A DNA stretch of 64,000 bases from assembly GCF_003413745.1 (NCBI RefSeq), contig NZ_QVID01000001.1, positions 1 to 64,000 on the forward strand. Direction: 5' to 3'. The stretch comes from Marixanthomonas ophiurae (GTDB lineage: Bacteria; Bacteroidota; Bacteroidia; Flavobacteriales; Flavobacteriaceae). Below, piece after piece: positions 1-64,000 of the stretch (within the stretch, counting starts at the first letter, position 1; each line of letters opens with the position of its first letter). The position numbers were made by a program, and so were the translations under genes. The notes under the pieces are model-generated. The model was not told where the DNA came from. It saw nothing but the letters and a program-made list of their open reading frames with translations, and did not search any database.

Positions 1-3000
1 TCGTGGAATCATCTTCTGTATAACTGTTGTTATCAGATTCATCTGTTACATCATCTCCTTGTGGAGGTGTTCCTGTTGCTAATGCTCGGTTCTCAAACTC
101 TCCAGCATTCAGGTCAGCTTGTGTCAACGTATAGGTTGCAGTAAAGGTCGTCGTGTCTTCCTCATTTGGATCAAGACTTGCAATTGGACCGCCACTCATT
201 GTTACCCCACCTACTAGGTCGGTTACGATTATATTGGTCAACGTTACATCACCCGTGTTCTTAACTTTGAACGTATAGCTGATTTCTTCACCTACTTCAC
301 CTGCATAACAGCCAGTGTTTGGATCGATATTCAAGGTAGATTCTTTGATCAACGCGATACTCGCATCTTGACAGATGGGTATCGTAATTGTATTACTTGT
401 TTCGTCGACAGGTCCTAGCCCTGTGGTACCATTTACTGTTGCTGTATTTTCAATCTGACCATCATTTATATTATCTTGATCTACTGTATATATAGCTTCA
501 TACTCCCAAGTTTCTCCTACATTTAAAACTCCATTACCATCACCATTATCTACTAATTGTATTGTAACTACTGGGTTTGGAGCTAAAAATAACGGATCTG
601 TTATAACTACATTTGAAATATCAACATCACCTTCATTTTTTACAACAAATTTGTATTCAATAGTATTTCCAACTTCAAGATTTAAACAATCTTGAGATTC
701 ACTTGTACTTGATTTAACAATAGATATTTCAGCATCTTGACATAGATTTACTGTTACAGAATCTGAATCGTTCACATTAAATGATGCTGATGAACCTGTT
801 ACTGTACCGTCAACCGTAGCAGTATTGTTTACTTGGCCGTTAATAATGTCTTGTTGTGTTACTGTATAAGTAGCTTCATATGTCCATTCTTCACCTATAT
901 CAAGCACTCCTGAATTAACAGTATCACCACTATCAGGGCCTGGAATAGGATTTGTATTATCAATTAATGGATCGTTTACTTCTACGTTATTGATTGCTAC
1001 ATCGCCTAAGTTTTTAACCTTAAAAGTATAGGTTATCATTTCGCCTGGTGCGATTGTGTTACAATTTTGAGTATCGTTAGGGCTAGCTGTTTTCTCGATT
1101 GAGATAGAGCAGTTGTAGATTGTCAAGGTAACCGGTGTCCGGTCTGAACTTGAACAACTTCCTGTATCACTTACTGCTTCAGCATAATAAGTAACGTTTC
1201 CAACCGTATCAAGAATTGGATCGTTAACTACAGTATTACCTGTAGCGTCTGTGTACCAAACGATACTTGTTCCAGTCGCAACTGTAATTGCATCGTTAGC
1301 ATCTAATGTTTGCGTGGTCGTTTCGTCTTTACATTCAGCTATGTCACCGCTGCTTATTGGAGCATCAGGAGATACATTTACTACTATATCCGCAGTGTCA
1401 TTGTCTGAACAATTATTGCCATCTGTATAAGTATACGTTGCCGTGATTGTACCGTTCAATCCAGTTGGATCAAAGTCAGCCGTACCGTCACCATTATCTA
1501 TTACTCCGGTTCCTGTCCATTCTCCGTTTGAATTAGTTGGTTGACCGGTTAATGTAATCGTATCTGCATTGTCACAGATTGGACCATAGGTTCCTGCTTC
1601 TACTACTGCTGTTTTATTAACAACAATATCAGCTGTATCGGTGTCAGAACAGTTGTTACCGTCTTCATAAGTATAAGTTACCGTGATAGTTCCTGTTAAA
1701 CCACTTGGGTCGAAACTTGCCGTACCGTTACCATTATCTGTTACTCCGGTTCCTGTCCATTCTCCGTTTGAATTAGTTGGCTCTCCGGTTAATGTTATTG
1801 CGTCTGCATTGTCACAGATTGGACCGTAATTCCCTGCTTCTACTGTTGCTGTTTTGTTGATGACAATATTAGCTGTATCTGTGTCAGAACAGTTATTACC
1901 ATCTGTATAAGTGTATGTTACCGTAATAGTTCCTGTTAAACCACTTGGATCGAAACTTGCCGTACCATTATCATTGTCTGTTACTCCGGCTCCTGTCCAT
2001 TCTCCGTTTGAATTTGTCGGTTGTCCAGTTAACGTAATGGCGTCTGCATTGTCACAAATTGGACCGTAATTCCCTGCTTCTACTGTTGCCGTTTTGTTGA
2101 TGACAATATCAGCCGTATCACTATTAGAACAGTTATTACCATCTGTATAAGTGTATGTTACCGTAATAGTTCCTGTTAAACCACTTGGATCGAAACTTGC
2201 CGTACCATTATCATTGTCTGTTACTCCGGCTCCAGTCCATTCTCCGTTTGAATTAGTTGGTTCTCCGGTTAAAGTAATAGCATCTGCATTATCGCACAAT
2301 GGGTCATACTCATTGGCTTCTACATTTATTTGATTTGGCTGAGTTATCTCAATACTTTTATCAATAGTACATATACCATCATCTACAGTTACTTTATAAG
2401 TACCTGCAGTTAGTCCTGTTTGATCTTCGGCGGTTGTGTTTAATCCACTTCCATCGCTAGTTGTCCATAAATATGTATACGAAGACGATCCGCCTGTAAC
2501 AGTTATATTAATCTCACCATCATTCTCACCATAACAAGTGACATCTTCCTTAGTATGAGCTATAGCTATATCTGAATTTGTTAGCGTAAGCATTCGTGAT
2601 GGCGAAGTACAACCTAAATCTGGATTATAATAGAATGCATACCAAACACCAGGAGTTGTTACAGTTGGATTATTTGGCAAAGGATTACTTAAATCTGAAT
2701 TAGCACTCCATCTTAATTCAGCTCCTGTAGGAGTTGTTGAAGTAACAAAATCATTAAGTTGCACCTGTGTAGGCTCACAATACGTTTTTGAAGTTACAGA
2801 AAGTTCTGGTGAGTTTGCATACCCCTCAACAGACAGTCTTAAACCATCTACCAATACCACAGATTCTCCTGGATTTCCAGTACTATAAAAAACCTCTACA
2901 GAAGTAGCGGTAGGTCCTGACTTGAAAGTTATACATCTATTTTCCCAGTACGGGTTTATTTCTGTCCATCCACCAGGGTTTTGATTACCTCCATTTCCGC

Positions 3001-3775
3001 TCGTGGCAAAAGATAACCTCGTTGGAAAATCACTAGTTGGGTGCTGAACAAGATCAGCATCTGTATAAGTAAGCGGATCGCTAACTACAACGGCACCATT
3101 TCTAACACCAAATCGCAAGTTAGGCTCATATTCTAATATCTGCCCTCCATTATTATTGCTGTTTACGGTATTGTAACGCGGTATTACAGCAATTTCAAAA
3201 CATACTGTATATACTGTATTAGGCACTACAGTCAACGTTTGATCTATCGATTCATTTTGAAATGAAAATATAGCAAAACCACCTCCATCATAAGTTGAAG
3301 GCTCAATGATACCAGGATAAACCACATTAGAGTTCGTTGTTGAATAGGATATATACTGCCCTTCCGACCAATCTACTGTACCATTATCATCCCAACAAGA
3401 ATATCTTGCATCAGCTTGGTATTCACCATTTGTCCCACCTATTGCAGTACGAAATGTTCCGCCACTTACATCATCTTTTTCAAAAGATCCACAGGTAATT
3501 AAGTTACACCCTCCTACAGTTTTAGAATTTGTATGACTGTGTAAAGCTTCAGCTTTTGACTTAGAACGAAACGTTTTATTATATTGTGCAGCTTTCTTAT
3601 CTAAAGTTGCATTATATTGATCCAAATACTCTTGAGTATAAGGCAATAATACTTCCCCCTCATCTGTTGAACCTTTAACCTGAGCATATCCTTGATTACC
3701 CAAGCAAACTATTAAAATGAGACCTATTAAAAACCTCTTATCAGAAGCAAATAATTTAGTAATTATTTTATACAT
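1..3775 (-). CDS. Giant secreted repeat protein (SprB-like/Ig-like/DUF11-like domains), partial at its C-terminus
   Basis: The reading frame opens with ATG at 3775 and stays open to the left edge, giving 1258 codons with no stop, so the C-terminus is missing. Residues 1 to about 31 form a signal peptide ending GYAQ. A region of roughly 370 residues follows that resembles a carbohydrate-binding or lectin-like module (it contains ENRCITFKSG and VLVDGLRLS). Next come an Ig-like segment, one SprB-type repeat (CYGENDGEINITVTGG ... AGTYKVTV), four Ig/PKD-like repeats of 80 residues, another Ig-like segment, and at least three DUF11-like conserved repeats (YTFKVKNTGDVTLTN type). This architecture is typical of flavobacterial adhesins exported by the type IX secretion system. 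The C-terminal sorting domain that would prove this lies outside the window. Adhesion or gliding is inferred from the domains, not shown. The gene looks monocistronic, with a long leader. Confidence 0.85.
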   Translation of the reverse strand, partial: MYKIITKLFASDKRFLIGLILIVCLGNQGYAQVKGSTDEGEVLLPYTQEYLDQYNATLDKKAAQYNKTFRSKSKAEALHSHTNSKTVGGCNLITCGSFEKDDVSGGTFRTAIGGTNGEYQADARYSCWDDNGTVDWSEGQYISYSTTNSNVVYPGIIEPSTYDGGGFAIFSFQNESIDQTLTVVPNTVYTVCFEIAVIPRYNTVNSNNNGGQILEYEPNLRFGVRNGAVVVSDPLTYTDADLVQHPTSDFPTRLSFATSGNGGNQNPGGWTEINPYWENRCITFKSGPTATSVEVFYSTGNPGESVVLVDGLRLSVEGYANSPELSVTSKTYCEPTQVQLNDFVTSTTPTGAELRWSANSDLSNPLPNNPTVTTPGVWYAFYYNPDLGCTSPSRMLTLTNSDIAIAHTKEDVTCYGENDGEINITVTGGSSSYTYLWTTSDGSGLNTTAEDQTGLTAGTYKVTVDDGICTIDKSIEITQPNQINVEANEYDPLCDNADAITLTGEPTNSNGEWTGAGVTDNDNGTASFDPSGLTGTITVTYTYTDGNNCSNSDTADIVINKTATVEAGNYGPICDNADAITLTGQPTNSNGEWTGAGVTDNDNGTASFDPSGLTGTITVTYTYTDGNNCSDTDTANIVINKTATVEAGNYGPICDNADAITLTGEPTNSNGEWTGTGVTDNGNGTASFDPSGLTGTITVTYTYEDGNNCSDTDTADIVVNKTAVVEAGTYGPICDNADTITLTGQPTNSNGEWTGTGVIDNGDGTADFDPTGLNGTITATYTYTDGNNCSDNDTADIVVNVSPDAPISSGDIAECKDETTTQTLDANDAITVATGTSIVWYTDATGNTVVNDPILDTVGNVTYYAEAVSDTGSCSSSDRTPVTLTIYNCSISIEKTASPNDTQNCNTIAPGEMITYTFKVKNLGDVAINNVEVNDPLIDNTNPIPGPDSGDTVNSGVLDIGEEWTYEATYTVTQQDIINGQVNNTATVDGTVTGSSASFNVNDSDSVTVNLCQDAEISIVKSSTSESQDCLNLEVGNTIEYKFVVKNEGDVDISNVVITDPLFLAPNPVVTIQLVDNGDGNGVLNVGETWEYEAIYTVDQDNINDGQIENTATVNGTTGLGPVDETSNTITIPICQDASIALIKESTLNIDPNTGCYAGEVGEEISYTFKVKNTGDVTLTNIIVTDLVGGVTMSGGPIASLDPNEEDTTTFTATYTLTQADLNAGEFENRALATGTPPQGDDVTDESDNNSYTEDDST
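1371..2330 (-). repeat. Four tandem 240-bp repeats inside the adhesin gene
   Basis: The segment starting tctgcatt recurs at 1563, 1803, 2043 and 2283, exactly 240 bp apart. Each unit encodes 80 residues with conserved blocks such as CDNADAITLTGEPTNSNGEW and FDPSGLTGTITVTYTY. The units around 1893-2010 and 2133-2250 are almost identical in DNA sequence, which points to recent duplication or gene conversion. The outer units are more diverged. Confidence 0.9.
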
Positions 3776-3993
3776 AAGCTTGAATTTTATTAGTATTCAT
3801 AATTTTATAATTAATTATAATTTTTAATCTCAATTACAAGAACTTACCACTAAAGGGATAAATTTTCTTTCAATTTTTATAGGTTATAAGCTTTAATTTG
3901 ATTTGGGAAAAACGAAATTTAGTAGAGGAACATCTATTATAAAGTACATACATTTATCACTAAACAAATAGATTACTTATCGTTTGCTTAGAA

Positions 3994-4001
3994 CAAATAT
4001 A
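3994..4001 (-). promoter_or_regulatory. Possible -7 box for the adhesin gene
   Basis: TATATTTG on the minus strand matches the Bacteroidota TAnnTTTG box. No TTG lies at the usual distance upstream, and it would imply a leader of about 210 nt, so the call is weak. Confidence 0.35.
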
Positions 4002-4231
4002 CGTAGGAAAAACTGTTAAGGTTTTACTAATTTGCAACTATTAGTCTAAGTGTAGAATTATTTCGTTGAAATACAATATTTATTACATTTTAACCTTTTT
4101 TTTTGTAGGAATGACATGTACGTATAAATACGTACATAAGCTATTTTTAGAAGGATTACAAGACTTTTATTTGTGGGAAAAGCCTTTTGAAATCAATCCA
4201 TACAGAGCCGTAAAGGTACTTCAAAAACTTG

Positions 4232-4239
4232 TATATTTG
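4232..4239 (+). promoter_or_regulatory. prfC promoter -7 box
   Basis: TATATTTG matches TAnnTTTG and ends 23 nt before the prfC ATG, giving a leader of roughly 17 nt. The upstream TTG element is not clear. Confidence 0.55.
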
Positions 4240-4262
4240 CCCTCAAATCTACACACACAACC

Positions 4263-5849
4263 ATGTCAATTAAACGTGAAATTGAACGCAGGAGAACCTT
4301 TGGGATAATCTCTCACCCTGATGCTGGGAAAACAACTTTAACTGAAAAATTATTACTATTTGGAGGTGCTATTCAAGAAGCTGGTGCTGTAAAAAGTAAT
4401 AAAATAAAAAAAGGAGCCACTAGTGACTTTATGGAAATTGAAAGACAAAGGGGTATCTCGGTTGCCACTTCTGTTTTAGCATTTGAATATGAAGGGATTA
4501 AAATAAATATTCTAGATACACCCGGTCACAAGGATTTTGCCGAAGATACTTTTAGAACCCTAACAGCTGTAGATAGTGTTATTGTTGTTATTGATGTTGC
4601 CAAAGGTGTGGAAGCACAAACCGAGAAGTTGGTTGAAGTGTGCCGCATGCGTAATATTCCTATGATTGTTTTTATAAATAAAATGGACCGAGAAGGGAAA
4701 GATGCTTTTGAGTTGTTAGATGAAATAGAACAAAAATTAAACCTTCGGGTTACACCTTTAAGCTTCCCAATTGGTATGGGGTATGATTTTAGAGGCATAT
4801 ACAATATCTGGGAGAAAAATGTAAATCTATTCAGTGGTAGTAGCCGAAAAAATATTGAAGAAACTATTGAAATTGAAGATCTTGCCAATCCTGAACTCGA
4901 CCAATTGATTGGTACTGACGCAGCCGATACGTTGCGAGAAGAACTAGAACTTGCTGAAATATACCCTAAGTTTAGCCGTGAAGAATATTTAGAAGGGAAA
5001 TTACAACCAGTATTCTTTGGTTCTGCCTTGAATAATTTCGGCGTTCGAGAACTATTAGATTGTTTTGTTGAAATAGCTCCTAAACCACGTCCAAAAGAAA
5101 GTGACACTCGGGTGGTAAAACCTGATGAAAAAGATTTTACAGGCTTTGTCTTTAAAATACACGCCAACATGGACCCCAAACACCGGGATCGCTTAGCGTT
5201 TGTAAAAATTGTGTCAGGTGTTTTTGAAAGGAACACCCCTTATTTACATGTACGCAATGGCAAGAAGCTGAAGTTTTCTAGTCCGAATGCGTTCTTTGCT
5301 GAAAAGAAACAAATTGTAGATATTTCATATCCTGGAGATATCGTTGGATTACATGACACCGGTAACTTTAAAATTGGTGACACCCTTACCGAAGGAGAAG
5401 AAATGAACTATAAAGGAGTACCCAGCTTTTCACCGGAGCACTTTAAGTACATTAATAATGCCGATCCAATGAAAAGCAAACAGCTGGACAAAGGGATTGA
5501 TCAATTAATGGATGAAGGTGTTGCACAACTCTTCACTCTTGAATTAAACGGACGAAAAGTAATCGGTACCGTTGGTGCTTTACAGTTTGAAGTAATACAA
5601 TATCGGTTAGAGCACGAATATGGCGCTTCCTGCCGATATGAAAACCTAAACGTTCACAAAGCTTGCTGGGTCGAACCAGACAATCCAAAAAGTGATGAGT
5701 TTAAAGAATTCAAGCGTGTTAAAGCTAAGTTTTTAGCGAAAGATAAAAGAGATCAATTGGTTTTCTTTGCCGATTCCGCCTTTAGCTTACAAATGACACA
5801 ATCAAAATATCCGAACGTAAAACTTCATTTTGTAAGTGAATATAAGTAA
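4263..5849 (+). CDS. prfC: Peptide chain release factor 3 (RF3)
   Basis: Translational GTPase of 528 residues, the usual RF3 length. It removes RF1/RF2 from the ribosome after peptide release, using GTP. The G1 motif SHPDAGKT is at residues 17-24. The switch region carries ERQRGISV, the G3 motif DTPGH, and G4 NKMD, followed by the RF3-type domains II and III. SHPDAGKT rather than AHVDHGKT separates it from EF-G and TypA. The ATG at 4263 puts the G1 motif at the expected place and fits the -7 box just upstream. It is convergent with the hydrolase at 5875 and appears to be a single-gene unit. No Shine-Dalgarno is present, as expected in this phylum. Confidence 0.97.
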   Translation: MSIKREIERRRTFGIISHPDAGKTTLTEKLLLFGGAIQEAGAVKSNKIKKGATSDFMEIERQRGISVATSVLAFEYEGIKINILDTPGHKDFAEDTFRTLTAVDSVIVVIDVAKGVEAQTEKLVEVCRMRNIPMIVFINKMDREGKDAFELLDEIEQKLNLRVTPLSFPIGMGYDFRGIYNIWEKNVNLFSGSSRKNIEETIEIEDLANPELDQLIGTDAADTLREELELAEIYPKFSREEYLEGKLQPVFFGSALNNFGVRELLDCFVEIAPKPRPKESDTRVVKPDEKDFTGFVFKIHANMDPKHRDRLAFVKIVSGVFERNTPYLHVRNGKKLKFSSPNAFFAEKKQIVDISYPGDIVGLHDTGNFKIGDTLTEGEEMNYKGVPSFSPEHFKYINNADPMKSKQLDKGIDQLMDEGVAQLFTLELNGRKVIGTVGALQFEVIQYRLEHEYGASCRYENLNVHKACWVEPDNPKSDEFKEFKRVKAKFLAKDKRDQLVFFADSAFSLQMTQSKYPNVKLHFVSEYK

Positions 5850-5868
5850 GGTATAATACCTTTATTTA
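5848..5868 (+). terminator. Weak hairpin after prfC
   Basis: AAGGTA-taa-TACCTT (5848-5862) is followed by tttattt. The stem is only 6 bp, in a 25-nt convergent gap; it may serve prfC. Confidence 0.35.
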
Positions 5869-5874
5869 TCAAAA

Positions 5875-6711
5875 TTATTTCTTCAGAAAATCTAGCAATA
5901 ATTTGTTAACGTGCTCCGTGTGTGTAAAAACACAACCGTGAGGAGCATCTTCTATAACCGTAAATTCACTGTTTTCAACTATTTTTGCACCTTGCGCCGC
6001 AGTGGGCTCCATCGGGACAACATTATCTGCATCCCCATGCAGGAATAACGTAGGAATGTCTATCTTTTTAAGATCACCTCTTAAATCTGTTTTTCCGAAA
6101 GCATCAATACAATCTAATGTTGCTTTAGGAGAAGCTCCCGCAGCAATGTTGAAATTATATTGTAATTGTTCTTTACCTATTAAGTGTTTGTTATTATCAT
6201 AATCGATAAACTGTTTGCCAAATTTATCTAAGAAGTCACAACGGTCAATTTTAATTGCTTTTTTGAATTCTTCAAAGGTTTCAGCTGGCACACCATCAGG
6301 GTTATCATCAGTTTTCAGCATAAAAGGAGCTATTGAGCTTATAAAAACTAACTTAGATAAATTTTCCGTACCATAGTTACCTACATAACGTCCTACTTCT
6401 CCTCCACCCATTGAAAATCCTACTAAGACAACATCTTTTAAGGAAAGATGATTGATTATATCATTTAAATCTTGAGCCATCGTATCATAATCGTATCCGT
6501 CCCAAGGTTGATCACTTTTACCAAAACCTCTACGGTCATATGAAATGCAACGGTATCCAGCCTCAACAAGTTCTTGTTTTTGGTATTCCCACATAGCTGA
6601 ACTCAACGGCCAACCATGGATTAGAATAACAGGTTGCCCTTTACCGTAGTCTTCGTAGTATAAATTTATGTATTCATTTCGTTTTTTTGAAGAAGTCTTT
6701 AAATATCCCAT
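5875..6711 (-). CDS. Alpha/beta hydrolase, non-heme chloroperoxidase-like
   Basis: A 278-residue alpha/beta-hydrolase-fold enzyme without a signal peptide. The oxyanion-hole HGW is at 32-34. The nucleophile elbow GFSMGG places Ser100. The acid is probably Asp229 in HGDADN, and the catalytic base is His258 in DAPHG. The pattern GFSMGGGEVGRY is characteristic of the cofactor-free haloperoxidase/esterase subgroup. In this subgroup perhydrolysis is often a side activity of an esterase, so the physiological substrate is unknown. It lies alone, downstream of the DUF3467 terminator and convergent with prfC. The start at 6711 fits family N-termini (MGYLKT...). Confidence 0.85.
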   Translation of the reverse strand: MGYLKTSSKKRNEYINLYYEDYGKGQPVILIHGWPLSSAMWEYQKQELVEAGYRCISYDRRGFGKSDQPWDGYDYDTMAQDLNDIINHLSLKDVVLVGFSMGGGEVGRYVGNYGTENLSKLVFISSIAPFMLKTDDNPDGVPAETFEEFKKAIKIDRCDFLDKFGKQFIDYDNNKHLIGKEQLQYNFNIAAGASPKATLDCIDAFGKTDLRGDLKKIDIPTLFLHGDADNVVPMEPTAAQGAKIVENSEFTVIEDAPHGCVFTHTEHVNKLLLDFLKK

Positions 6712-6808
6712 AATTTAATTTTCCTTTAAATTACTATGGAATTTGCAAAATGTAAAATAAGGCGAAGACTTTAATACTTATTTAACTGAATATCTTAACA
6801 ATAGCCTA

Positions 6809-6835
6809 TTAAAAAACCCACTAAAAAGTGGGTTT
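6809..6835 (-). terminator. Rho-independent terminator after the DUF3467 gene
   Basis: The 9-bp stem aaacccact/agtgggttt (6814-6822 and 6827-6835) has a 4-nt loop. Read on the minus strand it is followed by a T run. It begins 6 nt after the stop at 6841. Confidence 0.8.
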
Positions 6836-6840
6836 ACTAT

Positions 6841-7164
6841 CTATGCTTCTCCGGTTGGACCAAAGTTTAAAGGCATCGTCGGTTGTTCTTGTTCTTTAAC
6901 CTTACCGTGGGCTTTTTCAAACCGTTGAATATTATCATTCAATGCTCTTAATAGTCTCTTGGCGTGTTGTGGTGTTAAAATTATTCGTGATTTCACCTTA
7001 CTTTTAGGCACACCCGGCATAATACTTACAAAATCTAGAATGAACTCTGATTGTGAATGATTGATGATCGCCAAGTTACTATAAATGCCTTGTGCTACAT
7101 TCTCATCTAATTCAATATTGATTTGTCCTTTTTTTTGTTTTTGTTTGTTTTGATCGTCTGCCAT
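6841..7164 (-). CDS. DUF3467 family protein
   Basis: A small soluble protein of 107 residues. After a polar lysine/glutamine-rich start it has the DUF3467 core: INIELDENVAQGIYSNLAII, then EFILDFVSIMPG, then RIILTPQHAKRLLRALNDNI. The end is proline-rich. No function is established for the family. A gene of this family next to rpoC is a recurrent arrangement in Bacteroidota, which suggests a link to transcription or growth, but this is only context. It is separated from rpoC by a strong hairpin and no clear promoter is seen, so it may be expressed by readthrough. It has its own terminator. Confidence 0.85.
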   Translation of the reverse strand: MADDQNKQKQKKGQINIELDENVAQGIYSNLAIINHSQSEFILDFVSIMPGVPKSKVKSRIILTPQHAKRLLRALNDNIQRFEKAHGKVKEQEQPTMPLNFGPTGEA

Positions 7165-7235
7165 TGTTGGTTATTTTAATATTCCTATTAATATGGAATG
7201 AGTTTATAGTTCTAATTTAGCTACCTAATATAATA

Positions 7236-7264
7236 AAAGAATCCCGCTTTTGGCGGGATTCTTT
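7236..7264 (-). terminator. rpoC terminator
   Basis: A perfect 12-bp stem AAAGAATCCCGC/GCGGGATTCTTT with a 5-nt loop lies 27 nt downstream of the rpoC stop. The minus strand continues with T and AT-rich sequence. This is the strongest hairpin at the end of the rpl-rpo block. Confidence 0.8.
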
Positions 7265-7290
7265 ATTTTGATTTATAAGAAGTTTTTTAA

Positions 7291-10200
7291 TTAATTGTAA
7301 TTCACTTCTTGTTTCTCACGGGTCATTTCTTCCAGCTCTTCCTTGCTTCCTACAATTATAGAATCGTATTCACGCATTCCAGTACCAGCAGGTATTTTAT
7401 GACCTACAATTACATTCTCTTTCAATCCTTCTAAGGTATCAACTTTACCGCTTACTGCAGCTTCGTTTAATACTTTAGTGGTTTCTTGGAAGGATGCAGC
7501 CGAAATAAACGACTTAGTCTGTAGCGATGCTCTAGTAATACCTTGCAATATTGGTGTTGCAGTTGCATTAACAGCATCTCTTGCTTCAACTAAAGCTTTA
7601 TCATTACGTCTCAAGATAGAATTTTCATCACGTAAATCACGTGGTGAAACTATTTGCCCTTCTTTAAGGGTTTGACTATCTCCTGCATCTTCAACTACTT
7701 TCATTCCGAAGATTTTATCGTTTTCTTCAATAAAGTCATCTTTATGAGCTAGTTGATTTTCTAGGAAGGTAGTATCTCCACTATCCACAATACGTACTTT
7801 ACGCATCATCTGTCTAACTACTACCTCGAAGTGTTTATCGTTAATCTTCACACCTTGTAGACGGTATACTTCTTGAACTTCATTCACCAAGTACTGCTGT
7901 ACTGCTGAAGGTCCTTCAATACGTAAAATATCTTCTGGTGTAATAGATCCGTCTGAAAGAGGCATACCAGCACGCACATAATCGTTCTCCTGAACCAAAA
8001 TCTGGTTAGACAACTTCACTAAGTACTTTTTAAGCTCACCTAATTTAGACTCTACTATAATTTCACGATTACCACGTTTAATTTTTCCGAAGGAAACAAC
8101 ACCATCAATCTCACTAACTACAGCAGGATTTGATGGATTACGAGCTTCAAAAAGTTCGGTTACACGTGGAAGACCACCTGTAATATCACCTGCTTTTGAA
8201 GATTTACGTGGTATTTTAACCAATACTTTACCAATCTTAATTTTATCTCCGTCATCAATCATTAAGTGGGCACCCACTGGCAAGTTGTATGAACGAATTA
8301 CTTCATCTTTTTTACCTAAAATTTGAAGTGTTGGTATTTTCTTTTTATTTCTAGATTCTGAAATTACTTTCTCTTGGAATCCAGTCTGCTCATCAATTTC
8401 AACTTGGTAGGTAACCCCTTGTTCGATATTCTCGTACTTGATTTTACCTGCAAATTCTGAAATAATCACACCGTTATATGGATCCCATTGACAAACCACA
8501 TCACCTTCTTTCAATTTATCACCATCTTTTACATATAGTGTAGAACCGTAAGGAATGTTGTTGTTGCTTAAGGTAATTCCGGTTTTTGGATCAGTTAATT
8601 TAATTTCTGAAGTACGAGAGATTACAATATCAATTTCTTTTCCTTCAGCATCTTCTCCTTTAACTGTTTTTAGATCTTCAATTTCGGCTTTACCGTCATA
8701 TTTAACAACTAGCTTGTTGTCTTCTGAAATGTTACCTGCAATACCACCCACGTGGAAGGTACGAAGTGTTAACTGTGTACCTGGTTCACCAATTGACTGA
8801 GCAGCTACAACACCTACAGCTTCTCCTCGCTGTACCATTTTATTGGTTGCAAGGTTACGACCGTAACATTGAGAACAAATTCCTTTTTTAGCTTCACACG
8901 TTAATGCAGAACGTACTTCTACACCTTCTACAGCAGAGTCGCCAATAATTTTAGCAGTCTCTTCTGAAATGTGCTCACCAGCCGTTGCCAACACTTCTTT
9001 ATTAAGTGGGTTTATTACATCGTTTAATGCAATACGACCTATAATTCTAGCTTCTAAGGTTTCAACAATCTCTTCATTTTTCTTCAATGCTGAAACTTCA
9101 ATACCTCTTAATGTACCACAATCTACTTCGTTAATAATAACGTCTTGTGACACATCTACCAGACGACGCGTTAAATAACCCGCATCGGCAGTTTTAAGTG
9201 CGGTATCAGCAAGACCTTTACGTGCACCGTGAGTAGAGATAAAGTATTCAAGAATTGAAAGCCCTTCCTTAAAGTTAGAAAGAATCGGGTTTTCAATAAT
9301 TTCACCACCACCAGAGTTAGATTTTTTAGGCTTCGCCATCAATCCACGCATACCGGTTAGCTGTCTAATTTGCTCTTTACTACCACGCGCTCCAGAGTCA
9401 AGCATCATATATACAGAGTTAAACCCTTGCTGATCTTCGCGGATACGTTTCATAGAAAGCTCCGTTAATTCAGCATTGGTTGCTGTCCATATATCAATTA
9501 CTTGGTTGTAACGTTCGTTGTTGGTAATAAGTCCCATATTGTAGTTTCCTACAATACCGTCAACTTGTTTGTTGGCGTCGTCAATCATAGTTTGCTTTTC
9601 AGCAGGGATAATAATATCTCCTAAACTAAAAGACAATCCACCTTCGAATGCGAACTTATATCCTAATGTTTTAATTTCATCAAGGAAAGCAGCAGTTTTT
9701 GGTACACTAGTAACTTTAAGGATATTACCAATAATATCACGAAGTGATTTCTTGGTTAATACCTCGTTTATATAACCAGCTTCTTCTGGTACTTCTTGGT
9801 TAAATATCACTCTACCTAAGGTAGTTTCGATAATTTGAAAAACCAATTCGCCTTTATCATTAAAGTCCTTGGTACGTATTTTTATTTGCGCATTGAGGTC
9901 TACTTGCTTCTCATTGTAAGCAATCACAGCTTCTTCTTCTGAATAAAAAGTTAGGCCTTCACCTTTTACTTTTACATCTTTTGTTGAAGTTCTAAGCTTG
10001 GTCATATAATACAGACCCAAAACCATATCCTGAGAAGGTACTGCTACCGGCGAACCGTTTGCAGGGTTCAAGATATTGTGAGAAGCTAACATCAATAACT
10101 GACATTCCAAAATTGCTTCTGGTCCTAATGGAAGGTGAACCGCCATCTGGTCACCATCAAAATCGGCGTTAAATGCAGTACATACTAATGGGTGTAACTG

Positions 10201-11589
10201 GATTGCTTTTCCTTCAATCAATTTTGGTTGAAAAGCTTGAATACCTAATCGGTGTAAAGTAGGAGCCCGGTTAAGCATAACTGGATGTCCTTTCAATACA
10301 TTTTCAAGGATGTCCCAAACTACGGGTTCTTTTTTATCTATAATTTTCTTAGCAGACTTAACTGTTTTTACAATTCCTCTCTCAATTAGTTTTCTAATTA
10401 CGAAAGGCTTGTAAAGTTCAGCAGCCATATCTTTTGGAATACCACATTCAAATAGCTTCAATTCTGGTCCTACAACAATTACCGAACGTGCTGAATAATC
10501 CACACGCTTACCAAGTAAGTTTTGACGGAAACGTCCTTGCTTTCCTTTCAATGAATCTGAAAGTGATTTTAATGGACGGTTGCTATCTGTTTTTACTGCT
10601 GAAGATTTACGCGTGTTATCGAACAAGGAATCAACAGATTCTTGAAGCATACGTTTTTCATTACGTAAAATTACTTCTGGAGCTTTAATTTCCATTAATC
10701 GCTTTAGACGATTGTTTCTAATAATTACACGACGGTAAAGATCATTTAAATCTGATGTTGCGAAACGACCCCCATCTAGTGGTACTAACGGACGTAATTC
10801 TGGTGGAATAATTGGCACCACCTTCATAATCATCCATTCTGGTTTGTTTTCACGGTTTTTGTTTGCATCACGCAACGCTTCCACAACTTGAAGACGTTTT
10901 AGTGCTTCCGTTTTACGTTGTTTAGACGTTTCATTGTTTGCTTTGTGACGTAAATCGAAAGACAATGTATCAAGGTCGATACGCTGTAACAATTCAATTA
11001 AACACTCAGCACCCATCTTAGCGATGAATTTATTTGGATCGCTATCTTCCAAGTATTGGTTTTCTACTGGAATAGCTTCCAACGCATTTAAATATTCTTC
11101 TTCTGTTAAGAAGTCCATTTTCTGAAGTGGTTCCCCTTCTTCATTTTTTGCGATACCCGGTTGGATTACAACATATCGTTCGTAATAGATAATCATATCC
11201 AACTTCTTAGACGGCAATCCAAGAAGGTATCCTATTTTGTTAGGTAAACTACGGAAGTACCAAATGTGTGCAACAGGAACCACTAAATTAATGTGCCCTA
11301 CGCGATCACGACGTACTTTCTTTTCAGTTACCTCTACACCACAACGGTCACATACGATCCCTTTGTAGCGAATTCGTTTATATTTACCACAGGCACATTC
11401 GTAATCCTTAACAGGACCAAAAATACGCTCACAGAAAAGTCCGTCACGCTCTGGTTTGTGCGTACGGTAGTTTATCGTTTCAGGTTTTAGTACTTCCCCG
11501 CGCGATTCTGCCAAAATCGATTCAGGAGAGGCTAAACCAATAGAAATTTTATTGAATTTCTGAACTGTGTTTTCTTTATTTCTTGCCAT
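7291..11589 (-). CDS. rpoC: DNA-directed RNA polymerase subunit beta'
   Basis: 1432 residues. It forms the active-site cleft of RNA polymerase with RpoB. The N-terminal zinc-binding motif ([23 protein letters not shown], split as CACGKYK and CDRCGVEV) is present near residue 65-85. The catalytic [12 protein letters not shown] loop coordinates the active-site Mg2+. The trigger-loop region and the second zinc site ([13 protein letters not shown]) follow. The start ATG at 11589 gives [20 protein letters not shown], typical of Bacteroidota. It lies 96 nt downstream of rpoB across a hairpin and ends the operon at a strong terminator. The sequence is intact, with no insertions noted. Confidence 0.98.
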
Positions 11590-11658
11590 AATGCTGTGTA
11601 CTATGCTTTGTTGTTATTTGTTTTTGGAGTGTTTTTTCACTCCGTTTGAAGCGTAAAG

Positions 11659-11680
11659 ATTCCCTCCCAAAGGAGGGAAT
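11659..11680 (-). promoter_or_regulatory. Hairpin in the rpoB-rpoC junction
   Basis: ATTCCCTCC-caaa-GGAGGGAAT (plus-strand view) is a perfect 9-bp stem located 5 nt after the rpoB stop. On the minus strand the trailing sequence is only ctttacg, so a full terminator is unlikely. It may be a pause, partial attenuator or RNA-processing site. Confidence 0.6.
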
Positions 11681-11685
11681 TTCTT

Positions 11686-14600
11686 TTATTCTTCTAATCT
11701 AATGTCAAGTCCTAACCCTTTTAATTCGTGCATTAACACGTTAAAAGATTCTGGTAGCCCTGGTTCTGGCATGGTTTCGCCTTTAACAATACTTTCATAT
11801 GTTTTAGCTCTACCAATAACATCATCAGATTTTACTGTCAATATTTCACGTAATGTGCTGGATGCTCCGTAGGCTTCAAGTGCCCAAACCTCCATCTCAC
11901 CAAATCGCTGACCACCAAATTGAGCTTTACCACCCAATGGTTGTTGTGTAATTAATGAGTATGGTCCAATAGAACGTGCGTGCATCTTATCATCTACCAT
12001 GTGACCTAGTTTCAGCATATAAATAACCCCTACTGTTGCAGGTTGGTCAAAACGCTGTCCGGTTCCACCATCATATAAATGCGTGTGTCCAAATCTTGGT
12101 ATCTCAGCTTCATCAGTCAATTCGTTAATCTGGTCTATAGTTGCACCATCAAAAATTGGAGTAGCAAATTTGCGACCTAATTTTTGCCCAGCCCATCCTA
12201 GTACCGTTTCATAAATTTGACCAATGTTCATACGTGATGGTACCCCAAGTGGATTCAACACGATATCTACAGGGCTTCCATCATCAAGGAAAGGCATATC
12301 TTCTTCACGAACAATACGTGCTACAATACCTTTGTTACCGTGACGTCCCGCCATTTTATCACCTACTTTAAGTTTACGCTTTTTAGCGACATAAACTTTA
12401 GCAAGTTTTAGAATACCAGAAGGCAACTCATCTCCTACAGAGATGGTAAATTTCTCACGACGTAATCCACCTTGTAAATCGTTCTCTTTAATCTTATAGT
12501 TGTGCAATAAATCGGCAACTAATGCATTAAGGTCATCATCGGTAGTCCAAGTACCTCCTGTTAAGTGTGCGTAGTCATCTACTGCATTTAACATTTTTTG
12601 GGTGTACTTTTTACCTTTTGGAAATACCGTTTCACCAAGATCGTTAGTAACACCTTGAGCGGTTTTTCCTCCTACAATTGCAAATAGTTTTTCAACTAAC
12701 ACATCTTTTAATGCATCAAATTTAGCATCGTAAGCGATTTCTAGTGCAGAGATATCTTCTTTATCTTTTGCTCTTTTACGCTTATCTTTAATAGCACGTG
12801 CAAATAACTTCTTATTAATTACAACACCTCGTAATGATGGAGAAGCTTTTAATGAAGCATCTTTTACATCACCTGCTTTATCACCAAATATCGCTCGAAG
12901 TAATTTTTCTTCAGGAGTTGGGTCGCTTTCTCCTTTTGGAGTAATCTTACCAATTAATATATCACCTGGTTTTATTTCGGCACCTACACGTATCATCCCG
13001 TTTTCATCAAGGTCTTTAGTAGCCTCTTCTGAAACGTTAGGAATATCATGAGTTAATTCTTCATTTCCTAATTTGGTATCACGTACCTCAAGTGAATATT
13101 CATCAATGTGAATCGATGTAAATATATCGTCTCTTACTACGCGTTCAGAAATCACAATCGCATCCTCAAAGTTATACCCTTTCCAAGGCATAAAGGCTAC
13201 TTTCATGTTTCTACCCAATGCTAATTCACCTTTATCGGTTGCATAACCTTGACAAAGTACTTGTCCTTTTTTAACTCGATCACCTCTACTTACAATTGGC
13301 TTCAAGTTAATGGATGTACCTTGGTTTGTTTTTCTGAATTTTACCAGCTGGTATGTTTTTGAATCACTATCAAAACTTACCATACGCTCATCATCGGTAC
13401 GGTCATATTTAATAGAAATTTCGTTTGCATCAACATACTCTACTTCGCCATCTCCTTCTGCATTAATCAATACACGAGAATCTGAAGCTACTTGACGTTC
13501 CAAACCTGTACCAACAATTGGAGAGTCTGCTCTCAATAAAGGTACTGCCTGGCGCATCATATTCGATCCCATCAACGCACGGTTGGCATCATCATGTTCC
13601 AAAAATGGAATTAAAGATGCTGAAATAGAAGCAATTTGGTTAGGCGCAACATCGGCATAATTAACCGTATTTGGCTCTACAACCGGGAAATCACCTTCCA
13701 TTCGTGCAATTACACGATCGCTATCAATTTGTCCATTATCTTTAAGTGGAATGTTTGCTTGTGCAATCAATTTATCCTCCTCTTCTTCAGCCGAAAGATA
13801 TATTGGTTCACTTTTCAGATCGATTTTACCGTCTTCAACCTTTCTATAAGGTGTTTCGATAAAACCTAAGTTGTTTACTTTGGCATATACTGAAAGTGAA
13901 GAAATCAAACCAATGTTTGGCCCTTCCGGTGTTTCAATAGGACAAAGTCTTCCGTAGTGTGTATAGTGGACATCACGAACCTCGAACCCTGCTCTTTCTC
14001 TTGAAAGACCTCCAGGTCCTAAAGCTGAAAGACGACGCTTATGCGTAATTTCAGCCAGCGGGTTTGTTTGGTCCATAAACTGAGACAACTGGTTGGTACC
14101 AAAGAACGAATTGATAACTGAAGAAAGTGTCTTCGCGTTGATCAAATCAATCGGGGTAAACACTTCGTTGTCACGAACGTTCATACGCTCACGAATAGTA
14201 CGTGCCATACGGGCTAAACCAACACCAAATTGAGATGACAACTGCTCTCCTACGGTACGTACACGACGGTTGCTTAGGTGATCAATATCATCAATCTCAG
14301 CTTTTGAGTTGATAAGCTCGATTAAGTATTTTACAATGGTAATGATATCTTCTTTGGTAAGCACCTGCTTTTCCATGTCGATATCAAGACCTAGTTTTTT
14401 GTTCATCCGGTAACGACCTACTTCACCAAGGTTATAACGTTGGTCTGAAAAGAACAACTTATTGATGATACCACGAGCGGTTTCCTCATCTGGCGGTTCA
14501 GCGTTACGTAATTGTCTATAGATATGCTCTACCGCTTCTTTTTCTGAATTGGTAGGATCTTTTTGCAATGTGTTGTGGATAATCGCATAGTCTCCTTGCT

Positions 14601-15498
14601 GATTATCTTCTTTATGTAATAAAATCGTTTTTGACCCAGAGTCTAATATCTCTTCAATGTGCTCTTTTTCAAGCTCAGTATCACGGTCTAATACAATTTC
14701 GTTACGCTCAATAGAAACAACTTCTCCTGTATCTTCGTCCACGAAGTCTTCGTGCCACGTTTTAAGAACACGGGCAGCGAGTTTACGGCCTAAGAATTTT
14801 TTAAGACCAGTTTTTGTTGCTTTAATTTCTTCAGCAAGATCAAATATTTCAAGAATATCCTTATCTCTTTCAAAACCAATAGCACGGAACAATGTTGTTA
14901 CCGGCAACTTTTTCTTTCTATCGATATACGCGTACATAACGCTGTTAATATCGGTAGCAAATTCAATCCATGACCCTTTAAAAGGAATTACACGAGCTGA
15001 ATATAATTTGGTTCCGTTTGCGTGAAAGGATTGTCCAAAGAACACACCAGGTGAACGGTGTAACTGAGATACTACAATACGTTCTGCACCGTTGATACAG
15101 AAAGTACCACTTGGAGTCATATAAGGAATCACTCCTAAGTACACATCCTGTACGATAGTTTCAAAATCTTCGTGCTCAGGATCGGTACAATATAATTTTA
15201 AACGTGCCTTTAAGGGAACGCTGTACGTAAGACCACGCTCAATACATTCCTGAATGGAGTATCTTGGCGGATCTACAAAATAATCTAAAAACTCTAATAC
15301 AAATTGATTTCGGGTATCTGTTATTGGAAAGTTTTCCATGAAGGTGTTATAAAGGCCTTCGTTACCCCTTTCTTCTGACTTTGTTTCAAGCTGGAAAAAA
15401 TCCTGGAAGGATTTAATCTGAATATCCAGAAAATCCGGATAATCCGGTTTGTTCTGTACAGAAGAGAAATTCAATCTTTCAGTTTGCGTTGCTGACAT
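11686..15498 (-). CDS. rpoB: DNA-directed RNA polymerase subunit beta
   Basis: 1270 residues, catalytic subunit of RNA polymerase. The N-terminal lobes are followed by the rifampicin-pocket region ([20 protein letters not shown] and [14 protein letters not shown]). In this region the residues that give rifampicin resistance when changed in other bacteria look wild type. The C-terminal clamp region contains [14 protein letters not shown] and ends [10 protein letters not shown]. The ATG at 15498 gives a normal N-terminus. It is preceded by a large hairpin in the 136-nt gap after rplL and followed by rpoC in the same operon. Confidence 0.98.
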
Positions 15499-15573
15499 CT
15501 ATGGACGGAATTTAATTAAAAAAACTACTTTTGCCTATACTCAAAAAACTATTAACCTTTATATACGCAAAAT

Positions 15574-15611
15574 GGTTTAGGCCTATTCCGGATATCCGGA
15601 AGGCCTAAACC
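15574..15611 (-). promoter_or_regulatory. Large hairpin between rplL and rpoB (attenuator or processing site)
   Basis: The arms ggtttaggcc (15574-15583) and ggcctaaacc (15602-15611) enclose ttccggat/atccggaa, so 18 bp can pair with only a 2-nt bulge (ta, 15584-15585). No T run follows on the minus strand, so complete termination is unlikely. In E. coli the same junction carries a partial terminator and an RNase III site. A similar role here is inference. Confidence 0.65.
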
Positions 15612-15634
15612 GTAAGGTTTGAAACGTGGAGAGC

Positions 15635-16009
15635 TTACTTAAGCTCAACCTCTGCTCCTGCTTCTTCTAACTGAGCTTTTACTGCTTCAGCTTCGTCTTT
15701 TGCTACACCTTCTTTAATTGGAGATGGAGCATTATCTACTAATCCTTTAGCGTCTTTAAGACCAGCACCTGTTAATTCTTTTACCAGTTTTACAACTGCT
15801 AACTTAGAACCTCCTGCGGCTGTAAGGATTACGTCGAATTCGGTTTGCTCGTCAGCTTCTTCGCCTCCGCCAGCACCACCACCAGCAACAGCTACAGCTG
15901 CAGCAGCAGGCTCTATACCGTACTCTTCTTTTAATATTTCAGCTAACTCATTAACTTCTTTTACTGTTAAGTTAACCAATTGTTCTGCGAAATCTTTTAA
16001 ATCTGCCAT
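15635..16009 (-). CDS. rplL: 50S ribosomal protein L7/L12 (bL12)
   Basis: 124 residues. Acidic stalk protein that binds as dimers to L10 and recruits translational GTPases. It has an N-terminal dimerisation helix, an alanine/glycine-rich hinge ([14 protein letters not shown], around residues 36-50) and the conserved C-terminal domain with [20 protein letters not shown]. It sits downstream of rplJ with a 57-nt gap and before the rplL/rpoB hairpin. Confidence 0.98.
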
Positions 16010-16066
16010 TTTCTATCGTTTTAAAATAATTGTATTAATATGTGTAATTTAATTAGTGCTAAATTT

Positions 16067-16588
16067 TTATCCTTCTTTTTCAGAAAGGGTTTTAACAATA
16101 CCCGCGATTGTAGTACCACCTGATTTAAGTGCTGAAATAACATTCTTGGCAGGAGATTGAAGCGCTGATATAATGTCTCCAATAACTTCTTCCTTAGATT
16201 TAATTTCAACTAACTTGTCAAGTTTCTCATCGCCTACGTAAATTGCTTCTTCAATAAAGGCTCCTTTAAGTAGAGGCTTTTCAGATTTTTTTCTGAATTC
16301 CTTAATTACTTTTGCTGGTGCGTTTCCTGTTTCAGAAACCATTAACGATGTATTGCCTTTAAGTACTTCGGATAACTCACCAAAGTCCTTATCACTGCTT
16401 TCCATAGCTTTAGAAAGCAAGGTGTTTTTTACTACATTCAAACTTACTCCCGCTTTAAAACAAGCGCGACGCAATTTTGTTGTAGCTCCTGCATCAAGCC
16501 CCGAGATATCTGCTAAATATATAATAGTGTTCTCGGATAACTGTGCAGTCAAACTTTCAATTACTTGTGATTTTTCTTCTCTTGTCAT
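16067..16588 (-). CDS. rplJ: 50S ribosomal protein L10 (uL10)
   Basis: 173 residues. Base of the ribosomal stalk; it binds 23S rRNA and holds L7/L12 dimers through its C-terminal helix. It starts MTREEKSQVIESLTAQL and contains the family segment NVVKNTLLSKAM. It lies only 12 nt after rplA and 57 nt before rplL. In enterobacteria the L10-L12 complex represses this transcript by binding a leader. The very short rplA-rplJ spacer here leaves little room for that, so such control, if present, would have to use sequence within rplA. Confidence 0.97.
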   Translation of the reverse strand: MTREEKSQVIESLTAQLSENTIIYLADISGLDAGATTKLRRACFKAGVSLNVVKNTLLSKAMESSDKDFGELSEVLKGNTSLMVSETGNAPAKVIKEFRKKSEKPLLKGAFIEEAIYVGDEKLDKLVEIKSKEEVIGDIISALQSPAKNVISALKSGGTTIAGIVKTLSEKEG

Positions 16589-16600
16589 AAGTTCTCAATT

Positions 16601-17296
16601 TTACTGCTCAGTGAAACGTTTGGTGTCGATCTCTACACTAGGACTCATAGTACTAGACATATAGATGCTTTCTATATACACACCTTTTGCGGCCTGAGGC
16701 TTCAGTTTAACGAGTGTTGTTAATAATTCTCTTGCGTTTCCGGCAATTTTTTCGGCATCGAAAGATGCTTTTCCAATTGCTGCGTGTACAATACCAGTTT
16801 TCTCAACTTTAAAGTCAATTTTACCAGCTTTTACATCAGAAACTGCTTTAGCAACATCCATTGTTACTGTACCTGTTTTTGGGTTAGGCATTAATCCACG
16901 TGGTCCTAAAACTCGTCCTAATGGTCCTAATTTACCCATAACGCTTGGCATAGTTACAATAACGTCAACGTCTGTCCATCCCCCTTTAATTTTCTCGAGG
17001 TACTCATCTAATCCAACATAATCTGCTCCAGCTTCTTTAGCTTCAGCCTCCTTATCAGGAGTTACTAATGCCAACACCTTAACATCTTTACCAGTACCGT
17101 GTGGTAAGGTAACAACGCCACGAACCATTTGGTTTGCTTTACGTGGATCCACGTTAAGACGAACCGCAAGGTCTACAGAGGCATCAAAATTTACATTGGT
17201 GATTTCTTTTATTAAAGCAGAAGCTTCAGCTACAGTGTAGGATCTATCCTCTACTTTAAGCGTTGCTTCTTTTTGCTTTTTTGTTAATCTTGCCAT
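16601..17296 (-). CDS. rplA: 50S ribosomal protein L1 (uL1)
   Basis: 231 residues. Primary rRNA-binding protein of the L1 stalk, which helps move the E-site tRNA. It carries the L1 signature [21 protein letters not shown] around residues 125-145 (shown in part: [12 protein letters not shown]). Lies between rplK (21-nt gap) and rplJ. L1 of many bacteria also represses its own mRNA near the start of rplK. No L1-binding structure was identified here by eye. Confidence 0.98.
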
Positions 17297-17317
17297 TTTA
17301 TAGATTCTTTTTCTTGA

Positions 17318-17755
17318 TTAAAAAGGAGCAGCTCCTTTTACTTTCACTCCCATTGATCGTGCAGTACCAGCTACCATTCTCATGGCAGACTCAACAGTAA
17401 ATGCATTTAAATCGGGCATTTTGTCTTCTGCAATAGCTCGAACTTGATCCCATGAAATAGATGCTACTTTTCTTGCGTGTGGCTCACCAGATCCTTTTTT
17501 GACCTTAGCAGCTTCAAGAATTTGTACAGCAGCGGGTGGGGTTTTAATAACAAATTCAAATGATTTGTCTTTATATACCGTAATCGCAACTGGCAACACT
17601 TTTCCTTGTTTATCTTGGGTTCTAGCATTAAATTGCTTACAGAACTCCATAATGTTCACACCGGCAGCACCTAAAGCTGGTCCTACTGGAGGCGACGGGT
17701 TAGCGGCACCACCTCGAACTTGCAACTTTACTACTTTATCTACTTCTTTTGCCAT
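17318..17755 (-). CDS. rplK: 50S ribosomal protein L11 (uL11)
   Basis: 145 residues. Part of the GTPase-associated centre with 23S rRNA and L10. It has the N-terminal proline-rich region [15 protein letters not shown] and the C-terminal rRNA-binding domain ending [14 protein letters not shown]. It is 72 nt downstream of nusG, and this gap contains no TAnnTTTG box, so it is probably co-transcribed. Confidence 0.98.
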
Positions 17756-17827
17756 TGTTTTAATTTTACTGTGATTTTCTCTTTTATGGAAGCTAAAGAA
17801 AAAACCTATTTATATAGCGTGTAACAA

Positions 17828-18382
17828 TTAAATTTTCTCTACTTGCATATAGCTTAATTCTAATGGTGTTTTTCTTCCGAATATTTTCACCATAACTTCA
17901 AGCTTGCGTTTTTCTTCGTTTATTTTTTCAACCGTACCGTTAAAGCCGTTGAAAGGACCGTCAATTACTTTTACAGTTTCACCAATTACAAAAGGAATGT
18001 TTACATTATCATCTTCTACAGCTAACTCATCTACCTTTCCTAACATTCTGTTTACTTCAGACTGTCTTAGCGGAACAGGATCCCCTCCTTTGGTTTCACC
18101 TAAAAAACCAATAACTCCATTAATTGATTTTATAATATGTGGTACTTCTCCAGCCAAACTCGCTTGAATCATAATATAACCTGGAAAAAAAACACGCTCT
18201 TTATTGATTTTTTTTCCATTACGAATTTGAATTACTTTCTCAGTAGGTACGAGAACTTGTTCAATATAGTCTTCAAGATTTAATCGTGTAATCTCAGTTT
18301 CGAGATACGACTTAATCTTATTTTCTTGTCCACTTACCGACCGGACTACATACCACTTTTTTGTACTCTTAGTTTCAGTCAT
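17828..18382 (-). CDS. nusG: Transcription termination/antitermination protein NusG
   Basis: RNA-polymerase elongation factor that bridges to ribosomal protein S10 or Rho. The NGN domain starts KKWYVVRSVSGQENK, and the C-terminal KOW motif includes VKVIDGPFNGFNGTV. I chose the ATG at 18382 (184 residues, MTETKST...), 2 nt after the secE stop. The ATG six codons upstream at 18400 would overlap secE, and its extra MDQVVI is not typical of the family. Translational coupling to secE is likely. Confidence 0.96.
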   Translation of the reverse strand: MTETKSTKKWYVVRSVSGQENKIKSYLETEITRLNLEDYIEQVLVPTEKVIQIRNGKKINKERVFFPGYIMIQASLAGEVPHIIKSINGVIGFLGETKGGDPVPLRQSEVNRMLGKVDELAVEDDNVNIPFVIGETVKVIDGPFNGFNGTVEKINEEKRKLEVMVKIFGRKTPLELSYMQVEKI

Positions 18383-18384
18383 AA

Positions 18385-18573
18385 TTACGACTTGATCCAT
18401 TCAAAATAAAATTCTATAACTCTACTAAACACCTTGTCAACACCAAAAACAAGTAATGCCAGTATAATTGAAAATACTGCCACAACAACTGTTAGTTTTT
18501 GTGCTTCTGACCAACTTGGCCAGGTTACGTGGTTTTTAAGTTCACTATAGGATTCTTTTATATAATTTACCAT
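18385..18573 (-). CDS. secE: Preprotein translocase subunit SecE
   Basis: A 62-residue single-span form with a cytoplasmic amphipathic helix (YIKESYSELKNHVTWPSW, containing the family W-P-S/T motif) followed by one membrane segment (LTVVVAVFSIILALLVFGV). It stabilises SecY in the translocon. The start at 18573 (MVNYIKES) is preferred over the in-frame ATG at 18600, which would run into the sequence next to tRNA-Trp. It lies 24 nt downstream of tRNA-Trp and is followed directly by nusG, the standard order. Confidence 0.95.
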   Translation of the reverse strand: MVNYIKESYSELKNHVTWPSWSEAQKLTVVVAVFSIILALLVFGVDKVFSRVIEFYFEWIKS

Positions 18574-18597
18574 TATAATTGGTTTTAACCTATTTAG

Positions 18598-18670
18598 CAC
18601 GGGCGGTAAGGATCGAACTCACGACCTTTGGTTTTGGAGACCACTGCTCTACCAGCTGAGCTACGCCCGT
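18598..18670 (-). tRNA. tRNA-Trp (CCA)
   Basis: 73-nt cloverleaf read on the minus strand. Acceptor ACGGGCG pairs with CGCCCGT, D-arm GCTCAGCTGGTAGAGC, anticodon loop with CCA (tctCCAaaa), T-loop GTTCGATC. The 3' CCA is not encoded. It sits between tuf and secE, its position in many bacteria. Confidence 0.97.
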
Positions 18671-18722
18671 AAATAAAGGAATTCAATATCTATTATTTTA
18701 TAGACTTAAACAATCCCCTTAA

Positions 18723-18757
18723 TAAAAGCCAAGGCATCCACCTATGGTGGACACCTT
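18723..18757 (-). terminator. Possible terminator downstream of tuf
   Basis: Minus-strand hairpin AAGG-tg-TCCACC-ata-GGTGGA-tg-CCTT followed by ggcttttt, 24 nt after the tuf stop. The 2x2 internal loop weakens it. It would separate tuf from tRNA-Trp/secE, perhaps partially. Confidence 0.5.
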
Positions 18758-18780
18758 TAGACTTTTCAAATTAACTTTAT

Positions 18781-19965
18781 TTATAAAATTTCAGTTACCT
18801 GACCTGCACCTACAGTTCTACCACCTTCACGGATAGCGAAACGTAGTCCAACATTCATTGCGATAGGCTGGATAAGATCTACTGTAATTGTAAGGTTATC
18901 TCCTGGCATTACCATTTCTACACCATCAGGAAGATTAATTGTTCCTGTAACATCAGTTGTACGAACGTAGAACTGAGGACGGTAGTTATTATGGAATGGC
19001 GTGTGACGACCACCTTCTTCTTTTTTAAGGATATAAACCTCTGCTTTAAACTTATCGTGTGGAGTAACAGAACCCGGCTTACAGATTACCATACCTCTTG
19101 ATATTTGAGACTTTTCAATTCCTCTTAATAAGATACCTACGTTATCTCCAGCTTCACCTCTATCAAGGATTTTACGGAACATCTCAACACCAGTAACAGT
19201 AGAAGAAAGTTTTCCTGCTCCCATACCAATAATATCAACAGCATCACCTGTGTTAGCAACACCTGTTTCTATACGTCCAGTTGCAACTGTACCACGACCT
19301 GTAATAGAAAATACATCCTCGATTGGCATCAAGAAAGGCTTATCTACATCACGTTCTGGCAATTCAATCCAGTTATCAACAGCTTCCATCAACTCCAAAA
19401 CAGTGTCTGACCATTTTTGTTCTCCGTTCAACGCTCCAAGAGCAGAACCAGAGATTACAGGACCATTATCACCATCATATTCGTAGAAAGAAAGCAAGTC
19501 TCTTACTTCCATTTCAACTAATTCTAACAATTCTTCATCGTCAACTAAATCAACTTTGTTTAAGAATGTTACGATTTTTGGAATACCAACCTGACGTCCT
19601 AAAAGGATATGCTCACGAGTTTGTGGCATTGGACCGTCTGTTGCAGCAACAACCAAAATAGCACCGTCCATTTGAGCAGCACCAGTAACCATGTTCTTCA
19701 CGTAATCCGCGTGACCAGGACAGTCAACGTGTGCGTAGTGACGATTAGCTGTTTGGTACTCTACGTGTGAAGAGTTAATTGTAATACCTCTTTCTTTTTC
19801 TTCAGGAGCATTATCAATTTGGTCAAAAGCACTAGCTTCTGAATAACCAGCATCAGCCATTACTTTAGTAATAGCAGCTGTCAAAGTTGTTTTTCCGTGA
19901 TCTACGTGTCCAATTGTACCTATGTTTAAGTGAGGCTTCGACCGATCGTATGTTTCTTTTGCCAT
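18781..19965 (-). CDS. tuf: Elongation factor Tu
   Basis: 394 residues. It delivers aminoacyl-tRNA to the ribosome as a GTP complex. G1 GHVDHGKT is at residues 19-26, switch motif RGITI, G3 DCPGHADY, G4 NKVD, and domains II and III complete the protein, ending [16 protein letters not shown]. It follows tRNA-Thr(GGT) by 55 nt, as in the tRNA-tufB operon of E. coli, so transcription from upstream of the tRNA cluster is probable. Only one copy is seen in the window. Confidence 0.98.
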
Positions 19966-20020
19966 GTTGTATTAATTTAAATCTTAGTTATATATTAGTG
20001 TTCAATTTTAAACAAAGTTG

Positions 20021-20092
<72 letters not shown>

Positions 20093-20136
20093 GTAAAGTG
20101 TTGAATCTACTCACCGAGACATCGCTCATGCAAGAG

Positions 20137-20225
20137 ATTCCTGCCTTCGCAGGAATTTTAAGCGAGAGATCAGGTTTGCTTCGATACTTCGACAAGCTCA
20201 GCAAAATGCTTTGCTTAAGGCAAAC
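20137..20225. repeat. REP-like palindromic elements between two tRNA genes
   Basis: The 200-nt spacer between tRNA-Thr(GGT) and tRNA-Gly contains a perfect hairpin ATTCCTGC-cttc-GCAGGAAT (20137-20156). After it comes a second block with ends gtttgc (20174-20179) and gcaaac (20220-20225) that contains cttcgacaagctcagc. Both cores resemble short palindromes known to be dispersed between genes in many bacterial genomes. They would be transcribed with the tRNAs. A 69-codon minus ORF across this spacer and tRNA-Thr is spurious. Confidence 0.6.
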
Positions 20226-20293
20226 TTTTCATTCGCTCAAAAAAGCTATTTCCAAAACACTAAACTGTTTTAAAAACAACTGTTTCTTTATTG

Positions 20294-20366
20294 AGCGGGA
20301 GACCGGGTTCGAACCGGCGACATTCAGCTTGGAAGGCTGACGCTCTACCAACTGAGCTACTCCCGC
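20294..20366 (-). tRNA. tRNA-Gly (TCC)
   Basis: 73-nt cloverleaf. Acceptor GCGGGAG/CTCCCGC, anticodon stem TCAGC/GCTGA with TCC in the loop, T-arm GCCGG/CCGGT, discriminator T. Confidence 0.96.
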
Positions 20367-20533
20367 TTAATTTTTAATCTTTATACTTTCTGAAAAAGGA
20401 GTACAAAAATAAACATTTCAATATTTATTAGAACATAGTTTGAGTTAAATATTTTAAAAAACTCAACTAATGAATTACACCCAGCATATTTGCTTTGTAA
20501 ATTCAGAAAAACGACTTAATAATTAAATCGTAG

Positions 20534-20616
20534 TGGGGAGAGCAGGATTCGAACCTGCGAAGTCGAAAGACAGCAGATTTACAGTCTGCCCTCGTTGGCC
20601 GCTTGAGTATCTCCCC
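20534..20616 (-). tRNA. tRNA-Tyr (GTA)
   Basis: 83-nt class II cloverleaf with a long variable arm (TGTCTTTCGACTTC region). Acceptor GGGGAGA/TCTCCCC, anticodon GTA in cagactGTAaatctg, T-arm GCAGG/CCTGC, discriminator A. Confidence 0.97.
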
Positions 20617-20652
20617 AATGTTAAAAGAACTAATTTCTCTTGCTTTTCAAAG

Positions 20653-20726
20653 AGCCGATGGAGGGACTCGAACCCACGACCTGCTGATTACAAATCAGCT
20701 GCTCTAGCCAGCTGAGCTACATCGGC
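20653..20726 (-). tRNA. tRNA-Thr (TGT)
   Basis: 74-nt cloverleaf. Acceptor GCCGATG/CATCGGC, anticodon stem CTGAT/ATCAG with TGT, discriminator T as in the other tRNA-Thr. The T-stem GTGGG/CCCTC has one T-T mismatch. First gene of the four-tRNA cluster; I found no convincing promoter between it and the terminator at 20761. Confidence 0.95.
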
Positions 20727-20760
20727 TTTGAAGCCCTTTTCTAAGTTGAAAATTCAACAT

Positions 20761-20787
20761 AAAAAAGTCCGCTATTTCTAACGGACT
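20761..20787 (-). terminator. hpf terminator
   Basis: Minus-strand AGTCCG-10-nt loop-CGGACT followed directly by TTTTTT. It separates xerC-hpf from the tRNA/tuf operon. Confidence 0.85.
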
Positions 20788-20836
20788 GCAAATTTATATA
20801 AATTTATTATTTAAAAAAATATTTTATCAAAAAAGT

Positions 20837-21139
20837 TTAAGAAAAAGCTCTTTGTTTTTGTTTTCGTTTTTTTAATTGCCGCTGTAATGCATGCACACAC
20901 TCATCTGTTCCCTCTTCAAAAGATTTGGCTTCCTTTTTGACTATCAGATCGTCACCAGGAATACTTAAGAGTATTTCTACATTTTTATTTTCTTTATCGC
21001 TGGTTTTTTGAACTTTTAAAAACACATCGGCATAAATTATACGATCATAAAATTGTTCTAGTTTAGAAAGTTTCTTTTCAATAAAATTGATAAGCTTACC
21101 ATCTGCAACAAAATTTGGAGTTTGCACATTTACTTTCAT
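20837..21139 (-). CDS. hpf: Ribosome hibernation-promoting factor, short form (HPF/RaiA family)
   Basis: 100 residues. Binds the 30S decoding region under slow growth and blocks mRNA and tRNA binding. It begins MKVNVQTPNFVADGKLINFI and has the family pattern of two strands and helix, YDRIIYADVFLKVQ, then EILLSIPGDDLIVKKEAKSF and a basic C-terminus (LKKRKQKQ). The length matches the short form; no C-terminal dimerisation domain of the long form is present. It lies 23 nt downstream of xerC and is probably in its operon. Confidence 0.9.
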   Translation of the reverse strand: MKVNVQTPNFVADGKLINFIEKKLSKLEQFYDRIIYADVFLKVQKTSDKENKNVEILLSIPGDDLIVKKEAKSFEEGTDECVHALQRQLKKRKQKQRAFS

Positions 21140-21162
21140 AAGCGAAATTTTTAAGTTAATAC

Positions 21163-22053
21163 TTATTTTGAATTGCGAGGATGTGAATTTTGGTACACTT
21201 GTTTTAGCCTTGCAATACTACTATGCGTATAAACTTGCGTAGAAGCCAAACTAGAATGCCCCAATAACTCTTTTACCGCGTTTAAATCTGCACCTTCGTT
21301 TAAAAGATGGGTAGCAAAAGAATGCCGCAGAATATGCGGACTTTTCTTTACCTTTTCAGACGCTTTACTAAAATAAGAATTTATCACCCGATAGACAAGC
21401 GTTTCATATATTTTAACGCCCTTAGTGGTCAATAATAAATAATCAGGATCTTTTATTTCTTCTAATTTTGATCGCTCAGCTTTATATTCTACAACTGTAT
21501 TGATTACCGCTGCCAGTAATGGTATAATACGTTCCTTATTACGCTTTCCTAAAACCTTAATTGTTTTTGATGTTTCAGAAATAGCGCCAATTTTTAAATT
21601 TACTAACTCAGCCCGACGCATACCCGTAGTATAAAAAAGCTCGACAATTAATTTATTGCGAACGCCTTCAAACCCTTCGGCTTCTTGGAGCAATTGCAAT
21701 ACTTCGTTTATTTCTTTTTCTGAAAAAGGTACCTGTACTTTTTTTGCAGTTTTTAAAGCTCTGTGTTTAACTAAAGGGCTTACTTCAATTTGTTTTGTTT
21801 TCAGTAAAAACTTGTAGTAGGTTTTTAGCGAGGAAATTTTACGGTTTACACTTCGGTTAGAAACTCCGTTATTTACCAATGTAATAATCCAGCTCCGGAT
21901 AATGGAATAATGTACTGTTGCAATTTCAGGATATTCAAATTCGGTAGAAGCAAATTCTAGAAAAGTTTCTAAATCTTTTTTATAGGCAGTGACGGTATGT
22001 GGAGAATACTTTTTCTCTAGAGATAAATAATCTATAAAGGCTGAAAAAGGCAT
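21163..22053 (-). CDS. xerC: Tyrosine recombinase XerC
   Basis: 296 residues. Resolves chromosome dimers at dif together with XerD. It has an N-terminal SAM-like core-binding domain (about 1-85) and a C-terminal catalytic domain. The catalytic residues are all visible: Arg146 (TTGMRRAEL), Lys170, His240 and Arg243 (HILRHSF), His266 (LLGHSS) and Tyr275 (VYTH). The surrounding housekeeping genes and normal length argue for the chromosomal Xer enzyme and against a mobile integrase. It is followed by hpf. Confidence 0.93.
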   Translation of the reverse strand: MPFSAFIDYLSLEKKYSPHTVTAYKKDLETFLEFASTEFEYPEIATVHYSIIRSWIITLVNNGVSNRSVNRKISSLKTYYKFLLKTKQIEVSPLVKHRALKTAKKVQVPFSEKEINEVLQLLQEAEGFEGVRNKLIVELFYTTGMRRAELVNLKIGAISETSKTIKVLGKRNKERIIPLLAAVINTVVEYKAERSKLEEIKDPDYLLLTTKGVKIYETLVYRVINSYFSKASEKVKKSPHILRHSFATHLLNEGADLNAVKELLGHSSLASTQVYTHSSIARLKQVYQNSHPRNSK

Positions 22054-22130
22054 GTTCGAGATACAAATTATAGGTTGTGTGAAGATACTGAAATTGCCTT
22101 TAACGAACTGAAATGAAATGCTATTTCATA

Positions 22131-22162
22131 AAAAAATCCGTTGGAAAATGCTTCCAACGGAT
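22131..22162 (-). terminator. rpsU terminator
   Basis: The perfect 11-bp stem atccgttggaa/ttccaacggat (22136-22146 and 22152-22162) has a 5-nt loop. It is followed on the minus strand by a run of T. Confidence 0.85.
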
Positions 22163-22206
22163 GTATAGTTTAGAGTCGGCAGGAAATTCCTACCTCGCAA
22201 GAAAAT

Positions 22207-22401
22207 TTAAATTTCTTCCTGATCTCTTAAGTTCTGAATATATTCGGCTTTCTGGATTTGCGCTCTGCGCTTAACAGATGGCTTCGTAAATTGTTGTCTT
22301 TTACGTAGCTGACGCATCGTTCCCGTACGGTCAAACTTACGCTTGAAACGCTTTAACGCTCTATCTATATTTTCGCCGTCTTTTACTGGTATTATTAACA
22401 T
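22207..22401 (-). CDS. rpsU: 30S ribosomal protein S21 (bS21)
   Basis: 64 residues, basic, with MLIIPVKDGENIDRALKRFK at the start and RQQFTKPSVKRRAQIQKA in the middle. It sits on the 30S platform near the 3' end of 16S rRNA. In flavobacterial ribosomes bS21, with bS6 and bS18, is known to hide the anti-Shine-Dalgarno sequence. The gene has its own promoter box, a perfect Shine-Dalgarno and its own terminator, so it is a single-gene unit that could sense its own level. Confidence 0.97.
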   Translation of the reverse strand: MLIIPVKDGENIDRALKRFKRKFDRTGTMRQLRKRQQFTKPSVKRRAQIQKAEYIQNLRDQEEI

Positions 22402-22407
22402 AGTGTC

Positions 22408-22417
22408 ATCACCTCCT
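22408..22417 (-). promoter_or_regulatory. Perfect extended Shine-Dalgarno before rpsU
   Basis: AGGAGGTGAT on the minus strand is fully complementary to the 3' end of 16S rRNA. AGGAGGT ends 9 nt before the ATG at 22401. None of the other gene starts I inspected here has such a site. It fits autoregulation: ribosomes lacking bS21 expose the anti-SD and translate rpsU preferentially. Confidence 0.85.
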
Positions 22418-22430
22418 CTCTTTAGATCGG

Positions 22431-22438
22431 CAAAGATA
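22431..22438 (-). promoter_or_regulatory. rpsU promoter -7 box
   Basis: TATCTTTG matches TAnnTTTG, about 30 nt before the start codon, which leaves a short leader containing the Shine-Dalgarno. No TTG at the standard spacing. Confidence 0.55.
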
Positions 22439-22481
22439 CTATTTAATTTTAGATTGATGTATTACCAATTACGATTTTTTT

Positions 22482-23906
22482 TTACTCTTTAAATAACGAA
22501 GCTCTTTTACTTAAATCTTGAATAAGCTGTTCTTCTTCATTACTCTCTAACAACACATTGTAGTTTTTCCAGAATGTTGCGTTGTAAGGTCTGGTTACAA
22601 AAATATCGGAAGACCATTCGTTTTTCAACGCTTGCTCAACTTGTAATGGATCTTCAATTATTTCAGTAAAGAGGATTTCTTGTACAGTGTAATAAAATTG
22701 TTCTTCTTTATCAGCTTGGGCTTTTTCTTCATCTATTTTATCGGAAGATCGATTTCCTACCTGTACTAATTTTGGAGTTTCATAATACATATAACTAGGA
22801 TACATTTTATCGTTATACTCTTTATAAGTAAGTTCTAGCTTATGGTTTACAAGCGTATCGAAAAGACTTTTACTCCTTCTTCTTTGTGCTGTAGAAGCTG
22901 CTATTAACTCATATTCTACCTTTTTAAAGGCGTAATTATCCCAATATATATATAACCATCCTTTTGGCTCGAATCCTTCGTTATAGATGTTTTTTGTGTT
23001 TAAGCCTACGTATTCTTCCCCTTTTAAAATTTTGATTTTATAGAGTTTTCTGTCATTATCTACCAAAACCGTATCAAGCTTAAATTGATGTGTTTTTAGC
23101 ACATCTTTTCCAAAAAGCGCTCCAGTGACATTGGCATTCCTTACTAGGTTAAGCTTTCCTTTAAATAAGTTATCCATACCATTTACTCGCTCGTCATTCC
23201 ATTTTATAGCTTTGACTAAAGAGGCTGTTTCAATCGTGTCGCGTCGTAACGTTTTTGAGCGTACTTTTACTTTGTGTTCATGGTATTTAAGATAGGACGT
23301 ATACGCAAAGAGACTATCTACAGCCCTTAAATCATAACTCTTTCTAATTTCGTCTATGTTTACTTTTAGGTTGTTTTTAGCACCAGAAGCATAACTAGAG
23401 TCGTATAGAGTTAATGCTGCCTCAATAAGCCACTTAAACTCCTTTTTATTTCGCTCTTTATGTCTTAAAAAGCCTTTCTGTAAATAAGGCTGTTCTGGCA
23501 GATTATCAGGCAATTCCTCAATGGCACGTAGCACAATATCATTCCCTGTTTTAGGTCTTGTTTCAGCGATAATCATTACTTCGTCTAACGAGGCAATATC
23601 TTCTTCTAAAAAAACATCGACAGAACCATCAAACTCCTTTACTGAAATTTTATAGCTTTTAAACCCTATGGAAGAAATAACGAGCGTATCATTCACAAAC
23701 TTTTGTGGCACGGTCAACGAGAACTTACCATCAGTATTTGTTATGGTTCCAATGGTTGAATTTTGAACATATACACTGGCACTCTCAATGGGCAACAATT
23801 GTGTGAAATCAACAACTTTCCCTTTAATTTCAGTTTGAGAAAATAGCTGCAAGCTTATAAAACAAATAGTGATACTAAAAAAGTATTTTAGAAATGATAA
23901 ACGCAT
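22482..23906 (-). CDS. Secreted protein with carboxypeptidase-regulatory-like domain
   Basis: 474 residues. Signal peptide at 1-23 (FISLQLFSQ). It is followed by a CarboxypepD_reg-like beta-sandwich at about 26-105 (IKGKVVDFTQLLPIESASVY, then GTITNTDGKFSL, then LVISSIGFKSYKI). The remaining 370 residues are a periplasmic or outer-membrane-associated region of unknown function, found with this domain in many flavobacteria. No barrel-type C-terminal aromatic end and no type IX sorting domain are seen. It lies 20 nt after the acyl-CoA dehydrogenase gene and may share its transcript. The role is unknown. Confidence 0.75.
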   Translation of the reverse strand: MRLSFLKYFFSITICFISLQLFSQTEIKGKVVDFTQLLPIESASVYVQNSTIGTITNTDGKFSLTVPQKFVNDTLVISSIGFKSYKISVKEFDGSVDVFLEEDIASLDEVMIIAETRPKTGNDIVLRAIEELPDNLPEQPYLQKGFLRHKERNKKEFKWLIEAALTLYDSSYASGAKNNLKVNIDEIRKSYDLRAVDSLFAYTSYLKYHEHKVKVRSKTLRRDTIETASLVKAIKWNDERVNGMDNLFKGKLNLVRNANVTGALFGKDVLKTHQFKLDTVLVDNDRKLYKIKILKGEEYVGLNTKNIYNEGFEPKGWLYIYWDNYAFKKVEYELIAASTAQRRRSKSLFDTLVNHKLELTYKEYNDKMYPSYMYYETPKLVQVGNRSSDKIDEEKAQADKEEQFYYTVQEILFTEIIEDPLQVEQALKNEWSSDIFVTRPYNATFWKNYNVLLESNEEEQLIQDLSKRASLFKE

Positions 23907-23926
23907 GATTGATGTTTCAATAAAGG

Positions 23927-25093
23927 TTAAGTCGCCGGTTTGTATTCTACTCCGTCCATCACCATTTTGGCAATAATTTCACGAAGTATCTCCGACGTAC
24001 CTCCGCCGATTGGCCCCAATCTACTGTCACGTGCTAAACGGGCTAATGGATAGTCTTCCATATACCCATAACCTCCTAGAAACTGAAGGCAGTCGTACAT
24101 CACCTCATCTGATACTTTAGTGGAAATCAACTTAGACATCGTGGCTTCTTTCACCACATATTCACCATCGTTAAGCCGTTTGGTGGTTACATAGTTAAAC
24201 GTTTTACAAACTTCAACTTCGCTTGTTAATTGAGCTACTCTATGACGGAGTGCTTGAAACTTTGAAATAGATTTACCAAAAGCAACACGATCTTTCATAT
24301 ATTGAATAGTATACTCCAAAGCAAATTCGCTACGGGCGTGAGCGTTTACACCCATTATCAAGCGTTCTAATGCAAAATGCTGCATAATGTAAGGAAAGCC
24401 TTTATTTTCTTCGCCCATTAGGTTTTCGACAGGAATTTCTACATTATCAAAGGCAATTTCGCCCGTATCACTAGCTCTCCAACCTAGTTTATCTAATTTT
24501 GTGGATGATATGCCTTTAGTGTCGCGATCCATCACAAAAATACTGATACCTTTATTACCAAGCTCAGGAGACGTCTTTGCAGCCACTACTAGATAATCGC
24601 TATACACGCCATTAGTTATAAAAGTTTTGGAACCGTTGATAACATATTTATCTCCTTTTTTAACTGCTGTGGTTCGCATGCCTCCTACATCGCTACCCCC
24701 AAAAGGTTCAGTTATACAGAGACAGCCTATTTTTTCACCAGCAATACTAGGGGCTAAATACTTTTCTTTCTGCTCGTGGTTACCTTCTTTGTTTAAGTGC
24801 GTCTGTGCTAAATAAGCATGTGCCCACATAGCGGCTGCAAAACCACCAGAATTAACCTTCTGAAGTTCTTCTAGAAAAATCACTGTGTAAAATAGATCTA
24901 AATCTAAACCGCCATATTTTTCAGGATAGTTGATTCCGAAATAACCCATTTCACCAAATTTTTTCCAGATAAAACGCTCTATATCTCCTGTTTTTTCCCA
25001 CTTTTCAATATGTGGTACTACTTCTTTCTGCAAAAAGTCTTGAAAGCTTTTTCTGAAAAAATCGTGTTCTTCTGTAAAGTACATGCTACTCAT
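23927..25093 (-). CDS. Acyl-CoA dehydrogenase family protein
   Basis: 388 residues, FAD enzyme that oxidises acyl-CoA to 2-enoyl-CoA and passes electrons to ETF. The FAD/substrate segment CLCITEPFGGSDVGGMRTTA and the C-terminal signature QFLGGYGYMEDYPLARLARDSR are present. Near the end the sequence is GPIGGGTSEI. A Gly stands where medium-chain enzymes have the catalytic Glu (YEGT), as in long-chain and isovaleryl-type members whose base lies on another helix. The substrate cannot be fixed. Probably catabolic, beta-oxidation or branched-chain. A small hairpin without T run lies at 25150-25169, upstream of the gene. Confidence 0.88.
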   Translation of the reverse strand: MSSMYFTEEHDFFRKSFQDFLQKEVVPHIEKWEKTGDIERFIWKKFGEMGYFGINYPEKYGGLDLDLFYTVIFLEELQKVNSGGFAAAMWAHAYLAQTHLNKEGNHEQKEKYLAPSIAGEKIGCLCITEPFGGSDVGGMRTTAVKKGDKYVINGSKTFITNGVYSDYLVVAAKTSPELGNKGISIFVMDRDTKGISSTKLDKLGWRASDTGEIAFDNVEIPVENLMGEENKGFPYIMQHFALERLIMGVNAHARSEFALEYTIQYMKDRVAFGKSISKFQALRHRVAQLTSEVEVCKTFNYVTTKRLNDGEYVVKEATMSKLISTKVSDEVMYDCLQFLGGYGYMEDYPLARLARDSRLGPIGGGTSEILREIIAKMVMDGVEYKPAT

Positions 25094-25169
25094 ATATAAT
25101 TGTTTCGTTTTTTATTGTTTTTCTTTGAAATGTATCTTATTTCTGCACTTCAAGGTATAGAATCCTTGA

Positions 25170-26042
25170 TTACTCTGCATACAAATATAACTGAATTAGC
25201 TGTAACTTACTTTTTGAGAGCGCTTCAATTTTCTGTAATTCTGAAATGTCTGCTATAGTTTCTCTAAGTTTTCTATACTCCCAAATCTTTTTTGCCAATT
25301 CAAAAGAAACATTAGGTATGGTTGCAATATCAGATGCCGAAGCAGTATTAATGTTCATTTTTTTAATCTGCTTTGGTGTTTTTACGGTAAACTGAAGCAA
25401 AGCTCGTTTTACTACTGTTGCATCAAGTCCATACACATTATATAACTGTATATCGTCTGTAAACCCTCCTAACTTCTCCCTGTAGTTTACAATTCTGTCG
25501 CTGTATGCCTCCCCAATTCCGCTTACTTGCTGTAATTCTTTTTTGGTTGCTCTATTAAGGTCTATTTTTTGAGCGTAAGGTTTTTCGGCATTGTAATTAG
25601 TATAGTTTTCCTTTTTTGGTTTAGGGTTGGTAACCCACTCTGGAAATTTAAAGTAGGGGCTTATTTCAGCTAACAGCGAATCAGGAACTTGTGTTACTTT
25701 CTTAAAATCTGCTACAGAATTAATCCACTGATCCTTGCTTCGAAATTCTTTTAAACGATCATATTCTTCAGTAGAAAGACCAAGTGTATAGGCTTTATAA
25801 TCGGTTATAAAATTGGGGTTAAACGGATAGATTTTTGGTTTTTTAGCTTCTGCTTCAGCAGCACGTAGCGAATCTAACTCTTCTTGTAATATTGCTATTT
25901 CTTCCGAAGCCGTATCAAATGTAGACTTCTCGGAAAAATCCATAAAATAATATACACTTAGCAAACCAAGTATTAGCAATACTAAAAGCAAAACCCCACT
26001 CCGTTGAGTTCTATTGAACGTGAAGTGGGGTTTTAGTTTCAT
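25170..26042 (-). CDS. ComEA-like helix-hairpin-helix membrane protein
   Basis: 290 residues. One membrane anchor at about 17-33 (GVLLLVLLILGLLSVYYFM), then a short coiled-coil-like stretch (EEIAILQEELDSLRAAEAEA), then at least two clear HhH modules. The clearest is KIDLNRATKKELQQVSGIGEAYSDRI; another begins MNINTASASDIATIPNVSF. This matches the ComEA/HhH family, whose members bind DNA, for example during uptake. In Bacteroidota such proteins are widespread and a role in competence is not established. It lies 12 nt downstream of the alanine symporter gene. Confidence 0.8.
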   Translation of the reverse strand: MKLKPHFTFNRTQRSGVLLLVLLILGLLSVYYFMDFSEKSTFDTASEEIAILQEELDSLRAAEAEAKKPKIYPFNPNFITDYKAYTLGLSTEEYDRLKEFRSKDQWINSVADFKKVTQVPDSLLAEISPYFKFPEWVTNPKPKKENYTNYNAEKPYAQKIDLNRATKKELQQVSGIGEAYSDRIVNYREKLGGFTDDIQLYNVYGLDATVVKRALLQFTVKTPKQIKKMNINTASASDIATIPNVSFELAKKIWEYRKLRETIADISELQKIEALSKSKLQLIQLYLYAE

Positions 26043-26054
26043 ATTAAATATAGT

Positions 26055-27728
26055 TTATTCAGTCTTTCTCACATCTTTACTGTCGTGATCAATATCGGCA
26101 TTCATTTTACCAATTTTAATGGCGTTAAAATATTTTTTAAGTTCATCTCTAACTTTAGGCGAAAGCAGCACCAAACCAATAATATTGGGGAATGCCATTG
26201 CAAAGATCATCGCATCAGAGAAATCGATTACTGCTCCTAAACTAGAAGCTGAACCTATTACTAAAAATACTAAAAATAATATTTTATAGGTAGTATCAGA
26301 AGCTTTTCCTTTTCCGAAAAGATATTTCCAAGACTGTAAACCATAGTACGACCAAGAAATCATGGTGGAAATAGCAAATAATACAACAGCTATTGTCAAT
26401 ACTATTGAGAAGTATGGAATAGCAGAGTCAAACGCTACCGATGTTAAATCAACACCATTAATAGGTGTATTGGTTGCGTTTAACATTACGTTACTGTCCG
26501 CATCTAAATTTCCGTAGGTAAATAAATTATGTTTTGCATTAGTGATGATGATTACTACCGCTGTCATAGTACAGATAATAACCGTATCAACAAATGGCCC
26601 AAGTAAAGCTGTTAGTCCTTCACTAGCAGGATACCTTGTTTTCACAGCAGAGTGTGCAATCGCAGCCGAACCTACACCAGCTTCATTAGAGAATGCTGCT
26701 CGTTGAAAACCAACAATTATTACCCCAACAACACCTCCAAAAGCGGCATTTGGGTTAACTGCACCATCCCATATTTGATTAGCTGCAAATGGAATCATAT
26801 CATAGTTTATACCAATAATAATAGCTCCGGCCAATACATAAACAATAGCCATAAATGGCACTACTTTTTCGGTAACCGAACCAATACGCTTAATTCCTCC
26901 TATAATTACAAGCCCTACAATAACTGCCATTACTAAACCGCAATATAAACCTGCGTTTCCGTAACCTTCGCCTGTCCAACCCATCATTTGTGTAAACTGA
27001 GATGCCGCTTGGTTAGATTGGAACATATTTCCACCACCAAACGATCCTCCAATACACATAATGGCAAAGAATACCGCCAATACTTTACCAAATCCAGACA
27101 TTTTAAGTTCTTTCAGTCCTTTTGAAAGGTAATACATAGGACCACCATAGGTTTTTCCATCTTCATCTACTTCACGGTATTTTACACCTAAGGTACATTC
27201 AACAAATTTTGAAGCCATACCAAATAGACCCGCTACAATCATCCAAACGGTAGCACCAGGACCACCAATTGCAATTGCAACGGCCACACCGGCTATGTTA
27301 CCAAGCCCAAAAGTTGCAGACAATGAAGCCGTTAACGCCTGAAAGTGTGTTACTTCTCCTGGAACTTCCCCTTTAAGGTGTACCGTGTCTTTAATTTGAC
27401 CATCTTCTACTGTTATATCATCTCCAGCAGGTACGTGATGGTCTAAATCGTCATACTTACCCCAAGCTGTTTTTATCGCTGTTTTAACATACCGTAAGTT
27501 AACTCCTTTAAAATACAGGGTAAAAAAGATAGCACCTAATAGTAAAAGTATGATCACTATTGGCAACTCTTTTCCTGCGATTACAACAGGGTAAAAGATG
27601 ACCTTTACAATAGGTTCTGTGTGTTCTCCAAAAGCTTCGTTTATAGATTCTCCAATGCTTTTTTCTATCTGAGCGTATGTTAATAATGGGGTTAAAATTG
27701 TAAATAGGGAAAGAAGTATCTTCTTCAT
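26055..27728 (-). CDS. Sodium:alanine symporter family (AGCS) transporter
   Basis: 557 residues with about ten membrane segments. It imports alanine or glycine with Na+ (or H+). The family pattern FSNEAGVGSAAIAHSAVKT is present near the middle, as are GPGATVWM and VVGFQRAAFSNE-type residues around the substrate site. The N-terminus has a hydrophobic leader (MKKILLSLFTILTPLLTYA) that may be a cleaved signal or an extra helix. The C-terminal 45 residues are cytoplasmic and charged. It probably forms an operon with the downstream ComEA-like gene. Confidence 0.9.
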   Translation of the reverse strand: MKKILLSLFTILTPLLTYAQIEKSIGESINEAFGEHTEPIVKVIFYPVVIAGKELPIVIILLLLGAIFFTLYFKGVNLRYVKTAIKTAWGKYDDLDHHVPAGDDITVEDGQIKDTVHLKGEVPGEVTHFQALTASLSATFGLGNIAGVAVAIAIGGPGATVWMIVAGLFGMASKFVECTLGVKYREVDEDGKTYGGPMYYLSKGLKELKMSGFGKVLAVFFAIMCIGGSFGGGNMFQSNQAASQFTQMMGWTGEGYGNAGLYCGLVMAVIVGLVIIGGIKRIGSVTEKVVPFMAIVYVLAGAIIIGINYDMIPFAANQIWDGAVNPNAAFGGVVGVIIVGFQRAAFSNEAGVGSAAIAHSAVKTRYPASEGLTALLGPFVDTVIICTMTAVVIIITNAKHNLFTYGNLDADSNVMLNATNTPINGVDLTSVAFDSAIPYFSIVLTIAVVLFAISTMISWSYYGLQSWKYLFGKGKASDTTYKILFLVFLVIGSASSLGAVIDFSDAMIFAMAFPNIIGLVLLSPKVRDELKKYFNAIKIGKMNADIDHDSKDVRKTE

Positions 27729-27834
27729 TTTCGTTTTTAGTTAATTACTATTCGCTTGAAAAAATTTGTTTTGGCAATATGCTAAAAAAAATGGCGTATT
27801 TCAAACATTTACACGTTAAAAAATTAACAGTTCC

Positions 27835-28845
27835 TTAAACATTGTATAACTTTTTTAGGTTTTTAATTTGATCAGGTCTTCCAATTAATATTAAACTAGA
27901 ACCTTTTTCAAGTTTCATAGATGGCTCAGGATTAACAATATATTCTCCTCCTGAAGCTTTATACCCTATTACTGAACAGCCTGTTTTATTACGTATATCC
28001 AGTTCTAATATTGCTTTTTGATTACCATCTGGGCACACGTTTTCAAAAGGTATTTGCTCTACATTAATACTATCTTTCTCCCCTGAAACCGAAAGGTTAT
28101 CCAGAAACTCAACCAAATCTGGGGTCACCACCAAATTTGCCATGTGGTCACCACCTATTTTGTCGGGCATGATTACGTTATCTGCTCCTGCTAGTTTTAG
28201 TTTTTGGTAGCTAGTTTCTTCACTAGCCCGACTTATTATTTTTAATTCTGGATTCATCTGCCTTGCAGAAAGCACAATAAAAAGGTTATCAGCATCACTA
28301 GGTAATGCACAAATTATAGTAGACGCCTTTTCAATTCCAGCTTGTAGTAATACTTCATCTTCATTAGCGTTTCCGGTTATAAATAACATTTCGGTTTCAA
28401 AAAAACGCTCTACTATTTGTTCGTCAATTTCAACAACTACAAATTCTTTTTTATAATCATCTAATTTTTCTATAGCTTGCTTTCCGTTACGTCCATAGCC
28501 ACAAACTATCACATGATTTCGCAATAAATCTATTTTTTTTTGCACTCTCTTTTGTTTTAAATTCCCGATGTTATTTTTACTTAAAATATATTCTGTTATT
28601 ACTGAAATGGCATAACCCACTATAAATATACTCGAAAGTATGAGAAGAGAAGTGAACATTTTTTCAAAAGGCCCTAACGGGCGTACTTCTTGAAACCCCA
28701 CCGTAGTGATGCTTATCACGGTCATATAAATGGCATCAATCCATGTATAACCAGAAAAAAATCTAAAAACCAATATTCCTATTGAAAAAACAAAAATTAA
28801 AAGAAAGACCGCTCCGTATATTTTTGAATTGACTAATCTTTTCAT
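27835..28845 (-). CDS. Two-transmembrane potassium channel with RCK (TrkA-N) domain
   Basis: 336 residues. TM1 at about 10-30, pore helix and filter at 40-53, TM2 at about 65-86, then an RCK domain with Rossmann motif GYGRNG (116-121) and a TrkA-C-like part from about 250. The layout is that of MthK-type ligand-gated K+ channels. The selectivity filter reads TVGFQ (48-52) instead of the usual TVGYG, so K+ selectivity is inferred from the fold. It may have its own promoter, but no TAnnTTTG box was found in the 83-nt gap upstream. Confidence 0.85.
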   Translation of the reverse strand: MKRLVNSKIYGAVFLLIFVFSIGILVFRFFSGYTWIDAIYMTVISITTVGFQEVRPLGPFEKMFTSLLILSSIFIVGYAISVITEYILSKNNIGNLKQKRVQKKIDLLRNHVIVCGYGRNGKQAIEKLDDYKKEFVVVEIDEQIVERFFETEMLFITGNANEDEVLLQAGIEKASTIICALPSDADNLFIVLSARQMNPELKIISRASEETSYQKLKLAGADNVIMPDKIGGDHMANLVVTPDLVEFLDNLSVSGEKDSINVEQIPFENVCPDGNQKAILELDIRNKTGCSVIGYKASGGEYIVNPEPSMKLEKGSSLILIGRPDQIKNLKKLYNV

Positions 28846-28928
28846 CCCTATAAATTATATAATAAAGCGGAAGATAAAATACCTAAATTATTGATTATCA
28901 TCTGATTTTCACTTTTTTTAAAGACATC

Positions 28929-29159
28929 TTATAAATCGAAAACCGAGGTTCGTTTAGCGTACACCAAATCTTTTAAACGTAACCAAAAAGCAAATGTTAC
29001 ATAAATTGCAAACCCTACGCCTAATGTTGCAAAGGAAAGGTAGATAAAAAAAAGTCGTACATTTTTCACCCGCATTCCTAGGCGATCGGCCAAGCGTGAA
29101 CTTACGTAAAAGCCACGTTTTTCAAAAAAATACCGTATGCGGTATACTGATTTTAACAT
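28929..29159 (-). CDS. PspC-like small membrane protein
   Basis: 76 residues. The N-terminal part YVSSRLADRLGMRVKNVRLFFI has the PspC pattern (a helix-turn-helix-like region before the membrane span), followed by one hydrophobic segment at about 38-60 and a basic tail. PspC proteins take part in envelope stress responses in other bacteria. In flavobacteria such short versions stand alone without pspA. Function here unknown. Confidence 0.7.
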   Translation of the reverse strand: MLKSVYRIRYFFEKRGFYVSSRLADRLGMRVKNVRLFFIYLSFATLGVGFAIYVTFAFWLRLKDLVYAKRTSVFDL

Positions 29160-29217
29160 ACTTGCAAAATACTATTTTTTCGCTACATTCTTAAAGCTAG
29201 AATGTAATCATGCCAAA

Positions 29218-30497
29218 TTAAGTTTTGTTTAGAGATAAAACGGCATTCCCTACCGCGCATTGTAAACACTTTACTTTATCACAATATTCATTTTTTAATT
29301 GAAGTAAACCCTGCGAATCTAATGCGGTCTTTGCACTTGGTTTTAAAGCATTAAACTTTTTAATAATACTGTTTTCTTCCTTATCTATGGAAGAAGCAAG
29401 CTGAATAATCTCTTCGGAAATGTCCTTTTTAGTATAATTAGCATAACAAAACTGTAAAGGAATCACCGTATTGATAAGCAGTAAATCGATAAATGCTTTG
29501 GTTAATTTCTTTTTTCGTTTTGCAGATGTAACTCCAAAATTATAATGTGTATTCCAATATTCAGATGCAGTGACATCCAAAATCTCATAAAACGTTGACT
29601 TTCTGAAGTGGAAATGAATTTTGAAAACAATTGCTTTTGCTCTCGATAGAGCATCGCCAATTGCGATAAACGAATCGTAGGGAAATTTGGCGGCCGTAAC
29701 CTGAAATATTTGGGTGTTACTACCTCAGCATTTGAAAGATGAAACTTATGCGCTAAATAACTGTATGTTTTGTGAAGCTCTTTAAAGTAAGAGTCTTCAT
29801 TACTCGTACCCAACAAACCTGCCTGTCCTAAAAGTAAAGCTTCCAATTCCAATGGTTTTTCCGCACACTTTTTTATTATAGAAAAATCAATCGATTGTGC
29901 TACGCTATAAAAAGAGTCCCCATTCACTTTTAAACCAAAATTCTTTGCAAGCAATTTAAACAAAACAGCTTCCCAGTGATTGTTGGACGTTTTTAGTTCT
30001 TTTAAAATCAACTTAGATTTTTGTTGAAGTCGTTCAAAGTATAATCGTTCTAACCAGTTGGTTATAGTGAAATCATCAACCTTTGAAAAATCTTGCTCAC
30101 AAGGAATCCATTGATTTCTTTTCGAAACTAGTTTCCGGTACTTTTGTAACGTGTAATTGCTTATAACATTCTTAATCTCTACTGTTGGAATCGATGAATC
30201 ATCTTTCGTAAAAACCTCAGCATCGTGTTCCCAGACCACATGGAGAATCACCGAATCGTACGCCCTATCTTTTTCGTGGTGATGCGCATACCAATCTGAA
30301 GATTTTACATGAATTTCAACATTTCCTGCCCATAATTGATTTCCTAATGAAAGTTTCGAATTAAAAAAATCAGGTCCGGAATCATGATTATGTTGCCCAA
30401 CTGAAATTACCTTTACGGGTTGTCCTTCCGTAGTTTTTAATTGGGTGGTGGTAAATTTCTGAAACTTCCACACGTAATGCAGAAAATCTTCTTTCAT
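29218..30497 (-). pseudogene. DUF2851 family gene with a single-base frameshift
   Basis: Two overlapping frames encode one DUF2851 protein. Frame A (start 30497) gives MKEDFLHYVWKFQKF and the family core (QHNHDSGPDFFNSKLSLG, NVEIHVKSSDWYAHHH), then degenerates after FISTSESQRF. Frame B (to the stop at 29218) resumes with YEILDVTASEYWNTHYNFG and the C-terminal part with LQCAVGNAVL. The switch equals one missing base near 29600, most simply one A lost from the AAA run in cagaaagtc on the minus strand (TTT at 29600-29602). The combined length of about 426 codons matches the family. Function unknown. It may be a real recent inactivation or a sequencing error. Confidence 0.8.
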
Positions 30498-30543
30498 GAT
30501 TTGAAAAAGTTACGGGGAGTTTCAGTAACGAATATACACTTTA

Positions 30544-30900
30544 TTATGAAGCTGTACTATCTGAGCTTTTTCCGGAGTCTTCAGGAATGGTATCGGTAAA
30601 CAAAACCCGATGCCATTTATAAAGCCTTCTGTTTAAGACAATGTAACGCATAATTCCAATACCTAAAAAGACGATACACACTACTAGAGCGACATACCCT
30701 AGCCACCGAATACTTTGAAAATCTTTAAGTCCTAGCAAAGCCAAGCCACCTAACAATAAGTATAAAGATGCTTTTATATAAGCTAAGAGTGTTCGTTCGT
30801 TCGCAAGCTTGGTACGCTCTAAAGCGAGTATTTCGCGCGTGTTTACAGGCACTGGTTTGGTGCGTAAATATTTAAACAATTTTTGTGCTTCGCGTTTCAT
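30544..30900 (-). CDS. DUF202 family membrane protein
   Basis: 118 residues. It has the DUF202 signature LALERTKLANERTLLAYIKAS at about residues 24-44 (in part: LANERTLLAYI), followed by two membrane segments (LYLLLGGLALLGL and YVALVVCIVFLGIGIM) and a polar tail. Function unknown; some DUF202 proteins accompany transporters. It lies between the cysteine synthase-like gene (a terminator separates them) and the DUF2851 gene. Confidence 0.82.
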   Translation of the reverse strand: MKREAQKLFKYLRTKPVPVNTREILALERTKLANERTLLAYIKASLYLLLGGLALLGLKDFQSIRWLGYVALVVCIVFLGIGIMRYIVLNRRLYKWHRVLFTDTIPEDSGKSSDSTAS

Positions 30901-30913
30901 GACTCTCTAAAAG

Positions 30914-30950
30914 TAAAAAAATCCCGCTCCAAATGCAATGGAACGGGATG
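30914..30950 (-). terminator. Terminator after the cysteine synthase-like gene
   Basis: Minus-strand stem atcccgttcc/ggagcgggat (30921-30930 and 30940-30949, one mismatch), followed by seven T. It starts 27 nt after the stop at 30977. Confidence 0.8.
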
Positions 30951-30976
30951 TATAAAATATTTTTTTTCTGAAAAGC

Positions 30977-31957
30977 CTACTCGATAAACCCTTGCTCACG
31001 CATCCAATCGTCATTATATATTTTGGCTACGTAACGACTTCCATGGTCGTGAAATAAAACAACTACCACATCATCTTTGGTAAATTCTTTTTTTAACTGA
31101 AGCAAGCCTTTCATAGCTGCCCCAGCAGAATTTCCTAGAAACATACCTTCTATTTCAGCTAATTTACGTGTATAAACTGCAGCATCTTTGTCGGTTACTT
31201 TGGTAAAACCATCAATTATATCAAAATCTACATTGGCTGGTAGAATATCTTCCCCAATCCCTTCGGTGATGTATGGGTAAATTTCGTTTTCGTCAAACTC
31301 TCCGGTTTCATGGTATTTTTTAAAAACGCTTCCGTAGGTATCAATTCCCCAAATTTTGATATCTGGATTTTTCTCTTTTAGATATTTCCCAACGCCGCTA
31401 ATAGTTCCACCAGTTCCAACACCCACTACAAAGTGTGTAATTTTCCCTTCGGTTTGTTCCCAAATTTCAGGTCCGGTGCTTTCGTAATGCGCTTTGGCAT
31501 TGCTTGGGTTGTCATACTGATTTACATACCAACTATTTGGAGTTTCCTCAGCTAAACGTTTAGAAGTAGAGTAATACGAACGTGGATCATCTGGTTCTAC
31601 ATCGTTTGGGCAAACCACTACCTCACTTCCTACAGCTCGTAGAATGTCCATTTTTTCTTTACTCTGCTTGTCACTGATAACGCAAACCATTTTATAACCT
31701 TTCACGATTGCTCCCAGCGCCAAGCCCATTCCTGTGTTTCCTGAAGTTCCTTCAATGATTGTTCCGCCAGGTTTTAAGCGACCATCTGCTTCGGCTTCTT
31801 CAATCATTTTTACTGCCATTCGGTCTTTTACCGAATTACCAGGATTAAATGTTTCGTATTTTGCAAGGACTAAAGCAGGGATTTCTTCCGCTAGTTTATT
31901 AATTTTCACCAACGGCGTATTACCTATAGTCCCCAATATATTTTCTGAGTATTTCAT
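30977..31957 (-). CDS. PLP-dependent cysteine synthase / cystathionine beta-synthase-type enzyme
   Basis: 326 residues, fold-type II PLP enzyme. The PLP lysine is Lys44 in NPGNSVKDRMA, the substrate loop is TSGNTG (71-76), and the phosphate-binding loop is GVGTGGT (179-185). The C-terminal FHDHGSRYVAKIYNDDWM resembles cystathionine beta-synthase catalytic cores rather than CysK. The regulatory CBS pair of full-length enzymes is absent. It makes cysteine from O-acetylserine, or cystathionine from serine and homocysteine. The choice cannot be settled here because no partner gene (for example a cystathionine gamma-lyase) is adjacent. A good promoter and a terminator make it a single-gene unit. 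Confidence 0.88.
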   Translation of the reverse strand: MKYSENILGTIGNTPLVKINKLAEEIPALVLAKYETFNPGNSVKDRMAVKMIEEAEADGRLKPGGTIIEGTSGNTGMGLALGAIVKGYKMVCVISDKQSKEKMDILRAVGSEVVVCPNDVEPDDPRSYYSTSKRLAEETPNSWYVNQYDNPSNAKAHYESTGPEIWEQTEGKITHFVVGVGTGGTISGVGKYLKEKNPDIKIWGIDTYGSVFKKYHETGEFDENEIYPYITEGIGEDILPANVDFDIIDGFTKVTDKDAAVYTRKLAEIEGMFLGNSAGAAMKGLLQLKKEFTKDDVVVVLFHDHGSRYVAKIYNDDWMREQGFIE

Positions 31958-31976
31958 AGCTGTTTTTTATGCAGGG

Positions 31977-32007
31977 CAAAGGTACGGTTTAGCCAAATGA
32001 ACTACAA
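31977..32007 (-). promoter_or_regulatory. Promoter of the cysteine synthase-like gene
   Basis: TTG (32007-32005), a 20-nt spacer, and TACCTTTG (31984-31977) match the flavobacterial consensus TTG-N19-TAnnTTTG. The -7 box ends 19 nt before the start codon. Confidence 0.75.
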
Positions 32008-32016
32008 GACTTTATA

Positions 32017-33252
32017 TTATTCAAACCGAATGGCTTTTACTGGAGAGATTTTAGCAATGATATAAGATGGTATTAACAACATTAATAAACATAAAATAAA
32101 CGTACCACCATTCAACAATAAAATGTACCCAGCATCAATATAGACAGGTGCTTCGGTAACATAATACGTGTCTGGGTTTAGTGGAAATAGTTTAAAATAT
32201 TTTTGAAGAAATAAAAGTCCTAATCCTATCAAGTTTCCCCAAAACAACCCTACACCAATTAGGTACATGGCGTTATAAATAAACACTTTTCGCACACTCC
32301 AATCGTTGCTTCCCAATGCTTTTAAAATACCTATCATTTGGGTGCGCTCTAAAATTAACACCAGTAAAGCAGTAATCATATTAATTCCTGCTACTAAAAT
32401 CATGATTCCAATTATAAGAAAAATATTGAAATCAAACAGATCGAGCCATTCAAAGATAGCTCCATATTTTTGTCGAATTGTCTGAGTATCGAGTGTACTG
32501 GCAGTCTCGTTATATACCGCATTTCCTACCTCTTGAATATTATCAAAGTCATCAACAAAGACTTCAAAAGCACCTATTTGGTCATCGTCCCATTTGTTAA
32601 GGCGTTGAATGTGGCGTATATCAGTTATTAAATATTGCTCATCAAACTGCTGGAAACCGCTATTATAGATTCCTACTATTTTTAAACCAAGACTTCGTGT
32701 TTTCTTATTTTCAGCATCTTGTAAAAAGAACGTATTTACTCGGTCGCCAACTTTAAAAGCTAATCGATTGGCTAGGTATTGTGATAGTAGAATTTCATCA
32801 TTTAAATTTTCAGAATAATTGGGCAACCTACCTTCAATTAAAAAATCACTGAAAGCATTCCAGTTATAATCATCACCAACCCCTTTTACCACAATACCTT
32901 CAAAATTTTCGGCAGTTCGAATTACCCCACCTTTTAAAGCAGTAACTTGTATATGGTCAATACCGTCCACACTTGAAAAGTTAGGATAAAAATCTTGGTT
33001 TTTTGAAATAGGAATTTGCGAGTCGTTGGAGAAATTAGTGTCAAAATTGGTAATAATAATATCTCCGTTAAAAGCAGAAACTTTTTCACGAATTTTTTCC
33101 TGAAGCCCAACTCCAGTAGCAATAGAAACCAGCATCATAATAATTCCAATAGCAATTGCTGTGATGGCAATTTTTATTATTGGTGCCGAAATACTACTTT
33201 TATAGTCCTTGGAAGCAATTATGCGCCGGGCGATGAAAAATTCGAAATTCAC
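32017..33252 (-). CDS. LolC/E-like FtsX-family ABC transporter permease
   Basis: About 411 residues. The N-terminal membrane segment (APIIKIAITAIAIGIIMMLV) is followed by a large periplasmic MacB-like domain and three C-terminal membrane segments (IFLIIGIMILVAGINMI..., YNAMYLIGVGLFWGNLIGL, YILLLNGGTFILCLLMLLI). This is the lipoprotein-releasing (LolC/E) or MacB topology. No ATPase gene is adjacent. I chose the GTG at 33252 (VNFEFFIARRI), since flavobacterial homologues start at this point; the ATG at 33297 would add 15 residues and overlap the divergent NamZ gene. Only 10 nt separate the two divergent starts. Confidence 0.82.
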   Translation of the reverse strand: MNFEFFIARRIIASKDYKSSISAPIIKIAITAIAIGIIMMLVSIATGVGLQEKIREKVSAFNGDIIITNFDTNFSNDSQIPISKNQDFYPNFSSVDGIDHIQVTALKGGVIRTAENFEGIVVKGVGDDYNWNAFSDFLIEGRLPNYSENLNDEILLSQYLANRLAFKVGDRVNTFFLQDAENKKTRSLGLKIVGIYNSGFQQFDEQYLITDIRHIQRLNKWDDDQIGAFEVFVDDFDNIQEVGNAVYNETASTLDTQTIRQKYGAIFEWLDLFDFNIFLIIGIMILVAGINMITALLVLILERTQMIGILKALGSNDWSVRKVFIYNAMYLIGVGLFWGNLIGLGLLFLQKYFKLFPLNPDTYYVTEAPVYIDAGYILLLNGGTFILCLLMLLIPSYIIAKISPVKAIRFE

Positions 33253-33262
33253 AAATTGGGTT

Positions 33263-34606
33263 ATGCAGTTATTAGTATTCAAAAATACAGTTTTCATTCT
33301 GCTTTTCAGTTTTTTTTCCTGCGGAACTTCAGTTACCGAAAAAGAGCCTGTAAAACAAAGTACACTTGATCAATATATTGAAGTAGGGGCAGATATAAAA
33401 GAAGATAACGATAGGGACTTAGAACGAAGGAGAAAAAGAGCAGAAAAAAACAAGAAATATGAAATTGAAGTAGGAAGCTTAAAAACAGAAGACGGAATGC
33501 TTGCAGAAAAGTCTATTGTAGTAGGAGCAGATCAGTTTTCATTGTATTCTGAGTTATTAAAAAACAAATCGGTTGGTGTGGTTGCCAATCAAACTTCGAG
33601 AGTGGATAACAATTCTAAGCACTTAGTAGATTTTTTAGTTTCTGAAAATATCAATTTAAAAAAAGTATTTGCCCCCGAACATGGGTTCCGAGGAAAAGCA
33701 GATGCCGGCGAAGTAGTTAAAGACGGCGTTGATACCAAAACAGGCTTGCCTATTATTTCACTTTACGGAAAAAACAAAAAACCATCTTCTACACAAATAG
33801 AAGGAATTGATATCATGATTTTTGATATTCAAGATGTAGGCGCTCGATTTTACACCTATATTTCCACTTTACATTACGTAATGGAAGCCTGTGCTGAAGC
33901 AGGTATTCCTGTGCTTATTTTAGATAGACCTAACCCTAATGGACATTACATAGACGGTCCTGTTTTAGAACCAGAGCACTCTAGTTTTGTAGGCATGCAC
34001 CCTGTGCCAGTTGTTCACGGAATGACGATTGGCGAATATGCTCAAATGATTAACGGTCAAGGATGGCTAGAAAACAATATAAAAGCGGAACTTCAAATAA
34101 TTAAAGTTAAGAATTACAACCACCAAAAAGCATATTCGTTACCCGTAAAGCCGTCTCCTAACTTACCAAACGATACAGCCATTAGCCTCTACCCAAGTCT
34201 CTGTTTTTTTGAAGGAACCATTGTTAGCGCCGGTCGTGGTACCGATATGCAGTTTCAGGTTTTTGGTGCACCATCGCTGCCTTCAAAATTTTATCCTTTT
34301 ACATTTACGCCACAAGCTAATGATGGATCGAAATACCCCAAATTTAAAGGTGAAACTTGCAATGGATTAGATCTTCGGAAGCATAAAAATTTAGACAAAT
34401 TAAATTTGGAATGGCTTATTGAAGCGTATGTAGGCTATGGAAAGAAAAAAGACTTTTTCAATAACTTTTTCACCAATCTTGCCGGTACAACCAAATTACA
34501 AAAACAAATAGAGAACGGTTATACCTATCGCGAAATAAGAGCCACTTGGCTTCGTGATTTAGAAAAGTATGATGCTATGCGGAAGCAATACATGCTTTAT
34601 GAATAA
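33263..34606 (+). CDS. NamZ-family (DUF1343) exo-beta-N-acetylmuramidase lipoprotein
   Basis: 447 residues from the ATG at 33263. The signal peptide ends in a lipobox, FFSC (MQLLVFKNTVFILLFSFFSC), so it is a lipoprotein. A charged linker (ERRRKRAEKNKK) follows, then the DUF1343 domain: GVVANQTSR, FAPEHGFRG with the probable catalytic Glu/His, FDIQDVGARFYTY, DRPNPNG, and the C-terminal GRGTDMQFQVFGAPS. Characterised members release MurNAc from the non-reducing ends of peptidoglycan fragments, so a role in cell-wall turnover is inferred. An ATG at 33209 is in frame but would spoil the signal peptide. Confidence 0.88.
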   Translation: MQLLVFKNTVFILLFSFFSCGTSVTEKEPVKQSTLDQYIEVGADIKEDNDRDLERRRKRAEKNKKYEIEVGSLKTEDGMLAEKSIVVGADQFSLYSELLKNKSVGVVANQTSRVDNNSKHLVDFLVSENINLKKVFAPEHGFRGKADAGEVVKDGVDTKTGLPIISLYGKNKKPSSTQIEGIDIMIFDIQDVGARFYTYISTLHYVMEACAEAGIPVLILDRPNPNGHYIDGPVLEPEHSSFVGMHPVPVVHGMTIGEYAQMINGQGWLENNIKAELQIIKVKNYNHQKAYSLPVKPSPNLPNDTAISLYPSLCFFEGTIVSAGRGTDMQFQVFGAPSLPSKFYPFTFTPQANDGSKYPKFKGETCNGLDLRKHKNLDKLNLEWLIEAYVGYGKKKDFFNNFFTNLAGTTKLQKQIENGYTYREIRATWLRDLEKYDAMRKQYMLYE

Positions 34607-34670
34607 AAAACAACTTCTCTTTAATTAGGAACCATATTTTAATATATTTTAGTAAAAAAACACACACGAT

Positions 34671-35333
34671 TTGAAACTACAAATACCTCTTCTCTTCTTT
34701 TTAGTAAGTATAATATTATATTCTTGTGAACCAGAAATTAAAGAAAACGAGCGGACTGCCATTCAAGGTACTGTTATAGATTTTGAAGGAAATACGATTC
34801 CCAATATTCCCATAAAGGTTAAAACCCAAAACTTGCTATTGGGAGAAGGCACTACTGATAACATTGGAAGTTTTAAATTTACTTCTCTACAATCCAAATT
34901 TGATGAATTAAGTATTAATGTGAATACAGAAGGCGGTAATTCTTCCTTTGGGACATATTCTATTATTTATAGCAAAAAGCCACTTCAACAAGGTTATAAT
35001 CTTTCAGATATCACCTTGCGTAGAAAAGCAACGCTTGCTTTCAATATTGAAAAAACCAGTAGCGAAAACAATACACTAAATTGGTCCCTTCAATACACCG
35101 AACCCTTTTGTGAAGTGTATAATGACGAAGAAACCAGTCAAAATACAAGTCGATGCTACGAAACCACCTCTTTAATTGAGGTTTTAGATACTACAAACCC
35201 AAATTTTGAATCTGAAATTTTTTCAGTACAAAACTCAACTGTCCAATTTACGTATCAACTTAATGATGCGGAACCTCAAACTATTTTAATAGAACTTACT
35301 GAAGCAACCAATTTCTATGAATTTGAATATTAA
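34671..35333 (+). CDS. Lipoprotein with CarboxypepD_reg-like domain, TTG start
   Basis: 220 residues. It starts at TTG 34671 (KLQIPLLFFLVSIILYSC); no ATG gives a signal peptide, and the lipobox LYSC follows a clean hydrophobic stretch. Residues 30-105 have the beta-sandwich pattern of CarboxypepD_reg-like domains (IQGTVIDFEGNTIPNIPIKV, then TDNIGSFKFTSL). The rest has no recognised domain. The end overlaps the start of the next gene by 17 nt, so the two are translationally coupled and probably act together in the outer membrane. Function unknown. Confidence 0.72.
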   Translation: MKLQIPLLFFLVSIILYSCEPEIKENERTAIQGTVIDFEGNTIPNIPIKVKTQNLLLGEGTTDNIGSFKFTSLQSKFDELSINVNTEGGNSSFGTYSIIYSKKPLQQGYNLSDITLRRKATLAFNIEKTSSENNTLNWSLQYTEPFCEVYNDEETSQNTSRCYETTSLIEVLDTTNPNFESEIFSVQNSTVQFTYQLNDAEPQTILIELTEATNFYEFEY

Positions 35334-35949
35334 GCTACTTTTAATTGCTCTATGCGTTGGTTTTATCACCGTTACCAATGCCCAAGAAGAAGAGAAAACT
35401 CTAGAACAAAAAAGTGATATTGTACAAGACGATCATTACGCTATGTTTAAAATTGGTTATTATAATCCAATTGCTATAGGAGATAATTTTGCAAATGAAG
35501 CACTTGAACAAAAAGGTGGCGTAGAGTTTTCTTTTTTAGCGAATCTTTTTGATACCCCTTTTTTAATTGGGCTGCAATACAACTATTTCCACAGTAATGT
35601 AACAAACCAACAGTTAGTTGGCGCATATAACGACTCAAAGATTCATTCCTTTGGACCGCTTTTAGGATACCAAATTCTGTATACCAATACGTGGCGCGCA
35701 AATATAGCTTCTGGTGTAGGCATAACACATTATCACAACAGAAACCCAAGTGATCATTTTAACGACACTGCAACTACATTGTGGGTAATCCCGAGTTTAA
35801 GTTATCATTTCAACAAAACTGTAGGAGTTTATTTCTCAAGTTCTTATCGAAGAGACTTTATGAATATTAAAACCCCTGCGCAATTAGACTCATTTTTTAA
35901 GTCGGCCAATTACGTAAGTTTTAGCCTGGGGCTCCATATACTTATTTAA
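35317..35949 (+). CDS. Outer-membrane beta-barrel protein
   Basis: 210 residues. Signal peptide at 1-22 (LLLIALCVGFITVTNA). The mature part alternates polar and hydrophobic residues with aromatic girdles (FLIGLQYNYFHS, VIPSLSYHFNKTVGVYFSSS) and ends VSFSLGLHILI, as in small eight-stranded barrels. It overlaps the upstream lipoprotein gene by 17 nt. Its stop codon directly abuts the stop of the convergent YkgJ-family gene, with no visible terminator between them. Function unknown. Confidence 0.75.
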   Translation: MNLNIKLLLIALCVGFITVTNAQEEEKTLEQKSDIVQDDHYAMFKIGYYNPIAIGDNFANEALEQKGGVEFSFLANLFDTPFLIGLQYNYFHSNVTNQQLVGAYNDSKIHSFGPLLGYQILYTNTWRANIASGVGITHYHNRNPSDHFNDTATTLWVIPSLSYHFNKTVGVYFSSSYRRDFMNIKTPAQLDSFFKSANYVSFSLGLHILI

Positions 35950-36441
35950 CTAAGGTAAACGTTTTTTCATTTCTTCTACAATATTGAACGCTGCAGGGCA
36001 AATAGCTACGTTTTTTAGCGTTAAATTTGAAATCTGCTGAAACTTCTTCCGGTCTGTATGCGGAAACTCCTTGCAGGCTTTTGGACGCACATTGTAAATA
36101 CTGCAGTAATTATCTGCCCCTAAAAACGTACATGGAACACTTTGCAACACATAATCGTTCTCTTCATCTATCTGTAAATAGGTTTCAATAAATTTACTAG
36201 GTTTCATCTTAAAATGTTTGGCGATACGTCCAATATCTTTCTGTGTAAAAAGTGGCCCCGTGGTTTTGCAGCAATTGGCGCACGTAAGACAATCGGTACG
36301 ATCAAACTCTTCGGTATGCAATTCCTGCATTAGCGAATCTAAATTTTTAGGTGGTTTACGCTTCAGTTTTTTAAAGAACTTTTTGTTCTCGTTATGTGTA
36401 TCTTTGGCGCGTTGCGGGAGTTGTTTCAGGATTTCTTCCAT
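35950..36441 (-). CDS. YkgJ family cysteine-cluster protein
   Basis: 163 residues, cytoplasmic. Conserved cysteines occur as DCLTCANCCKTTGPLF (residues near 54-69), CTFLGADNYCSIY and RPKACKEFPHT, the zinc- or iron-binding pattern of UPF0153/YkgJ. An N-terminal lysine-rich helix precedes them. Function unknown. A TACTTTTG box 9 nt upstream of the ATG would make the transcript almost leaderless. Confidence 0.85.
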   Translation of the reverse strand: MEEILKQLPQRAKDTHNENKKFFKKLKRKPPKNLDSLMQELHTEEFDRTDCLTCANCCKTTGPLFTQKDIGRIAKHFKMKPSKFIETYLQIDEENDYVLQSVPCTFLGADNYCSIYNVRPKACKEFPHTDRKKFQQISNLTLKNVAICPAAFNIVEEMKKRLP

Positions 36442-36449
36442 AGCAATGG

Positions 36450-36457
36450 CAAAAGTA
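36450..36457 (-). promoter_or_regulatory. -7 box of the YkgJ-family gene
   Basis: TACTTTTG on the minus strand, 9-16 nt before the start codon; an upstream TTG is not evident. Confidence 0.45.
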
Positions 36458-36511
36458 CGAAATCGAGTTACGAGGCACGATTTTCGAAGTACGATTTTTG
36501 AAATAAAAACT
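36454..36511. repeat. Short imperfect direct repeats (acga-type) between divergent genes
   Basis: Variants of tacga-aatcgag, cacgattttcgaag and tacgatttttgaa follow one another in the 96-nt gap between the YkgJ gene and the methyltransferase gene. Likely simple-sequence decay; no function visible. Confidence 0.4.
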
Positions 36512-36537
36512 CATAGTTCAAAACCGAAAAATTATTT

Positions 36538-37242
36538 ATGACCGATATTATAGGCACCGCACTGCTTGATTATTATCACGGGAAGTATACCGAAGATATC
36601 CTAACCGAAACCAATATTACCGAAGAAGATGTCATGCCTCTTCCCTACTTATTCCGAAGTTATGCTGAAATGCCACAAGTTGAACAAAAAGCGCTCGATT
36701 TGTCATATGGAAAAACATTAGATGTGGGTTGTGGTGCAGGAAGCCATTCGCTACACCTTCAGGAACAGGAATTAAAAGTAACCGCAATTGATACTTCAAA
36801 AGGAGCTGTTGAGGTCTGTAAACTTAGAGGCGTTGATTATGTGGAGCAGATTGATTTACTTGAGCTAGAAAATAAAAAATTTGATACCATTCTATTATTA
36901 ATGAACGGTACCGGGATATTTCAGAAATTAGAATTTGTTTCAAAATATCTTCAAAAATTAAAGTCGTTACTTACTTCCAAAGGGCAAATTTTAATTGACA
37001 GCAGTGATTTAAAATATCTTTGGGACGCTGCGGAAGATGAAGGTGTATTTCATTCAGAAGCAAATTATTACGGAGAGTTGGAGTTTGTGATGAAATACAA
37101 AGGGGAGGAAAGTGCTCCATTTAGTTGGATTTACTTAGATGAAACACTTTTCAAAAAAAAGTGTCACGAGAATGAATTTAACTTTGAAATTGTGCATAGA
37201 GGAAACCATCACGACTATTTGGCAAAACTCACCAATGAATAA
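36538..37242 (+). CDS. Class I SAM-dependent methyltransferase
   Basis: 234 residues, soluble. SAM-binding motif I is LDVGCGAGSHSLHL (61-74), followed by the acidic residue of motif II (TAIDTSKGAVE) and DTILLLMNGTGIF in the motif IV position. The substrate cannot be inferred; small-molecule methyltransferases look like this. It is transcribed away from the YkgJ gene and stands alone. Confidence 0.82.
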   Translation: MTDIIGTALLDYYHGKYTEDILTETNITEEDVMPLPYLFRSYAEMPQVEQKALDLSYGKTLDVGCGAGSHSLHLQEQELKVTAIDTSKGAVEVCKLRGVDYVEQIDLLELENKKFDTILLLMNGTGIFQKLEFVSKYLQKLKSLLTSKGQILIDSSDLKYLWDAAEDEGVFHSEANYYGELEFVMKYKGEESAPFSWIYLDETLFKKKCHENEFNFEIVHRGNHHDYLAKLTNE

Positions 37243-37348
37243 AACATAATATATTGAAAGGTTTTTCAAACTATTTCGGCTACATACTGAAATACGAGTA
37301 AAAGCGTTAAAATAAAGCTACCCATTTTTAAAATATTCATTTTAAGGG

Positions 37349-37356
37349 TATGTTTG
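37349..37356 (+). promoter_or_regulatory. -7 box of the metalloprotease gene
   Basis: TATGTTTG matches TAnnTTTG and ends 23 nt before the ATG at 37380. The in-frame ATG at 37350 lies inside this box, which supports the later start. Confidence 0.55.
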
Positions 37357-37379
37357 CTAAAAATATTAATGATTACACT

Positions 37380-38168
37380 ATGAAATTTTCCCTTACTACC
37401 CTATTCCTTTTCTTTTTTTCAATGCTTTTATTTATTGGCTGTAAGGATGATGACTCAGATAGTGTAAATGATCCTACCGCTGAAAACAAAAAATCTTTAG
37501 GAACTTCGGCAGAAGATATACTTTCCAACGATATTTATAATAGCCTGACCCTTGAATTTGTTTACGCAAATGGTTTTGGACCTACAGAAGAAACCAAACT
37601 TGCAATAACTTCTTTTTTAAACGAACGCGCTACAAAGCCCAATGGTATTATAATTAAAGAAACCGTCATTGAAACACCAACTGGTGCTCCTTTTGATATT
37701 GATGAAGTAAAGGAAATTGAGGAGAACAACAGAACTGCTTTTACAACTGATGATGATTTGGCCGTATATGTTTTCTTTTCCAATGGAAATTCGAACAAAG
37801 ACACTGATAAAACTGTAACATTAGGATCGGCTTACCTTAACACGTCTATTGTAATTTACAAAAAAACACTTCAAGACTTAATTGACAACAATCAAGGATC
37901 GGACTTGACAACTCTAGAAATCACGACCCTACAACACGAATTTGGACATATTTTAGGACTTGTAAATATTACCGATGACGATATTCATCCTGAAAACCAT
38001 GAGGACACAGACAATTCTCGCCATTGTGTAATTGAAGATTGTTTAATGTATTTTCAAGCTACTAATACCGGGCGTAGAGAAGTGGCGCGTTTTTTACAAG
38101 GTAGAGCAACGGTACCTGAACTAGACCCACTTTGCATTGCCGATTTACAAGCAAAAGGAGGGAAATAG
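37380..38168 (+). CDS. Metzincin-like zinc metalloprotease lipoprotein
   Basis: 262 residues. Lipoprotein signal peptide with lipobox LFIGC (Cys21), followed by an acidic linker (CKDDDSD). The zinc site HEFGHILGL is at 186-194 and a Met-turn-like CLMY follows at 221-224, with Cys216 and Cys221 close by. At the position of the third metal ligand in HExxHxxGxxH there is Asn196, so the third ligand may be a later His or Asp (DDDIHPENHED follows). This matches a group of flavobacterial membrane metalloproteases of unknown substrate. The start at 37380 is supported by the signal peptide and the -7 box. Confidence 0.78.
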   Translation: MKFSLTTLFLFFFSMLLFIGCKDDDSDSVNDPTAENKKSLGTSAEDILSNDIYNSLTLEFVYANGFGPTEETKLAITSFLNERATKPNGIIIKETVIETPTGAPFDIDEVKEIEENNRTAFTTDDDLAVYVFFSNGNSNKDTDKTVTLGSAYLNTSIVIYKKTLQDLIDNNQGSDLTTLEITTLQHEFGHILGLVNITDDDIHPENHEDTDNSRHCVIEDCLMYFQATNTGRREVARFLQGRATVPELDPLCIADLQAKGGK

Positions 38169-38188
38169 CTTCAGGCAAAATTTTAAAA

Positions 38189-38262
38189 GTTGTGAAATAA
38201 GAATTAGAATGTCGCTAAAGTCTTTTCACAATAATGTTGCTTTATTCTAAATCATTCACAAC
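38189..38262. repeat. Imperfect inverted repeat in a convergent gap
   Basis: gttgtgaa...ttagaat (38189-38210) and its near complement attctaa...ttcacaac (38244-38262) flank 33 nt. It lies between the stops of the metalloprotease and amidohydrolase genes. Could act as a weak bidirectional terminator or be a remnant of a small element. Confidence 0.4.
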
Positions 38263-38288
38263 CTATAATACGCTCTACGCCTTAAGAC

Positions 38289-39926
38289 TTATTCTTCTTC
38301 TGAACTAAATTCTTTTTTACCATTTATAAACGTAGCTAATACTTTGGTGTTAGGAATACTATCCTCTTCTACTTTCATGATATCTCTATCTAATACTGTA
38401 AAATCAGCAAATTTACCTTCTTCAATACTACCTTTCTCAGTTTCCTCAAAGTTAGAATACGCTGCCCAAATGGTCATTCCTTTTAAGGCTTCTTCTCTAG
38501 ACAAAGCATCTTTTTTCTGAAAGCCATTTTCAGGATAGTGTTTTAAATCTTTTCTAGCAACAGCGGCATAAAAAGTATACATTGGGTTTACTTTTTCAAC
38601 AGGGAAATCTGTTCCTAAAACAACAATTCCTGCTTTATCCAACAATGTTTTATAGGCGTATGCTCCTTTTATTCTTTTGGACCCTATTCTGTCTTCTGCC
38701 CAATACATATCGCTAGTAGCATGTGTTGGTTGTACAGATGGGATAATATTTTTTGAAAATTTATCAAAATCTTTTTCAGTTACAATTTGAGCATGTTCTA
38801 TTTTCCACCTAGCATCGGTTTTACCTTTTAAAGCAGTTTCATAAGCTCTTAAAACTGAAATATTAGCCGAATCACCAATGGCATGTGTATTCATTTGAAA
38901 ATCTGCTGTAGCAATTTTATCGGCAAGTGTTTGTAAACTATCCGCCGGTGTTATCATAGCCCCAAAATGTCCTGGCATATCGCTATATGAGTTTCGCATA
39001 GCTGCTCCTCTAGAGCCTAAAGCCCCATCTGCATACACCTTTACTGATCGAACATTTAGCCGATCGGTTTTAACTTTTCCATTGTTCAAATAATAGTCTA
39101 AGTTCTTAGGCTTATTACTTACCATTGCATATACACGCAATGCCATACTATCACGTCGCTGTAAACTATCTATTAATTGTATTACTTCTTTATCTAGCCC
39201 TGCATCATTAACAGTGGTCAGCCCCATTTCAAGACAAATACGTTCGGCATCTAGTAATGCTTGCTTATTGTAACCTCTATTCTGTTTAGGGAAGGATTCT
39301 TCAACCAAACTCATAGGACTATCTACTAAAATTCCAGTAAGCTTCCCGCTTTCTACACCAATGACACCTCCGTCCATTTTAGTTTCAGTTGTAATACCTG
39401 CCAATTCTAAAGCTTTACTATTTACAATCATTGCATGACCGTCGATTCTAGTAAGCGCTACAGGAGTTTCAGGAAAAAGGGAATCTAACTCTTTATTGGT
39501 TGGAAACTTTTTTTCTTCCCAATCGTTTTGATCCCAACCGCGACCTATAATATAGTTTTTACTTTTTTCTTTCTGAAATGTTATAACTCGCGCCAAAACC
39601 TCATCATAACTAGTGGTTTCAGTTAGATCTACATCTTGCAGATTTAACCCTAATCCATATAAGTGAGCGTGTCCATCAATTAAGCCAGGTACAATTGTTT
39701 TTCCTTTGGCGTCGTATGTTTCAGCAATGTTATATTTTAACTCTAATTCAGGTTTTATGCCTATTTCTAATATTTTCCCGTTTTTAACTATAAAAGCATT
39801 TTCGGTGTCAAAATTTTCATTCACTGTATAAATAGTGGCATTTTTCACCAAAAGGTCTGCCGGTATTTTCTCCGGAGCACAAGCAATTAATAAACATAAA
39901 AGAAAGAGTGGGAATATTTTTTTCAT
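38289..39926 (-). CDS. YtcJ-like amidohydrolase (amidohydrolase 3 family) lipoprotein
   Basis: 545 residues. Lipoprotein signal with lipobox LLIAC (Cys16). The metal-dependent TIM barrel has the first metal ligands in DGHAHLYG, later His in MNTHAIGDS and KIEHAQI, and the catalytic Asp in LGTDFPVEKVNP. The small beta domain sits at both ends (IYTVNENFDTENAFIVKNG and FTVLDRDIMKVEEDSI). YtcJ-type enzymes cleave C-N bonds of varied substrates; the true substrate is not predictable. A lipid anchor suggests outer-membrane or periplasmic use. The -7 box lies within the terminator hairpin of the upstream gene. Confidence 0.87.
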   Translation of the reverse strand: MKKIFPLFLLCLLIACAPEKIPADLLVKNATIYTVNENFDTENAFIVKNGKILEIGIKPELELKYNIAETYDAKGKTIVPGLIDGHAHLYGLGLNLQDVDLTETTSYDEVLARVITFQKEKSKNYIIGRGWDQNDWEEKKFPTNKELDSLFPETPVALTRIDGHAMIVNSKALELAGITTETKMDGGVIGVESGKLTGILVDSPMSLVEESFPKQNRGYNKQALLDAERICLEMGLTTVNDAGLDKEVIQLIDSLQRRDSMALRVYAMVSNKPKNLDYYLNNGKVKTDRLNVRSVKVYADGALGSRGAAMRNSYSDMPGHFGAMITPADSLQTLADKIATADFQMNTHAIGDSANISVLRAYETALKGKTDARWKIEHAQIVTEKDFDKFSKNIIPSVQPTHATSDMYWAEDRIGSKRIKGAYAYKTLLDKAGIVVLGTDFPVEKVNPMYTFYAAVARKDLKHYPENGFQKKDALSREEALKGMTIWAAYSNFEETEKGSIEEGKFADFTVLDRDIMKVEEDSIPNTKVLATFINGKKEFSSEEE

Positions 39927-39948
39927 AATCTATTTTTAAAATATGCTG

Positions 39949-39956
39949 CAAAAATA
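39949..39956 (-). promoter_or_regulatory. -7 box of the amidohydrolase gene
   Basis: TATTTTTG on the minus strand, 22 nt before the ATG; it overlaps the last bases of the terminator of the upstream OMP gene. Confidence 0.5.
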
Positions 39957-39994
39957 AAGAAAGCAACTGAAAATGTAGCTGCTTTCTTTATTTT
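39951..39994 (-). terminator. Terminator of the TPR/OMP operon
   Basis: An 18-bp stem with one mismatch (aaaataaagaaagcaact at 39951-39968 and its partner at 39977-39994) has an 8-nt loop. On the minus strand the second arm ends in a T-rich run. The stop codon is 50 nt upstream. Confidence 0.75.
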
Positions 39995-40043
39995 GAAATT
40001 TTATATAACTATAAAATAAGTTTTCAGGTTTAATGTAGAGGAA

Positions 40044-41834
40044 CTACCAATCAAATTTATAGGTAGCACCTAATAAAGCTTGAATTCCTTGTACGGGATA
40101 ATTAAGCCATTTTTCATAATTATCACTCAACAAGTTGCTTCCTTTGGCAAAAACAGATAACCGTTCGTTAATGTTGTAACCAAGATGAATATTTGCATCT
40201 AAATAGCCATCTAATGTTCTTTCTCCAAATAATTGAGGTTCAAAAGGCATGATACGATTAGAATACAAGTCTTTACGCTCACCTACGTAAAACAAAGAAG
40301 CGCCTCCGTACAATTGTTCGGTAATATTGAAATTTGAGAACAAGGATGCTTTCAGCTCTGGAAGATTCCATGGTTGGGCTTCATTGGTTGTATCATAGCT
40401 AAAATATTCACCAGTTACTCCTAATGAAAAAGTATTGCTAACATCTATTTTTAATTCTCCAAAAACAGAAAGGGTGTTTACATCATCATATACCACATTA
40501 AAAGAGTTTCCATATTCATACCCTTCTCCTGTGGTTGCTCCTGTGGTGAATTGATTGGCTTTAAATAAAGCTTTATTTTCATCTTTTCCATAGGAAGCGC
40601 GAACGTTATAACCTACCGAATTAGATAGCTTCCCTTTTAAACCAGCAAAGCCTTCGTACAACTGACTTGTTGGTGCTATGAATAAGGTAGGCGACACATA
40701 CGGATTGATTTCCTTGAAATCGTAATAGGTGTTTTGTTTTAAATCGCCTTCTGCCCCACCGTACACAATTAATAATTCATCTACCAAACGATACGAAGCA
40801 TTAATTCGCGGATAAATAAAGAAATCCGTTTCACTATTTTCTGTATCTAAACTTACATAAGCGGCTGCCCCTAAGGAAACCGACAAATCTTCGTTTACAT
40901 ATACCAAAGAAGGTATCACCCCTGCGTTTAAATAGCTATAATCAATCCCCTCGCAAGAAAGGTAGCCTTTATCAAAACTTCCACTTAGGTAATCCACATC
41001 ACCATCTACTTTTAAGGTTAAATCTGCTAATGGAAATGAAAATTCAGGTTGCGCATTGATATTAATTTCAGAAGAAGAAAATGCATCGCCTGTGTATCGA
41101 ATATTGGCTGTAGCTTTTTCAAAAAACGAATCATCTACCGAAATACTTCCGCCTACATATCCACTATAATATTGTTGTTGTGGGTCTATTTCAGAACCAA
41201 TTGTTTCAAAGTTTTGTGTATAAAAATCATTTAGTCCATACCAATTAAAAAGTTGATGTTCAACTCCTGCATCCAACTTATAGCTTGTATACCGTTGACG
41301 GCTGCTGTAATTAGCATCCAGTTTGGTGTCGTAGTATTTGTTTTCTAATAACACACCGTCTATATCGCCTTGTGAGGAATTATGCCGAAAATAAAACCCT
41401 GCATTATCGGTTCGGCTTAATTGAAAATTGCTGTACAATTCACCTAAAATAGAAGTGTAGTTACCAAATCCTAATGTTGCGTAATTATCATATAGTTTAA
41501 TTGGCTCAGCTTTTTCAACCGTTTCTGCTTTTCCTTTGGCAGGGGTAAAAGTGGATGCTACGGGAACCGAAAAAATCTCGTATTTCACTTCTTTCTTTTG
41601 CGTAGTAACCGAATCGTTTAAAACCGGTGTTTCTTTTACTTTAAAGGCATCAGAAATCGTCGGCGTGTATGGTTTTACAATGTTGACCACTTCGGTGTCT
41701 AAATCGTTTTCTTGCTCTTCGCCGTCTTTATCCTGAGCAACAGCAGATAGTGAAGAACACATTAGTGCGGCTAAAAAAAGTAGGTTTCTTTGTGTTTCTG
41801 AAAACGGACTCTTATAATTTTTCAATAAAGTCAT
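40044..41834 (-). CDS. TonB-receptor-like outer-membrane barrel without plug
   Basis: 596 residues. N-terminal signal region up to about residue 34 (LFLAALMCSSLSAVAQ), an acidic linker, then VNIVKPYTPTISDAFKVKETP and a long run of amphipathic strands resembling the barrel of TonB-dependent receptors. It ends with the aromatic C-terminus TYKFDW, as expected for BAM substrates. No plug domain of normal size and no clear TonB box are seen. It lies 47 nt downstream of the 1006-residue TPR gene, a pairing that recurs in flavobacteria, so the two probably form one envelope system. Substrate unknown. Confidence 0.78.
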   Translation of the reverse strand: MTLLKNYKSPFSETQRNLLFLAALMCSSLSAVAQDKDGEEQENDLDTEVVNIVKPYTPTISDAFKVKETPVLNDSVTTQKKEVKYEIFSVPVASTFTPAKGKAETVEKAEPIKLYDNYATLGFGNYTSILGELYSNFQLSRTDNAGFYFRHNSSQGDIDGVLLENKYYDTKLDANYSSRQRYTSYKLDAGVEHQLFNWYGLNDFYTQNFETIGSEIDPQQQYYSGYVGGSISVDDSFFEKATANIRYTGDAFSSSEININAQPEFSFPLADLTLKVDGDVDYLSGSFDKGYLSCEGIDYSYLNAGVIPSLVYVNEDLSVSLGAAAYVSLDTENSETDFFIYPRINASYRLVDELLIVYGGAEGDLKQNTYYDFKEINPYVSPTLFIAPTSQLYEGFAGLKGKLSNSVGYNVRASYGKDENKALFKANQFTTGATTGEGYEYGNSFNVVYDDVNTLSVFGELKIDVSNTFSLGVTGEYFSYDTTNEAQPWNLPELKASLFSNFNITEQLYGGASLFYVGERKDLYSNRIMPFEPQLFGERTLDGYLDANIHLGYNINERLSVFAKGSNLLSDNYEKWLNYPVQGIQALLGATYKFDW

Positions 41835-41881
41835 AAGTTATGTTGAGAGGTTTGGTTCTTTAATTTTTTGTAGCTAAAACT

Positions 41882-44800
41882 TTAGTTTTCTTCGGTTTCT
41901 ACCGAAGCATTTGTTTTTGCTTCAGCAGCTTTTATCTTGGTCAATTCAGCTTTGGCTTCATCTACAATTTCCGTGAAATCACTGAAGTTTTTTATCAAAC
42001 TATCTAAAATATAAGTGGCTTGATAGGCATCTTTTAAATCATAAAAATTCTTCGCCATTAGTAACAATCCTTTTGCTCCGTATAGTTTATACCCAGGATA
42101 ATCTTTGGCCAATCGCTGCACTGATTCATTTGAAGCTTTCAAACTTCCTTCTTTTCTTTTAAAATAAGCATCATAATACAATGCTTCAGCAGCTAATTCG
42201 CCGGTTGCTATTTTGCCAACCTCAGCATATGCTTTCTTAGCCTTTGCTTCGTCATTGGTTTTCATTGCAGAACGGGCAATAATTACCTGCGCATCACTTT
42301 GAATGCTATTGTCAATTTTTGAATTCTGAAGTACTTTTTCAGCATAATTAACCGCTTCAGCATATTGTTTTAGCTCGTAGCTGGCTTTCATACTATTGGT
42401 TTGTGCAAAGATGATATTCTGTTGCGAATCGGCACTTGTCTCCAAGCGCTTTAAATAACTAAGGCCTTTTTCGTAGTTATTTTTACCCAGATACAATTCT
42501 GAAATTCGCGCTAAAGCCGGTTCTGTAAATTCACTTTGTTCTCGAGAAACCACATATTCATAATGCGGAATGGCTTTTTCTGTTTCTGTTTCAGCAAAAT
42601 ACAACTGACCTAAATAAAAGTGCGCATCTAAGGCATTTTTTCCATTTGGAAATTCTTTTAAATACGCTTCAAAACGAGTGATCGCTTGACTGATTTTATT
42701 CTCTAAATACGGCTTTTCAGCAGCTTGATACGTAGCATCATCAAGTTCACTATCTTCTACCGAAACATAATCTAACGTATTTACCCAATTGGCATATTGA
42801 TCTACTTGCCCTTTATCTATGTAAATAATTTTTGCCGAAGAAACAGCTTGCACAGCTTCTGGCGTGGAAGGATATTCACTAGCTACCTGCTTAAAAATAG
42901 CCAACGCTTCATTACTTCGTCCGGTATTGTCTAAAATCAACGCTTTTTTCATTAATGCTCTTGGTTTATAAATACTTTTCGGGATATTTTGAACCAAGTT
43001 ATCATAGATTCTCAATGCCTCGTTGTTTTTATTTTGAGATACATAAGTGTTTCCCAATTCATATAATGCATCGTCTCGATATACCGATTTTACATACGTT
43101 CGTAAGAAATTTTGCAACCCTTCAATTTTATCTTCGGTTCTATCGACAAAGCCATAACTGATTGCTTTTTGAAATGCGGCATAATCTTCGTCTGTTGCAC
43201 CAACTTCTATGGCTTTGTTATAATTTTCCATCGCCGGCCAGTATTGACTCGTCACAAAATAACTATCTCCCAATCGTAAATACGCATCTTGCTTTCGAGC
43301 ACCGTTTGCCGATGAACTTTCTAAATATCCTTTAAAATTGGTAATGGCTTCGGAATAGTTTTTCAACTTGAATTGGTTGTACGCTAAGTTATACCGAGCA
43401 TTGTCGTATTCTGGAGTTGAAGCTGCTTCCGGTAATTGTAAATACTGTTTGTAACCTATTGATGCTTCATCAAAATCGGATAGCTGATAATCGCTTTCGG
43501 CTTTCCAATAAGTCGCCCTCGCTGTATATTTTGCGTCGCGAGGTTCTTGTAAGGATTTATTGAACAATGCTTTAGCTTCGGTATAATTTCCTGCATTGTA
43601 TAATTCTACGCCACGAAAAAAAGCCACTTTTTGGTACGCTAACTTATTTTCAAATGCCTTATTATTTTCCAACAGCTCCATCGCTGCCTTGTAATTTTTT
43701 GAAGTGATGTACGAGTCGATCAACAAATTTTGCAACGCTTCGTTGTTCTTGTTATTTGGATAGGTTTCAATAAATGACAACAACACTTCGGGTGCGCTCT
43801 GGTAGCTGTTTCCTATTTCGTAACTCAGTTTTGCATAATTTAAAAACGCATCTTCTTTAATTTCTGCTGAAAAATCCATTTCCGAAGCATTTTTAAACGC
43901 ATTTAGCGCCTGCTGCTTTTGGTCTAACTTTAAATAGCTTTCTGCTAAATGATAATACGCATTTTGTGCTACGGAATTATTTCCGTCGATAATTTTGTTA
44001 AATTCGTTAATCGCGCTCTGGTAATCACCTTGCTTGTAATACGCGTAGCCCAATTGGTAGTAATCGGTATTATTCCACTTGCCGCGTTTTCCTTTGTATT
44101 CTTTTAAATATGGGATGGCTTCGGCATACTGACCCAAATTGAAATAGCTTTCCCCAATGATTTTAGAAAGTTCGCTGCGTTCCTGCGGACTTGAGGAATC
44201 GTACTGCTCCTTCCCTAAATCAATTGCTTTTTGAAAGTCTCCCAACTTAAAATTCATATCGGCTTGATAGTAGGACAAATCTTCGGCGTAGCGTTCATCG
44301 CCTTTAATTTCTTCAAATTTTTGATTTGCCTGTTCGTAATCACCGCCTTCATATGCAATATACCCTAAGTAATATTTGGCTTGCGAACCGTATTTTTGAG
44401 AGGCAGAAACCCGATTGAAGTATTTTTTAGCTTCGCTGTATCGTTTATTTTTAAAATACGCATACCCATTATTAAAATTGTAGGTTTCCATTTCGTTACG
44501 ACTTAAGCTGCTTTCATCTACTTTATCGTACCATTTGCGAGCATACGAATATTTTCCGTTTTCAAAATAATAGTTGGCTACGTTAATATAGGCATCGTTG
44601 CGTTTGATACTGGTTGGATAGTCTTCCATAAACGCTTCCATTAATTGATCGGCATCCTGCTGGTTCAAACGGACAGCACAATTGGCAATATAATATGCGC
44701 AATCGCCTTCAATAGTTTCTTCATCTGTAGCAGATTTTACTTTTGAAAACAACGTTTGAGCAGCCAAAAACTGATTGTTATTATATAATTCAATCGCTTT

Positions 44801-44902
44801 GTTGTAATCCACTAAGGCGTTTGTTAATGCAGCGGTTTGCTGTGAAAAAGCGATCGTGGAAATAAATAGAAAAACAGTAAATGCAAACAAGGTTCTGCGC
44901 AT
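41882..44902 (-). CDS. Large periplasmic tetratricopeptide-repeat protein
   Basis: 1006 residues. Signal peptide at 1-20 (FTVFLFISTIAFSQ). The rest is almost entirely TPR or TPR-like helix pairs, for example YYIANCAVRLNQQD, AYFKNKRYSEAKKYFNRV and DAYLRLGDSYFVTSQYWPAMENYNKAIE, down to about residue 985. It ends with a Lys/Glu/Ala-rich tail. TPR scaffolds of this size may bind partners at the periplasmic face of the outer membrane. The link with the downstream barrel gene is the only functional hint. A TAATTTTG promoter box lies 20 nt upstream of the start. Confidence 0.85.
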   Translation of the reverse strand: MRRTLFAFTVFLFISTIAFSQQTAALTNALVDYNKAIELYNNNQFLAAQTLFSKVKSATDEETIEGDCAYYIANCAVRLNQQDADQLMEAFMEDYPTSIKRNDAYINVANYYFENGKYSYARKWYDKVDESSLSRNEMETYNFNNGYAYFKNKRYSEAKKYFNRVSASQKYGSQAKYYLGYIAYEGGDYEQANQKFEEIKGDERYAEDLSYYQADMNFKLGDFQKAIDLGKEQYDSSSPQERSELSKIIGESYFNLGQYAEAIPYLKEYKGKRGKWNNTDYYQLGYAYYKQGDYQSAINEFNKIIDGNNSVAQNAYYHLAESYLKLDQKQQALNAFKNASEMDFSAEIKEDAFLNYAKLSYEIGNSYQSAPEVLLSFIETYPNNKNNEALQNLLIDSYITSKNYKAAMELLENNKAFENKLAYQKVAFFRGVELYNAGNYTEAKALFNKSLQEPRDAKYTARATYWKAESDYQLSDFDEASIGYKQYLQLPEAASTPEYDNARYNLAYNQFKLKNYSEAITNFKGYLESSSANGARKQDAYLRLGDSYFVTSQYWPAMENYNKAIEVGATDEDYAAFQKAISYGFVDRTEDKIEGLQNFLRTYVKSVYRDDALYELGNTYVSQNKNNEALRIYDNLVQNIPKSIYKPRALMKKALILDNTGRSNEALAIFKQVASEYPSTPEAVQAVSSAKIIYIDKGQVDQYANWVNTLDYVSVEDSELDDATYQAAEKPYLENKISQAITRFEAYLKEFPNGKNALDAHFYLGQLYFAETETEKAIPHYEYVVSREQSEFTEPALARISELYLGKNNYEKGLSYLKRLETSADSQQNIIFAQTNSMKASYELKQYAEAVNYAEKVLQNSKIDNSIQSDAQVIIARSAMKTNDEAKAKKAYAEVGKIATGELAAEALYYDAYFKRKEGSLKASNESVQRLAKDYPGYKLYGAKGLLLMAKNFYDLKDAYQATYILDSLIKNFSDFTEIVDEAKAELTKIKAAEAKTNASVETEEN

Positions 44903-44922
44903 GGGCTTGAGATTTTTGATAA

Positions 44923-44930
44923 CAAAATTA
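44923..44930 (-). promoter_or_regulatory. -7 box of the TPR/OMP operon
   Basis: TAATTTTG (TAnnTTTG) on the minus strand, ending 20 nt before the ATG at 44902. Upstream TTG not evident. Confidence 0.5.
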
Positions 44931-45048
44931 CATTATTGTCTTAACCTGTAACGAAAGTTGCTTGCGATAATTATGTTTTTAAGAAACCTTTAGCAACCTC
45001 TCAAAAAAATCAAGTACATTTATGTTTCATTTTAGAATTCATACGCAG

Positions 45049-45510
45049 ATGAAAAATATATTTTTTGCATTTCTCATACTACTTACAACCCTTACCGTGA
45101 CCGCGCAACGCAATCCGTTTAAAAATTTGAACGAAAAAAACGGAAAAATTGGCATTGGTACCGAACAGCCAGACGAACTATTAACCGTTAAAGGCAAAAT
45201 ACACACCCAAGAAGTATTGGTCGATTTACAAGGCGCCGTGGCCCCCGATTATGTGTTTAAACACTATTTTGAAGGTGCTTCGGAAGTAATGCCAAACTAC
45301 CAGCTTCTTACCTTACCTGAATTAGAAAGCTATCTAAAACAGCACATGCATTTACCTGAAATCCCTTCTGCTGAAACCATGGAAAATGAAGGCATGTCGT
45401 TAAAAGAAATGAACTTGTTATTACTGAAAAAGGTAGAAGAGCTTACCATTTATACGCTTCAGCAACAAGAAGAGATTGAAAAGTTGAAAGAAACAATTTC
45501 TGAAGATTAA
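45049..45510 (+). CDS. Small secreted protein with tail-fibre/chaperone-like C-terminus
   Basis: 153 residues from the ATG at 45049; signal peptide at about 1-20 (FFAFLILLTTLTVTAQ). An in-frame ATG at 45022 would spoil the signal. The mature part has GKIGIGTEQPDELLTVKGKI, the pattern found before the C-terminus of many large Bacteroidota surface proteins. It is followed by PDYVFKHYF, the YLKQHMHLPEIPSAETMENEG block, and a coiled coil (LLLKKVEELTIYTLQQQEEIEKLKE). This resembles the self-trimerising end domain of tail-fibre-like proteins without the long repetitive part. Function unknown. It is coupled to the next gene (stop and start share one base). Confidence 0.75.
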   Translation: MKNIFFAFLILLTTLTVTAQRNPFKNLNEKNGKIGIGTEQPDELLTVKGKIHTQEVLVDLQGAVAPDYVFKHYFEGASEVMPNYQLLTLPELESYLKQHMHLPEIPSAETMENEGMSLKEMNLLLLKKVEELTIYTLQQQEEIEKLKETISED

Positions 45511-45836
45511 TGAAGTTATACTCTAAAATCATTTTGACAATTCCAGTAGTTATTGGATTGATTTATACATTAACGTTTTTCAGTGTTGATTTTTTTCTTT
45601 GGATTTCGAAAAATATCGCTCCTTTTGAATACCAAACCTTAACTGTCGGAATTATTATCTACCCACCAATGATTTACATCATTTACAGGCTTTGGTCTTT
45701 CAAAAATATAGAAAAAGAAATCAAATGGAATTGGACCTTTCTTTTAATACTCTTTACTATTGTGACTATGCCGATGTACATATGGAAAAAAGATGACGAG
45801 TTATTTAAAGAAAACAAACATAATACTATTACGTAA
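45510..45836 (+). CDS. Hypothetical membrane protein
   Basis: 108 residues with three likely membrane segments (IILTIPVVIGLIYTLTFFSVDFFL, TLTVGIIIYPPMIYIIYRL, WTFLLILFTIVTMPMYIW) and a short charged tail. No family recognised. Its ATG overlaps the stop of the preceding gene by one base, so translation is probably coupled. Confidence 0.6.
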   Translation: MKLYSKIILTIPVVIGLIYTLTFFSVDFFLWISKNIAPFEYQTLTVGIIIYPPMIYIIYRLWSFKNIEKEIKWNWTFLLILFTIVTMPMYIWKKDDELFKENKHNTIT

Positions 45837-45854
45837 AGAAAAAAATATCAACTC

Positions 45855-45885
45855 TTGCAGTTCGTTATATTTCAAGCTACATTTG
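45855..45885 (+). promoter_or_regulatory. Promoter of the ftsE-like gene
   Basis: TTG (45855-45857), 20-nt spacer, TACATTTG (45878-45885): a clear match to the flavobacterial consensus, 21 nt before the ATG. Confidence 0.8.
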
Positions 45886-45906
45886 AAACAATAAAAAAAC
45901 TCCACT

Positions 45907-46590
45907 ATGTCGCAACCGGTTTTAGAATTAAAAGACGCCGCTATTTACCAACGAGAAAACCTGATCTTATCTGATGTTTCCGTACGGGTTGAAAAAGGGG
46001 AATTTGTTTATTTAATTGGAAAAACTGGAACTGGGAAGAGTAGTTTTATGAAAACCTTGTACGGCGACCTACCATTACAAGAAGGAAAAGGCGAAATTGT
46101 AGGCTACGATTTGCCTACCTTAAAAGAAAAAGACATTCCGTTTTTACGAAGAAAATTAGGGGTTGTTTTTCAAGATTTTAAATTATTGAACGACCGTACC
46201 GTAAAAAAGAACTTGCACTTTGTTTTAACCGCTACTGGCTGGAAAGACAAAAAAGAGATGGATGCCAAAATTGATGAAGTTTTGGGAAAAGTAGATATGA
46301 AAACCAAAGCGTTTAAATATCCGTATCAACTTTCTGGCGGGGAACAACAACGTGTAGCGATTGCAAGAGCTTTATTAAATGATCCAGAATTAATATTAGC
46401 CGATGAGCCAACCGGTAACTTAGACCCACAAACCAGCGTAGAAGTAATGGAAGTATTGCAGGAAATAAATAAAAACGGCAACACTATTTTAATGGCCACA
46501 CACGATTATGCCTTGTTGTTAAAATACCCTTCCAAAACCTTAAAATGTGATGAAAATCAAATTTTTGAGGTGGTACAGAAGACGGTTTAG
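45907..46590 (+). CDS. ftsE: FtsE-like ABC transporter ATP-binding protein
   Basis: 227 residues. Walker [10 protein letters not shown] near 38-46, Q-loop VVFQDFKLL, signature [16 protein letters not shown], Walker [13 protein letters not shown] and switch His in MATHDYALL. The segment [17 protein letters not shown] and the short size match FtsE. FtsE with FtsX controls septal peptidoglycan hydrolases. No ftsX gene is adjacent, which is common in this group, so assignment to FtsE rather than a LolD-like ATPase rests on sequence pattern. The TAG stop is immediately followed by a heptad array. Confidence 0.8.
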
Positions 46591-46646
46591 GTTAGAGGTT
46601 AGAGGTTAGAGGTTAGAGGTTAGAGGTTAGAGGTTAGAGGTTAGAG
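46590..46646 (+). repeat. Perfect heptanucleotide array (GGTTAGA x8)
   Basis: 57 nt made of eight exact copies of GGTTAGA plus one G. It begins at the last base of the ftsE-like TAG stop codon. The following 180 nt to the subtilase stop contain no recognisable gene. A plus-strand ORF that starts at 46723 runs antisense into the subtilase gene and is unlikely to be real. Confidence 0.95.
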
Positions 46647-46829
46647 AAAATAATCTTTATTTTTCAATGTCTGGGATTCTCTACTTCAATTTTCTCTTTT
46701 TTACCGGTATCTTCGATACGTTTTGAAAGCAATCGAAATTGGAAGAAAAAACAAGTTGGTTTGGCTTTCAAAACACTCAGACACCTTATTCGGTCTAAAA
46801 AGTAATCTCCATAAACTCGCAGATCAACT

Positions 46830-48458
46830 CTACTTTTTCAAAATACTCGGATCCCGCAGTTGCAAATCACACCCTTTTTCCAGAGTTGGATCGATTTTTA
46901 GATGAATGCTTCCTTCGGCATTGGGTTTGAGTACCGTGTTTTCAGAAAGGACAATTTGGTTTTTCGACGTTAAATTAAGCATCGCAGCATCTGTAAATTG
47001 TTGGTCTTTTAAGATTGTTTTTTTAGAATAGGTAGTCAGTTTGAAATCCGACCGAGAGAAGTTTTGATTATCAATCGTTACTGTTTCATTATCAGAAACC
47101 ATTTGATAAATCATTTCTACCGCATCACCAGTTTGCAAAGCACCAGCACCGTAATTTCCTTTGTATTTCATATTATCGCCAATACTATCAATATTCCAAG
47201 CGCTAAGTTTTAAAATGCTTTCCACTTCATCTGTAGGTAAACATGGGTATAAAGAATACATAAGGCCTATAGTTCCTGTAACTAATGGAGCCGTAGGAGA
47301 ACTGGCTTCCCAAATATATTCAATTTCATCTTCGAACATCCACTTTGAGATACGGAACTGCCCAGATGATGGTGCTACCAAATCCACCTCAGAGTTTAAA
47401 GTAGTTAATGAAACAGGGTAATTATATGGGCCAGTGAGCGCTTCTTTATCTTTAAATCCCAAGGTCCTGCCCAAATAACCACGAATGTTTTCTCCATAAT
47501 AGTTTCCTGTTTTGCTCAATAGTGTATGGTCTTCGATAGTTTCATGTTTATAGCTTATAGATGCTACCGAAATTACATGGTTATAAGATGCAGGATAATA
47601 TAATTTTTCACCTTTTGTTTTAGACCAATCAGCATTTCCAGCTGCTGCAACGATAATGGTTCCGTTGTTATACATTTCGTCAATAGCATCTTGGGCCGTT
47701 TGATAGAATCTAGTACTTACCCAACTACAATTTATCACTTTGGCACCAGCTCGGGAAAGTTCTAACAATTGATTTAGATCTTTAAAATGACCATAATCTG
47801 TTGCATAAATAGAACAATCGTAACAAACCCCAGGCACGCCATAACCGTTATCTCCTTGTGCAGCGGTAATTCCCGCTACTCCATTACCGTGACCCTTAGA
47901 AAGTGATGATGCTCTGAATACTTTCGTTTTTCCTTTAAATTCAGCATTTGTGGTATCTACAGAAGCATCGGCTATGCCTACGACAATACCACGCGAACCG
48001 GTTGTATAATACCATGCTTTGGGTACTTTTAAAAAGTCAAAATAATCCAGGTTTACTTGTACGCCTTTATTGGCTCCTATTGTACTAGTTAATCCGTAAT
48101 CGTTAGGTTCGAATATTTTTTTATCTTCAGGAGCTATTAATTCGCCAGATTCAAAAAGATGATTTGTTTTTTGAAGCAAATCGGTCAATAAAGTTTTTTT
48201 ATCCGCTATTACAAAAAAGGTTTTTTTTAGATTTTTATTCGTGGCTTTTTTGAAGGTTTTTTTGAATTCAAATATTTTATATTTCTGAAGTATATTTTTA
48301 AGTTTTGTATCATTTCCGTCGTAAACCAAATGATCATCGACTTTTGAAAATTTTGGTGCAAACAAAGAATCCTGTGCCCGTAAATACATCCAAGCTTTTT
48401 CTTGCGACAAAGAACAAAGTGTCACAAAACAGAAAAAAACGAAAAAGCTATACTTCAT
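46830..48458 (-). CDS. Secreted S8-family serine peptidase (subtilase)
   Basis: 542 residues. Signal peptide at 1-19. An N-terminal pro-like region runs to about 150. The catalytic domain has Asp164 (GIADASVD), His190 (KGHGNGVAG), oxyanion Asn275 (AAAGN) and Ser387 in SSPTAPLVTG, where most subtilases have GTSMAAPHVAG. Surface Cys pair in VCYDCS. The C-terminus (about 445-542) is a beta-rich domain ending GCDLQLRDPSILKK with no type IX sorting signal of the usual form. Its start is 3 nt after the 2OG oxygenase stop, so the two form an operon. Substrate unknown. Confidence 0.85.
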   Translation of the reverse strand: MKYSFFVFFCFVTLCSLSQEKAWMYLRAQDSLFAPKFSKVDDHLVYDGNDTKLKNILQKYKIFEFKKTFKKATNKNLKKTFFVIADKKTLLTDLLQKTNHLFESGELIAPEDKKIFEPNDYGLTSTIGANKGVQVNLDYFDFLKVPKAWYYTTGSRGIVVGIADASVDTTNAEFKGKTKVFRASSLSKGHGNGVAGITAAQGDNGYGVPGVCYDCSIYATDYGHFKDLNQLLELSRAGAKVINCSWVSTRFYQTAQDAIDEMYNNGTIIVAAAGNADWSKTKGEKLYYPASYNHVISVASISYKHETIEDHTLLSKTGNYYGENIRGYLGRTLGFKDKEALTGPYNYPVSLTTLNSEVDLVAPSSGQFRISKWMFEDEIEYIWEASSPTAPLVTGTIGLMYSLYPCLPTDEVESILKLSAWNIDSIGDNMKYKGNYGAGALQTGDAVEMIYQMVSDNETVTIDNQNFSRSDFKLTTYSKKTILKDQQFTDAAMLNLTSKNQIVLSENTVLKPNAEGSIHLKIDPTLEKGCDLQLRDPSILKK

Positions 48459-48460
48459 AT

Positions 48461-49285
48461 TTACTGCTCTTTATCTTTTTTATAGACGTGTGGGTTTTCA
48501 GTAATTCCTTTTTTAAATACTTTTCGCACACCCATTCGTAAAAACGCATCAGCTTGAAGAATAACATCTTTTACCTTTTGACCAGGTCTGGCTCTAAAAG
48601 AAGTTACATGAAACTGATCTTCATTAGTTAAGGGAGTGTCTGAAAAATAGTAATTGGACACGCAACAACGTTCCCCATTGTGTGTCACCGGACTCACGCT
48701 ATGCCACGATTTTTGGTGTGTAGCCATAACGGCCAACCTATTAAAACGGCTGTAGATGGTTATTGGGTCGTTATCCAATCCTTGTGGCCATACTTCTAAA
48801 TGCCCACCATAACTATCTTCCCAATTTGGCGTAACATAGTACAATAAGTTCAATACTCGCCATTTATCTCTGCTTTTATCGTGTGAGTTATCTAAATGAG
48901 GGTTTAAAAAATTACCTTCAGCCATTAAAGAAATACCGCCGGCATATAAGTTTTCATCCGGCTCCGGGTTTTCAATACCGCATATTTCTCCTACTAATTT
49001 TACAATACGTTCATCTTGAAAGGCATAAATAATCTTTTCAAGCAACGGATTATATTGATTCATCTGTGCCGCTACATGCTTATACTCACGTAAACTTTTC
49101 TTTAAAACCATGGCCTCCTTTTTAGGAAAAGCATTGCTTATTCGTAAGGCAAGTTCATCAGGTAGTAAATTATCAATGTAGAAATAACCTATCGAATCTT
49201 TACTTTTTTCAAAATTTGAAATAAGCTGAGATTTATCTTCTAAGATGCGGTTATAGATTATATTTGCAATGTCCTGTGTTTTCAT
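48461..49285 (-). CDS. 2-oxoglutarate/Fe(II)-dependent oxygenase
   Basis: 274 residues from the ATG at 49285 (MKTQDIANIIYNR); an ATG four codons upstream is less likely. The double-stranded beta-helix core shows the iron triad His130-x-Asp132 (NPHLDNSHD) and His195 (SWHSVSP). Arg206 (NGERCCVSNYYF) is placed to bind 2-oxoglutarate. This is the prolyl-hydroxylase-like 2OG-FeII superfamily. Next to the glycan cluster and before a secreted protease, it might hydroxylate a peptide or sugar; that is inference only. Divergent from the first glycosyltransferase gene across 97 nt. Confidence 0.85.
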   Translation of the reverse strand: MKTQDIANIIYNRILEDKSQLISNFEKSKDSIGYFYIDNLLPDELALRISNAFPKKEAMVLKKSLREYKHVAAQMNQYNPLLEKIIYAFQDERIVKLVGEICGIENPEPDENLYAGGISLMAEGNFLNPHLDNSHDKSRDKWRVLNLLYYVTPNWEDSYGGHLEVWPQGLDNDPITIYSRFNRLAVMATHQKSWHSVSPVTHNGERCCVSNYYFSDTPLTNEDQFHVTSFRARPGQKVKDVILQADAFLRMGVRKVFKKGITENPHVYKKDKEQ

Positions 49286-49382
49286 AGTCAATAACAAACA
49301 ATTTAAGTGTTTAAGTTACCATTAAATGGTTAAAAAGATGTTTTTAAAACCTTAAAATTATACTTTTCTTCTGAAAGAAACG

Positions 49383-50273
49383 ATGATTTCAATACTCATT
49401 CCCACATATAATTATAACATTGTAAAGTTGGTTACCAACTTGCATGGGCAATGCACCGAACAACCAATCGATTATGAAATCCTTGTTTTAGATGATTATT
49501 CTTCAAATAAGGAAATAAAAAACCATAACCGAATTATAAACAATCTAGACAAGTGTCGGTATATTGAAAGTAAAGAAAATAGGGGACGGACCGCTTCAAG
49601 GGAACATTTAGCAAATGAAGCTACGTATAATTGGTTGTTGTTTTTAGATGCCGATGTAATGCCTAAATACGAAGATTTTATGAACCGCTTTATTGAAAAT
49701 TTGAATAAAGCTCAACTTATTTTTGGAGGGATAACCTATGCTGAAACAAAGCCTAGTGCAGATCTCATGCTACGTTGGAAATATGGACATTCTAGGGAAT
49801 CATTAACCGTTTTACAACGAGATAAAACCCCTTATCTTTCGATTAATTCAGGATGTTTTTTAATTGAAAAGGAACCCTTTGTTTCAGTAAACAAGCATCT
49901 TGCTTTTAAAAGTTATGGACTTGATAATTTATTTAAACAGCTGTTAGAAAAGAGAGAAGTGAGTGTTCTTCATATTGATAACCCTGTATACCATTTAGGG
50001 TTAGAAAAAAACACGGTTTTTATAAAAAAATCGTTAGAATCTGTGGAAACCACCATTTTATTAGAAAAAAAAGGGTTGATAAAATCAGATTTGAGACCCA
50101 TTCAAAAAACATATTTAAAAAGTAAAAAGTACGGGATTTTACCTCTTTTTAGAAAAATTATAACTCTTTTTGAAAAGCAATTGATTTCAAATTTCAACTC
50201 TAAAAATCCATCGTTATTTTTATTTGATTTGTATCGCTTGTATTATTATGATAAATTGAAAAGAAATGCCTAA
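49383..50273 (+). CDS. Glycosyltransferase family 2
   Basis: 296 residues, GT-A fold. It starts MISILIPTYNYN, has the nucleotide-binding LVLDDYSS (35-41) and the metal-binding DAD motif (89-91, FLDADVMP). A basic C-terminal third may contact membrane or acceptor lipid. Adds one sugar of the surface polysaccharide. Its stop overlaps the start of the next glycosyltransferase gene by 8 nt, so the two are coupled. Confidence 0.88.
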   Translation: MISILIPTYNYNIVKLVTNLHGQCTEQPIDYEILVLDDYSSNKEIKNHNRIINNLDKCRYIESKENRGRTASREHLANEATYNWLLFLDADVMPKYEDFMNRFIENLNKAQLIFGGITYAETKPSADLMLRWKYGHSRESLTVLQRDKTPYLSINSGCFLIEKEPFVSVNKHLAFKSYGLDNLFKQLLEKREVSVLHIDNPVYHLGLEKNTVFIKKSLESVETTILLEKKGLIKSDLRPIQKTYLKSKKYGILPLFRKIITLFEKQLISNFNSKNPSLFLFDLYRLYYYDKLKRNA

Positions 50274-51213
50274 GTTTTCAGTAATCATACCGCTTTACAA
50301 TAAAGAACGGGACATCCAAAAGACATTGGATAGTCTCTTGTCTCAATCGTTTACCGATTTTGAAGCGATTATTGTGAATGATGGTTCGACCGATAAAAGT
50401 GAACACGTAGTAAAAGCTGTTAAGGACACTAGAATTAACTATTTCAGTAAAAAAAATGAAGGTGTAGGCCCCACTCGAAACTACGGCGTAGAAAAAGCCA
50501 CAGCAGAATATATTGTTTTTTTAGATGCCGATGATTATTGGTATCCGTTTCATCTAGAAAACATAAATAATATTACCGAAAAGTTCCCAGAAGCGAAGTG
50601 GTTTGCTACCGCTTATAATAAAAAACACAATAAAAACTTAACCACTTCTATGATTTCTCCTATTTTAAAAAAAGGTGAAGGTTGGATAGGTTTGGTTGAC
50701 GATTACTTTAAAAACAGTTTAGCTGATGCCCTAGCTTGGACTTCCGCCGTTGGGATGAAGAAAGGTTTTTTTGAAATGCTAAATGGTTTTGATACCTCCA
50801 TTACCCACGGAGCCGGAGAGGATACCGATCTTTGGTTGCGGGCAGCATTAGCTTCTCCGTTGGCTTTTTCTACAAAAATTTCAGCTACGCATAATCTAGA
50901 CGGAAGCAATCGAATTTCGCATACCAATACCTTAAAGCGCACGTATATGAACTTGGATACATACGAGGCTGAAGCCCTAAAAAACCCTTTTCTTAAACGG
51001 TATTTAGACCTAAACCGCTATTCGTTGGCCATTCAATATAAGCTGGCCGGAGATAGTGCTGCTTTTAAAAAATATGCAACAGCAATAGACCTAAAAAATT
51101 TGAATGCTAAACAACGTAAATTACTTAAACAACCTGCAACTGTATTAAAACTACTAGTTAAAAGCAAAGTGCTGTTCGAAAAGTTTGGACTTCGGTTAAC
51201 GGCTTACAAATAA
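50266..51213 (+). CDS. Glycosyltransferase family 2
   Basis: 315 residues. MPKFSVIIPLYNKE start, IVNDGSTD (37-43) and DADD (87-90) are classic GT2 motifs, and GAGEDTDLWLRA is the likely catalytic-base region. Co-transcribed with the upstream GT2 gene. Its 3' end overlaps that of the convergent FdtA gene by 18 nt. Confidence 0.9.
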   Translation: MPKFSVIIPLYNKERDIQKTLDSLLSQSFTDFEAIIVNDGSTDKSEHVVKAVKDTRINYFSKKNEGVGPTRNYGVEKATAEYIVFLDADDYWYPFHLENINNITEKFPEAKWFATAYNKKHNKNLTTSMISPILKKGEGWIGLVDDYFKNSLADALAWTSAVGMKKGFFEMLNGFDTSITHGAGEDTDLWLRAALASPLAFSTKISATHNLDGSNRISHTNTLKRTYMNLDTYEAEALKNPFLKRYLDLNRYSLAIQYKLAGDSAAFKKYATAIDLKNLNAKQRKLLKQPATVLKLLVKSKVLFEKFGLRLTAYK

Positions 51214-51597
51214 TTTAAAATCTTCATACTCCCTAATATAATCGGCCTCATCAAATTCGCCAGAAGACAATACAATACATACCGAACCCGAAGAAAAGTT
51301 TTCAAGCTCTCGCCAAGTTTTAGTGTCGATTAACAACCCTTTGTTAGGTTTGTTCAAGGTCACCTTTTTCTTTTCGCTTCCATCGTCAAGGATTACGTCA
51401 AAACTACCGCTTACCGCAATTAAAAACTCCAACTGCTCTTTGTGTGCATGTCCGCCGCGACTAGAATCACTAGGAACATCATACAAATAATAGACCCGTT
51501 TTACCGAATACGGCAATACATCTTTTTCTATTACGGAAAGATTTCCTCTTCCTTCTTTATCTACTATTTTTGGAATGTCGATTATGCTACTTTTCAA
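51196..51597 (-). CDS. FdtA/QdtA-type sugar 3,4-ketoisomerase (cupin)
   Basis: 133 residues, single cupin domain. Sequence hallmarks are DKEGRGNLSVIE, VKRVYYLYDVP, RGGHAHKEQLEFLIAVSG and NKGLLIDTKTWRELENF, characteristic of the FdtA/QdtA/WxcM group. The enzyme converts dTDP-4-keto-6-deoxyglucose to the 3-keto isomer, before transamination by FdtB. An FdtB homologue is at 58518. Which epimer (Fuc3N or Qui3N) is made cannot be told from sequence by eye. RmlA/RmlB are not in the window. It lies 2 nt downstream of the GT4 gene. Confidence 0.87.
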   Translation of the reverse strand: MKSSIIDIPKIVDKEGRGNLSVIEKDVLPYSVKRVYYLYDVPSDSSRGGHAHKEQLEFLIAVSGSFDVILDDGSEKKKVTLNKPNKGLLIDTKTWRELENFSSGSVCIVLSSGEFDEADYIREYEDFKLFVSR

Positions 51598-51599
51598 AA

Positions 51600-52706
51600 T
51601 TAAAGGTGTTTATTTTTTAATACCGTTGCCCATTTTTCAGCAATAGCATCCATGGTTAGATGCGAAATACTTTCTGGGGCACTCTCTTTACAGGTTTTAT
51701 ATAGATCTTCATCAAAAGCTAAGGTATTCATAGCTTCTGATAATGCTTCAACCGAATGATTTTCAATCAATAAGCCGTTGTTTTTATTGACTATGATTTC
51801 ATCTGGCCCGCTTTCGCAATGTACGGAAAGTACCGGAGTACCCACTGAAAGTGCTTCAATTAAAACCATAGGAAAACCTTCGTACCTGCTTGTTAAGGTT
51901 AAATATAAGGCGTTTTTTACATACGGAAGTATAGCAGGGGTAAACGGATATAACGTTACTGTTTCGCTAAGCCCCATTTCTTGTATTTTTTGTTGTATAA
52001 AATCTACATCAGGACCATCACCTACTATTTTTAAATAAATATTACCTCCCGAAAGCTTTGAGGCCTTATAGCCTTCTAATAATAACGTGAAATTTTTAAC
52101 TTTCTCTTCGATACGCCCCAAATAGAGAATGTATTTTTCTGAAAAAGGATTTTCAGTTTCCTTTTCAGAAAAGGGTTCAGAAGGGTTGTAAATAGTTATA
52201 GCTTTATTAGTTTCAAATTCAGTATTTATTTTTTCTGAAATAGCTTTTGAAACCCCAACCACAGCTTCTGCTTTATTAATCATTTTCTTTGCAAGCCATT
52301 GCTGTTTCGGAAAATACTGAAAAATATTAAAGCTATGCACCACATAAATAATTCGCTGTTTTTTATACAAATAGTGAAGGTAAAACAAATCTTTGGCTGC
52401 TGAGCCTCTACTGCGGGTGTCAATTATATAATCAAACTGTTCTTCTTTAAAAAAAGCTTTTAGTTTTTTAAACCGCGCCAATCGTTTTGAAAGCGTATCT
52501 GGTTCTGTTTTCAATGCTCCTAGATTGAATAATTTTCCTTCGTACGGATAATCCACCATATCGTTTAAGATAGCAATGGAGACATTAAAACCCTTTTTAT
52601 GAAGCATTCTGGACAGTAACGCTGTGGCACGCTCTGCTCCTCCTCTTCCCAATGAAATAGCCACCAAACAGACTTTAATTTTTGTAGACGGTTGCTTACT
52701 GGCCAT
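51600..52706 (-). CDS. Glycosyltransferase family 4
   Basis: 368 residues, GT-B fold. N-terminal VCLVAISLGRGGAERATALL, then the donor-binding domain with LYLGRIEEKVKNFTLLLEGY and the EX7E-type motif in SRYEGFPMVLIEALSVGTPVL. Retaining transferase of the polysaccharide pathway. Operon with fdtA downstream. Divergent from the next glycosyltransferase, with overlapping promoter boxes in the 47-nt gap. Confidence 0.9.
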   Translation of the reverse strand: MASKQPSTKIKVCLVAISLGRGGAERATALLSRMLHKKGFNVSIAILNDMVDYPYEGKLFNLGALKTEPDTLSKRLARFKKLKAFFKEEQFDYIIDTRSRGSAAKDLFYLHYLYKKQRIIYVVHSFNIFQYFPKQQWLAKKMINKAEAVVGVSKAISEKINTEFETNKAITIYNPSEPFSEKETENPFSEKYILYLGRIEEKVKNFTLLLEGYKASKLSGGNIYLKIVGDGPDVDFIQQKIQEMGLSETVTLYPFTPAILPYVKNALYLTLTSRYEGFPMVLIEALSVGTPVLSVHCESGPDEIIVNKNNGLLIENHSVEALSEAMNTLAFDEDLYKTCKESAPESISHLTMDAIAEKWATVLKNKHL

Positions 52707-52723
52707 AAATAATTGTACTTTTG
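52692..52723 (+). promoter_or_regulatory. Promoter of the plus-strand glycosyltransferase
   Basis: TTG (52692-52694), 21-nt spacer, TACTTTTG (52716-52723). The box covers the alternative upstream start at 52721, favouring the ATG at 52754. Confidence 0.65.
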
Positions 52724-52737
52724 GTGGGTCGTTTCAG

Positions 52738-52745
52738 CAAATATA
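52738..52745 (-). promoter_or_regulatory. -7 box of the GT4-fdtA operon
   Basis: TATATTTG on the minus strand, 32 nt before the start at 52706. It faces the plus-strand promoter within the same 47-nt gap. Confidence 0.55.
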
Positions 52746-52753
52746 ACGCATTT

Positions 52754-53890
52754 ATGAAGATACTCCTCGTAGGCGAATACAGTCGGTTGCATAACTCCTT
52801 GAAAGAAGGGTTAACTGCAGTGGGGCACGACGTCACTATTATTGGTTGCGGCGATTATTTTAAAAATTATCCGGTTGACATTAAACTGAATAGAAAATAC
52901 ACCTCCGGTCTTGCTAAAAAGTGGAAAGTATTGCTCTACAAATTGTTCAATATTGATCTTGCTGCGGAAGCTATTAAAAAACAATTTTTTAGTCATTCTG
53001 AAAACCTAAAAGGTTACGATGTGGTGCAGCTTATCAATGAAAGTCCGTTGGGGGTTACGCCAAAAATTGAAAAGGAAGTAGTGTCTTTTCTGGCAGAACA
53101 TAACAAAAAACTGTTTTTACTGTCCTGCGGAACGGATTACATCAGTGTAAAATATGCATATGATAAAAAATTCCGTTACTCTATTTTAAGCCCTTTGTTT
53201 GAAGGTAAAGTTTCAGAAAAAGAATTCGATCCTGTTTTAAAATACATCCAGCCGGAGTTTAAATCGTTGCACGAATTTGTGTTTCAGCATATTTCAGGAG
53301 TGATTGCTACCGATATGGATTACCACATCCCTATGAAAGGACATCCGTTGTATGTAGGGTTGATTCCAAACCCTATCAATACTGAAGAATTACCATATAT
53401 TCCTTTCTCTGTTGAAGATAAAATTGTGATATTTCACGGTATAAACCGAAGTAACTATTACAAAAAAGGAAGCGATTATTTTGAAGCAGCACTTTCCAAA
53501 TTAAACGAGAAGTACGCTGATAAAATTGAAATCATTACAGTAGAAAGTGTTCCCTACGCTGAATATATTGAACTCTATAACAAAGCTCATATTGTCTTAG
53601 ATCAAGTATTAGGTTTTGATCAAGGGTACAATGCCTTGGAAGCAATGGCCAAAGGAAAAGTAGTCTTTACCGGTGCTGAAAAAGAGTTTGTTGAATACTA
53701 CAACTTAGAAAAACAAGTTGCGATTAATGCATTACCCGATGCGCAAGCTATTTACAACGATTTGGAGCAACTGATTTTAAATCCATCGGAGCTTACTGGA
53801 ATATCTAAAAATGCGCGGAAGTTTATTGAAAAAGAACATCATTTTATTAAGGTTGCTGAAAAGTATGTAGAAACTTGGCTAAACAATTAA
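52754..53890 (+). CDS. Glycosyltransferase (GT-B, GT4-like)
   Basis: 378 residues from the ATG at 52754 (MKILLVGEYSRLHNSLKEGL). N-terminal Rossmann-like half. The C-terminal half has IVIFHGINRSNYYKKGSDYF and the donor-site segment LGFDQGYNALEAMAKGKVVF, a weak EX7E-like pattern. It resembles glycosyltransferases of flavobacterial capsule or O-antigen clusters. The donor and acceptor are not predictable. It has its own promoter and is followed by a hexapeptide acyltransferase gene 83 nt downstream. Confidence 0.78.
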   Translation: MKILLVGEYSRLHNSLKEGLTAVGHDVTIIGCGDYFKNYPVDIKLNRKYTSGLAKKWKVLLYKLFNIDLAAEAIKKQFFSHSENLKGYDVVQLINESPLGVTPKIEKEVVSFLAEHNKKLFLLSCGTDYISVKYAYDKKFRYSILSPLFEGKVSEKEFDPVLKYIQPEFKSLHEFVFQHISGVIATDMDYHIPMKGHPLYVGLIPNPINTEELPYIPFSVEDKIVIFHGINRSNYYKKGSDYFEAALSKLNEKYADKIEIITVESVPYAEYIELYNKAHIVLDQVLGFDQGYNALEAMAKGKVVFTGAEKEFVEYYNLEKQVAINALPDAQAIYNDLEQLILNPSELTGISKNARKFIEKEHHFIKVAEKYVETWLNN

Positions 53891-53940
53891 AAAAGAGTAT
53901 TTCTTTTCCTTTACAAATTAAGTTTCTATTTATTTTCTTC

Positions 53941-53948
53941 TAAATTTG
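53941..53948 (+). promoter_or_regulatory. -7 box of the acyltransferase gene
   Basis: TAAATTTG, 25 nt before the TTG start at 53974. Confidence 0.45.
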
Positions 53949-53973
53949 CTTTCAAATACTAAAAAATTACATT

Positions 53974-54465
53974 TTGAATACTTCTATAATTTCAGATAAA
54001 GCAACCATTGGAAAAAATGTAACAATTGGAGCCTTTTGCATTATTGAGGACGGTGTTGTTATAGGTGATAATACAGTAATCAAAAACTATGTAGAACTTC
54101 GAAAGAACACTATAATCGGTGAGGGTTGTTATATAGATTCAAGGGTTTCTTCTTCTGGCGACTGTAAGGTTGGGAACAATGTAACAGTACGTTATGATAG
54201 TATTTTAGCTAGAGGTGTAAACATTGGAGATAACACCTATATATGTCCAAAAATGATGAGTAACAACCTCAACACGGAACATGAACAAATTGGCGGAGCT
54301 TCTATTGGAAAAAATGTATTTATAGGTACTAGCTGTGTGCTTCAACACGGTATTATTATAGGCGATAATAGTGTTTTGGGGTCACTTTCATTTATTAATA
54401 AAGATATCCCAGCTAACGAAACTTGGTTTGGAAACCCAGCTAAATTCTATAAAAAGAACAGTTAA
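53974..54465 (+). CDS. Hexapeptide-repeat N-/O-acyltransferase (candidate FdtC)
   Basis: 163 residues, starting at TTG 53974 (MNTSIISDKATIG when initiated). Left-handed beta-helix with many [LIV]GxxxX repeats: ATIGKNVTIGAFCIIEDGVV, VIGDNTVIKNYV, ASIGKNVFIGTSCVL. It ends ANETWFGNPAKF, the usual cap of sugar acyltransferases. Since FdtA and FdtB homologues are nearby, it may acetylate the 3-amino sugar (FdtC/QdtC role). The 54481 gene and the GNAT at 59621 are alternatives. There is no earlier ATG in frame that gives a full repeat. Confidence 0.75.
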   Translation: MNTSIISDKATIGKNVTIGAFCIIEDGVVIGDNTVIKNYVELRKNTIIGEGCYIDSRVSSSGDCKVGNNVTVRYDSILARGVNIGDNTYICPKMMSNNLNTEHEQIGGASIGKNVFIGTSCVLQHGIIIGDNSVLGSLSFINKDIPANETWFGNPAKFYKKNS

Positions 54466-54480
54466 CGCTGCTTGATATTG

Positions 54481-55227
54481 TTACCAAATAATCTTATTTT
54501 GTTTTAAGATTTCTTTTTCGCTTTCCCAATCTCGGTTAAAATTATCCTTTATCTTTTTTGCAGGGATTCCACCTAATAAAATATTTTCTCCCAGATTACT
54601 ATAATCTTTATTACACAAAGAGTTTGAAGCGATTACACAATTATTTGGGGTTTTTGTATGTAACATAATACTGACTTTATTAGATACCGCATTATAACTC
54701 CCTAATTCTATTTCACCATGTAAAGGATAATTCTCTCTTGTTTCAGTATTAAACATAGGATGTGAATTAGTATCTACTAATTGAGATTGATACCCGATAC
54801 CAGCCCAGTTACCAAGCTTTATTTTATTGGTGCAAACAACTCTAACATCTGATCCGAAACAAGCCATATGACCCATTTCTAATACAGCGCCTTTTATAAT
54901 TTTAATACAAACATCTTTGCCTATATGCACATTTCCCTTACAGATCATTTTTCCTTGTAAAAAAAGTTCTGCCGTTCCTTTAGAGGTTGATGGAAATTCA
55001 AAATGCTGCCCAAAACCTATCATTCCTTTGGTTATAGGTGCATCAATTATCATTTCTCCATCTAAATTCGAAAAACGGATTTTCCCGTAGAAAAAAACAG
55101 GAAGCTTTATTGCTGTAGAAAAAGGAAACATTTTTAAATTAAAATACCACGTAGCAAACCAGTTTACCGAAAGATCTAGCTTCAGCTTCTTTTTAAAATT
55201 TCTATATGTCATCCTTAATCCGGCCAT
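54481..55227 (-). CDS. Hexapeptide-repeat acyltransferase
   Basis: 248 residues. N-terminal 60 residues with two hydrophobic stretches (WFATWYFNLKMFPFST), then a left-handed beta-helix with GNVHIGKDVCIKIIKGAVLEMG and catalytic-type His in VDTNSHPMF and IMLHTKTP. It ends GIPAKKIKDNF, the typical closing segment. It acetylates a sugar, probably in the surface polysaccharide. The ATG at 55227 overlaps the stop of the upstream flippase gene (TAATG), so it is translationally coupled to it. Convergent with the plus-strand acyltransferase. Confidence 0.8.
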   Translation of the reverse strand: MAGLRMTYRNFKKKLKLDLSVNWFATWYFNLKMFPFSTAIKLPVFFYGKIRFSNLDGEMIIDAPITKGMIGFGQHFEFPSTSKGTAELFLQGKMICKGNVHIGKDVCIKIIKGAVLEMGHMACFGSDVRVVCTNKIKLGNWAGIGYQSQLVDTNSHPMFNTETRENYPLHGEIELGSYNAVSNKVSIMLHTKTPNNCVIASNSLCNKDYSNLGENILLGGIPAKKIKDNFNRDWESEKEILKQNKIIW

Positions 55228-56711
55228 TATTTTTTTCTTCTGAAAAAGTTTTGAATCAAATCCCGTATCGCTATTTTTTCGTCAATATTATAGACTGAAA
55301 AGATACTTGAAATTAGTATCATCACACTTAAGGAAATATATTTCAACACATCATCTTCTACAAACGACAGTAAAAACGAAAGAGTACAAAGTACGATAGA
55401 AATTCCGAAAATGTAATAAAACTCTTTTCTAAATGTAAAATTATAACGGTAATAAGTTATGAGCCAAATCACTATAAAATGAATAATAAAATAGATAAAA
55501 TAACTAATCCCTAGGCCTTCAAGTCCCCAATAGGTGTATCCGATGATATTCATAACCACTAAAATACTATTAAACCCAATAGCTGTTTTGATAAATATTT
55601 TGGAGTCACCTTTCGCAATAATAATGTACCCTAATGAAAAGGAAACCGCTTTAAACAACATTCCTAAAATACCCCAACTTACAAATTGTACAGTTGGTGT
55701 AAACTCTTGACTATACAGCAATGTTATAAAAAAGGGTGCAAAAGCAACAAATATGACAATAATCGGGACAATAATTAACACTGCAACATACGCTTGTTCA
55801 AAAACTATGTTTCGTATTTTTTCAATGGCATTAGAAACTGCCGAAAGACGCGGAAAATAATCCGTACTCATTGCATTGAACACCAACCCTACGTATGTGT
55901 TTAAAATCATCATCCCCGCATTGTAATACCCAACCGAATCGACCCCACCTTCATTACTAATATAAATTTGAATAACATACGCCGCAATCAACGTTATTAC
56001 ACTACTTACACTCAACGTAACGCCCAAGTGAATCATCTCTTTCCCTTCGGAAAAGGCTTCTTTATTGGTCAGTGATACCTTTTCAACTTTGGTTTTGTTG
56101 GTGTAATACAGCGTAATCACAAAACTGATAAGCGAAGCAATGATAATAGCCGGTATGATGGCTTCTATTCTGAAAAAATAATATAACGGCACGGTTATAA
56201 TAAGTCCAACCGTATTCCCTACTAAATTGGCTTTGGCCAAATTAACCAGCTTTTGCAATCCTTGTAAAATGGCCAAATTGCTATGTGTAAACTGTTTAAA
56301 AAGAAGCGCTAATGAAAGCCAAATAAACGAAACAGTATATTCTTTACTTTCAAAAGCTATTTCACTCAACCAAGGTGACATTATCATCATTAAAACAGCT
56401 CCAATAACTGCTGTAAACCAAACCAAGCGTTTTAAAACGTGAATTGTCCGGGCTACTTTATTGGCTTTATAATTTTCTTTGGCGTACGAAATATCCTTGA
56501 CCGCGCTTCGATTAAGGCCAAGATTGGTAACAGCATCCACCACATTAAGGGTCGTGTTAAACAAGCTGGCAATCCCCATTCCTGTAGGACCGATAAACAA
56601 CGCAATAAACTTAGACCGCACAATAGAAATAAGAATGTTGAAAACCTGAACCCCGCCAAATAACGAAGTGGCTTTCATAACATGCCTAAATGAGTTTTTG
56701 TACGGTTGCAT
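55227..56711 (-). CDS. Oligosaccharide flippase (Wzx/MVF-type)
   Basis: 494 residues, about 12-14 membrane segments. Starts MQPYKNSFRHVMKATSLFGGVQVFNIL and has the family segment VRSKFIALFIGPTGMGIASLF. It moves lipid-linked oligosaccharides across the inner membrane. It is the second of two flippase genes in tandem: the upstream one ends 2 nt before this start. The C-terminus is basic (NFFRRKK). Confidence 0.88.
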   Translation of the reverse strand: MQPYKNSFRHVMKATSLFGGVQVFNILISIVRSKFIALFIGPTGMGIASLFNTTLNVVDAVTNLGLNRSAVKDISYAKENYKANKVARTIHVLKRLVWFTAVIGAVLMMIMSPWLSEIAFESKEYTVSFIWLSLALLFKQFTHSNLAILQGLQKLVNLAKANLVGNTVGLIITVPLYYFFRIEAIIPAIIIASLISFVITLYYTNKTKVEKVSLTNKEAFSEGKEMIHLGVTLSVSSVITLIAAYVIQIYISNEGGVDSVGYYNAGMMILNTYVGLVFNAMSTDYFPRLSAVSNAIEKIRNIVFEQAYVAVLIIVPIIVIFVAFAPFFITLLYSQEFTPTVQFVSWGILGMLFKAVSFSLGYIIIAKGDSKIFIKTAIGFNSILVVMNIIGYTYWGLEGLGISYFIYFIIHFIVIWLITYYRYNFTFRKEFYYIFGISIVLCTLSFLLSFVEDDVLKYISLSVMILISSIFSVYNIDEKIAIRDLIQNFFRRKK

Positions 56712-56713
56712 CG

Positions 56714-58015
56714 TTATGGTTTTAAGGCTTCAGGGTTATTCTTTTGCTTTTTAAAATAGCGCATCACCAAGAAAAAGACCAAGAAAAAATACAGTATATA
56801 CCGAATAAAATGTGCTATTACCACACCTTCCACTCCGTATTCATCTACTAACAAATAGGAAAGACCGTAGAATAAAGCAAGCGAAAATAATTCAGTAAAA
56901 ATAAAATTACGCACCATTTTCTTTGCAATAAACTGGTGTAGTAGTACCAAAGCGGCCAGTTTTATAAAATCGCCTAACAATTGCCACTTAAATAACGGAG
57001 CCATTTCGTCAAAATCGATGAAGATGTATTCTATAAATTGAAAGCGTAGAAAATAGATGACCACCATTCCGACACCAAATAACGGCAACAGAGTTTTATA
57101 GATGTTAAACAGTTCTTTTTTAAAACCTGACTCTGTTTTTAATCCAGTAAATTTAGGAATCACATATAAGGTAAATATAGCCCCTGAAAACACCATATAA
57201 TTTTTTGAAAGCGTAGTCATCCCAGTCCATATACCTGCATCATCTGCACTCAATCGTTTGGCTAACATAGAACGAATATCTATTTCCACGTAACTTACCA
57301 GTACAGTTGCTACAAAGGACATTAATGAAAAGGCCAATAAGCTTTTTGCATAGGGTGCTTTAAACGAAATGTTGGAAAAATGTAGATACTCGCGAAGCAC
57401 TTTTATAAAAATAAAAAGCATCACAGCAACCTGAATAACCGGAATTAGCGCAATAGCAAGCAACGCTCCATCTATGCTATACTGATACAACATTAGTAAG
57501 GTTAACGTAGCTCCTAACAAGTATGCAACTAATTCTATTTTTGCAAATTTCTTGTAATCAGACAGGCCATTTACAATTCCGTTAAATACGCGTTGTATCG
57601 CAATAAAAGGTGCCACAACGGCCACTATTTTAACGATGTATTCAAAATCGCGGGTATAAAAAAGGTGCTCACTAATAAAGCCAGCCCCAAAAAATAATAC
57701 TGTAAACGAAGTGACACTACCCAAAACAGTAAACACAAAGGCAGTTGAAAACAGTTTTTGAAGCCTTTCACTGTCATCTTTATAATCTGCTACATATTTT
57801 ACTACGCCATTAAAAATACCAAACGAGGTAATAGACGTTAACATTTGTAACAAGTTACGCAATGAACCGATTTTTGCGTATCCAGCTTTCCCAACGATAT
57901 CAGTCAACTCTCGTTGTAGAAAAAAAGCAACAAATAACCGTATAACGATAACCCCAGCGTTTAAAGAGGTCATCTTTAAAAGTAGGTTGTCGCGTATAAA
58001 TTTTGGGATTTTCAA
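56714..58015 (-). CDS. Oligosaccharide flippase, second copy, TTG start
   Basis: 433 residues with about 12 membrane segments. Starts at TTG 58015 (KIPKFIRDNLLLKMTSLNAG). Residues such as IGSLRNLLQMLTSITSFGIFNGVVKYVADYKDD match Wzx/O-antigen flippases. It is not closely similar to the tandem neighbour, so it is not a recent duplicate. Two flippases in one cluster suggest two exported glycans or divergent roles. Its start lies only 46 nt from the stop of the four-helix-bundle gene, across a G-rich heptad tract. Confidence 0.85.
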   Translation of the reverse strand: MKIPKFIRDNLLLKMTSLNAGVIVIRLFVAFFLQRELTDIVGKAGYAKIGSLRNLLQMLTSITSFGIFNGVVKYVADYKDDSERLQKLFSTAFVFTVLGSVTSFTVLFFGAGFISEHLFYTRDFEYIVKIVAVVAPFIAIQRVFNGIVNGLSDYKKFAKIELVAYLLGATLTLLMLYQYSIDGALLAIALIPVIQVAVMLFIFIKVLREYLHFSNISFKAPYAKSLLAFSLMSFVATVLVSYVEIDIRSMLAKRLSADDAGIWTGMTTLSKNYMVFSGAIFTLYVIPKFTGLKTESGFKKELFNIYKTLLPLFGVGMVVIYFLRFQFIEYIFIDFDEMAPLFKWQLLGDFIKLAALVLLHQFIAKKMVRNFIFTELFSLALFYGLSYLLVDEYGVEGVVIAHFIRYILYFFLVFFLVMRYFKKQKNNPEALKP

Positions 58016-58020
58016 GGTTA

Positions 58021-58049
58021 GTTGGTAGTGGGTAGTTTATAGTGGTTAG
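58021..58049 (+). repeat. Left inverted repeat with G-rich heptads
   Basis: The tract runs gttggtagtg ggtagtttat agtggttag. Positions 58030-58049 (GGGTAGTTTATAGTGGTTAG) pair with the inverse copy at 58497-58516 in 18 of 20 positions. Seven-base spacing of TAG (58026, 58033, 58040, 58047) links it to the other heptad tracts. Confidence 0.85.
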
Positions 58050-58060
58050 TAAATGGTTTA

Positions 58061-58426
58061 TTATTTGTTTCTGAGATATTTTTGCAAGCTACTAGTCATT
58101 TTTGAGAGTTCCACGAGTTTTTCGCGTGTGTTCCTATCTTTGTCCTCAGTTATATATTTTCTCCTTTTTGCAATTGTGGAACAAACAACACATTCTTTTA
58201 TCGAATTACCCGAAATCTGTAAATAACGGTTAAATTGTTTATCTGTATCCCCGGAACCTTCGGCAATATTCAATGATATGGAGATAGCCGCCCGAATATA
58301 TTGAGAAGAAAGCCGATACATTTCTTCTTTTGGGAAATCATCAGTAATATCATAAACCATATCCACAAAATCCAACGATTTTTTATATACTTTTAAATCT
58401 TCAAAATTAAATTTAGTTGGTTCCAT
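58061..58426 (-). CDS. Four-helix-bundle protein (23S rRNA IVS / S23 type)
   Basis: 121 residues, all alpha. The family blocks are visible: FEDLKVYKKSLDFVDMVY near the start, FPKEEMYRLSSQYIRAAISI, SLNIAEGSGD, and a C-terminal helix with LVELSKMTSSLQKYL. Such proteins are encoded in intervening sequences of 23S rRNA genes of some bacteria and as scattered small genes in Bacteroidota; relatives serve as accessory proteins of diversity-generating retroelements. No reverse transcriptase is present here. It breaks the flippase/fdtB gene line and is bracketed by 20-bp inverted repeats, so it looks inserted. Its biochemical role is unknown. Confidence 0.85.
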   Translation of the reverse strand: MEPTKFNFEDLKVYKKSLDFVDMVYDITDDFPKEEMYRLSSQYIRAAISISLNIAEGSGDTDKQFNRYLQISGNSIKECVVCSTIAKRRKYITEDKDRNTREKLVELSKMTSSLQKYLRNK

Positions 58427-58474
58427 AAAAATTATCTTTAGTTAACAATTAAAATGTCCACTATATTCAAATAC

Positions 58475-58520
58475 CTACTCTCTATTTCACTACCCTCTAC
58501 CCACTAGAAACTACCCTCTA
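58475..58520 (-). repeat. Right inverted repeat with heptads running into the fdtB stop codon
   Basis: CTA occurs at 58475, 58482, 58490, 58497, 58504, 58511 and 58518 (spacing 7, once 8). The last CTA is the TAG stop codon of fdtB on the minus strand. Positions 58497-58516 are the inverse of 58030-58049 with 2 mismatches, including a perfect 10-bp core (tagtgggtag at 58026-58035 against ctacccacta at 58497-58506). Confidence 0.85.
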
Positions 58521-59624
58521 TTCCTGCCAACCATTTAAAACTAAAATAATCTCATCTACCTCTTCATCACCCATCACTGGACTTATTGGAATACTCACTA
58601 CTTCATTATGGATTTGCTCCGTAATTGGAAATGATAACGTATTATACTCTGGTAACGCCTCTTGTTGGTGTGGGGGAATGGGATAATGTATTAATGTTCC
58701 TATTTCGTTCTCCTTTAAATATTCTATAAAGTCTGTACGGTCTTTTACCCGAACCACAAACAAATGAAAAATATGATTATCACTGCTATCCCATTCGGGA
58801 AGCGTGATTTTTTTATTATTTATTTCAGAAATGTACTTTCTCGCCAAATTGCGTCGGCGTTCATTATCAGCATCGAGCTTCGGTAATTTTACATTTAAAA
58901 AAGTTGCTTGTACTTCATCCAACCGGGAATTGAAACCGGTTAATTCATTTACATATTTTGAAGAAGCGCCGTAATTACGAAGTTTCCACAGTACGGAGGC
59001 TAACTCATCATCGTTCGTTGTAACTGCTCCACCATCGCCTAAGGCACCTAAATTTTTGGTGGGATAAAAACTGAAACCAGCTGCATCTCCCAAATCTCCG
59101 GCTCGTTTACCATTTGTATTTTTTGCTCCGTGAGCTTGTGCGGCGTCTTCAATCACTAATAAGTTATTTTCTTTTGCCACTTTTGAAATCGCGTCCATCG
59201 GAGCCAACTGTCCGTATAAATGAACCGGCATAATGGCTTTTGTGGTTTCAGAAATCGCTCCTTCCAACGCTTGTATATTGAAGTTGTATGTTTCCAATTC
59301 AGCTTCCACCAAAACTGGAGTCATTCCAGCTTGTTTAATGGCTAAAATAGTAGCGATGTAGGTATTTGAAGCTACCAAGACCTCATCACCTTCGTGTAGC
59401 TTTCCTAACACCTTATAGCCTTCTAAAATCAATCGTAGGGCTTCTAATCCGTTAGCAACTCCAATACAATGTTTTGTTCCGCAGTATTCAGCAAAGCTGG
59501 TTTCAAAAGAACTGACATTGTTTCCTAGAATATAATATCCAGAATCTAAAAATGCTTTAAACCGCAACTGAAATTCAGCTTCAAAACGGGCATTGATTTT
59601 ATGTAAATCTAAAAATGGAATCAT
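58518..59624 (-). CDS. DegT/DnrJ/EryC1 aminotransferase, FdtB/QdtB-like
   Basis: 368 residues, PLP enzyme of fold type I. PLP lysine Lys190 in [16 protein letters not shown], the phosphate-binding region [11 protein letters not shown] and the Asp of [11 protein letters not shown] are present. The opening [13 protein letters not shown] and length match dTDP-3-keto-6-deoxyhexose 3-aminotransferases. With the FdtA-type isomerase at 51196 it would make dTDP-Fuc3N or dTDP-Qui3N for the surface polysaccharide. Its start overlaps the stop of the GNAT gene by 4 nt (ATGA coupling). The TAG stop is part of the heptad array. Confidence 0.88.
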
Positions 59625-60676
59625 ATCAATGATAGGTCTAAAGTTTTATACACAGCAGTCTCTACAACGTAATTATCTGCTGTAAACGTACGTGCACCAC
59701 AGCTTTCTTTCCAGAAAATAAGCCCTTGATTTAAATGCTTACCGTTTTCTTCGCTTGAAATATTAAAATCAAAATACCGCTTATCAGTTTTGAAATGATT
59801 AATGATAAAGTCGTACGCCAAGTCTAAACTTCCGTAGGTGTTTTTATCTACATTCCCTGAAACATATTGCGGATGAATAGTGGTTTTAGTTAAAAAAACC
59901 GTTGTCCCGGCGACTATTTTTTTGTCTTTATAGACACTTACTTGTTTAATATGCTGAGGAAAACGGGATGCTAGCAATTTAATCTCTTCTAGTGTATGAA
60001 CAGGCTTAACTCTGTGTTTTTTCTGAAGGTTTGGGATTAAAATTTCATTCCAAAATCCTTCGTAATTATCATCAATTTGTACTGTTAACCCGTTTCTGAT
60101 CGCTTTGTTAATGCCTTCTCGTCTGTTTTTCTGAAATCGTAATTTATTTTCATAATCAATCACCATTAATGCATCACGCTTTACTACGGTCGCATTTGCT
60201 TTAAAAAGAAAGTACGATAATTCATCTGCTGGAAGGGTGTTGTAAAAAGTTGGGATGACACGAATATCAAGGGTTTTAATTCCCTCAGTATATAAAAATT
60301 CGAGCGCAGCTTTAAAAGCTTCAAAAGCAGCTAATAGTTTCCCTTTTTCCTGTAACACAAAACTTCCATACGTCAATCCTTGATGCGAAATAACCGTATC
60401 TCCTTTTTTATTTGCCGGTAAAACAGCGTAAAGCTTTTCATCTTTATAGACCATCAATGAAAAATCTTCAAATCGATCACTGTGATACTCCATAAAGTTT
60501 CGGTTGAATAAAAAGGTTGCGTTTTTTGCCGAGGCGATAAAATCATTCCATTCCGCTTTATGCGAAGTAGTATATTTTTGTACCTGAAATTCAGGATTGT
60601 TTTTATTTTTCGGTGTATTCAAGAAACTAATATTGGTTACGCCATGTAAAACTAAAATTATTTTTACTTTTAGCAA
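59621..60676 (-). CDS. FemAB-like GNAT-family acetyltransferase
   Basis: Up to 351 residues. The conserved part begins with [35 protein letters not shown], then [19 protein letters not shown], and a C-terminal GNAT core ([32 protein letters not shown]). This family occurs in flavobacterial polysaccharide clusters and probably acylates or aminoacylates a sugar. The ATG at 60676 adds about 30 atypical residues; the TTG at 60622 ([12 protein letters not shown]) is a plausible real start, as TTG starts are used elsewhere here. Coupled to fdtB; first gene of the minus-strand fdtB-flippase-acyltransferase line. Confidence 0.75.
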
Positions 60677-60698
60677 CGGTTTTACAAGTATATACTAT

Positions 60699-62000
60699 AT
60701 GGCGTTGTTGAATTTTATTGATAAGCAGTTTAATCTTTGTGTGGGCGCCCTGTTTTGTACTGTTTCCATCCTTGTGTTTATTTCTCCTATAGCGTTACAG
60801 CCAGACTCCCTTGGTTATATTGATGTTTGGTTTAACCGCACGCCGGTATATCCGCTTTTTGTAAATACTGTTCTAGCTATTTTTGGTGATTATTATAAAA
60901 CAGCTTTAAAGGTATTACAACTGCTGTTAGGACTGGCATCGGTTTGGTTTTTTATCACCCAGCTACGAAAACACATCTCTTTACAAACTTTTTGGTATTT
61001 GCTGTTGACTGGTATTTTATTAATTCCATATGTGTACAACCATAAAATTGCAAACAACATACTTACAGAAGCAATTGCCTACCCACTGTATTTATTGACG
61101 ACCGCTCATTTTTTATTGTTCTTTTTTAAGGAGCATACAAAAAACTTAAGCTATGCTCTCATCTTCCTGTTTATACTTTTATTAACGCGAAAACAGTTTT
61201 TGTATTTTGTGCCTATCGGTTTGGTGATCCTGTTTTGGGTAAGTTACAAATCAAAAACATTCAAACGGAACATTCCACATCTAATCGTTTTGGTTTTACT
61301 GCCTTTTGTGGTTTCGTTAACTGACAGCACCTACCATAAAATCGTGCACGGTCATTTTACCAATACCCCTTGGACCGGAATCCATCTGTTGGCTCCAGCG
61401 ATGTATGTAGCCGATAAAGAAGATGTAGCTATTTATACTTCGGAAGAAGAAAAAGCCTATTTCAATGCTATTTACACCGAAATTGAAGAAAATAACTTTA
61501 ATGAAGCTGCTGCCATTTCTGAAGGGCAAGATGTTATCTCACACTATATAGCCAATTTTGCAAAAATTGCAAATGGCACAATTTATCCTATCGGGAAAGA
61601 GCGGTACGAGAAAGAACTTTCGGAAGATGATGCCTTAATTAAAGTTGATGAAACGACTACGGCAATGGCCATACCATTGATAAAAGACAATTTTAAAAAG
61701 TGGCTTTCGCTGTATATTAAAAATTTCAGTTACGGATTTGAAAACTCAAAATACGTGTTGCTATTTGTTATTTTATTTCTCTTCGGAATTAGTAAAATAA
61801 ACGTCTCAAATACCAACCGATTTAAAGCTATTGCTTTTGTAACGTGTGTCACTATAAGCAATATAGCTATTGTAGCTGTGGGAATGCACACCTTAAAACG
61901 GTTTACTTTTTATAATGATTGGGTGCTGTTTTTTGTGATTTTTATTTTATTGAACAGTATAAGCACTCATTATATTGCCAAAAGAAAAACACACCTATAA
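60699..62000 (+). CDS. Integral-membrane protein, probable GT-C glycosyltransferase
   Basis: 433 residues from the ATG at 60699 (MALLNFIDKQFNL). About ten membrane segments. The first periplasmic loop has QPDSLGYIDVWFNRTPVYPLF, the acidic-then-RTPVYP pattern typical of GT-C enzymes that use polyprenyl-phosphate sugars. A periplasmic insert at roughly 225-320 is rich in Glu. An ATG at 60597 is in frame but would add 34 residues reaching into the divergent GNAT gene. It may be the last step, or a side-branch transferase, of the polysaccharide. Ends at a bidirectional terminator. Confidence 0.7.
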   Translation: MALLNFIDKQFNLCVGALFCTVSILVFISPIALQPDSLGYIDVWFNRTPVYPLFVNTVLAIFGDYYKTALKVLQLLLGLASVWFFITQLRKHISLQTFWYLLLTGILLIPYVYNHKIANNILTEAIAYPLYLLTTAHFLLFFFKEHTKNLSYALIFLFILLLTRKQFLYFVPIGLVILFWVSYKSKTFKRNIPHLIVLVLLPFVVSLTDSTYHKIVHGHFTNTPWTGIHLLAPAMYVADKEDVAIYTSEEEKAYFNAIYTEIEENNFNEAAAISEGQDVISHYIANFAKIANGTIYPIGKERYEKELSEDDALIKVDETTTAMAIPLIKDNFKKWLSLYIKNFSYGFENSKYVLLFVILFLFGISKINVSNTNRFKAIAFVTCVTISNIAIVAVGMHTLKRFTFYNDWVLFFVIFILLNSISTHYIAKRKTHL

Positions 62001-62033
62001 AAAAACCACCATCAAAAATGACAGTGGTTTTTT
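61998..62033. terminator. Bidirectional terminator
   Basis: The stem aaaaaccac/gtggttttt (62001-62009 and 62024-62032) has A and T runs on both sides, so it can stop transcripts from the plus-strand membrane-protein gene and from typA. Confidence 0.8.
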
Positions 62034-62054
62034 CTATAAAATTTCAGAAATAAA

Positions 62055-63851
62055 TTACATTATCTTATTTCTTTTTCTATCTACTTCTTTTAAGTACACT
62101 TTTCTAAGTCGCAGGTGGTTTGGCGTAACCTCAACATATTCATCTTTCTGAATATATTCCAACGCTTCTTCTAATGAAAATTTGATTGCCGGTACAATTT
62201 TGGCTTTATCATCTGCACCAGAAGAACGTACGTTACTCAACTTCTTGGTTTTTGTTATGTTCACAGTCATATCATCTTGACGGCTGTTTTCACCAATAAC
62301 CTGACCTTCGTAAATATCTTCTCCCGGATCTACGAAAAAGCGACCACGATCTTGTAACTTATCAATAGAATATGGTATTGCTTTTCCTTTTTCCATAGAC
62401 ACTAAACTACCGTTTTGTCTTTCAGGAATACCTCCTTTTAAGGGTTGGTATTCTAAGAAACGGTGTGTCATAATAGCTTCACCTGCTGTAGCGGTCAATA
62501 ATTGGTTACGCAAACCAATAATTCCTCTTGACGGGATATTAAACTTACAAACCATTCGTTCTCCTTTGGCTTCCATGCTTAACATTTCACCTTTACGCAA
62601 GCTTACCATTTCAATGGCTTTACCGCTTACGGTTTCAGGAAGATCGATTGTTAATTCTTCAACTGGCTCACATTTTTTACCATCAATTTCTTTGATGATT
62701 ACCTGTGGTTGTCCAATTTGAAGTTCATATCCTTCACGGCGCATGGTTTCAATTAAAACTGAAAGGTGCAATACCCCACGACCAAATACCAAAAATTTAT
62801 CGGCACTGTCGGTTGGGTTTACACGCAATGCTAAGTTTTTCTCTAATTCACGCTCTAAACGTTCTCTTACGTGACGAGATGTAACAAATTTTCCATCTTT
62901 TCCGAAGAAAGGTGAATCGTTAATGGTGAACAACATACTCATTGTTGGTTCATCAATAGCGATGGTTTTCAATGCTTCTGGGTTTTCAAGATCTGCAACG
63001 GTATCACCAATTTCAAATCCTTCAAGACCAACCAAGGCACAAATATCACCTGCCTGAACTTCTTCAACTTTTATGCGGCCTAAACCTTCAAATGTATGTA
63101 ATTCTTTAATTCTAGATTTTACTTTAGTACCATCACGTTTTACCAAAGTAACTTGCATATTTTCTTTCAATGTACCACGCTGTAAACGCCCAATAGCAAT
63201 ACGCCCGGTGAAAGAAGAATAGTCTAATGAAGTAATCAATAATTGAGTGGTACCTTCTTCAATTTTAGGAGAAGGAACATGTTCTAATACCATATCTAAA
63301 GCTGGCTCGATAGAGTCGGTTGGCTTTTGCCAATCGTCACTCATCCAGTTATTTTTAGCCGAACCGTATACGGTTGGGAAGTCTAGTTGCCATTCTTCGG
63401 CACCTAATTCAAACATTAAATCGAAAACAGCTTCATGTACTTCATCTGGCGTACAGTTATCTTTATCTACTTTGTTTACAACCACACATGGCTTTAAACC
63501 TAGTGAGATTGCTTTCTGCAATACAAAACGAGTTTGCGGCATCGGACCTTCAAAAGCATCTACTAACAATAAAACTCCATCGGCCATATTCAATACTCGC
63601 TCCACTTCACCACCAAAATCGGCGTGACCAGGAGTATCGATAATATTAATTTTTGTGTCTTTATACGTAACAGAAACGTTTTTAGAGGTAATTGTAATAC
63701 CGCGCTCACGCTCCAAATCATTATTGTCCAAAATTAACTCCCCGGTTTGTTCGTTTTCACGAAACAAACTACAGTGGTGCATAATCTTATCTACCAAGGT
63801 AGTTTTACCGTGGTCAACGTGCGCAATAATGGCGATGTTTTTAATGTTCAT
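62055..63851 (-). CDS. typA: Translational GTPase TypA/BipA
   Basis: 598 residues. Ribosome-binding GTPase linked to stress growth and 50S assembly. G1 AHVDHGKT at 10-17, RGITI, G3 DTPGHADF, G4 NKVDKD, then EF-G-like domains and the TypA-specific C-terminal domain with GKAIPYSIDKLQDRGRFFVDPGEDIYEGQVIGE (in part: DRGRFFVDPGEDIYEGQ). Ends with a basic tail (VDRKRNKIM). Single-gene unit with a strong promoter. Confidence 0.97.
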   Translation of the reverse strand: MNIKNIAIIAHVDHGKTTLVDKIMHHCSLFRENEQTGELILDNNDLERERGITITSKNVSVTYKDTKINIIDTPGHADFGGEVERVLNMADGVLLLVDAFEGPMPQTRFVLQKAISLGLKPCVVVNKVDKDNCTPDEVHEAVFDLMFELGAEEWQLDFPTVYGSAKNNWMSDDWQKPTDSIEPALDMVLEHVPSPKIEEGTTQLLITSLDYSSFTGRIAIGRLQRGTLKENMQVTLVKRDGTKVKSRIKELHTFEGLGRIKVEEVQAGDICALVGLEGFEIGDTVADLENPEALKTIAIDEPTMSMLFTINDSPFFGKDGKFVTSRHVRERLERELEKNLALRVNPTDSADKFLVFGRGVLHLSVLIETMRREGYELQIGQPQVIIKEIDGKKCEPVEELTIDLPETVSGKAIEMVSLRKGEMLSMEAKGERMVCKFNIPSRGIIGLRNQLLTATAGEAIMTHRFLEYQPLKGGIPERQNGSLVSMEKGKAIPYSIDKLQDRGRFFVDPGEDIYEGQVIGENSRQDDMTVNITKTKKLSNVRSSGADDKAKIVPAIKFSLEEALEYIQKDEYVEVTPNHLRLRKVYLKEVDRKRNKIM

Positions 63852-63874
63852 AATGTTACCAATTTTTAGGCGTG

Positions 63875-63904
63875 CAAAAGTACTGTTTATTAATGAAATA
63901 TCAA
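63875..63904 (-). promoter_or_regulatory. typA promoter
   Basis: TTG (63904-63902), 19-nt spacer, TACTTTTG (63882-63875): an exact fit to the flavobacterial housekeeping promoter consensus, 23 nt before the start codon. The last 96 bases of the window upstream show nothing else recognisable. Confidence 0.8.
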
Positions 63905-64000
63905 CTAATTATATATTATGATTTTCATTCTATCTTTTAAAGTATCGAATAATTTGATTAAATTTAAAGAACTAACCAATTTTTCAGAAAAAATGATTTC

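Follow-up and report, generated by a model that had tools for sequence, protein, structure and literature searches.

A probable mobile cassette of an S23-type four-helix-bundle gene and inverted heptad arms in an operon of Marixanthomonas ophiurae

A unit of about 0.5 kb, placed exactly between the stop codon of an aminotransferase gene and the start codon of a flippase gene, is very probably a mobile cassette. It lies in the window (the whole stretch of 64,000 nucleotides analysed here, positions 1 to 64,000 of contig NZ_QVID01000001.1 of Marixanthomonas ophiurae, genome G000) and consists of an S23-type four-helix-bundle gene between two inverted arms of 7-bp units (heptads). Our best explanation, which we consider reasonably likely, is a cassette of S23 gene and heptad arms that is of the rRNA-intervening-sequence kind, lives between protein genes and may have its ends read by its own protein.

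When the seven genus genomes (G000 included) were searched with the region, the aminotransferase–flippase junction proved empty in five (G054, G120, G121, G122 and G124) and cassette-bearing in two (G000 and G123). At the empty junctions a TAA stop is directly followed by the TTG start of the flippase gene. Between G000 and G123 the cassette gene has 96.1% nucleotide identity (dS 0.17), compared with 78.7% (dS 1.30) for the upstream aminotransferase gene and 67.0% (dS 1.76) for the downstream flippase gene; the cassette, being so much younger than its flanks, has moved horizontally, and recently. The flanking sequence of G000 is nearest to that of G054, G120 and G121, all three of which are empty, rather than to that of the occupied G123. 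The final ∼14 bases of the G000 aminotransferase gene, on the left side only, resemble the occupied G123 allele, and this shared stretch would also fit ordinary recombination between alleles. A clear target-site duplication was not seen at the two clean empty sites that were inspected by eye.

An initial annotation of this DNA had already proposed a mobile unit of gene and ends, and the five empty sites, together with inverted arms at homologues elsewhere, bear this out. It had also named what would speak against mobility (the gene at the same place everywhere, no similar ends, no empty site); this was checked, and is not what the genomes hold.

Gene, arms and borders at the window site

The borders of the cassette (Table 1) were defined by comparison with empty sites, the left one being uncertain by ∼15 bp. 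The length of about 0.5 kb given in the initial annotation stands, but its limits, 58021–58520, are replaced by 58016 and 58526. With the stop codon included, the length of the insert is 511 bp for G000 and 504 bp for G123. The upstream neighbour, which had been called fdtB, is a DegT/DnrJ aminotransferase gene, the more specific NCBIfam names falling under their cut-offs.

Table 1. Features of the cassette and its neighbours in window coordinates
Feature	Coordinates	Strand	Basis or remark
Whole cassette, 511 bp	58016..58526	-	Missing as a block in five of the seven genus genomes
S23/IVP-type four-helix-bundle gene, 121 aa	58061..58426	-	Profile match, predicted fold, dN/dS against G123
Left arm (sense-upstream of the gene)	58475..58526	-	Degenerate heptads, GGGTAGT/TAGAGGG type
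Right arm	58016..58049	+	Like the left-arm heptads, in inverted orientation (GGTTAGTTGGTAGTGGGTAGTTTATAGTGGTTAG)
Aminotransferase TAG stop, provided by the left arm	58518..58520	-	Two codons longer than the G123 copy
Upstream neighbour: DegT/DnrJ-family aminotransferase (fdtB-like)	58518..59624	-	Open reading frame and profile matches
Downstream neighbour: flippase (Polysacc_synt)	56714..58015	-	TTG start abuts the cassette

The 20-mer at 58030–58049 and its inverse with two mismatches at 58497–58516, which had drawn attention to the unit, are present; the inverted arms are listed at 58026–58049 and 58497–58520 and are 88% complementary, so the cassette carries terminal inverted repeats as MITEs do. 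Computed on the two 160-bp flanks of the gene, the inverted local-alignment score is 34, a value reached in two out of 5000 first-order Markov resamplings. No transposase is found inside the unit (58016–58526), as had been noted before. Compared with known RNA families, the region 56500–60000 has no rRNA match and a single match, at 59857–59905, with a score below the gathering threshold.

The 121-residue protein encoded in the cassette belongs, as the initial annotation had it, to the S23/IVS type: it matches PF05635 and TIGR02436 above cut-off (E-values 6.4e-30 and 6.8e-28), and the PF05635/S23 match inside the element scores 104 bits against a cut-off of 33.8. Its AlphaFold2 model has four helices (pLDDT 96.2), and the best fold matches in the PDB are 2GSC and 2RLD, followed by Avd at weaker E-values. 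These two solved relatives, XCC0516 (2GSC) and BT_0352 (2RLD), are also recovered by sequence search, and they reach TM-scores of 0.75 to 0.89 (normalised to the model). The proposed kinship to the proteins of 23S rRNA intervening sequences, and by fold to Avd, is supported in this way, with the protein scoring below the cut-offs of the Avd families themselves (25.1 against 80 bits for NF033474 and 24.8 against 40 for PF22296). To our knowledge S23 proteins have solved structures and no known function. Between the window gene and its G123 copy dN is 0.010 and dS 0.170; more generally, cassette proteins are under strong purifying selection, with a median dN/dS of 0.09 (84 of 97 pairs with finite dS; the pairs are not independent), which points to a working protein.

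Heptad arms and the distribution of cassettes

The arms at the window site and elsewhere consist of degenerate 7-bp units, a description that the initial annotation had given for the window: self-identity at lag 7 is 0.60–0.63 in the flanks, compared with 0.41–0.49 at lags other than 7 and 14, and with 0.41–0.42 at lag 7 in the gene. In a first set of 94 units the median inverted arm score is 24.5 (16 for swapped partners) and 41 units exceed the swapped 95th percentile; 0 out of 153 control genes lie above the 99th. A named set of 84 units gives a median of 29 (again 16 when swapped), with 59 above the 95th percentile. This percentile is also exceeded by 19 of 28 units from other phyla (14 genomes, reached via the named loci); 12 of these units overlap with the named set, and nine of the other 16 exceed the percentile, one of them cyanobacterial (L306). 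Arms are present at L287, a unit of an archaeal draft genome. When a single unit is drawn per site cluster, so that no site counts repeatedly, five draws of the 82 clusters place 57–60 above the swapped 95th percentile and 37–42 above the 99th, with the true partner in first rank for 37–41. Arms are not evident in all units: 22–25 of the 82 clusters are at or under the swapped 95th percentile.

Arms that match within a cassette differ between cassettes, and their similarity follows the gene: its mean is 14.5 for pairs with 35–45% protein identity, 22.2 for pairs with 70–75% (24 pairs) and 35.4 for pairs with at least 75% (six pairs). Over 18,045 unit pairs with unrelated flanks the rank correlation is small (Spearman 0.08) because few pairs are close, and none of 500 permutations was as high. 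For example, L145 and L158 share 85% protein identity, lie in unrelated operons and have no flank homology that we could find. A comparison at shared sites, in which the left arm was trimmed at the upstream stop codon, shows change in concert: at the largest site (34 usable out of 41 units) the left arm scores a median of 24 against its own right arm and 14 against the left arms of other species, and the next cluster (14 usable out of 18) gives 24.5 and 15. In four small same-site clusters (three or four units each) the match within a locus is barely above that between loci, or below it.

The order of the units is uninformative between arms (16.0 observed and 15.95 permuted, p 0.46, 85 loci), in a test for which a simulated stem with 30% mutation gives p 6e-16. 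Ends common to the cassettes of one genome were not seen either (14.98 for same-genome and 14.80 for different-genome comparisons, p 0.097); heptads differ among the cassettes of a genome, which makes a single genome-wide heptad reader unlikely. Inspection by eye suggests direct rather than inverted repeats around the four-helix genes of L296 (cyanobacterial) and L305 (desulfobacterial), and an arm period of 8 or 9 rather than 7 at L166, L207, L212 and L213.

PF05635 genes are found in 88 out of 120 family genomes sampled, with 1–15 copies each, and in all seven genomes of the genus (3, 13, 2, 2, 2, 8 and 8 matches, fragments included), G000 having three only. The best 80 of 554 confirmed candidates, kept from a scan of one genome per species, span many phyla. 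As carriers on mobile replicons we found 15 plasmid records, all cyanobacterial and below 60% identity, and no phage record. The copy in Aequorivita lipolytica (71% protein identity) has an apparently interrupted reading frame and, by eye, similar heptads; it is placed between the ATPase and permease genes of an apparent metal transporter. Several short loci (L086, L128, L199 and L201 among others) hold two four-helix units each, at neighbouring junctions in L086.

Eight further junctions were searched with joined flanks across the genus (gene names at these junctions were assigned by eye). The junction of odhB with the next gene is occupied in one of seven genomes and cleanly empty in six; mraY–murD is occupied in two of seven and sufC–sufD in one of seven. 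Among the six genomes in which each of the following junctions was found, the cassette is present in two at ffh–folD (one of these two with an internal stop), in one at atpA–atpG, in three at fadB–fadA and in two at the thiolase–acyl-CoA dehydrogenase junction. The wzm–wzt junction, found in four, is occupied in two and cleanly empty in one, and in G000 it holds a remnant that consists of arms only. Unoccupied spacers at atpA–atpG, fadB–fadA, sufC–sufD and thiolase–acyl-CoA dehydrogenase hold short inverted-heptad hairpins, not clean sequence. At the thiolase–acyl-CoA dehydrogenase junction a pair of cassettes has a dS of 0.07, compared with 0.28 and 0.72 for the flanks; in the remaining same-site pairs cassette and flanks have similar ages by this measure.

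The atpA–atpG spacer hairpins of five genomes (L251–L255) have arms that vary by species and, by eye, are largely complementary within each. At wzm–wzt, the G000 remnant (L258, contig 1, 1799579–1800045) has heptad arms around ∼110 bp without a four-helix gene; its counterpart is a cassette in G122 and G124, and is clean in G121.

Placement relative to neighbouring genes is mostly in sense: 159 of 173 scored units are on the strand of both neighbours, 10 have divergent and four convergent neighbours, and no unit runs antisense to both. Among control neighbour pairs, 237 of 283 are co-directional. Counted by site cluster (73 scorable out of 82), 59 are sense with both neighbours, 10 divergent, four convergent and none antisense to both. 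Within the 14 loci with other neighbour orientations we found one tRNA and no rRNA at gathering thresholds. Of 163 upstream neighbours 92 stop on TAG, compared with 30 of 198 cassette genes and 39 of 136 downstream genes, and by eye the left array often starts within the upstream stop codon.

Relatives and competing explanations

The nearest known kind of element is the 23S rRNA intervening sequence, and there is a fair chance that the cassette represents a separate class. According to parts of PMC4990558, the intervening sequence of Coxiella burnetii is 428 nt long, holds an S23 gene with tandem heptamers just before the start codon, is termed selfish and horizontally acquired, and is excised by RNase III; its S23 protein is reportedly probably not made in vivo, and the Xanthomonas family member XCC0516 (2GSC) is described as a homopentamer. 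The window cassette likewise has an S23 gene and inverted arms with heptamers, but it lies between aminotransferase and flippase genes, not in a helix of 23S rRNA. Unlike the Coxiella element, operon cassettes have heptads that differ from one cassette to another, and their dN/dS suggests a functional product.

Other relatives share single traits. Avd (PDB 4DWL and 8UB7) has the four-helix fold in common with the window protein. Avd partners a reverse transcriptase in diversity-generating retroelements, in agreement with the PDB titles; unlike such retroelements, G000 has no RVT_1 match (E 1e-6) and the window protein is below the Avd cut-off. RAYT/REPIN systems and MITEs are resembled in that the cassette is short and intergenic with inverted ends, and in one arms-only derivative (L258); the differences are that G000 has no Y1 transposase match and that the cassette ends are private tandem heptads, whereas REP is a shared palindrome. 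Intergenic heptamers of Xanthomonas and Nostoc, described in parts of PMC4692102, have a period of 7, with the G-rich strand being sense soon after a stop codon and antisense soon before a start codon, and occur as paired inverted copies in Xanthomonas. The arms of the window cassette have this polarity in common with them. PMC4692102 studies quadruplex formation, and S23 and helix bundle are absent from its main text; a periodic-repeat survey (parts of PMC6344855) names intergenic heptamers as the most abundant, without clear function. No report of S23 cassettes in operons was found in searches of an open-access library, subscription papers being mostly outside the search.

The initial annotation had raised protein binding to the ends as an alternative to movement in trans, and we favour it, tentatively: the cassette's own protein may read the cassette ends. 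Heptad identity is common to the two arms and unit order is not. This speaks against an RNA stem under selection and in favour of the cassette's own protein as the reader; if the heptad were read unit by unit, the order of the units could change over time with their sequence still kept alike in the two arms. Given recognition that is unit by unit and specific to the cassette, and no genome-wide reader, the obvious locus-specific protein would be the cassette's own. This protein would bind both inverted arrays as duplex DNA, perhaps with several subunits of a ring on successive heptads, and would draw the two ends together, cutting and joining falling to host replication or repair functions, or to another enzyme. 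The sense orientation would be most simply understood as reliance on operon read-through for expression, with selection against antisense copies. The correlation between protein and heptads could arise from common descent alone, and no single column of the protein significantly tracks heptad type (0.072, with 0.077 at the permutation 95th percentile).

An RNA-level intervening sequence is unlikely; here the arms would pair in the operon transcript, and the gene loop would be cut out or trimmed by RNase III in the way known from 23S rRNA. In its favour are the related rRNA element, which has an S23 gene and heptamers and is excised by RNase III (parts of PMC4990558), the lack of units antisense to both neighbours (159 of 173 being sense) and the atpA–atpG hairpins, which vary by species yet remain complementary within each. 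Against it, arm mismatches have no G.U bias in the sense strand: the lowest threshold gives 176 G.U and 222 A.C, a difference that runs the other way (p 0.024), and p is 0.10 at two stricter ones. In addition, unit order is uninformative in a test of ample power, and the window unit, with a z-score of −0.93, does not fold better than usual. An mRNA intervening sequence with a selected paired stem is unsupported by the mismatches, the fold z-score and the unit-order permutation.

Rather less probable again is a unit that cannot move by itself; ordinary homologous recombination and horizontal transfer would then spread the alleles that have or lack it, and the heptads would be products of slippage. 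The short left-flank stretch in common with the occupied allele and the existence of solo heptad arrays without an adjoining gene would agree with this; close cassettes with similar arms in unrelated operons (L145 and L158) would not, and slippage of each arm alone would not yield one heptad common to both.

We consider it improbable that the unit is non-autonomous and depends for movement on a RAYT/HUH transposase or a reverse transcriptase acting in trans. Movement by RAYT or HUH proteins, suggested in the initial annotation, finds no support in our searches: at E 1e-6 neither Y1_Tnp nor RVT_1 has a match in G000, Y1_Tnp is missing from 58 of the 88 carriers, 42 of the 88 lack both families (including genomes with 10, 9, 8 and 8 copies), and cassettes of one genome have no common ends. 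PF05635 is commoner in genomes with Y1_Tnp (30 of 33, compared with 58 of 87 without, Fisher p 0.0099), an excess that may reflect general mobile-DNA load, and RVT_1 is not associated with carriage (25 of 31 and 63 of 89, p 0.35); the similarity in fold to Avd, partner of retroelement reverse transcriptases, also speaks for a helper. As far as the profile searches show, neither Y1_Tnp nor RVT_1 is required.

A stable operon gene inherited vertically is hardly credible, for all that some sites are widely shared (the largest same-site cluster has 41 units, fadB–fadA among them) and the gene is under purifying selection, since empty junctions within the genus contradict it at the window site, copy number ranges from 2 to 13 matches per genome among the seven, and the cassette is much younger than its flanks.

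Wider meaning and solo arrays

The cassette ties S23 proteins to heptad repeats through exact empty sites and through a matched pair of gene and repeat in each copy, which opens binding, movement and specificity to direct tests. Operons of many bacteria contain similar cassettes, each with repeats of its own, and these may help to explain microbial 7-base repeats. A wider picture, which we offer as a speculation with the odds somewhat against it, is one of a widespread class of minimal mobile elements: the tandem heptads at both ends of a cassette would be recognised, in a code private to the lineage, by an Avd-like pentameric ring of the cassette's own protein. If this were true, the heptad arrays that stand between genes across prokaryotes, solo or paired, would mark places where cassettes land or have left remains. 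The rRNA intervening sequence would then count as a single special address, and retroelement Avd would derive from such a protein by recruitment, which would suggest an origin for this partner of diversity-generating retroelements.

Solo arrays are also found in G000. The window holds a perfect AGGTTAG array of 8.3 copies (46588–46647) with no four-helix gene alongside, which begins within the TAG stop of an ABC-transporter-like ATPase gene (45907–46590). Three other loci of this genome (L008, L010 and L038) have solo arrays of the GTTGGTA or GTTGTTA type, away from all three PF05635 genes. A longer tandem repeat, with a unit of 240 bp in 3.8 copies, lies at 1386–2290 of the window.
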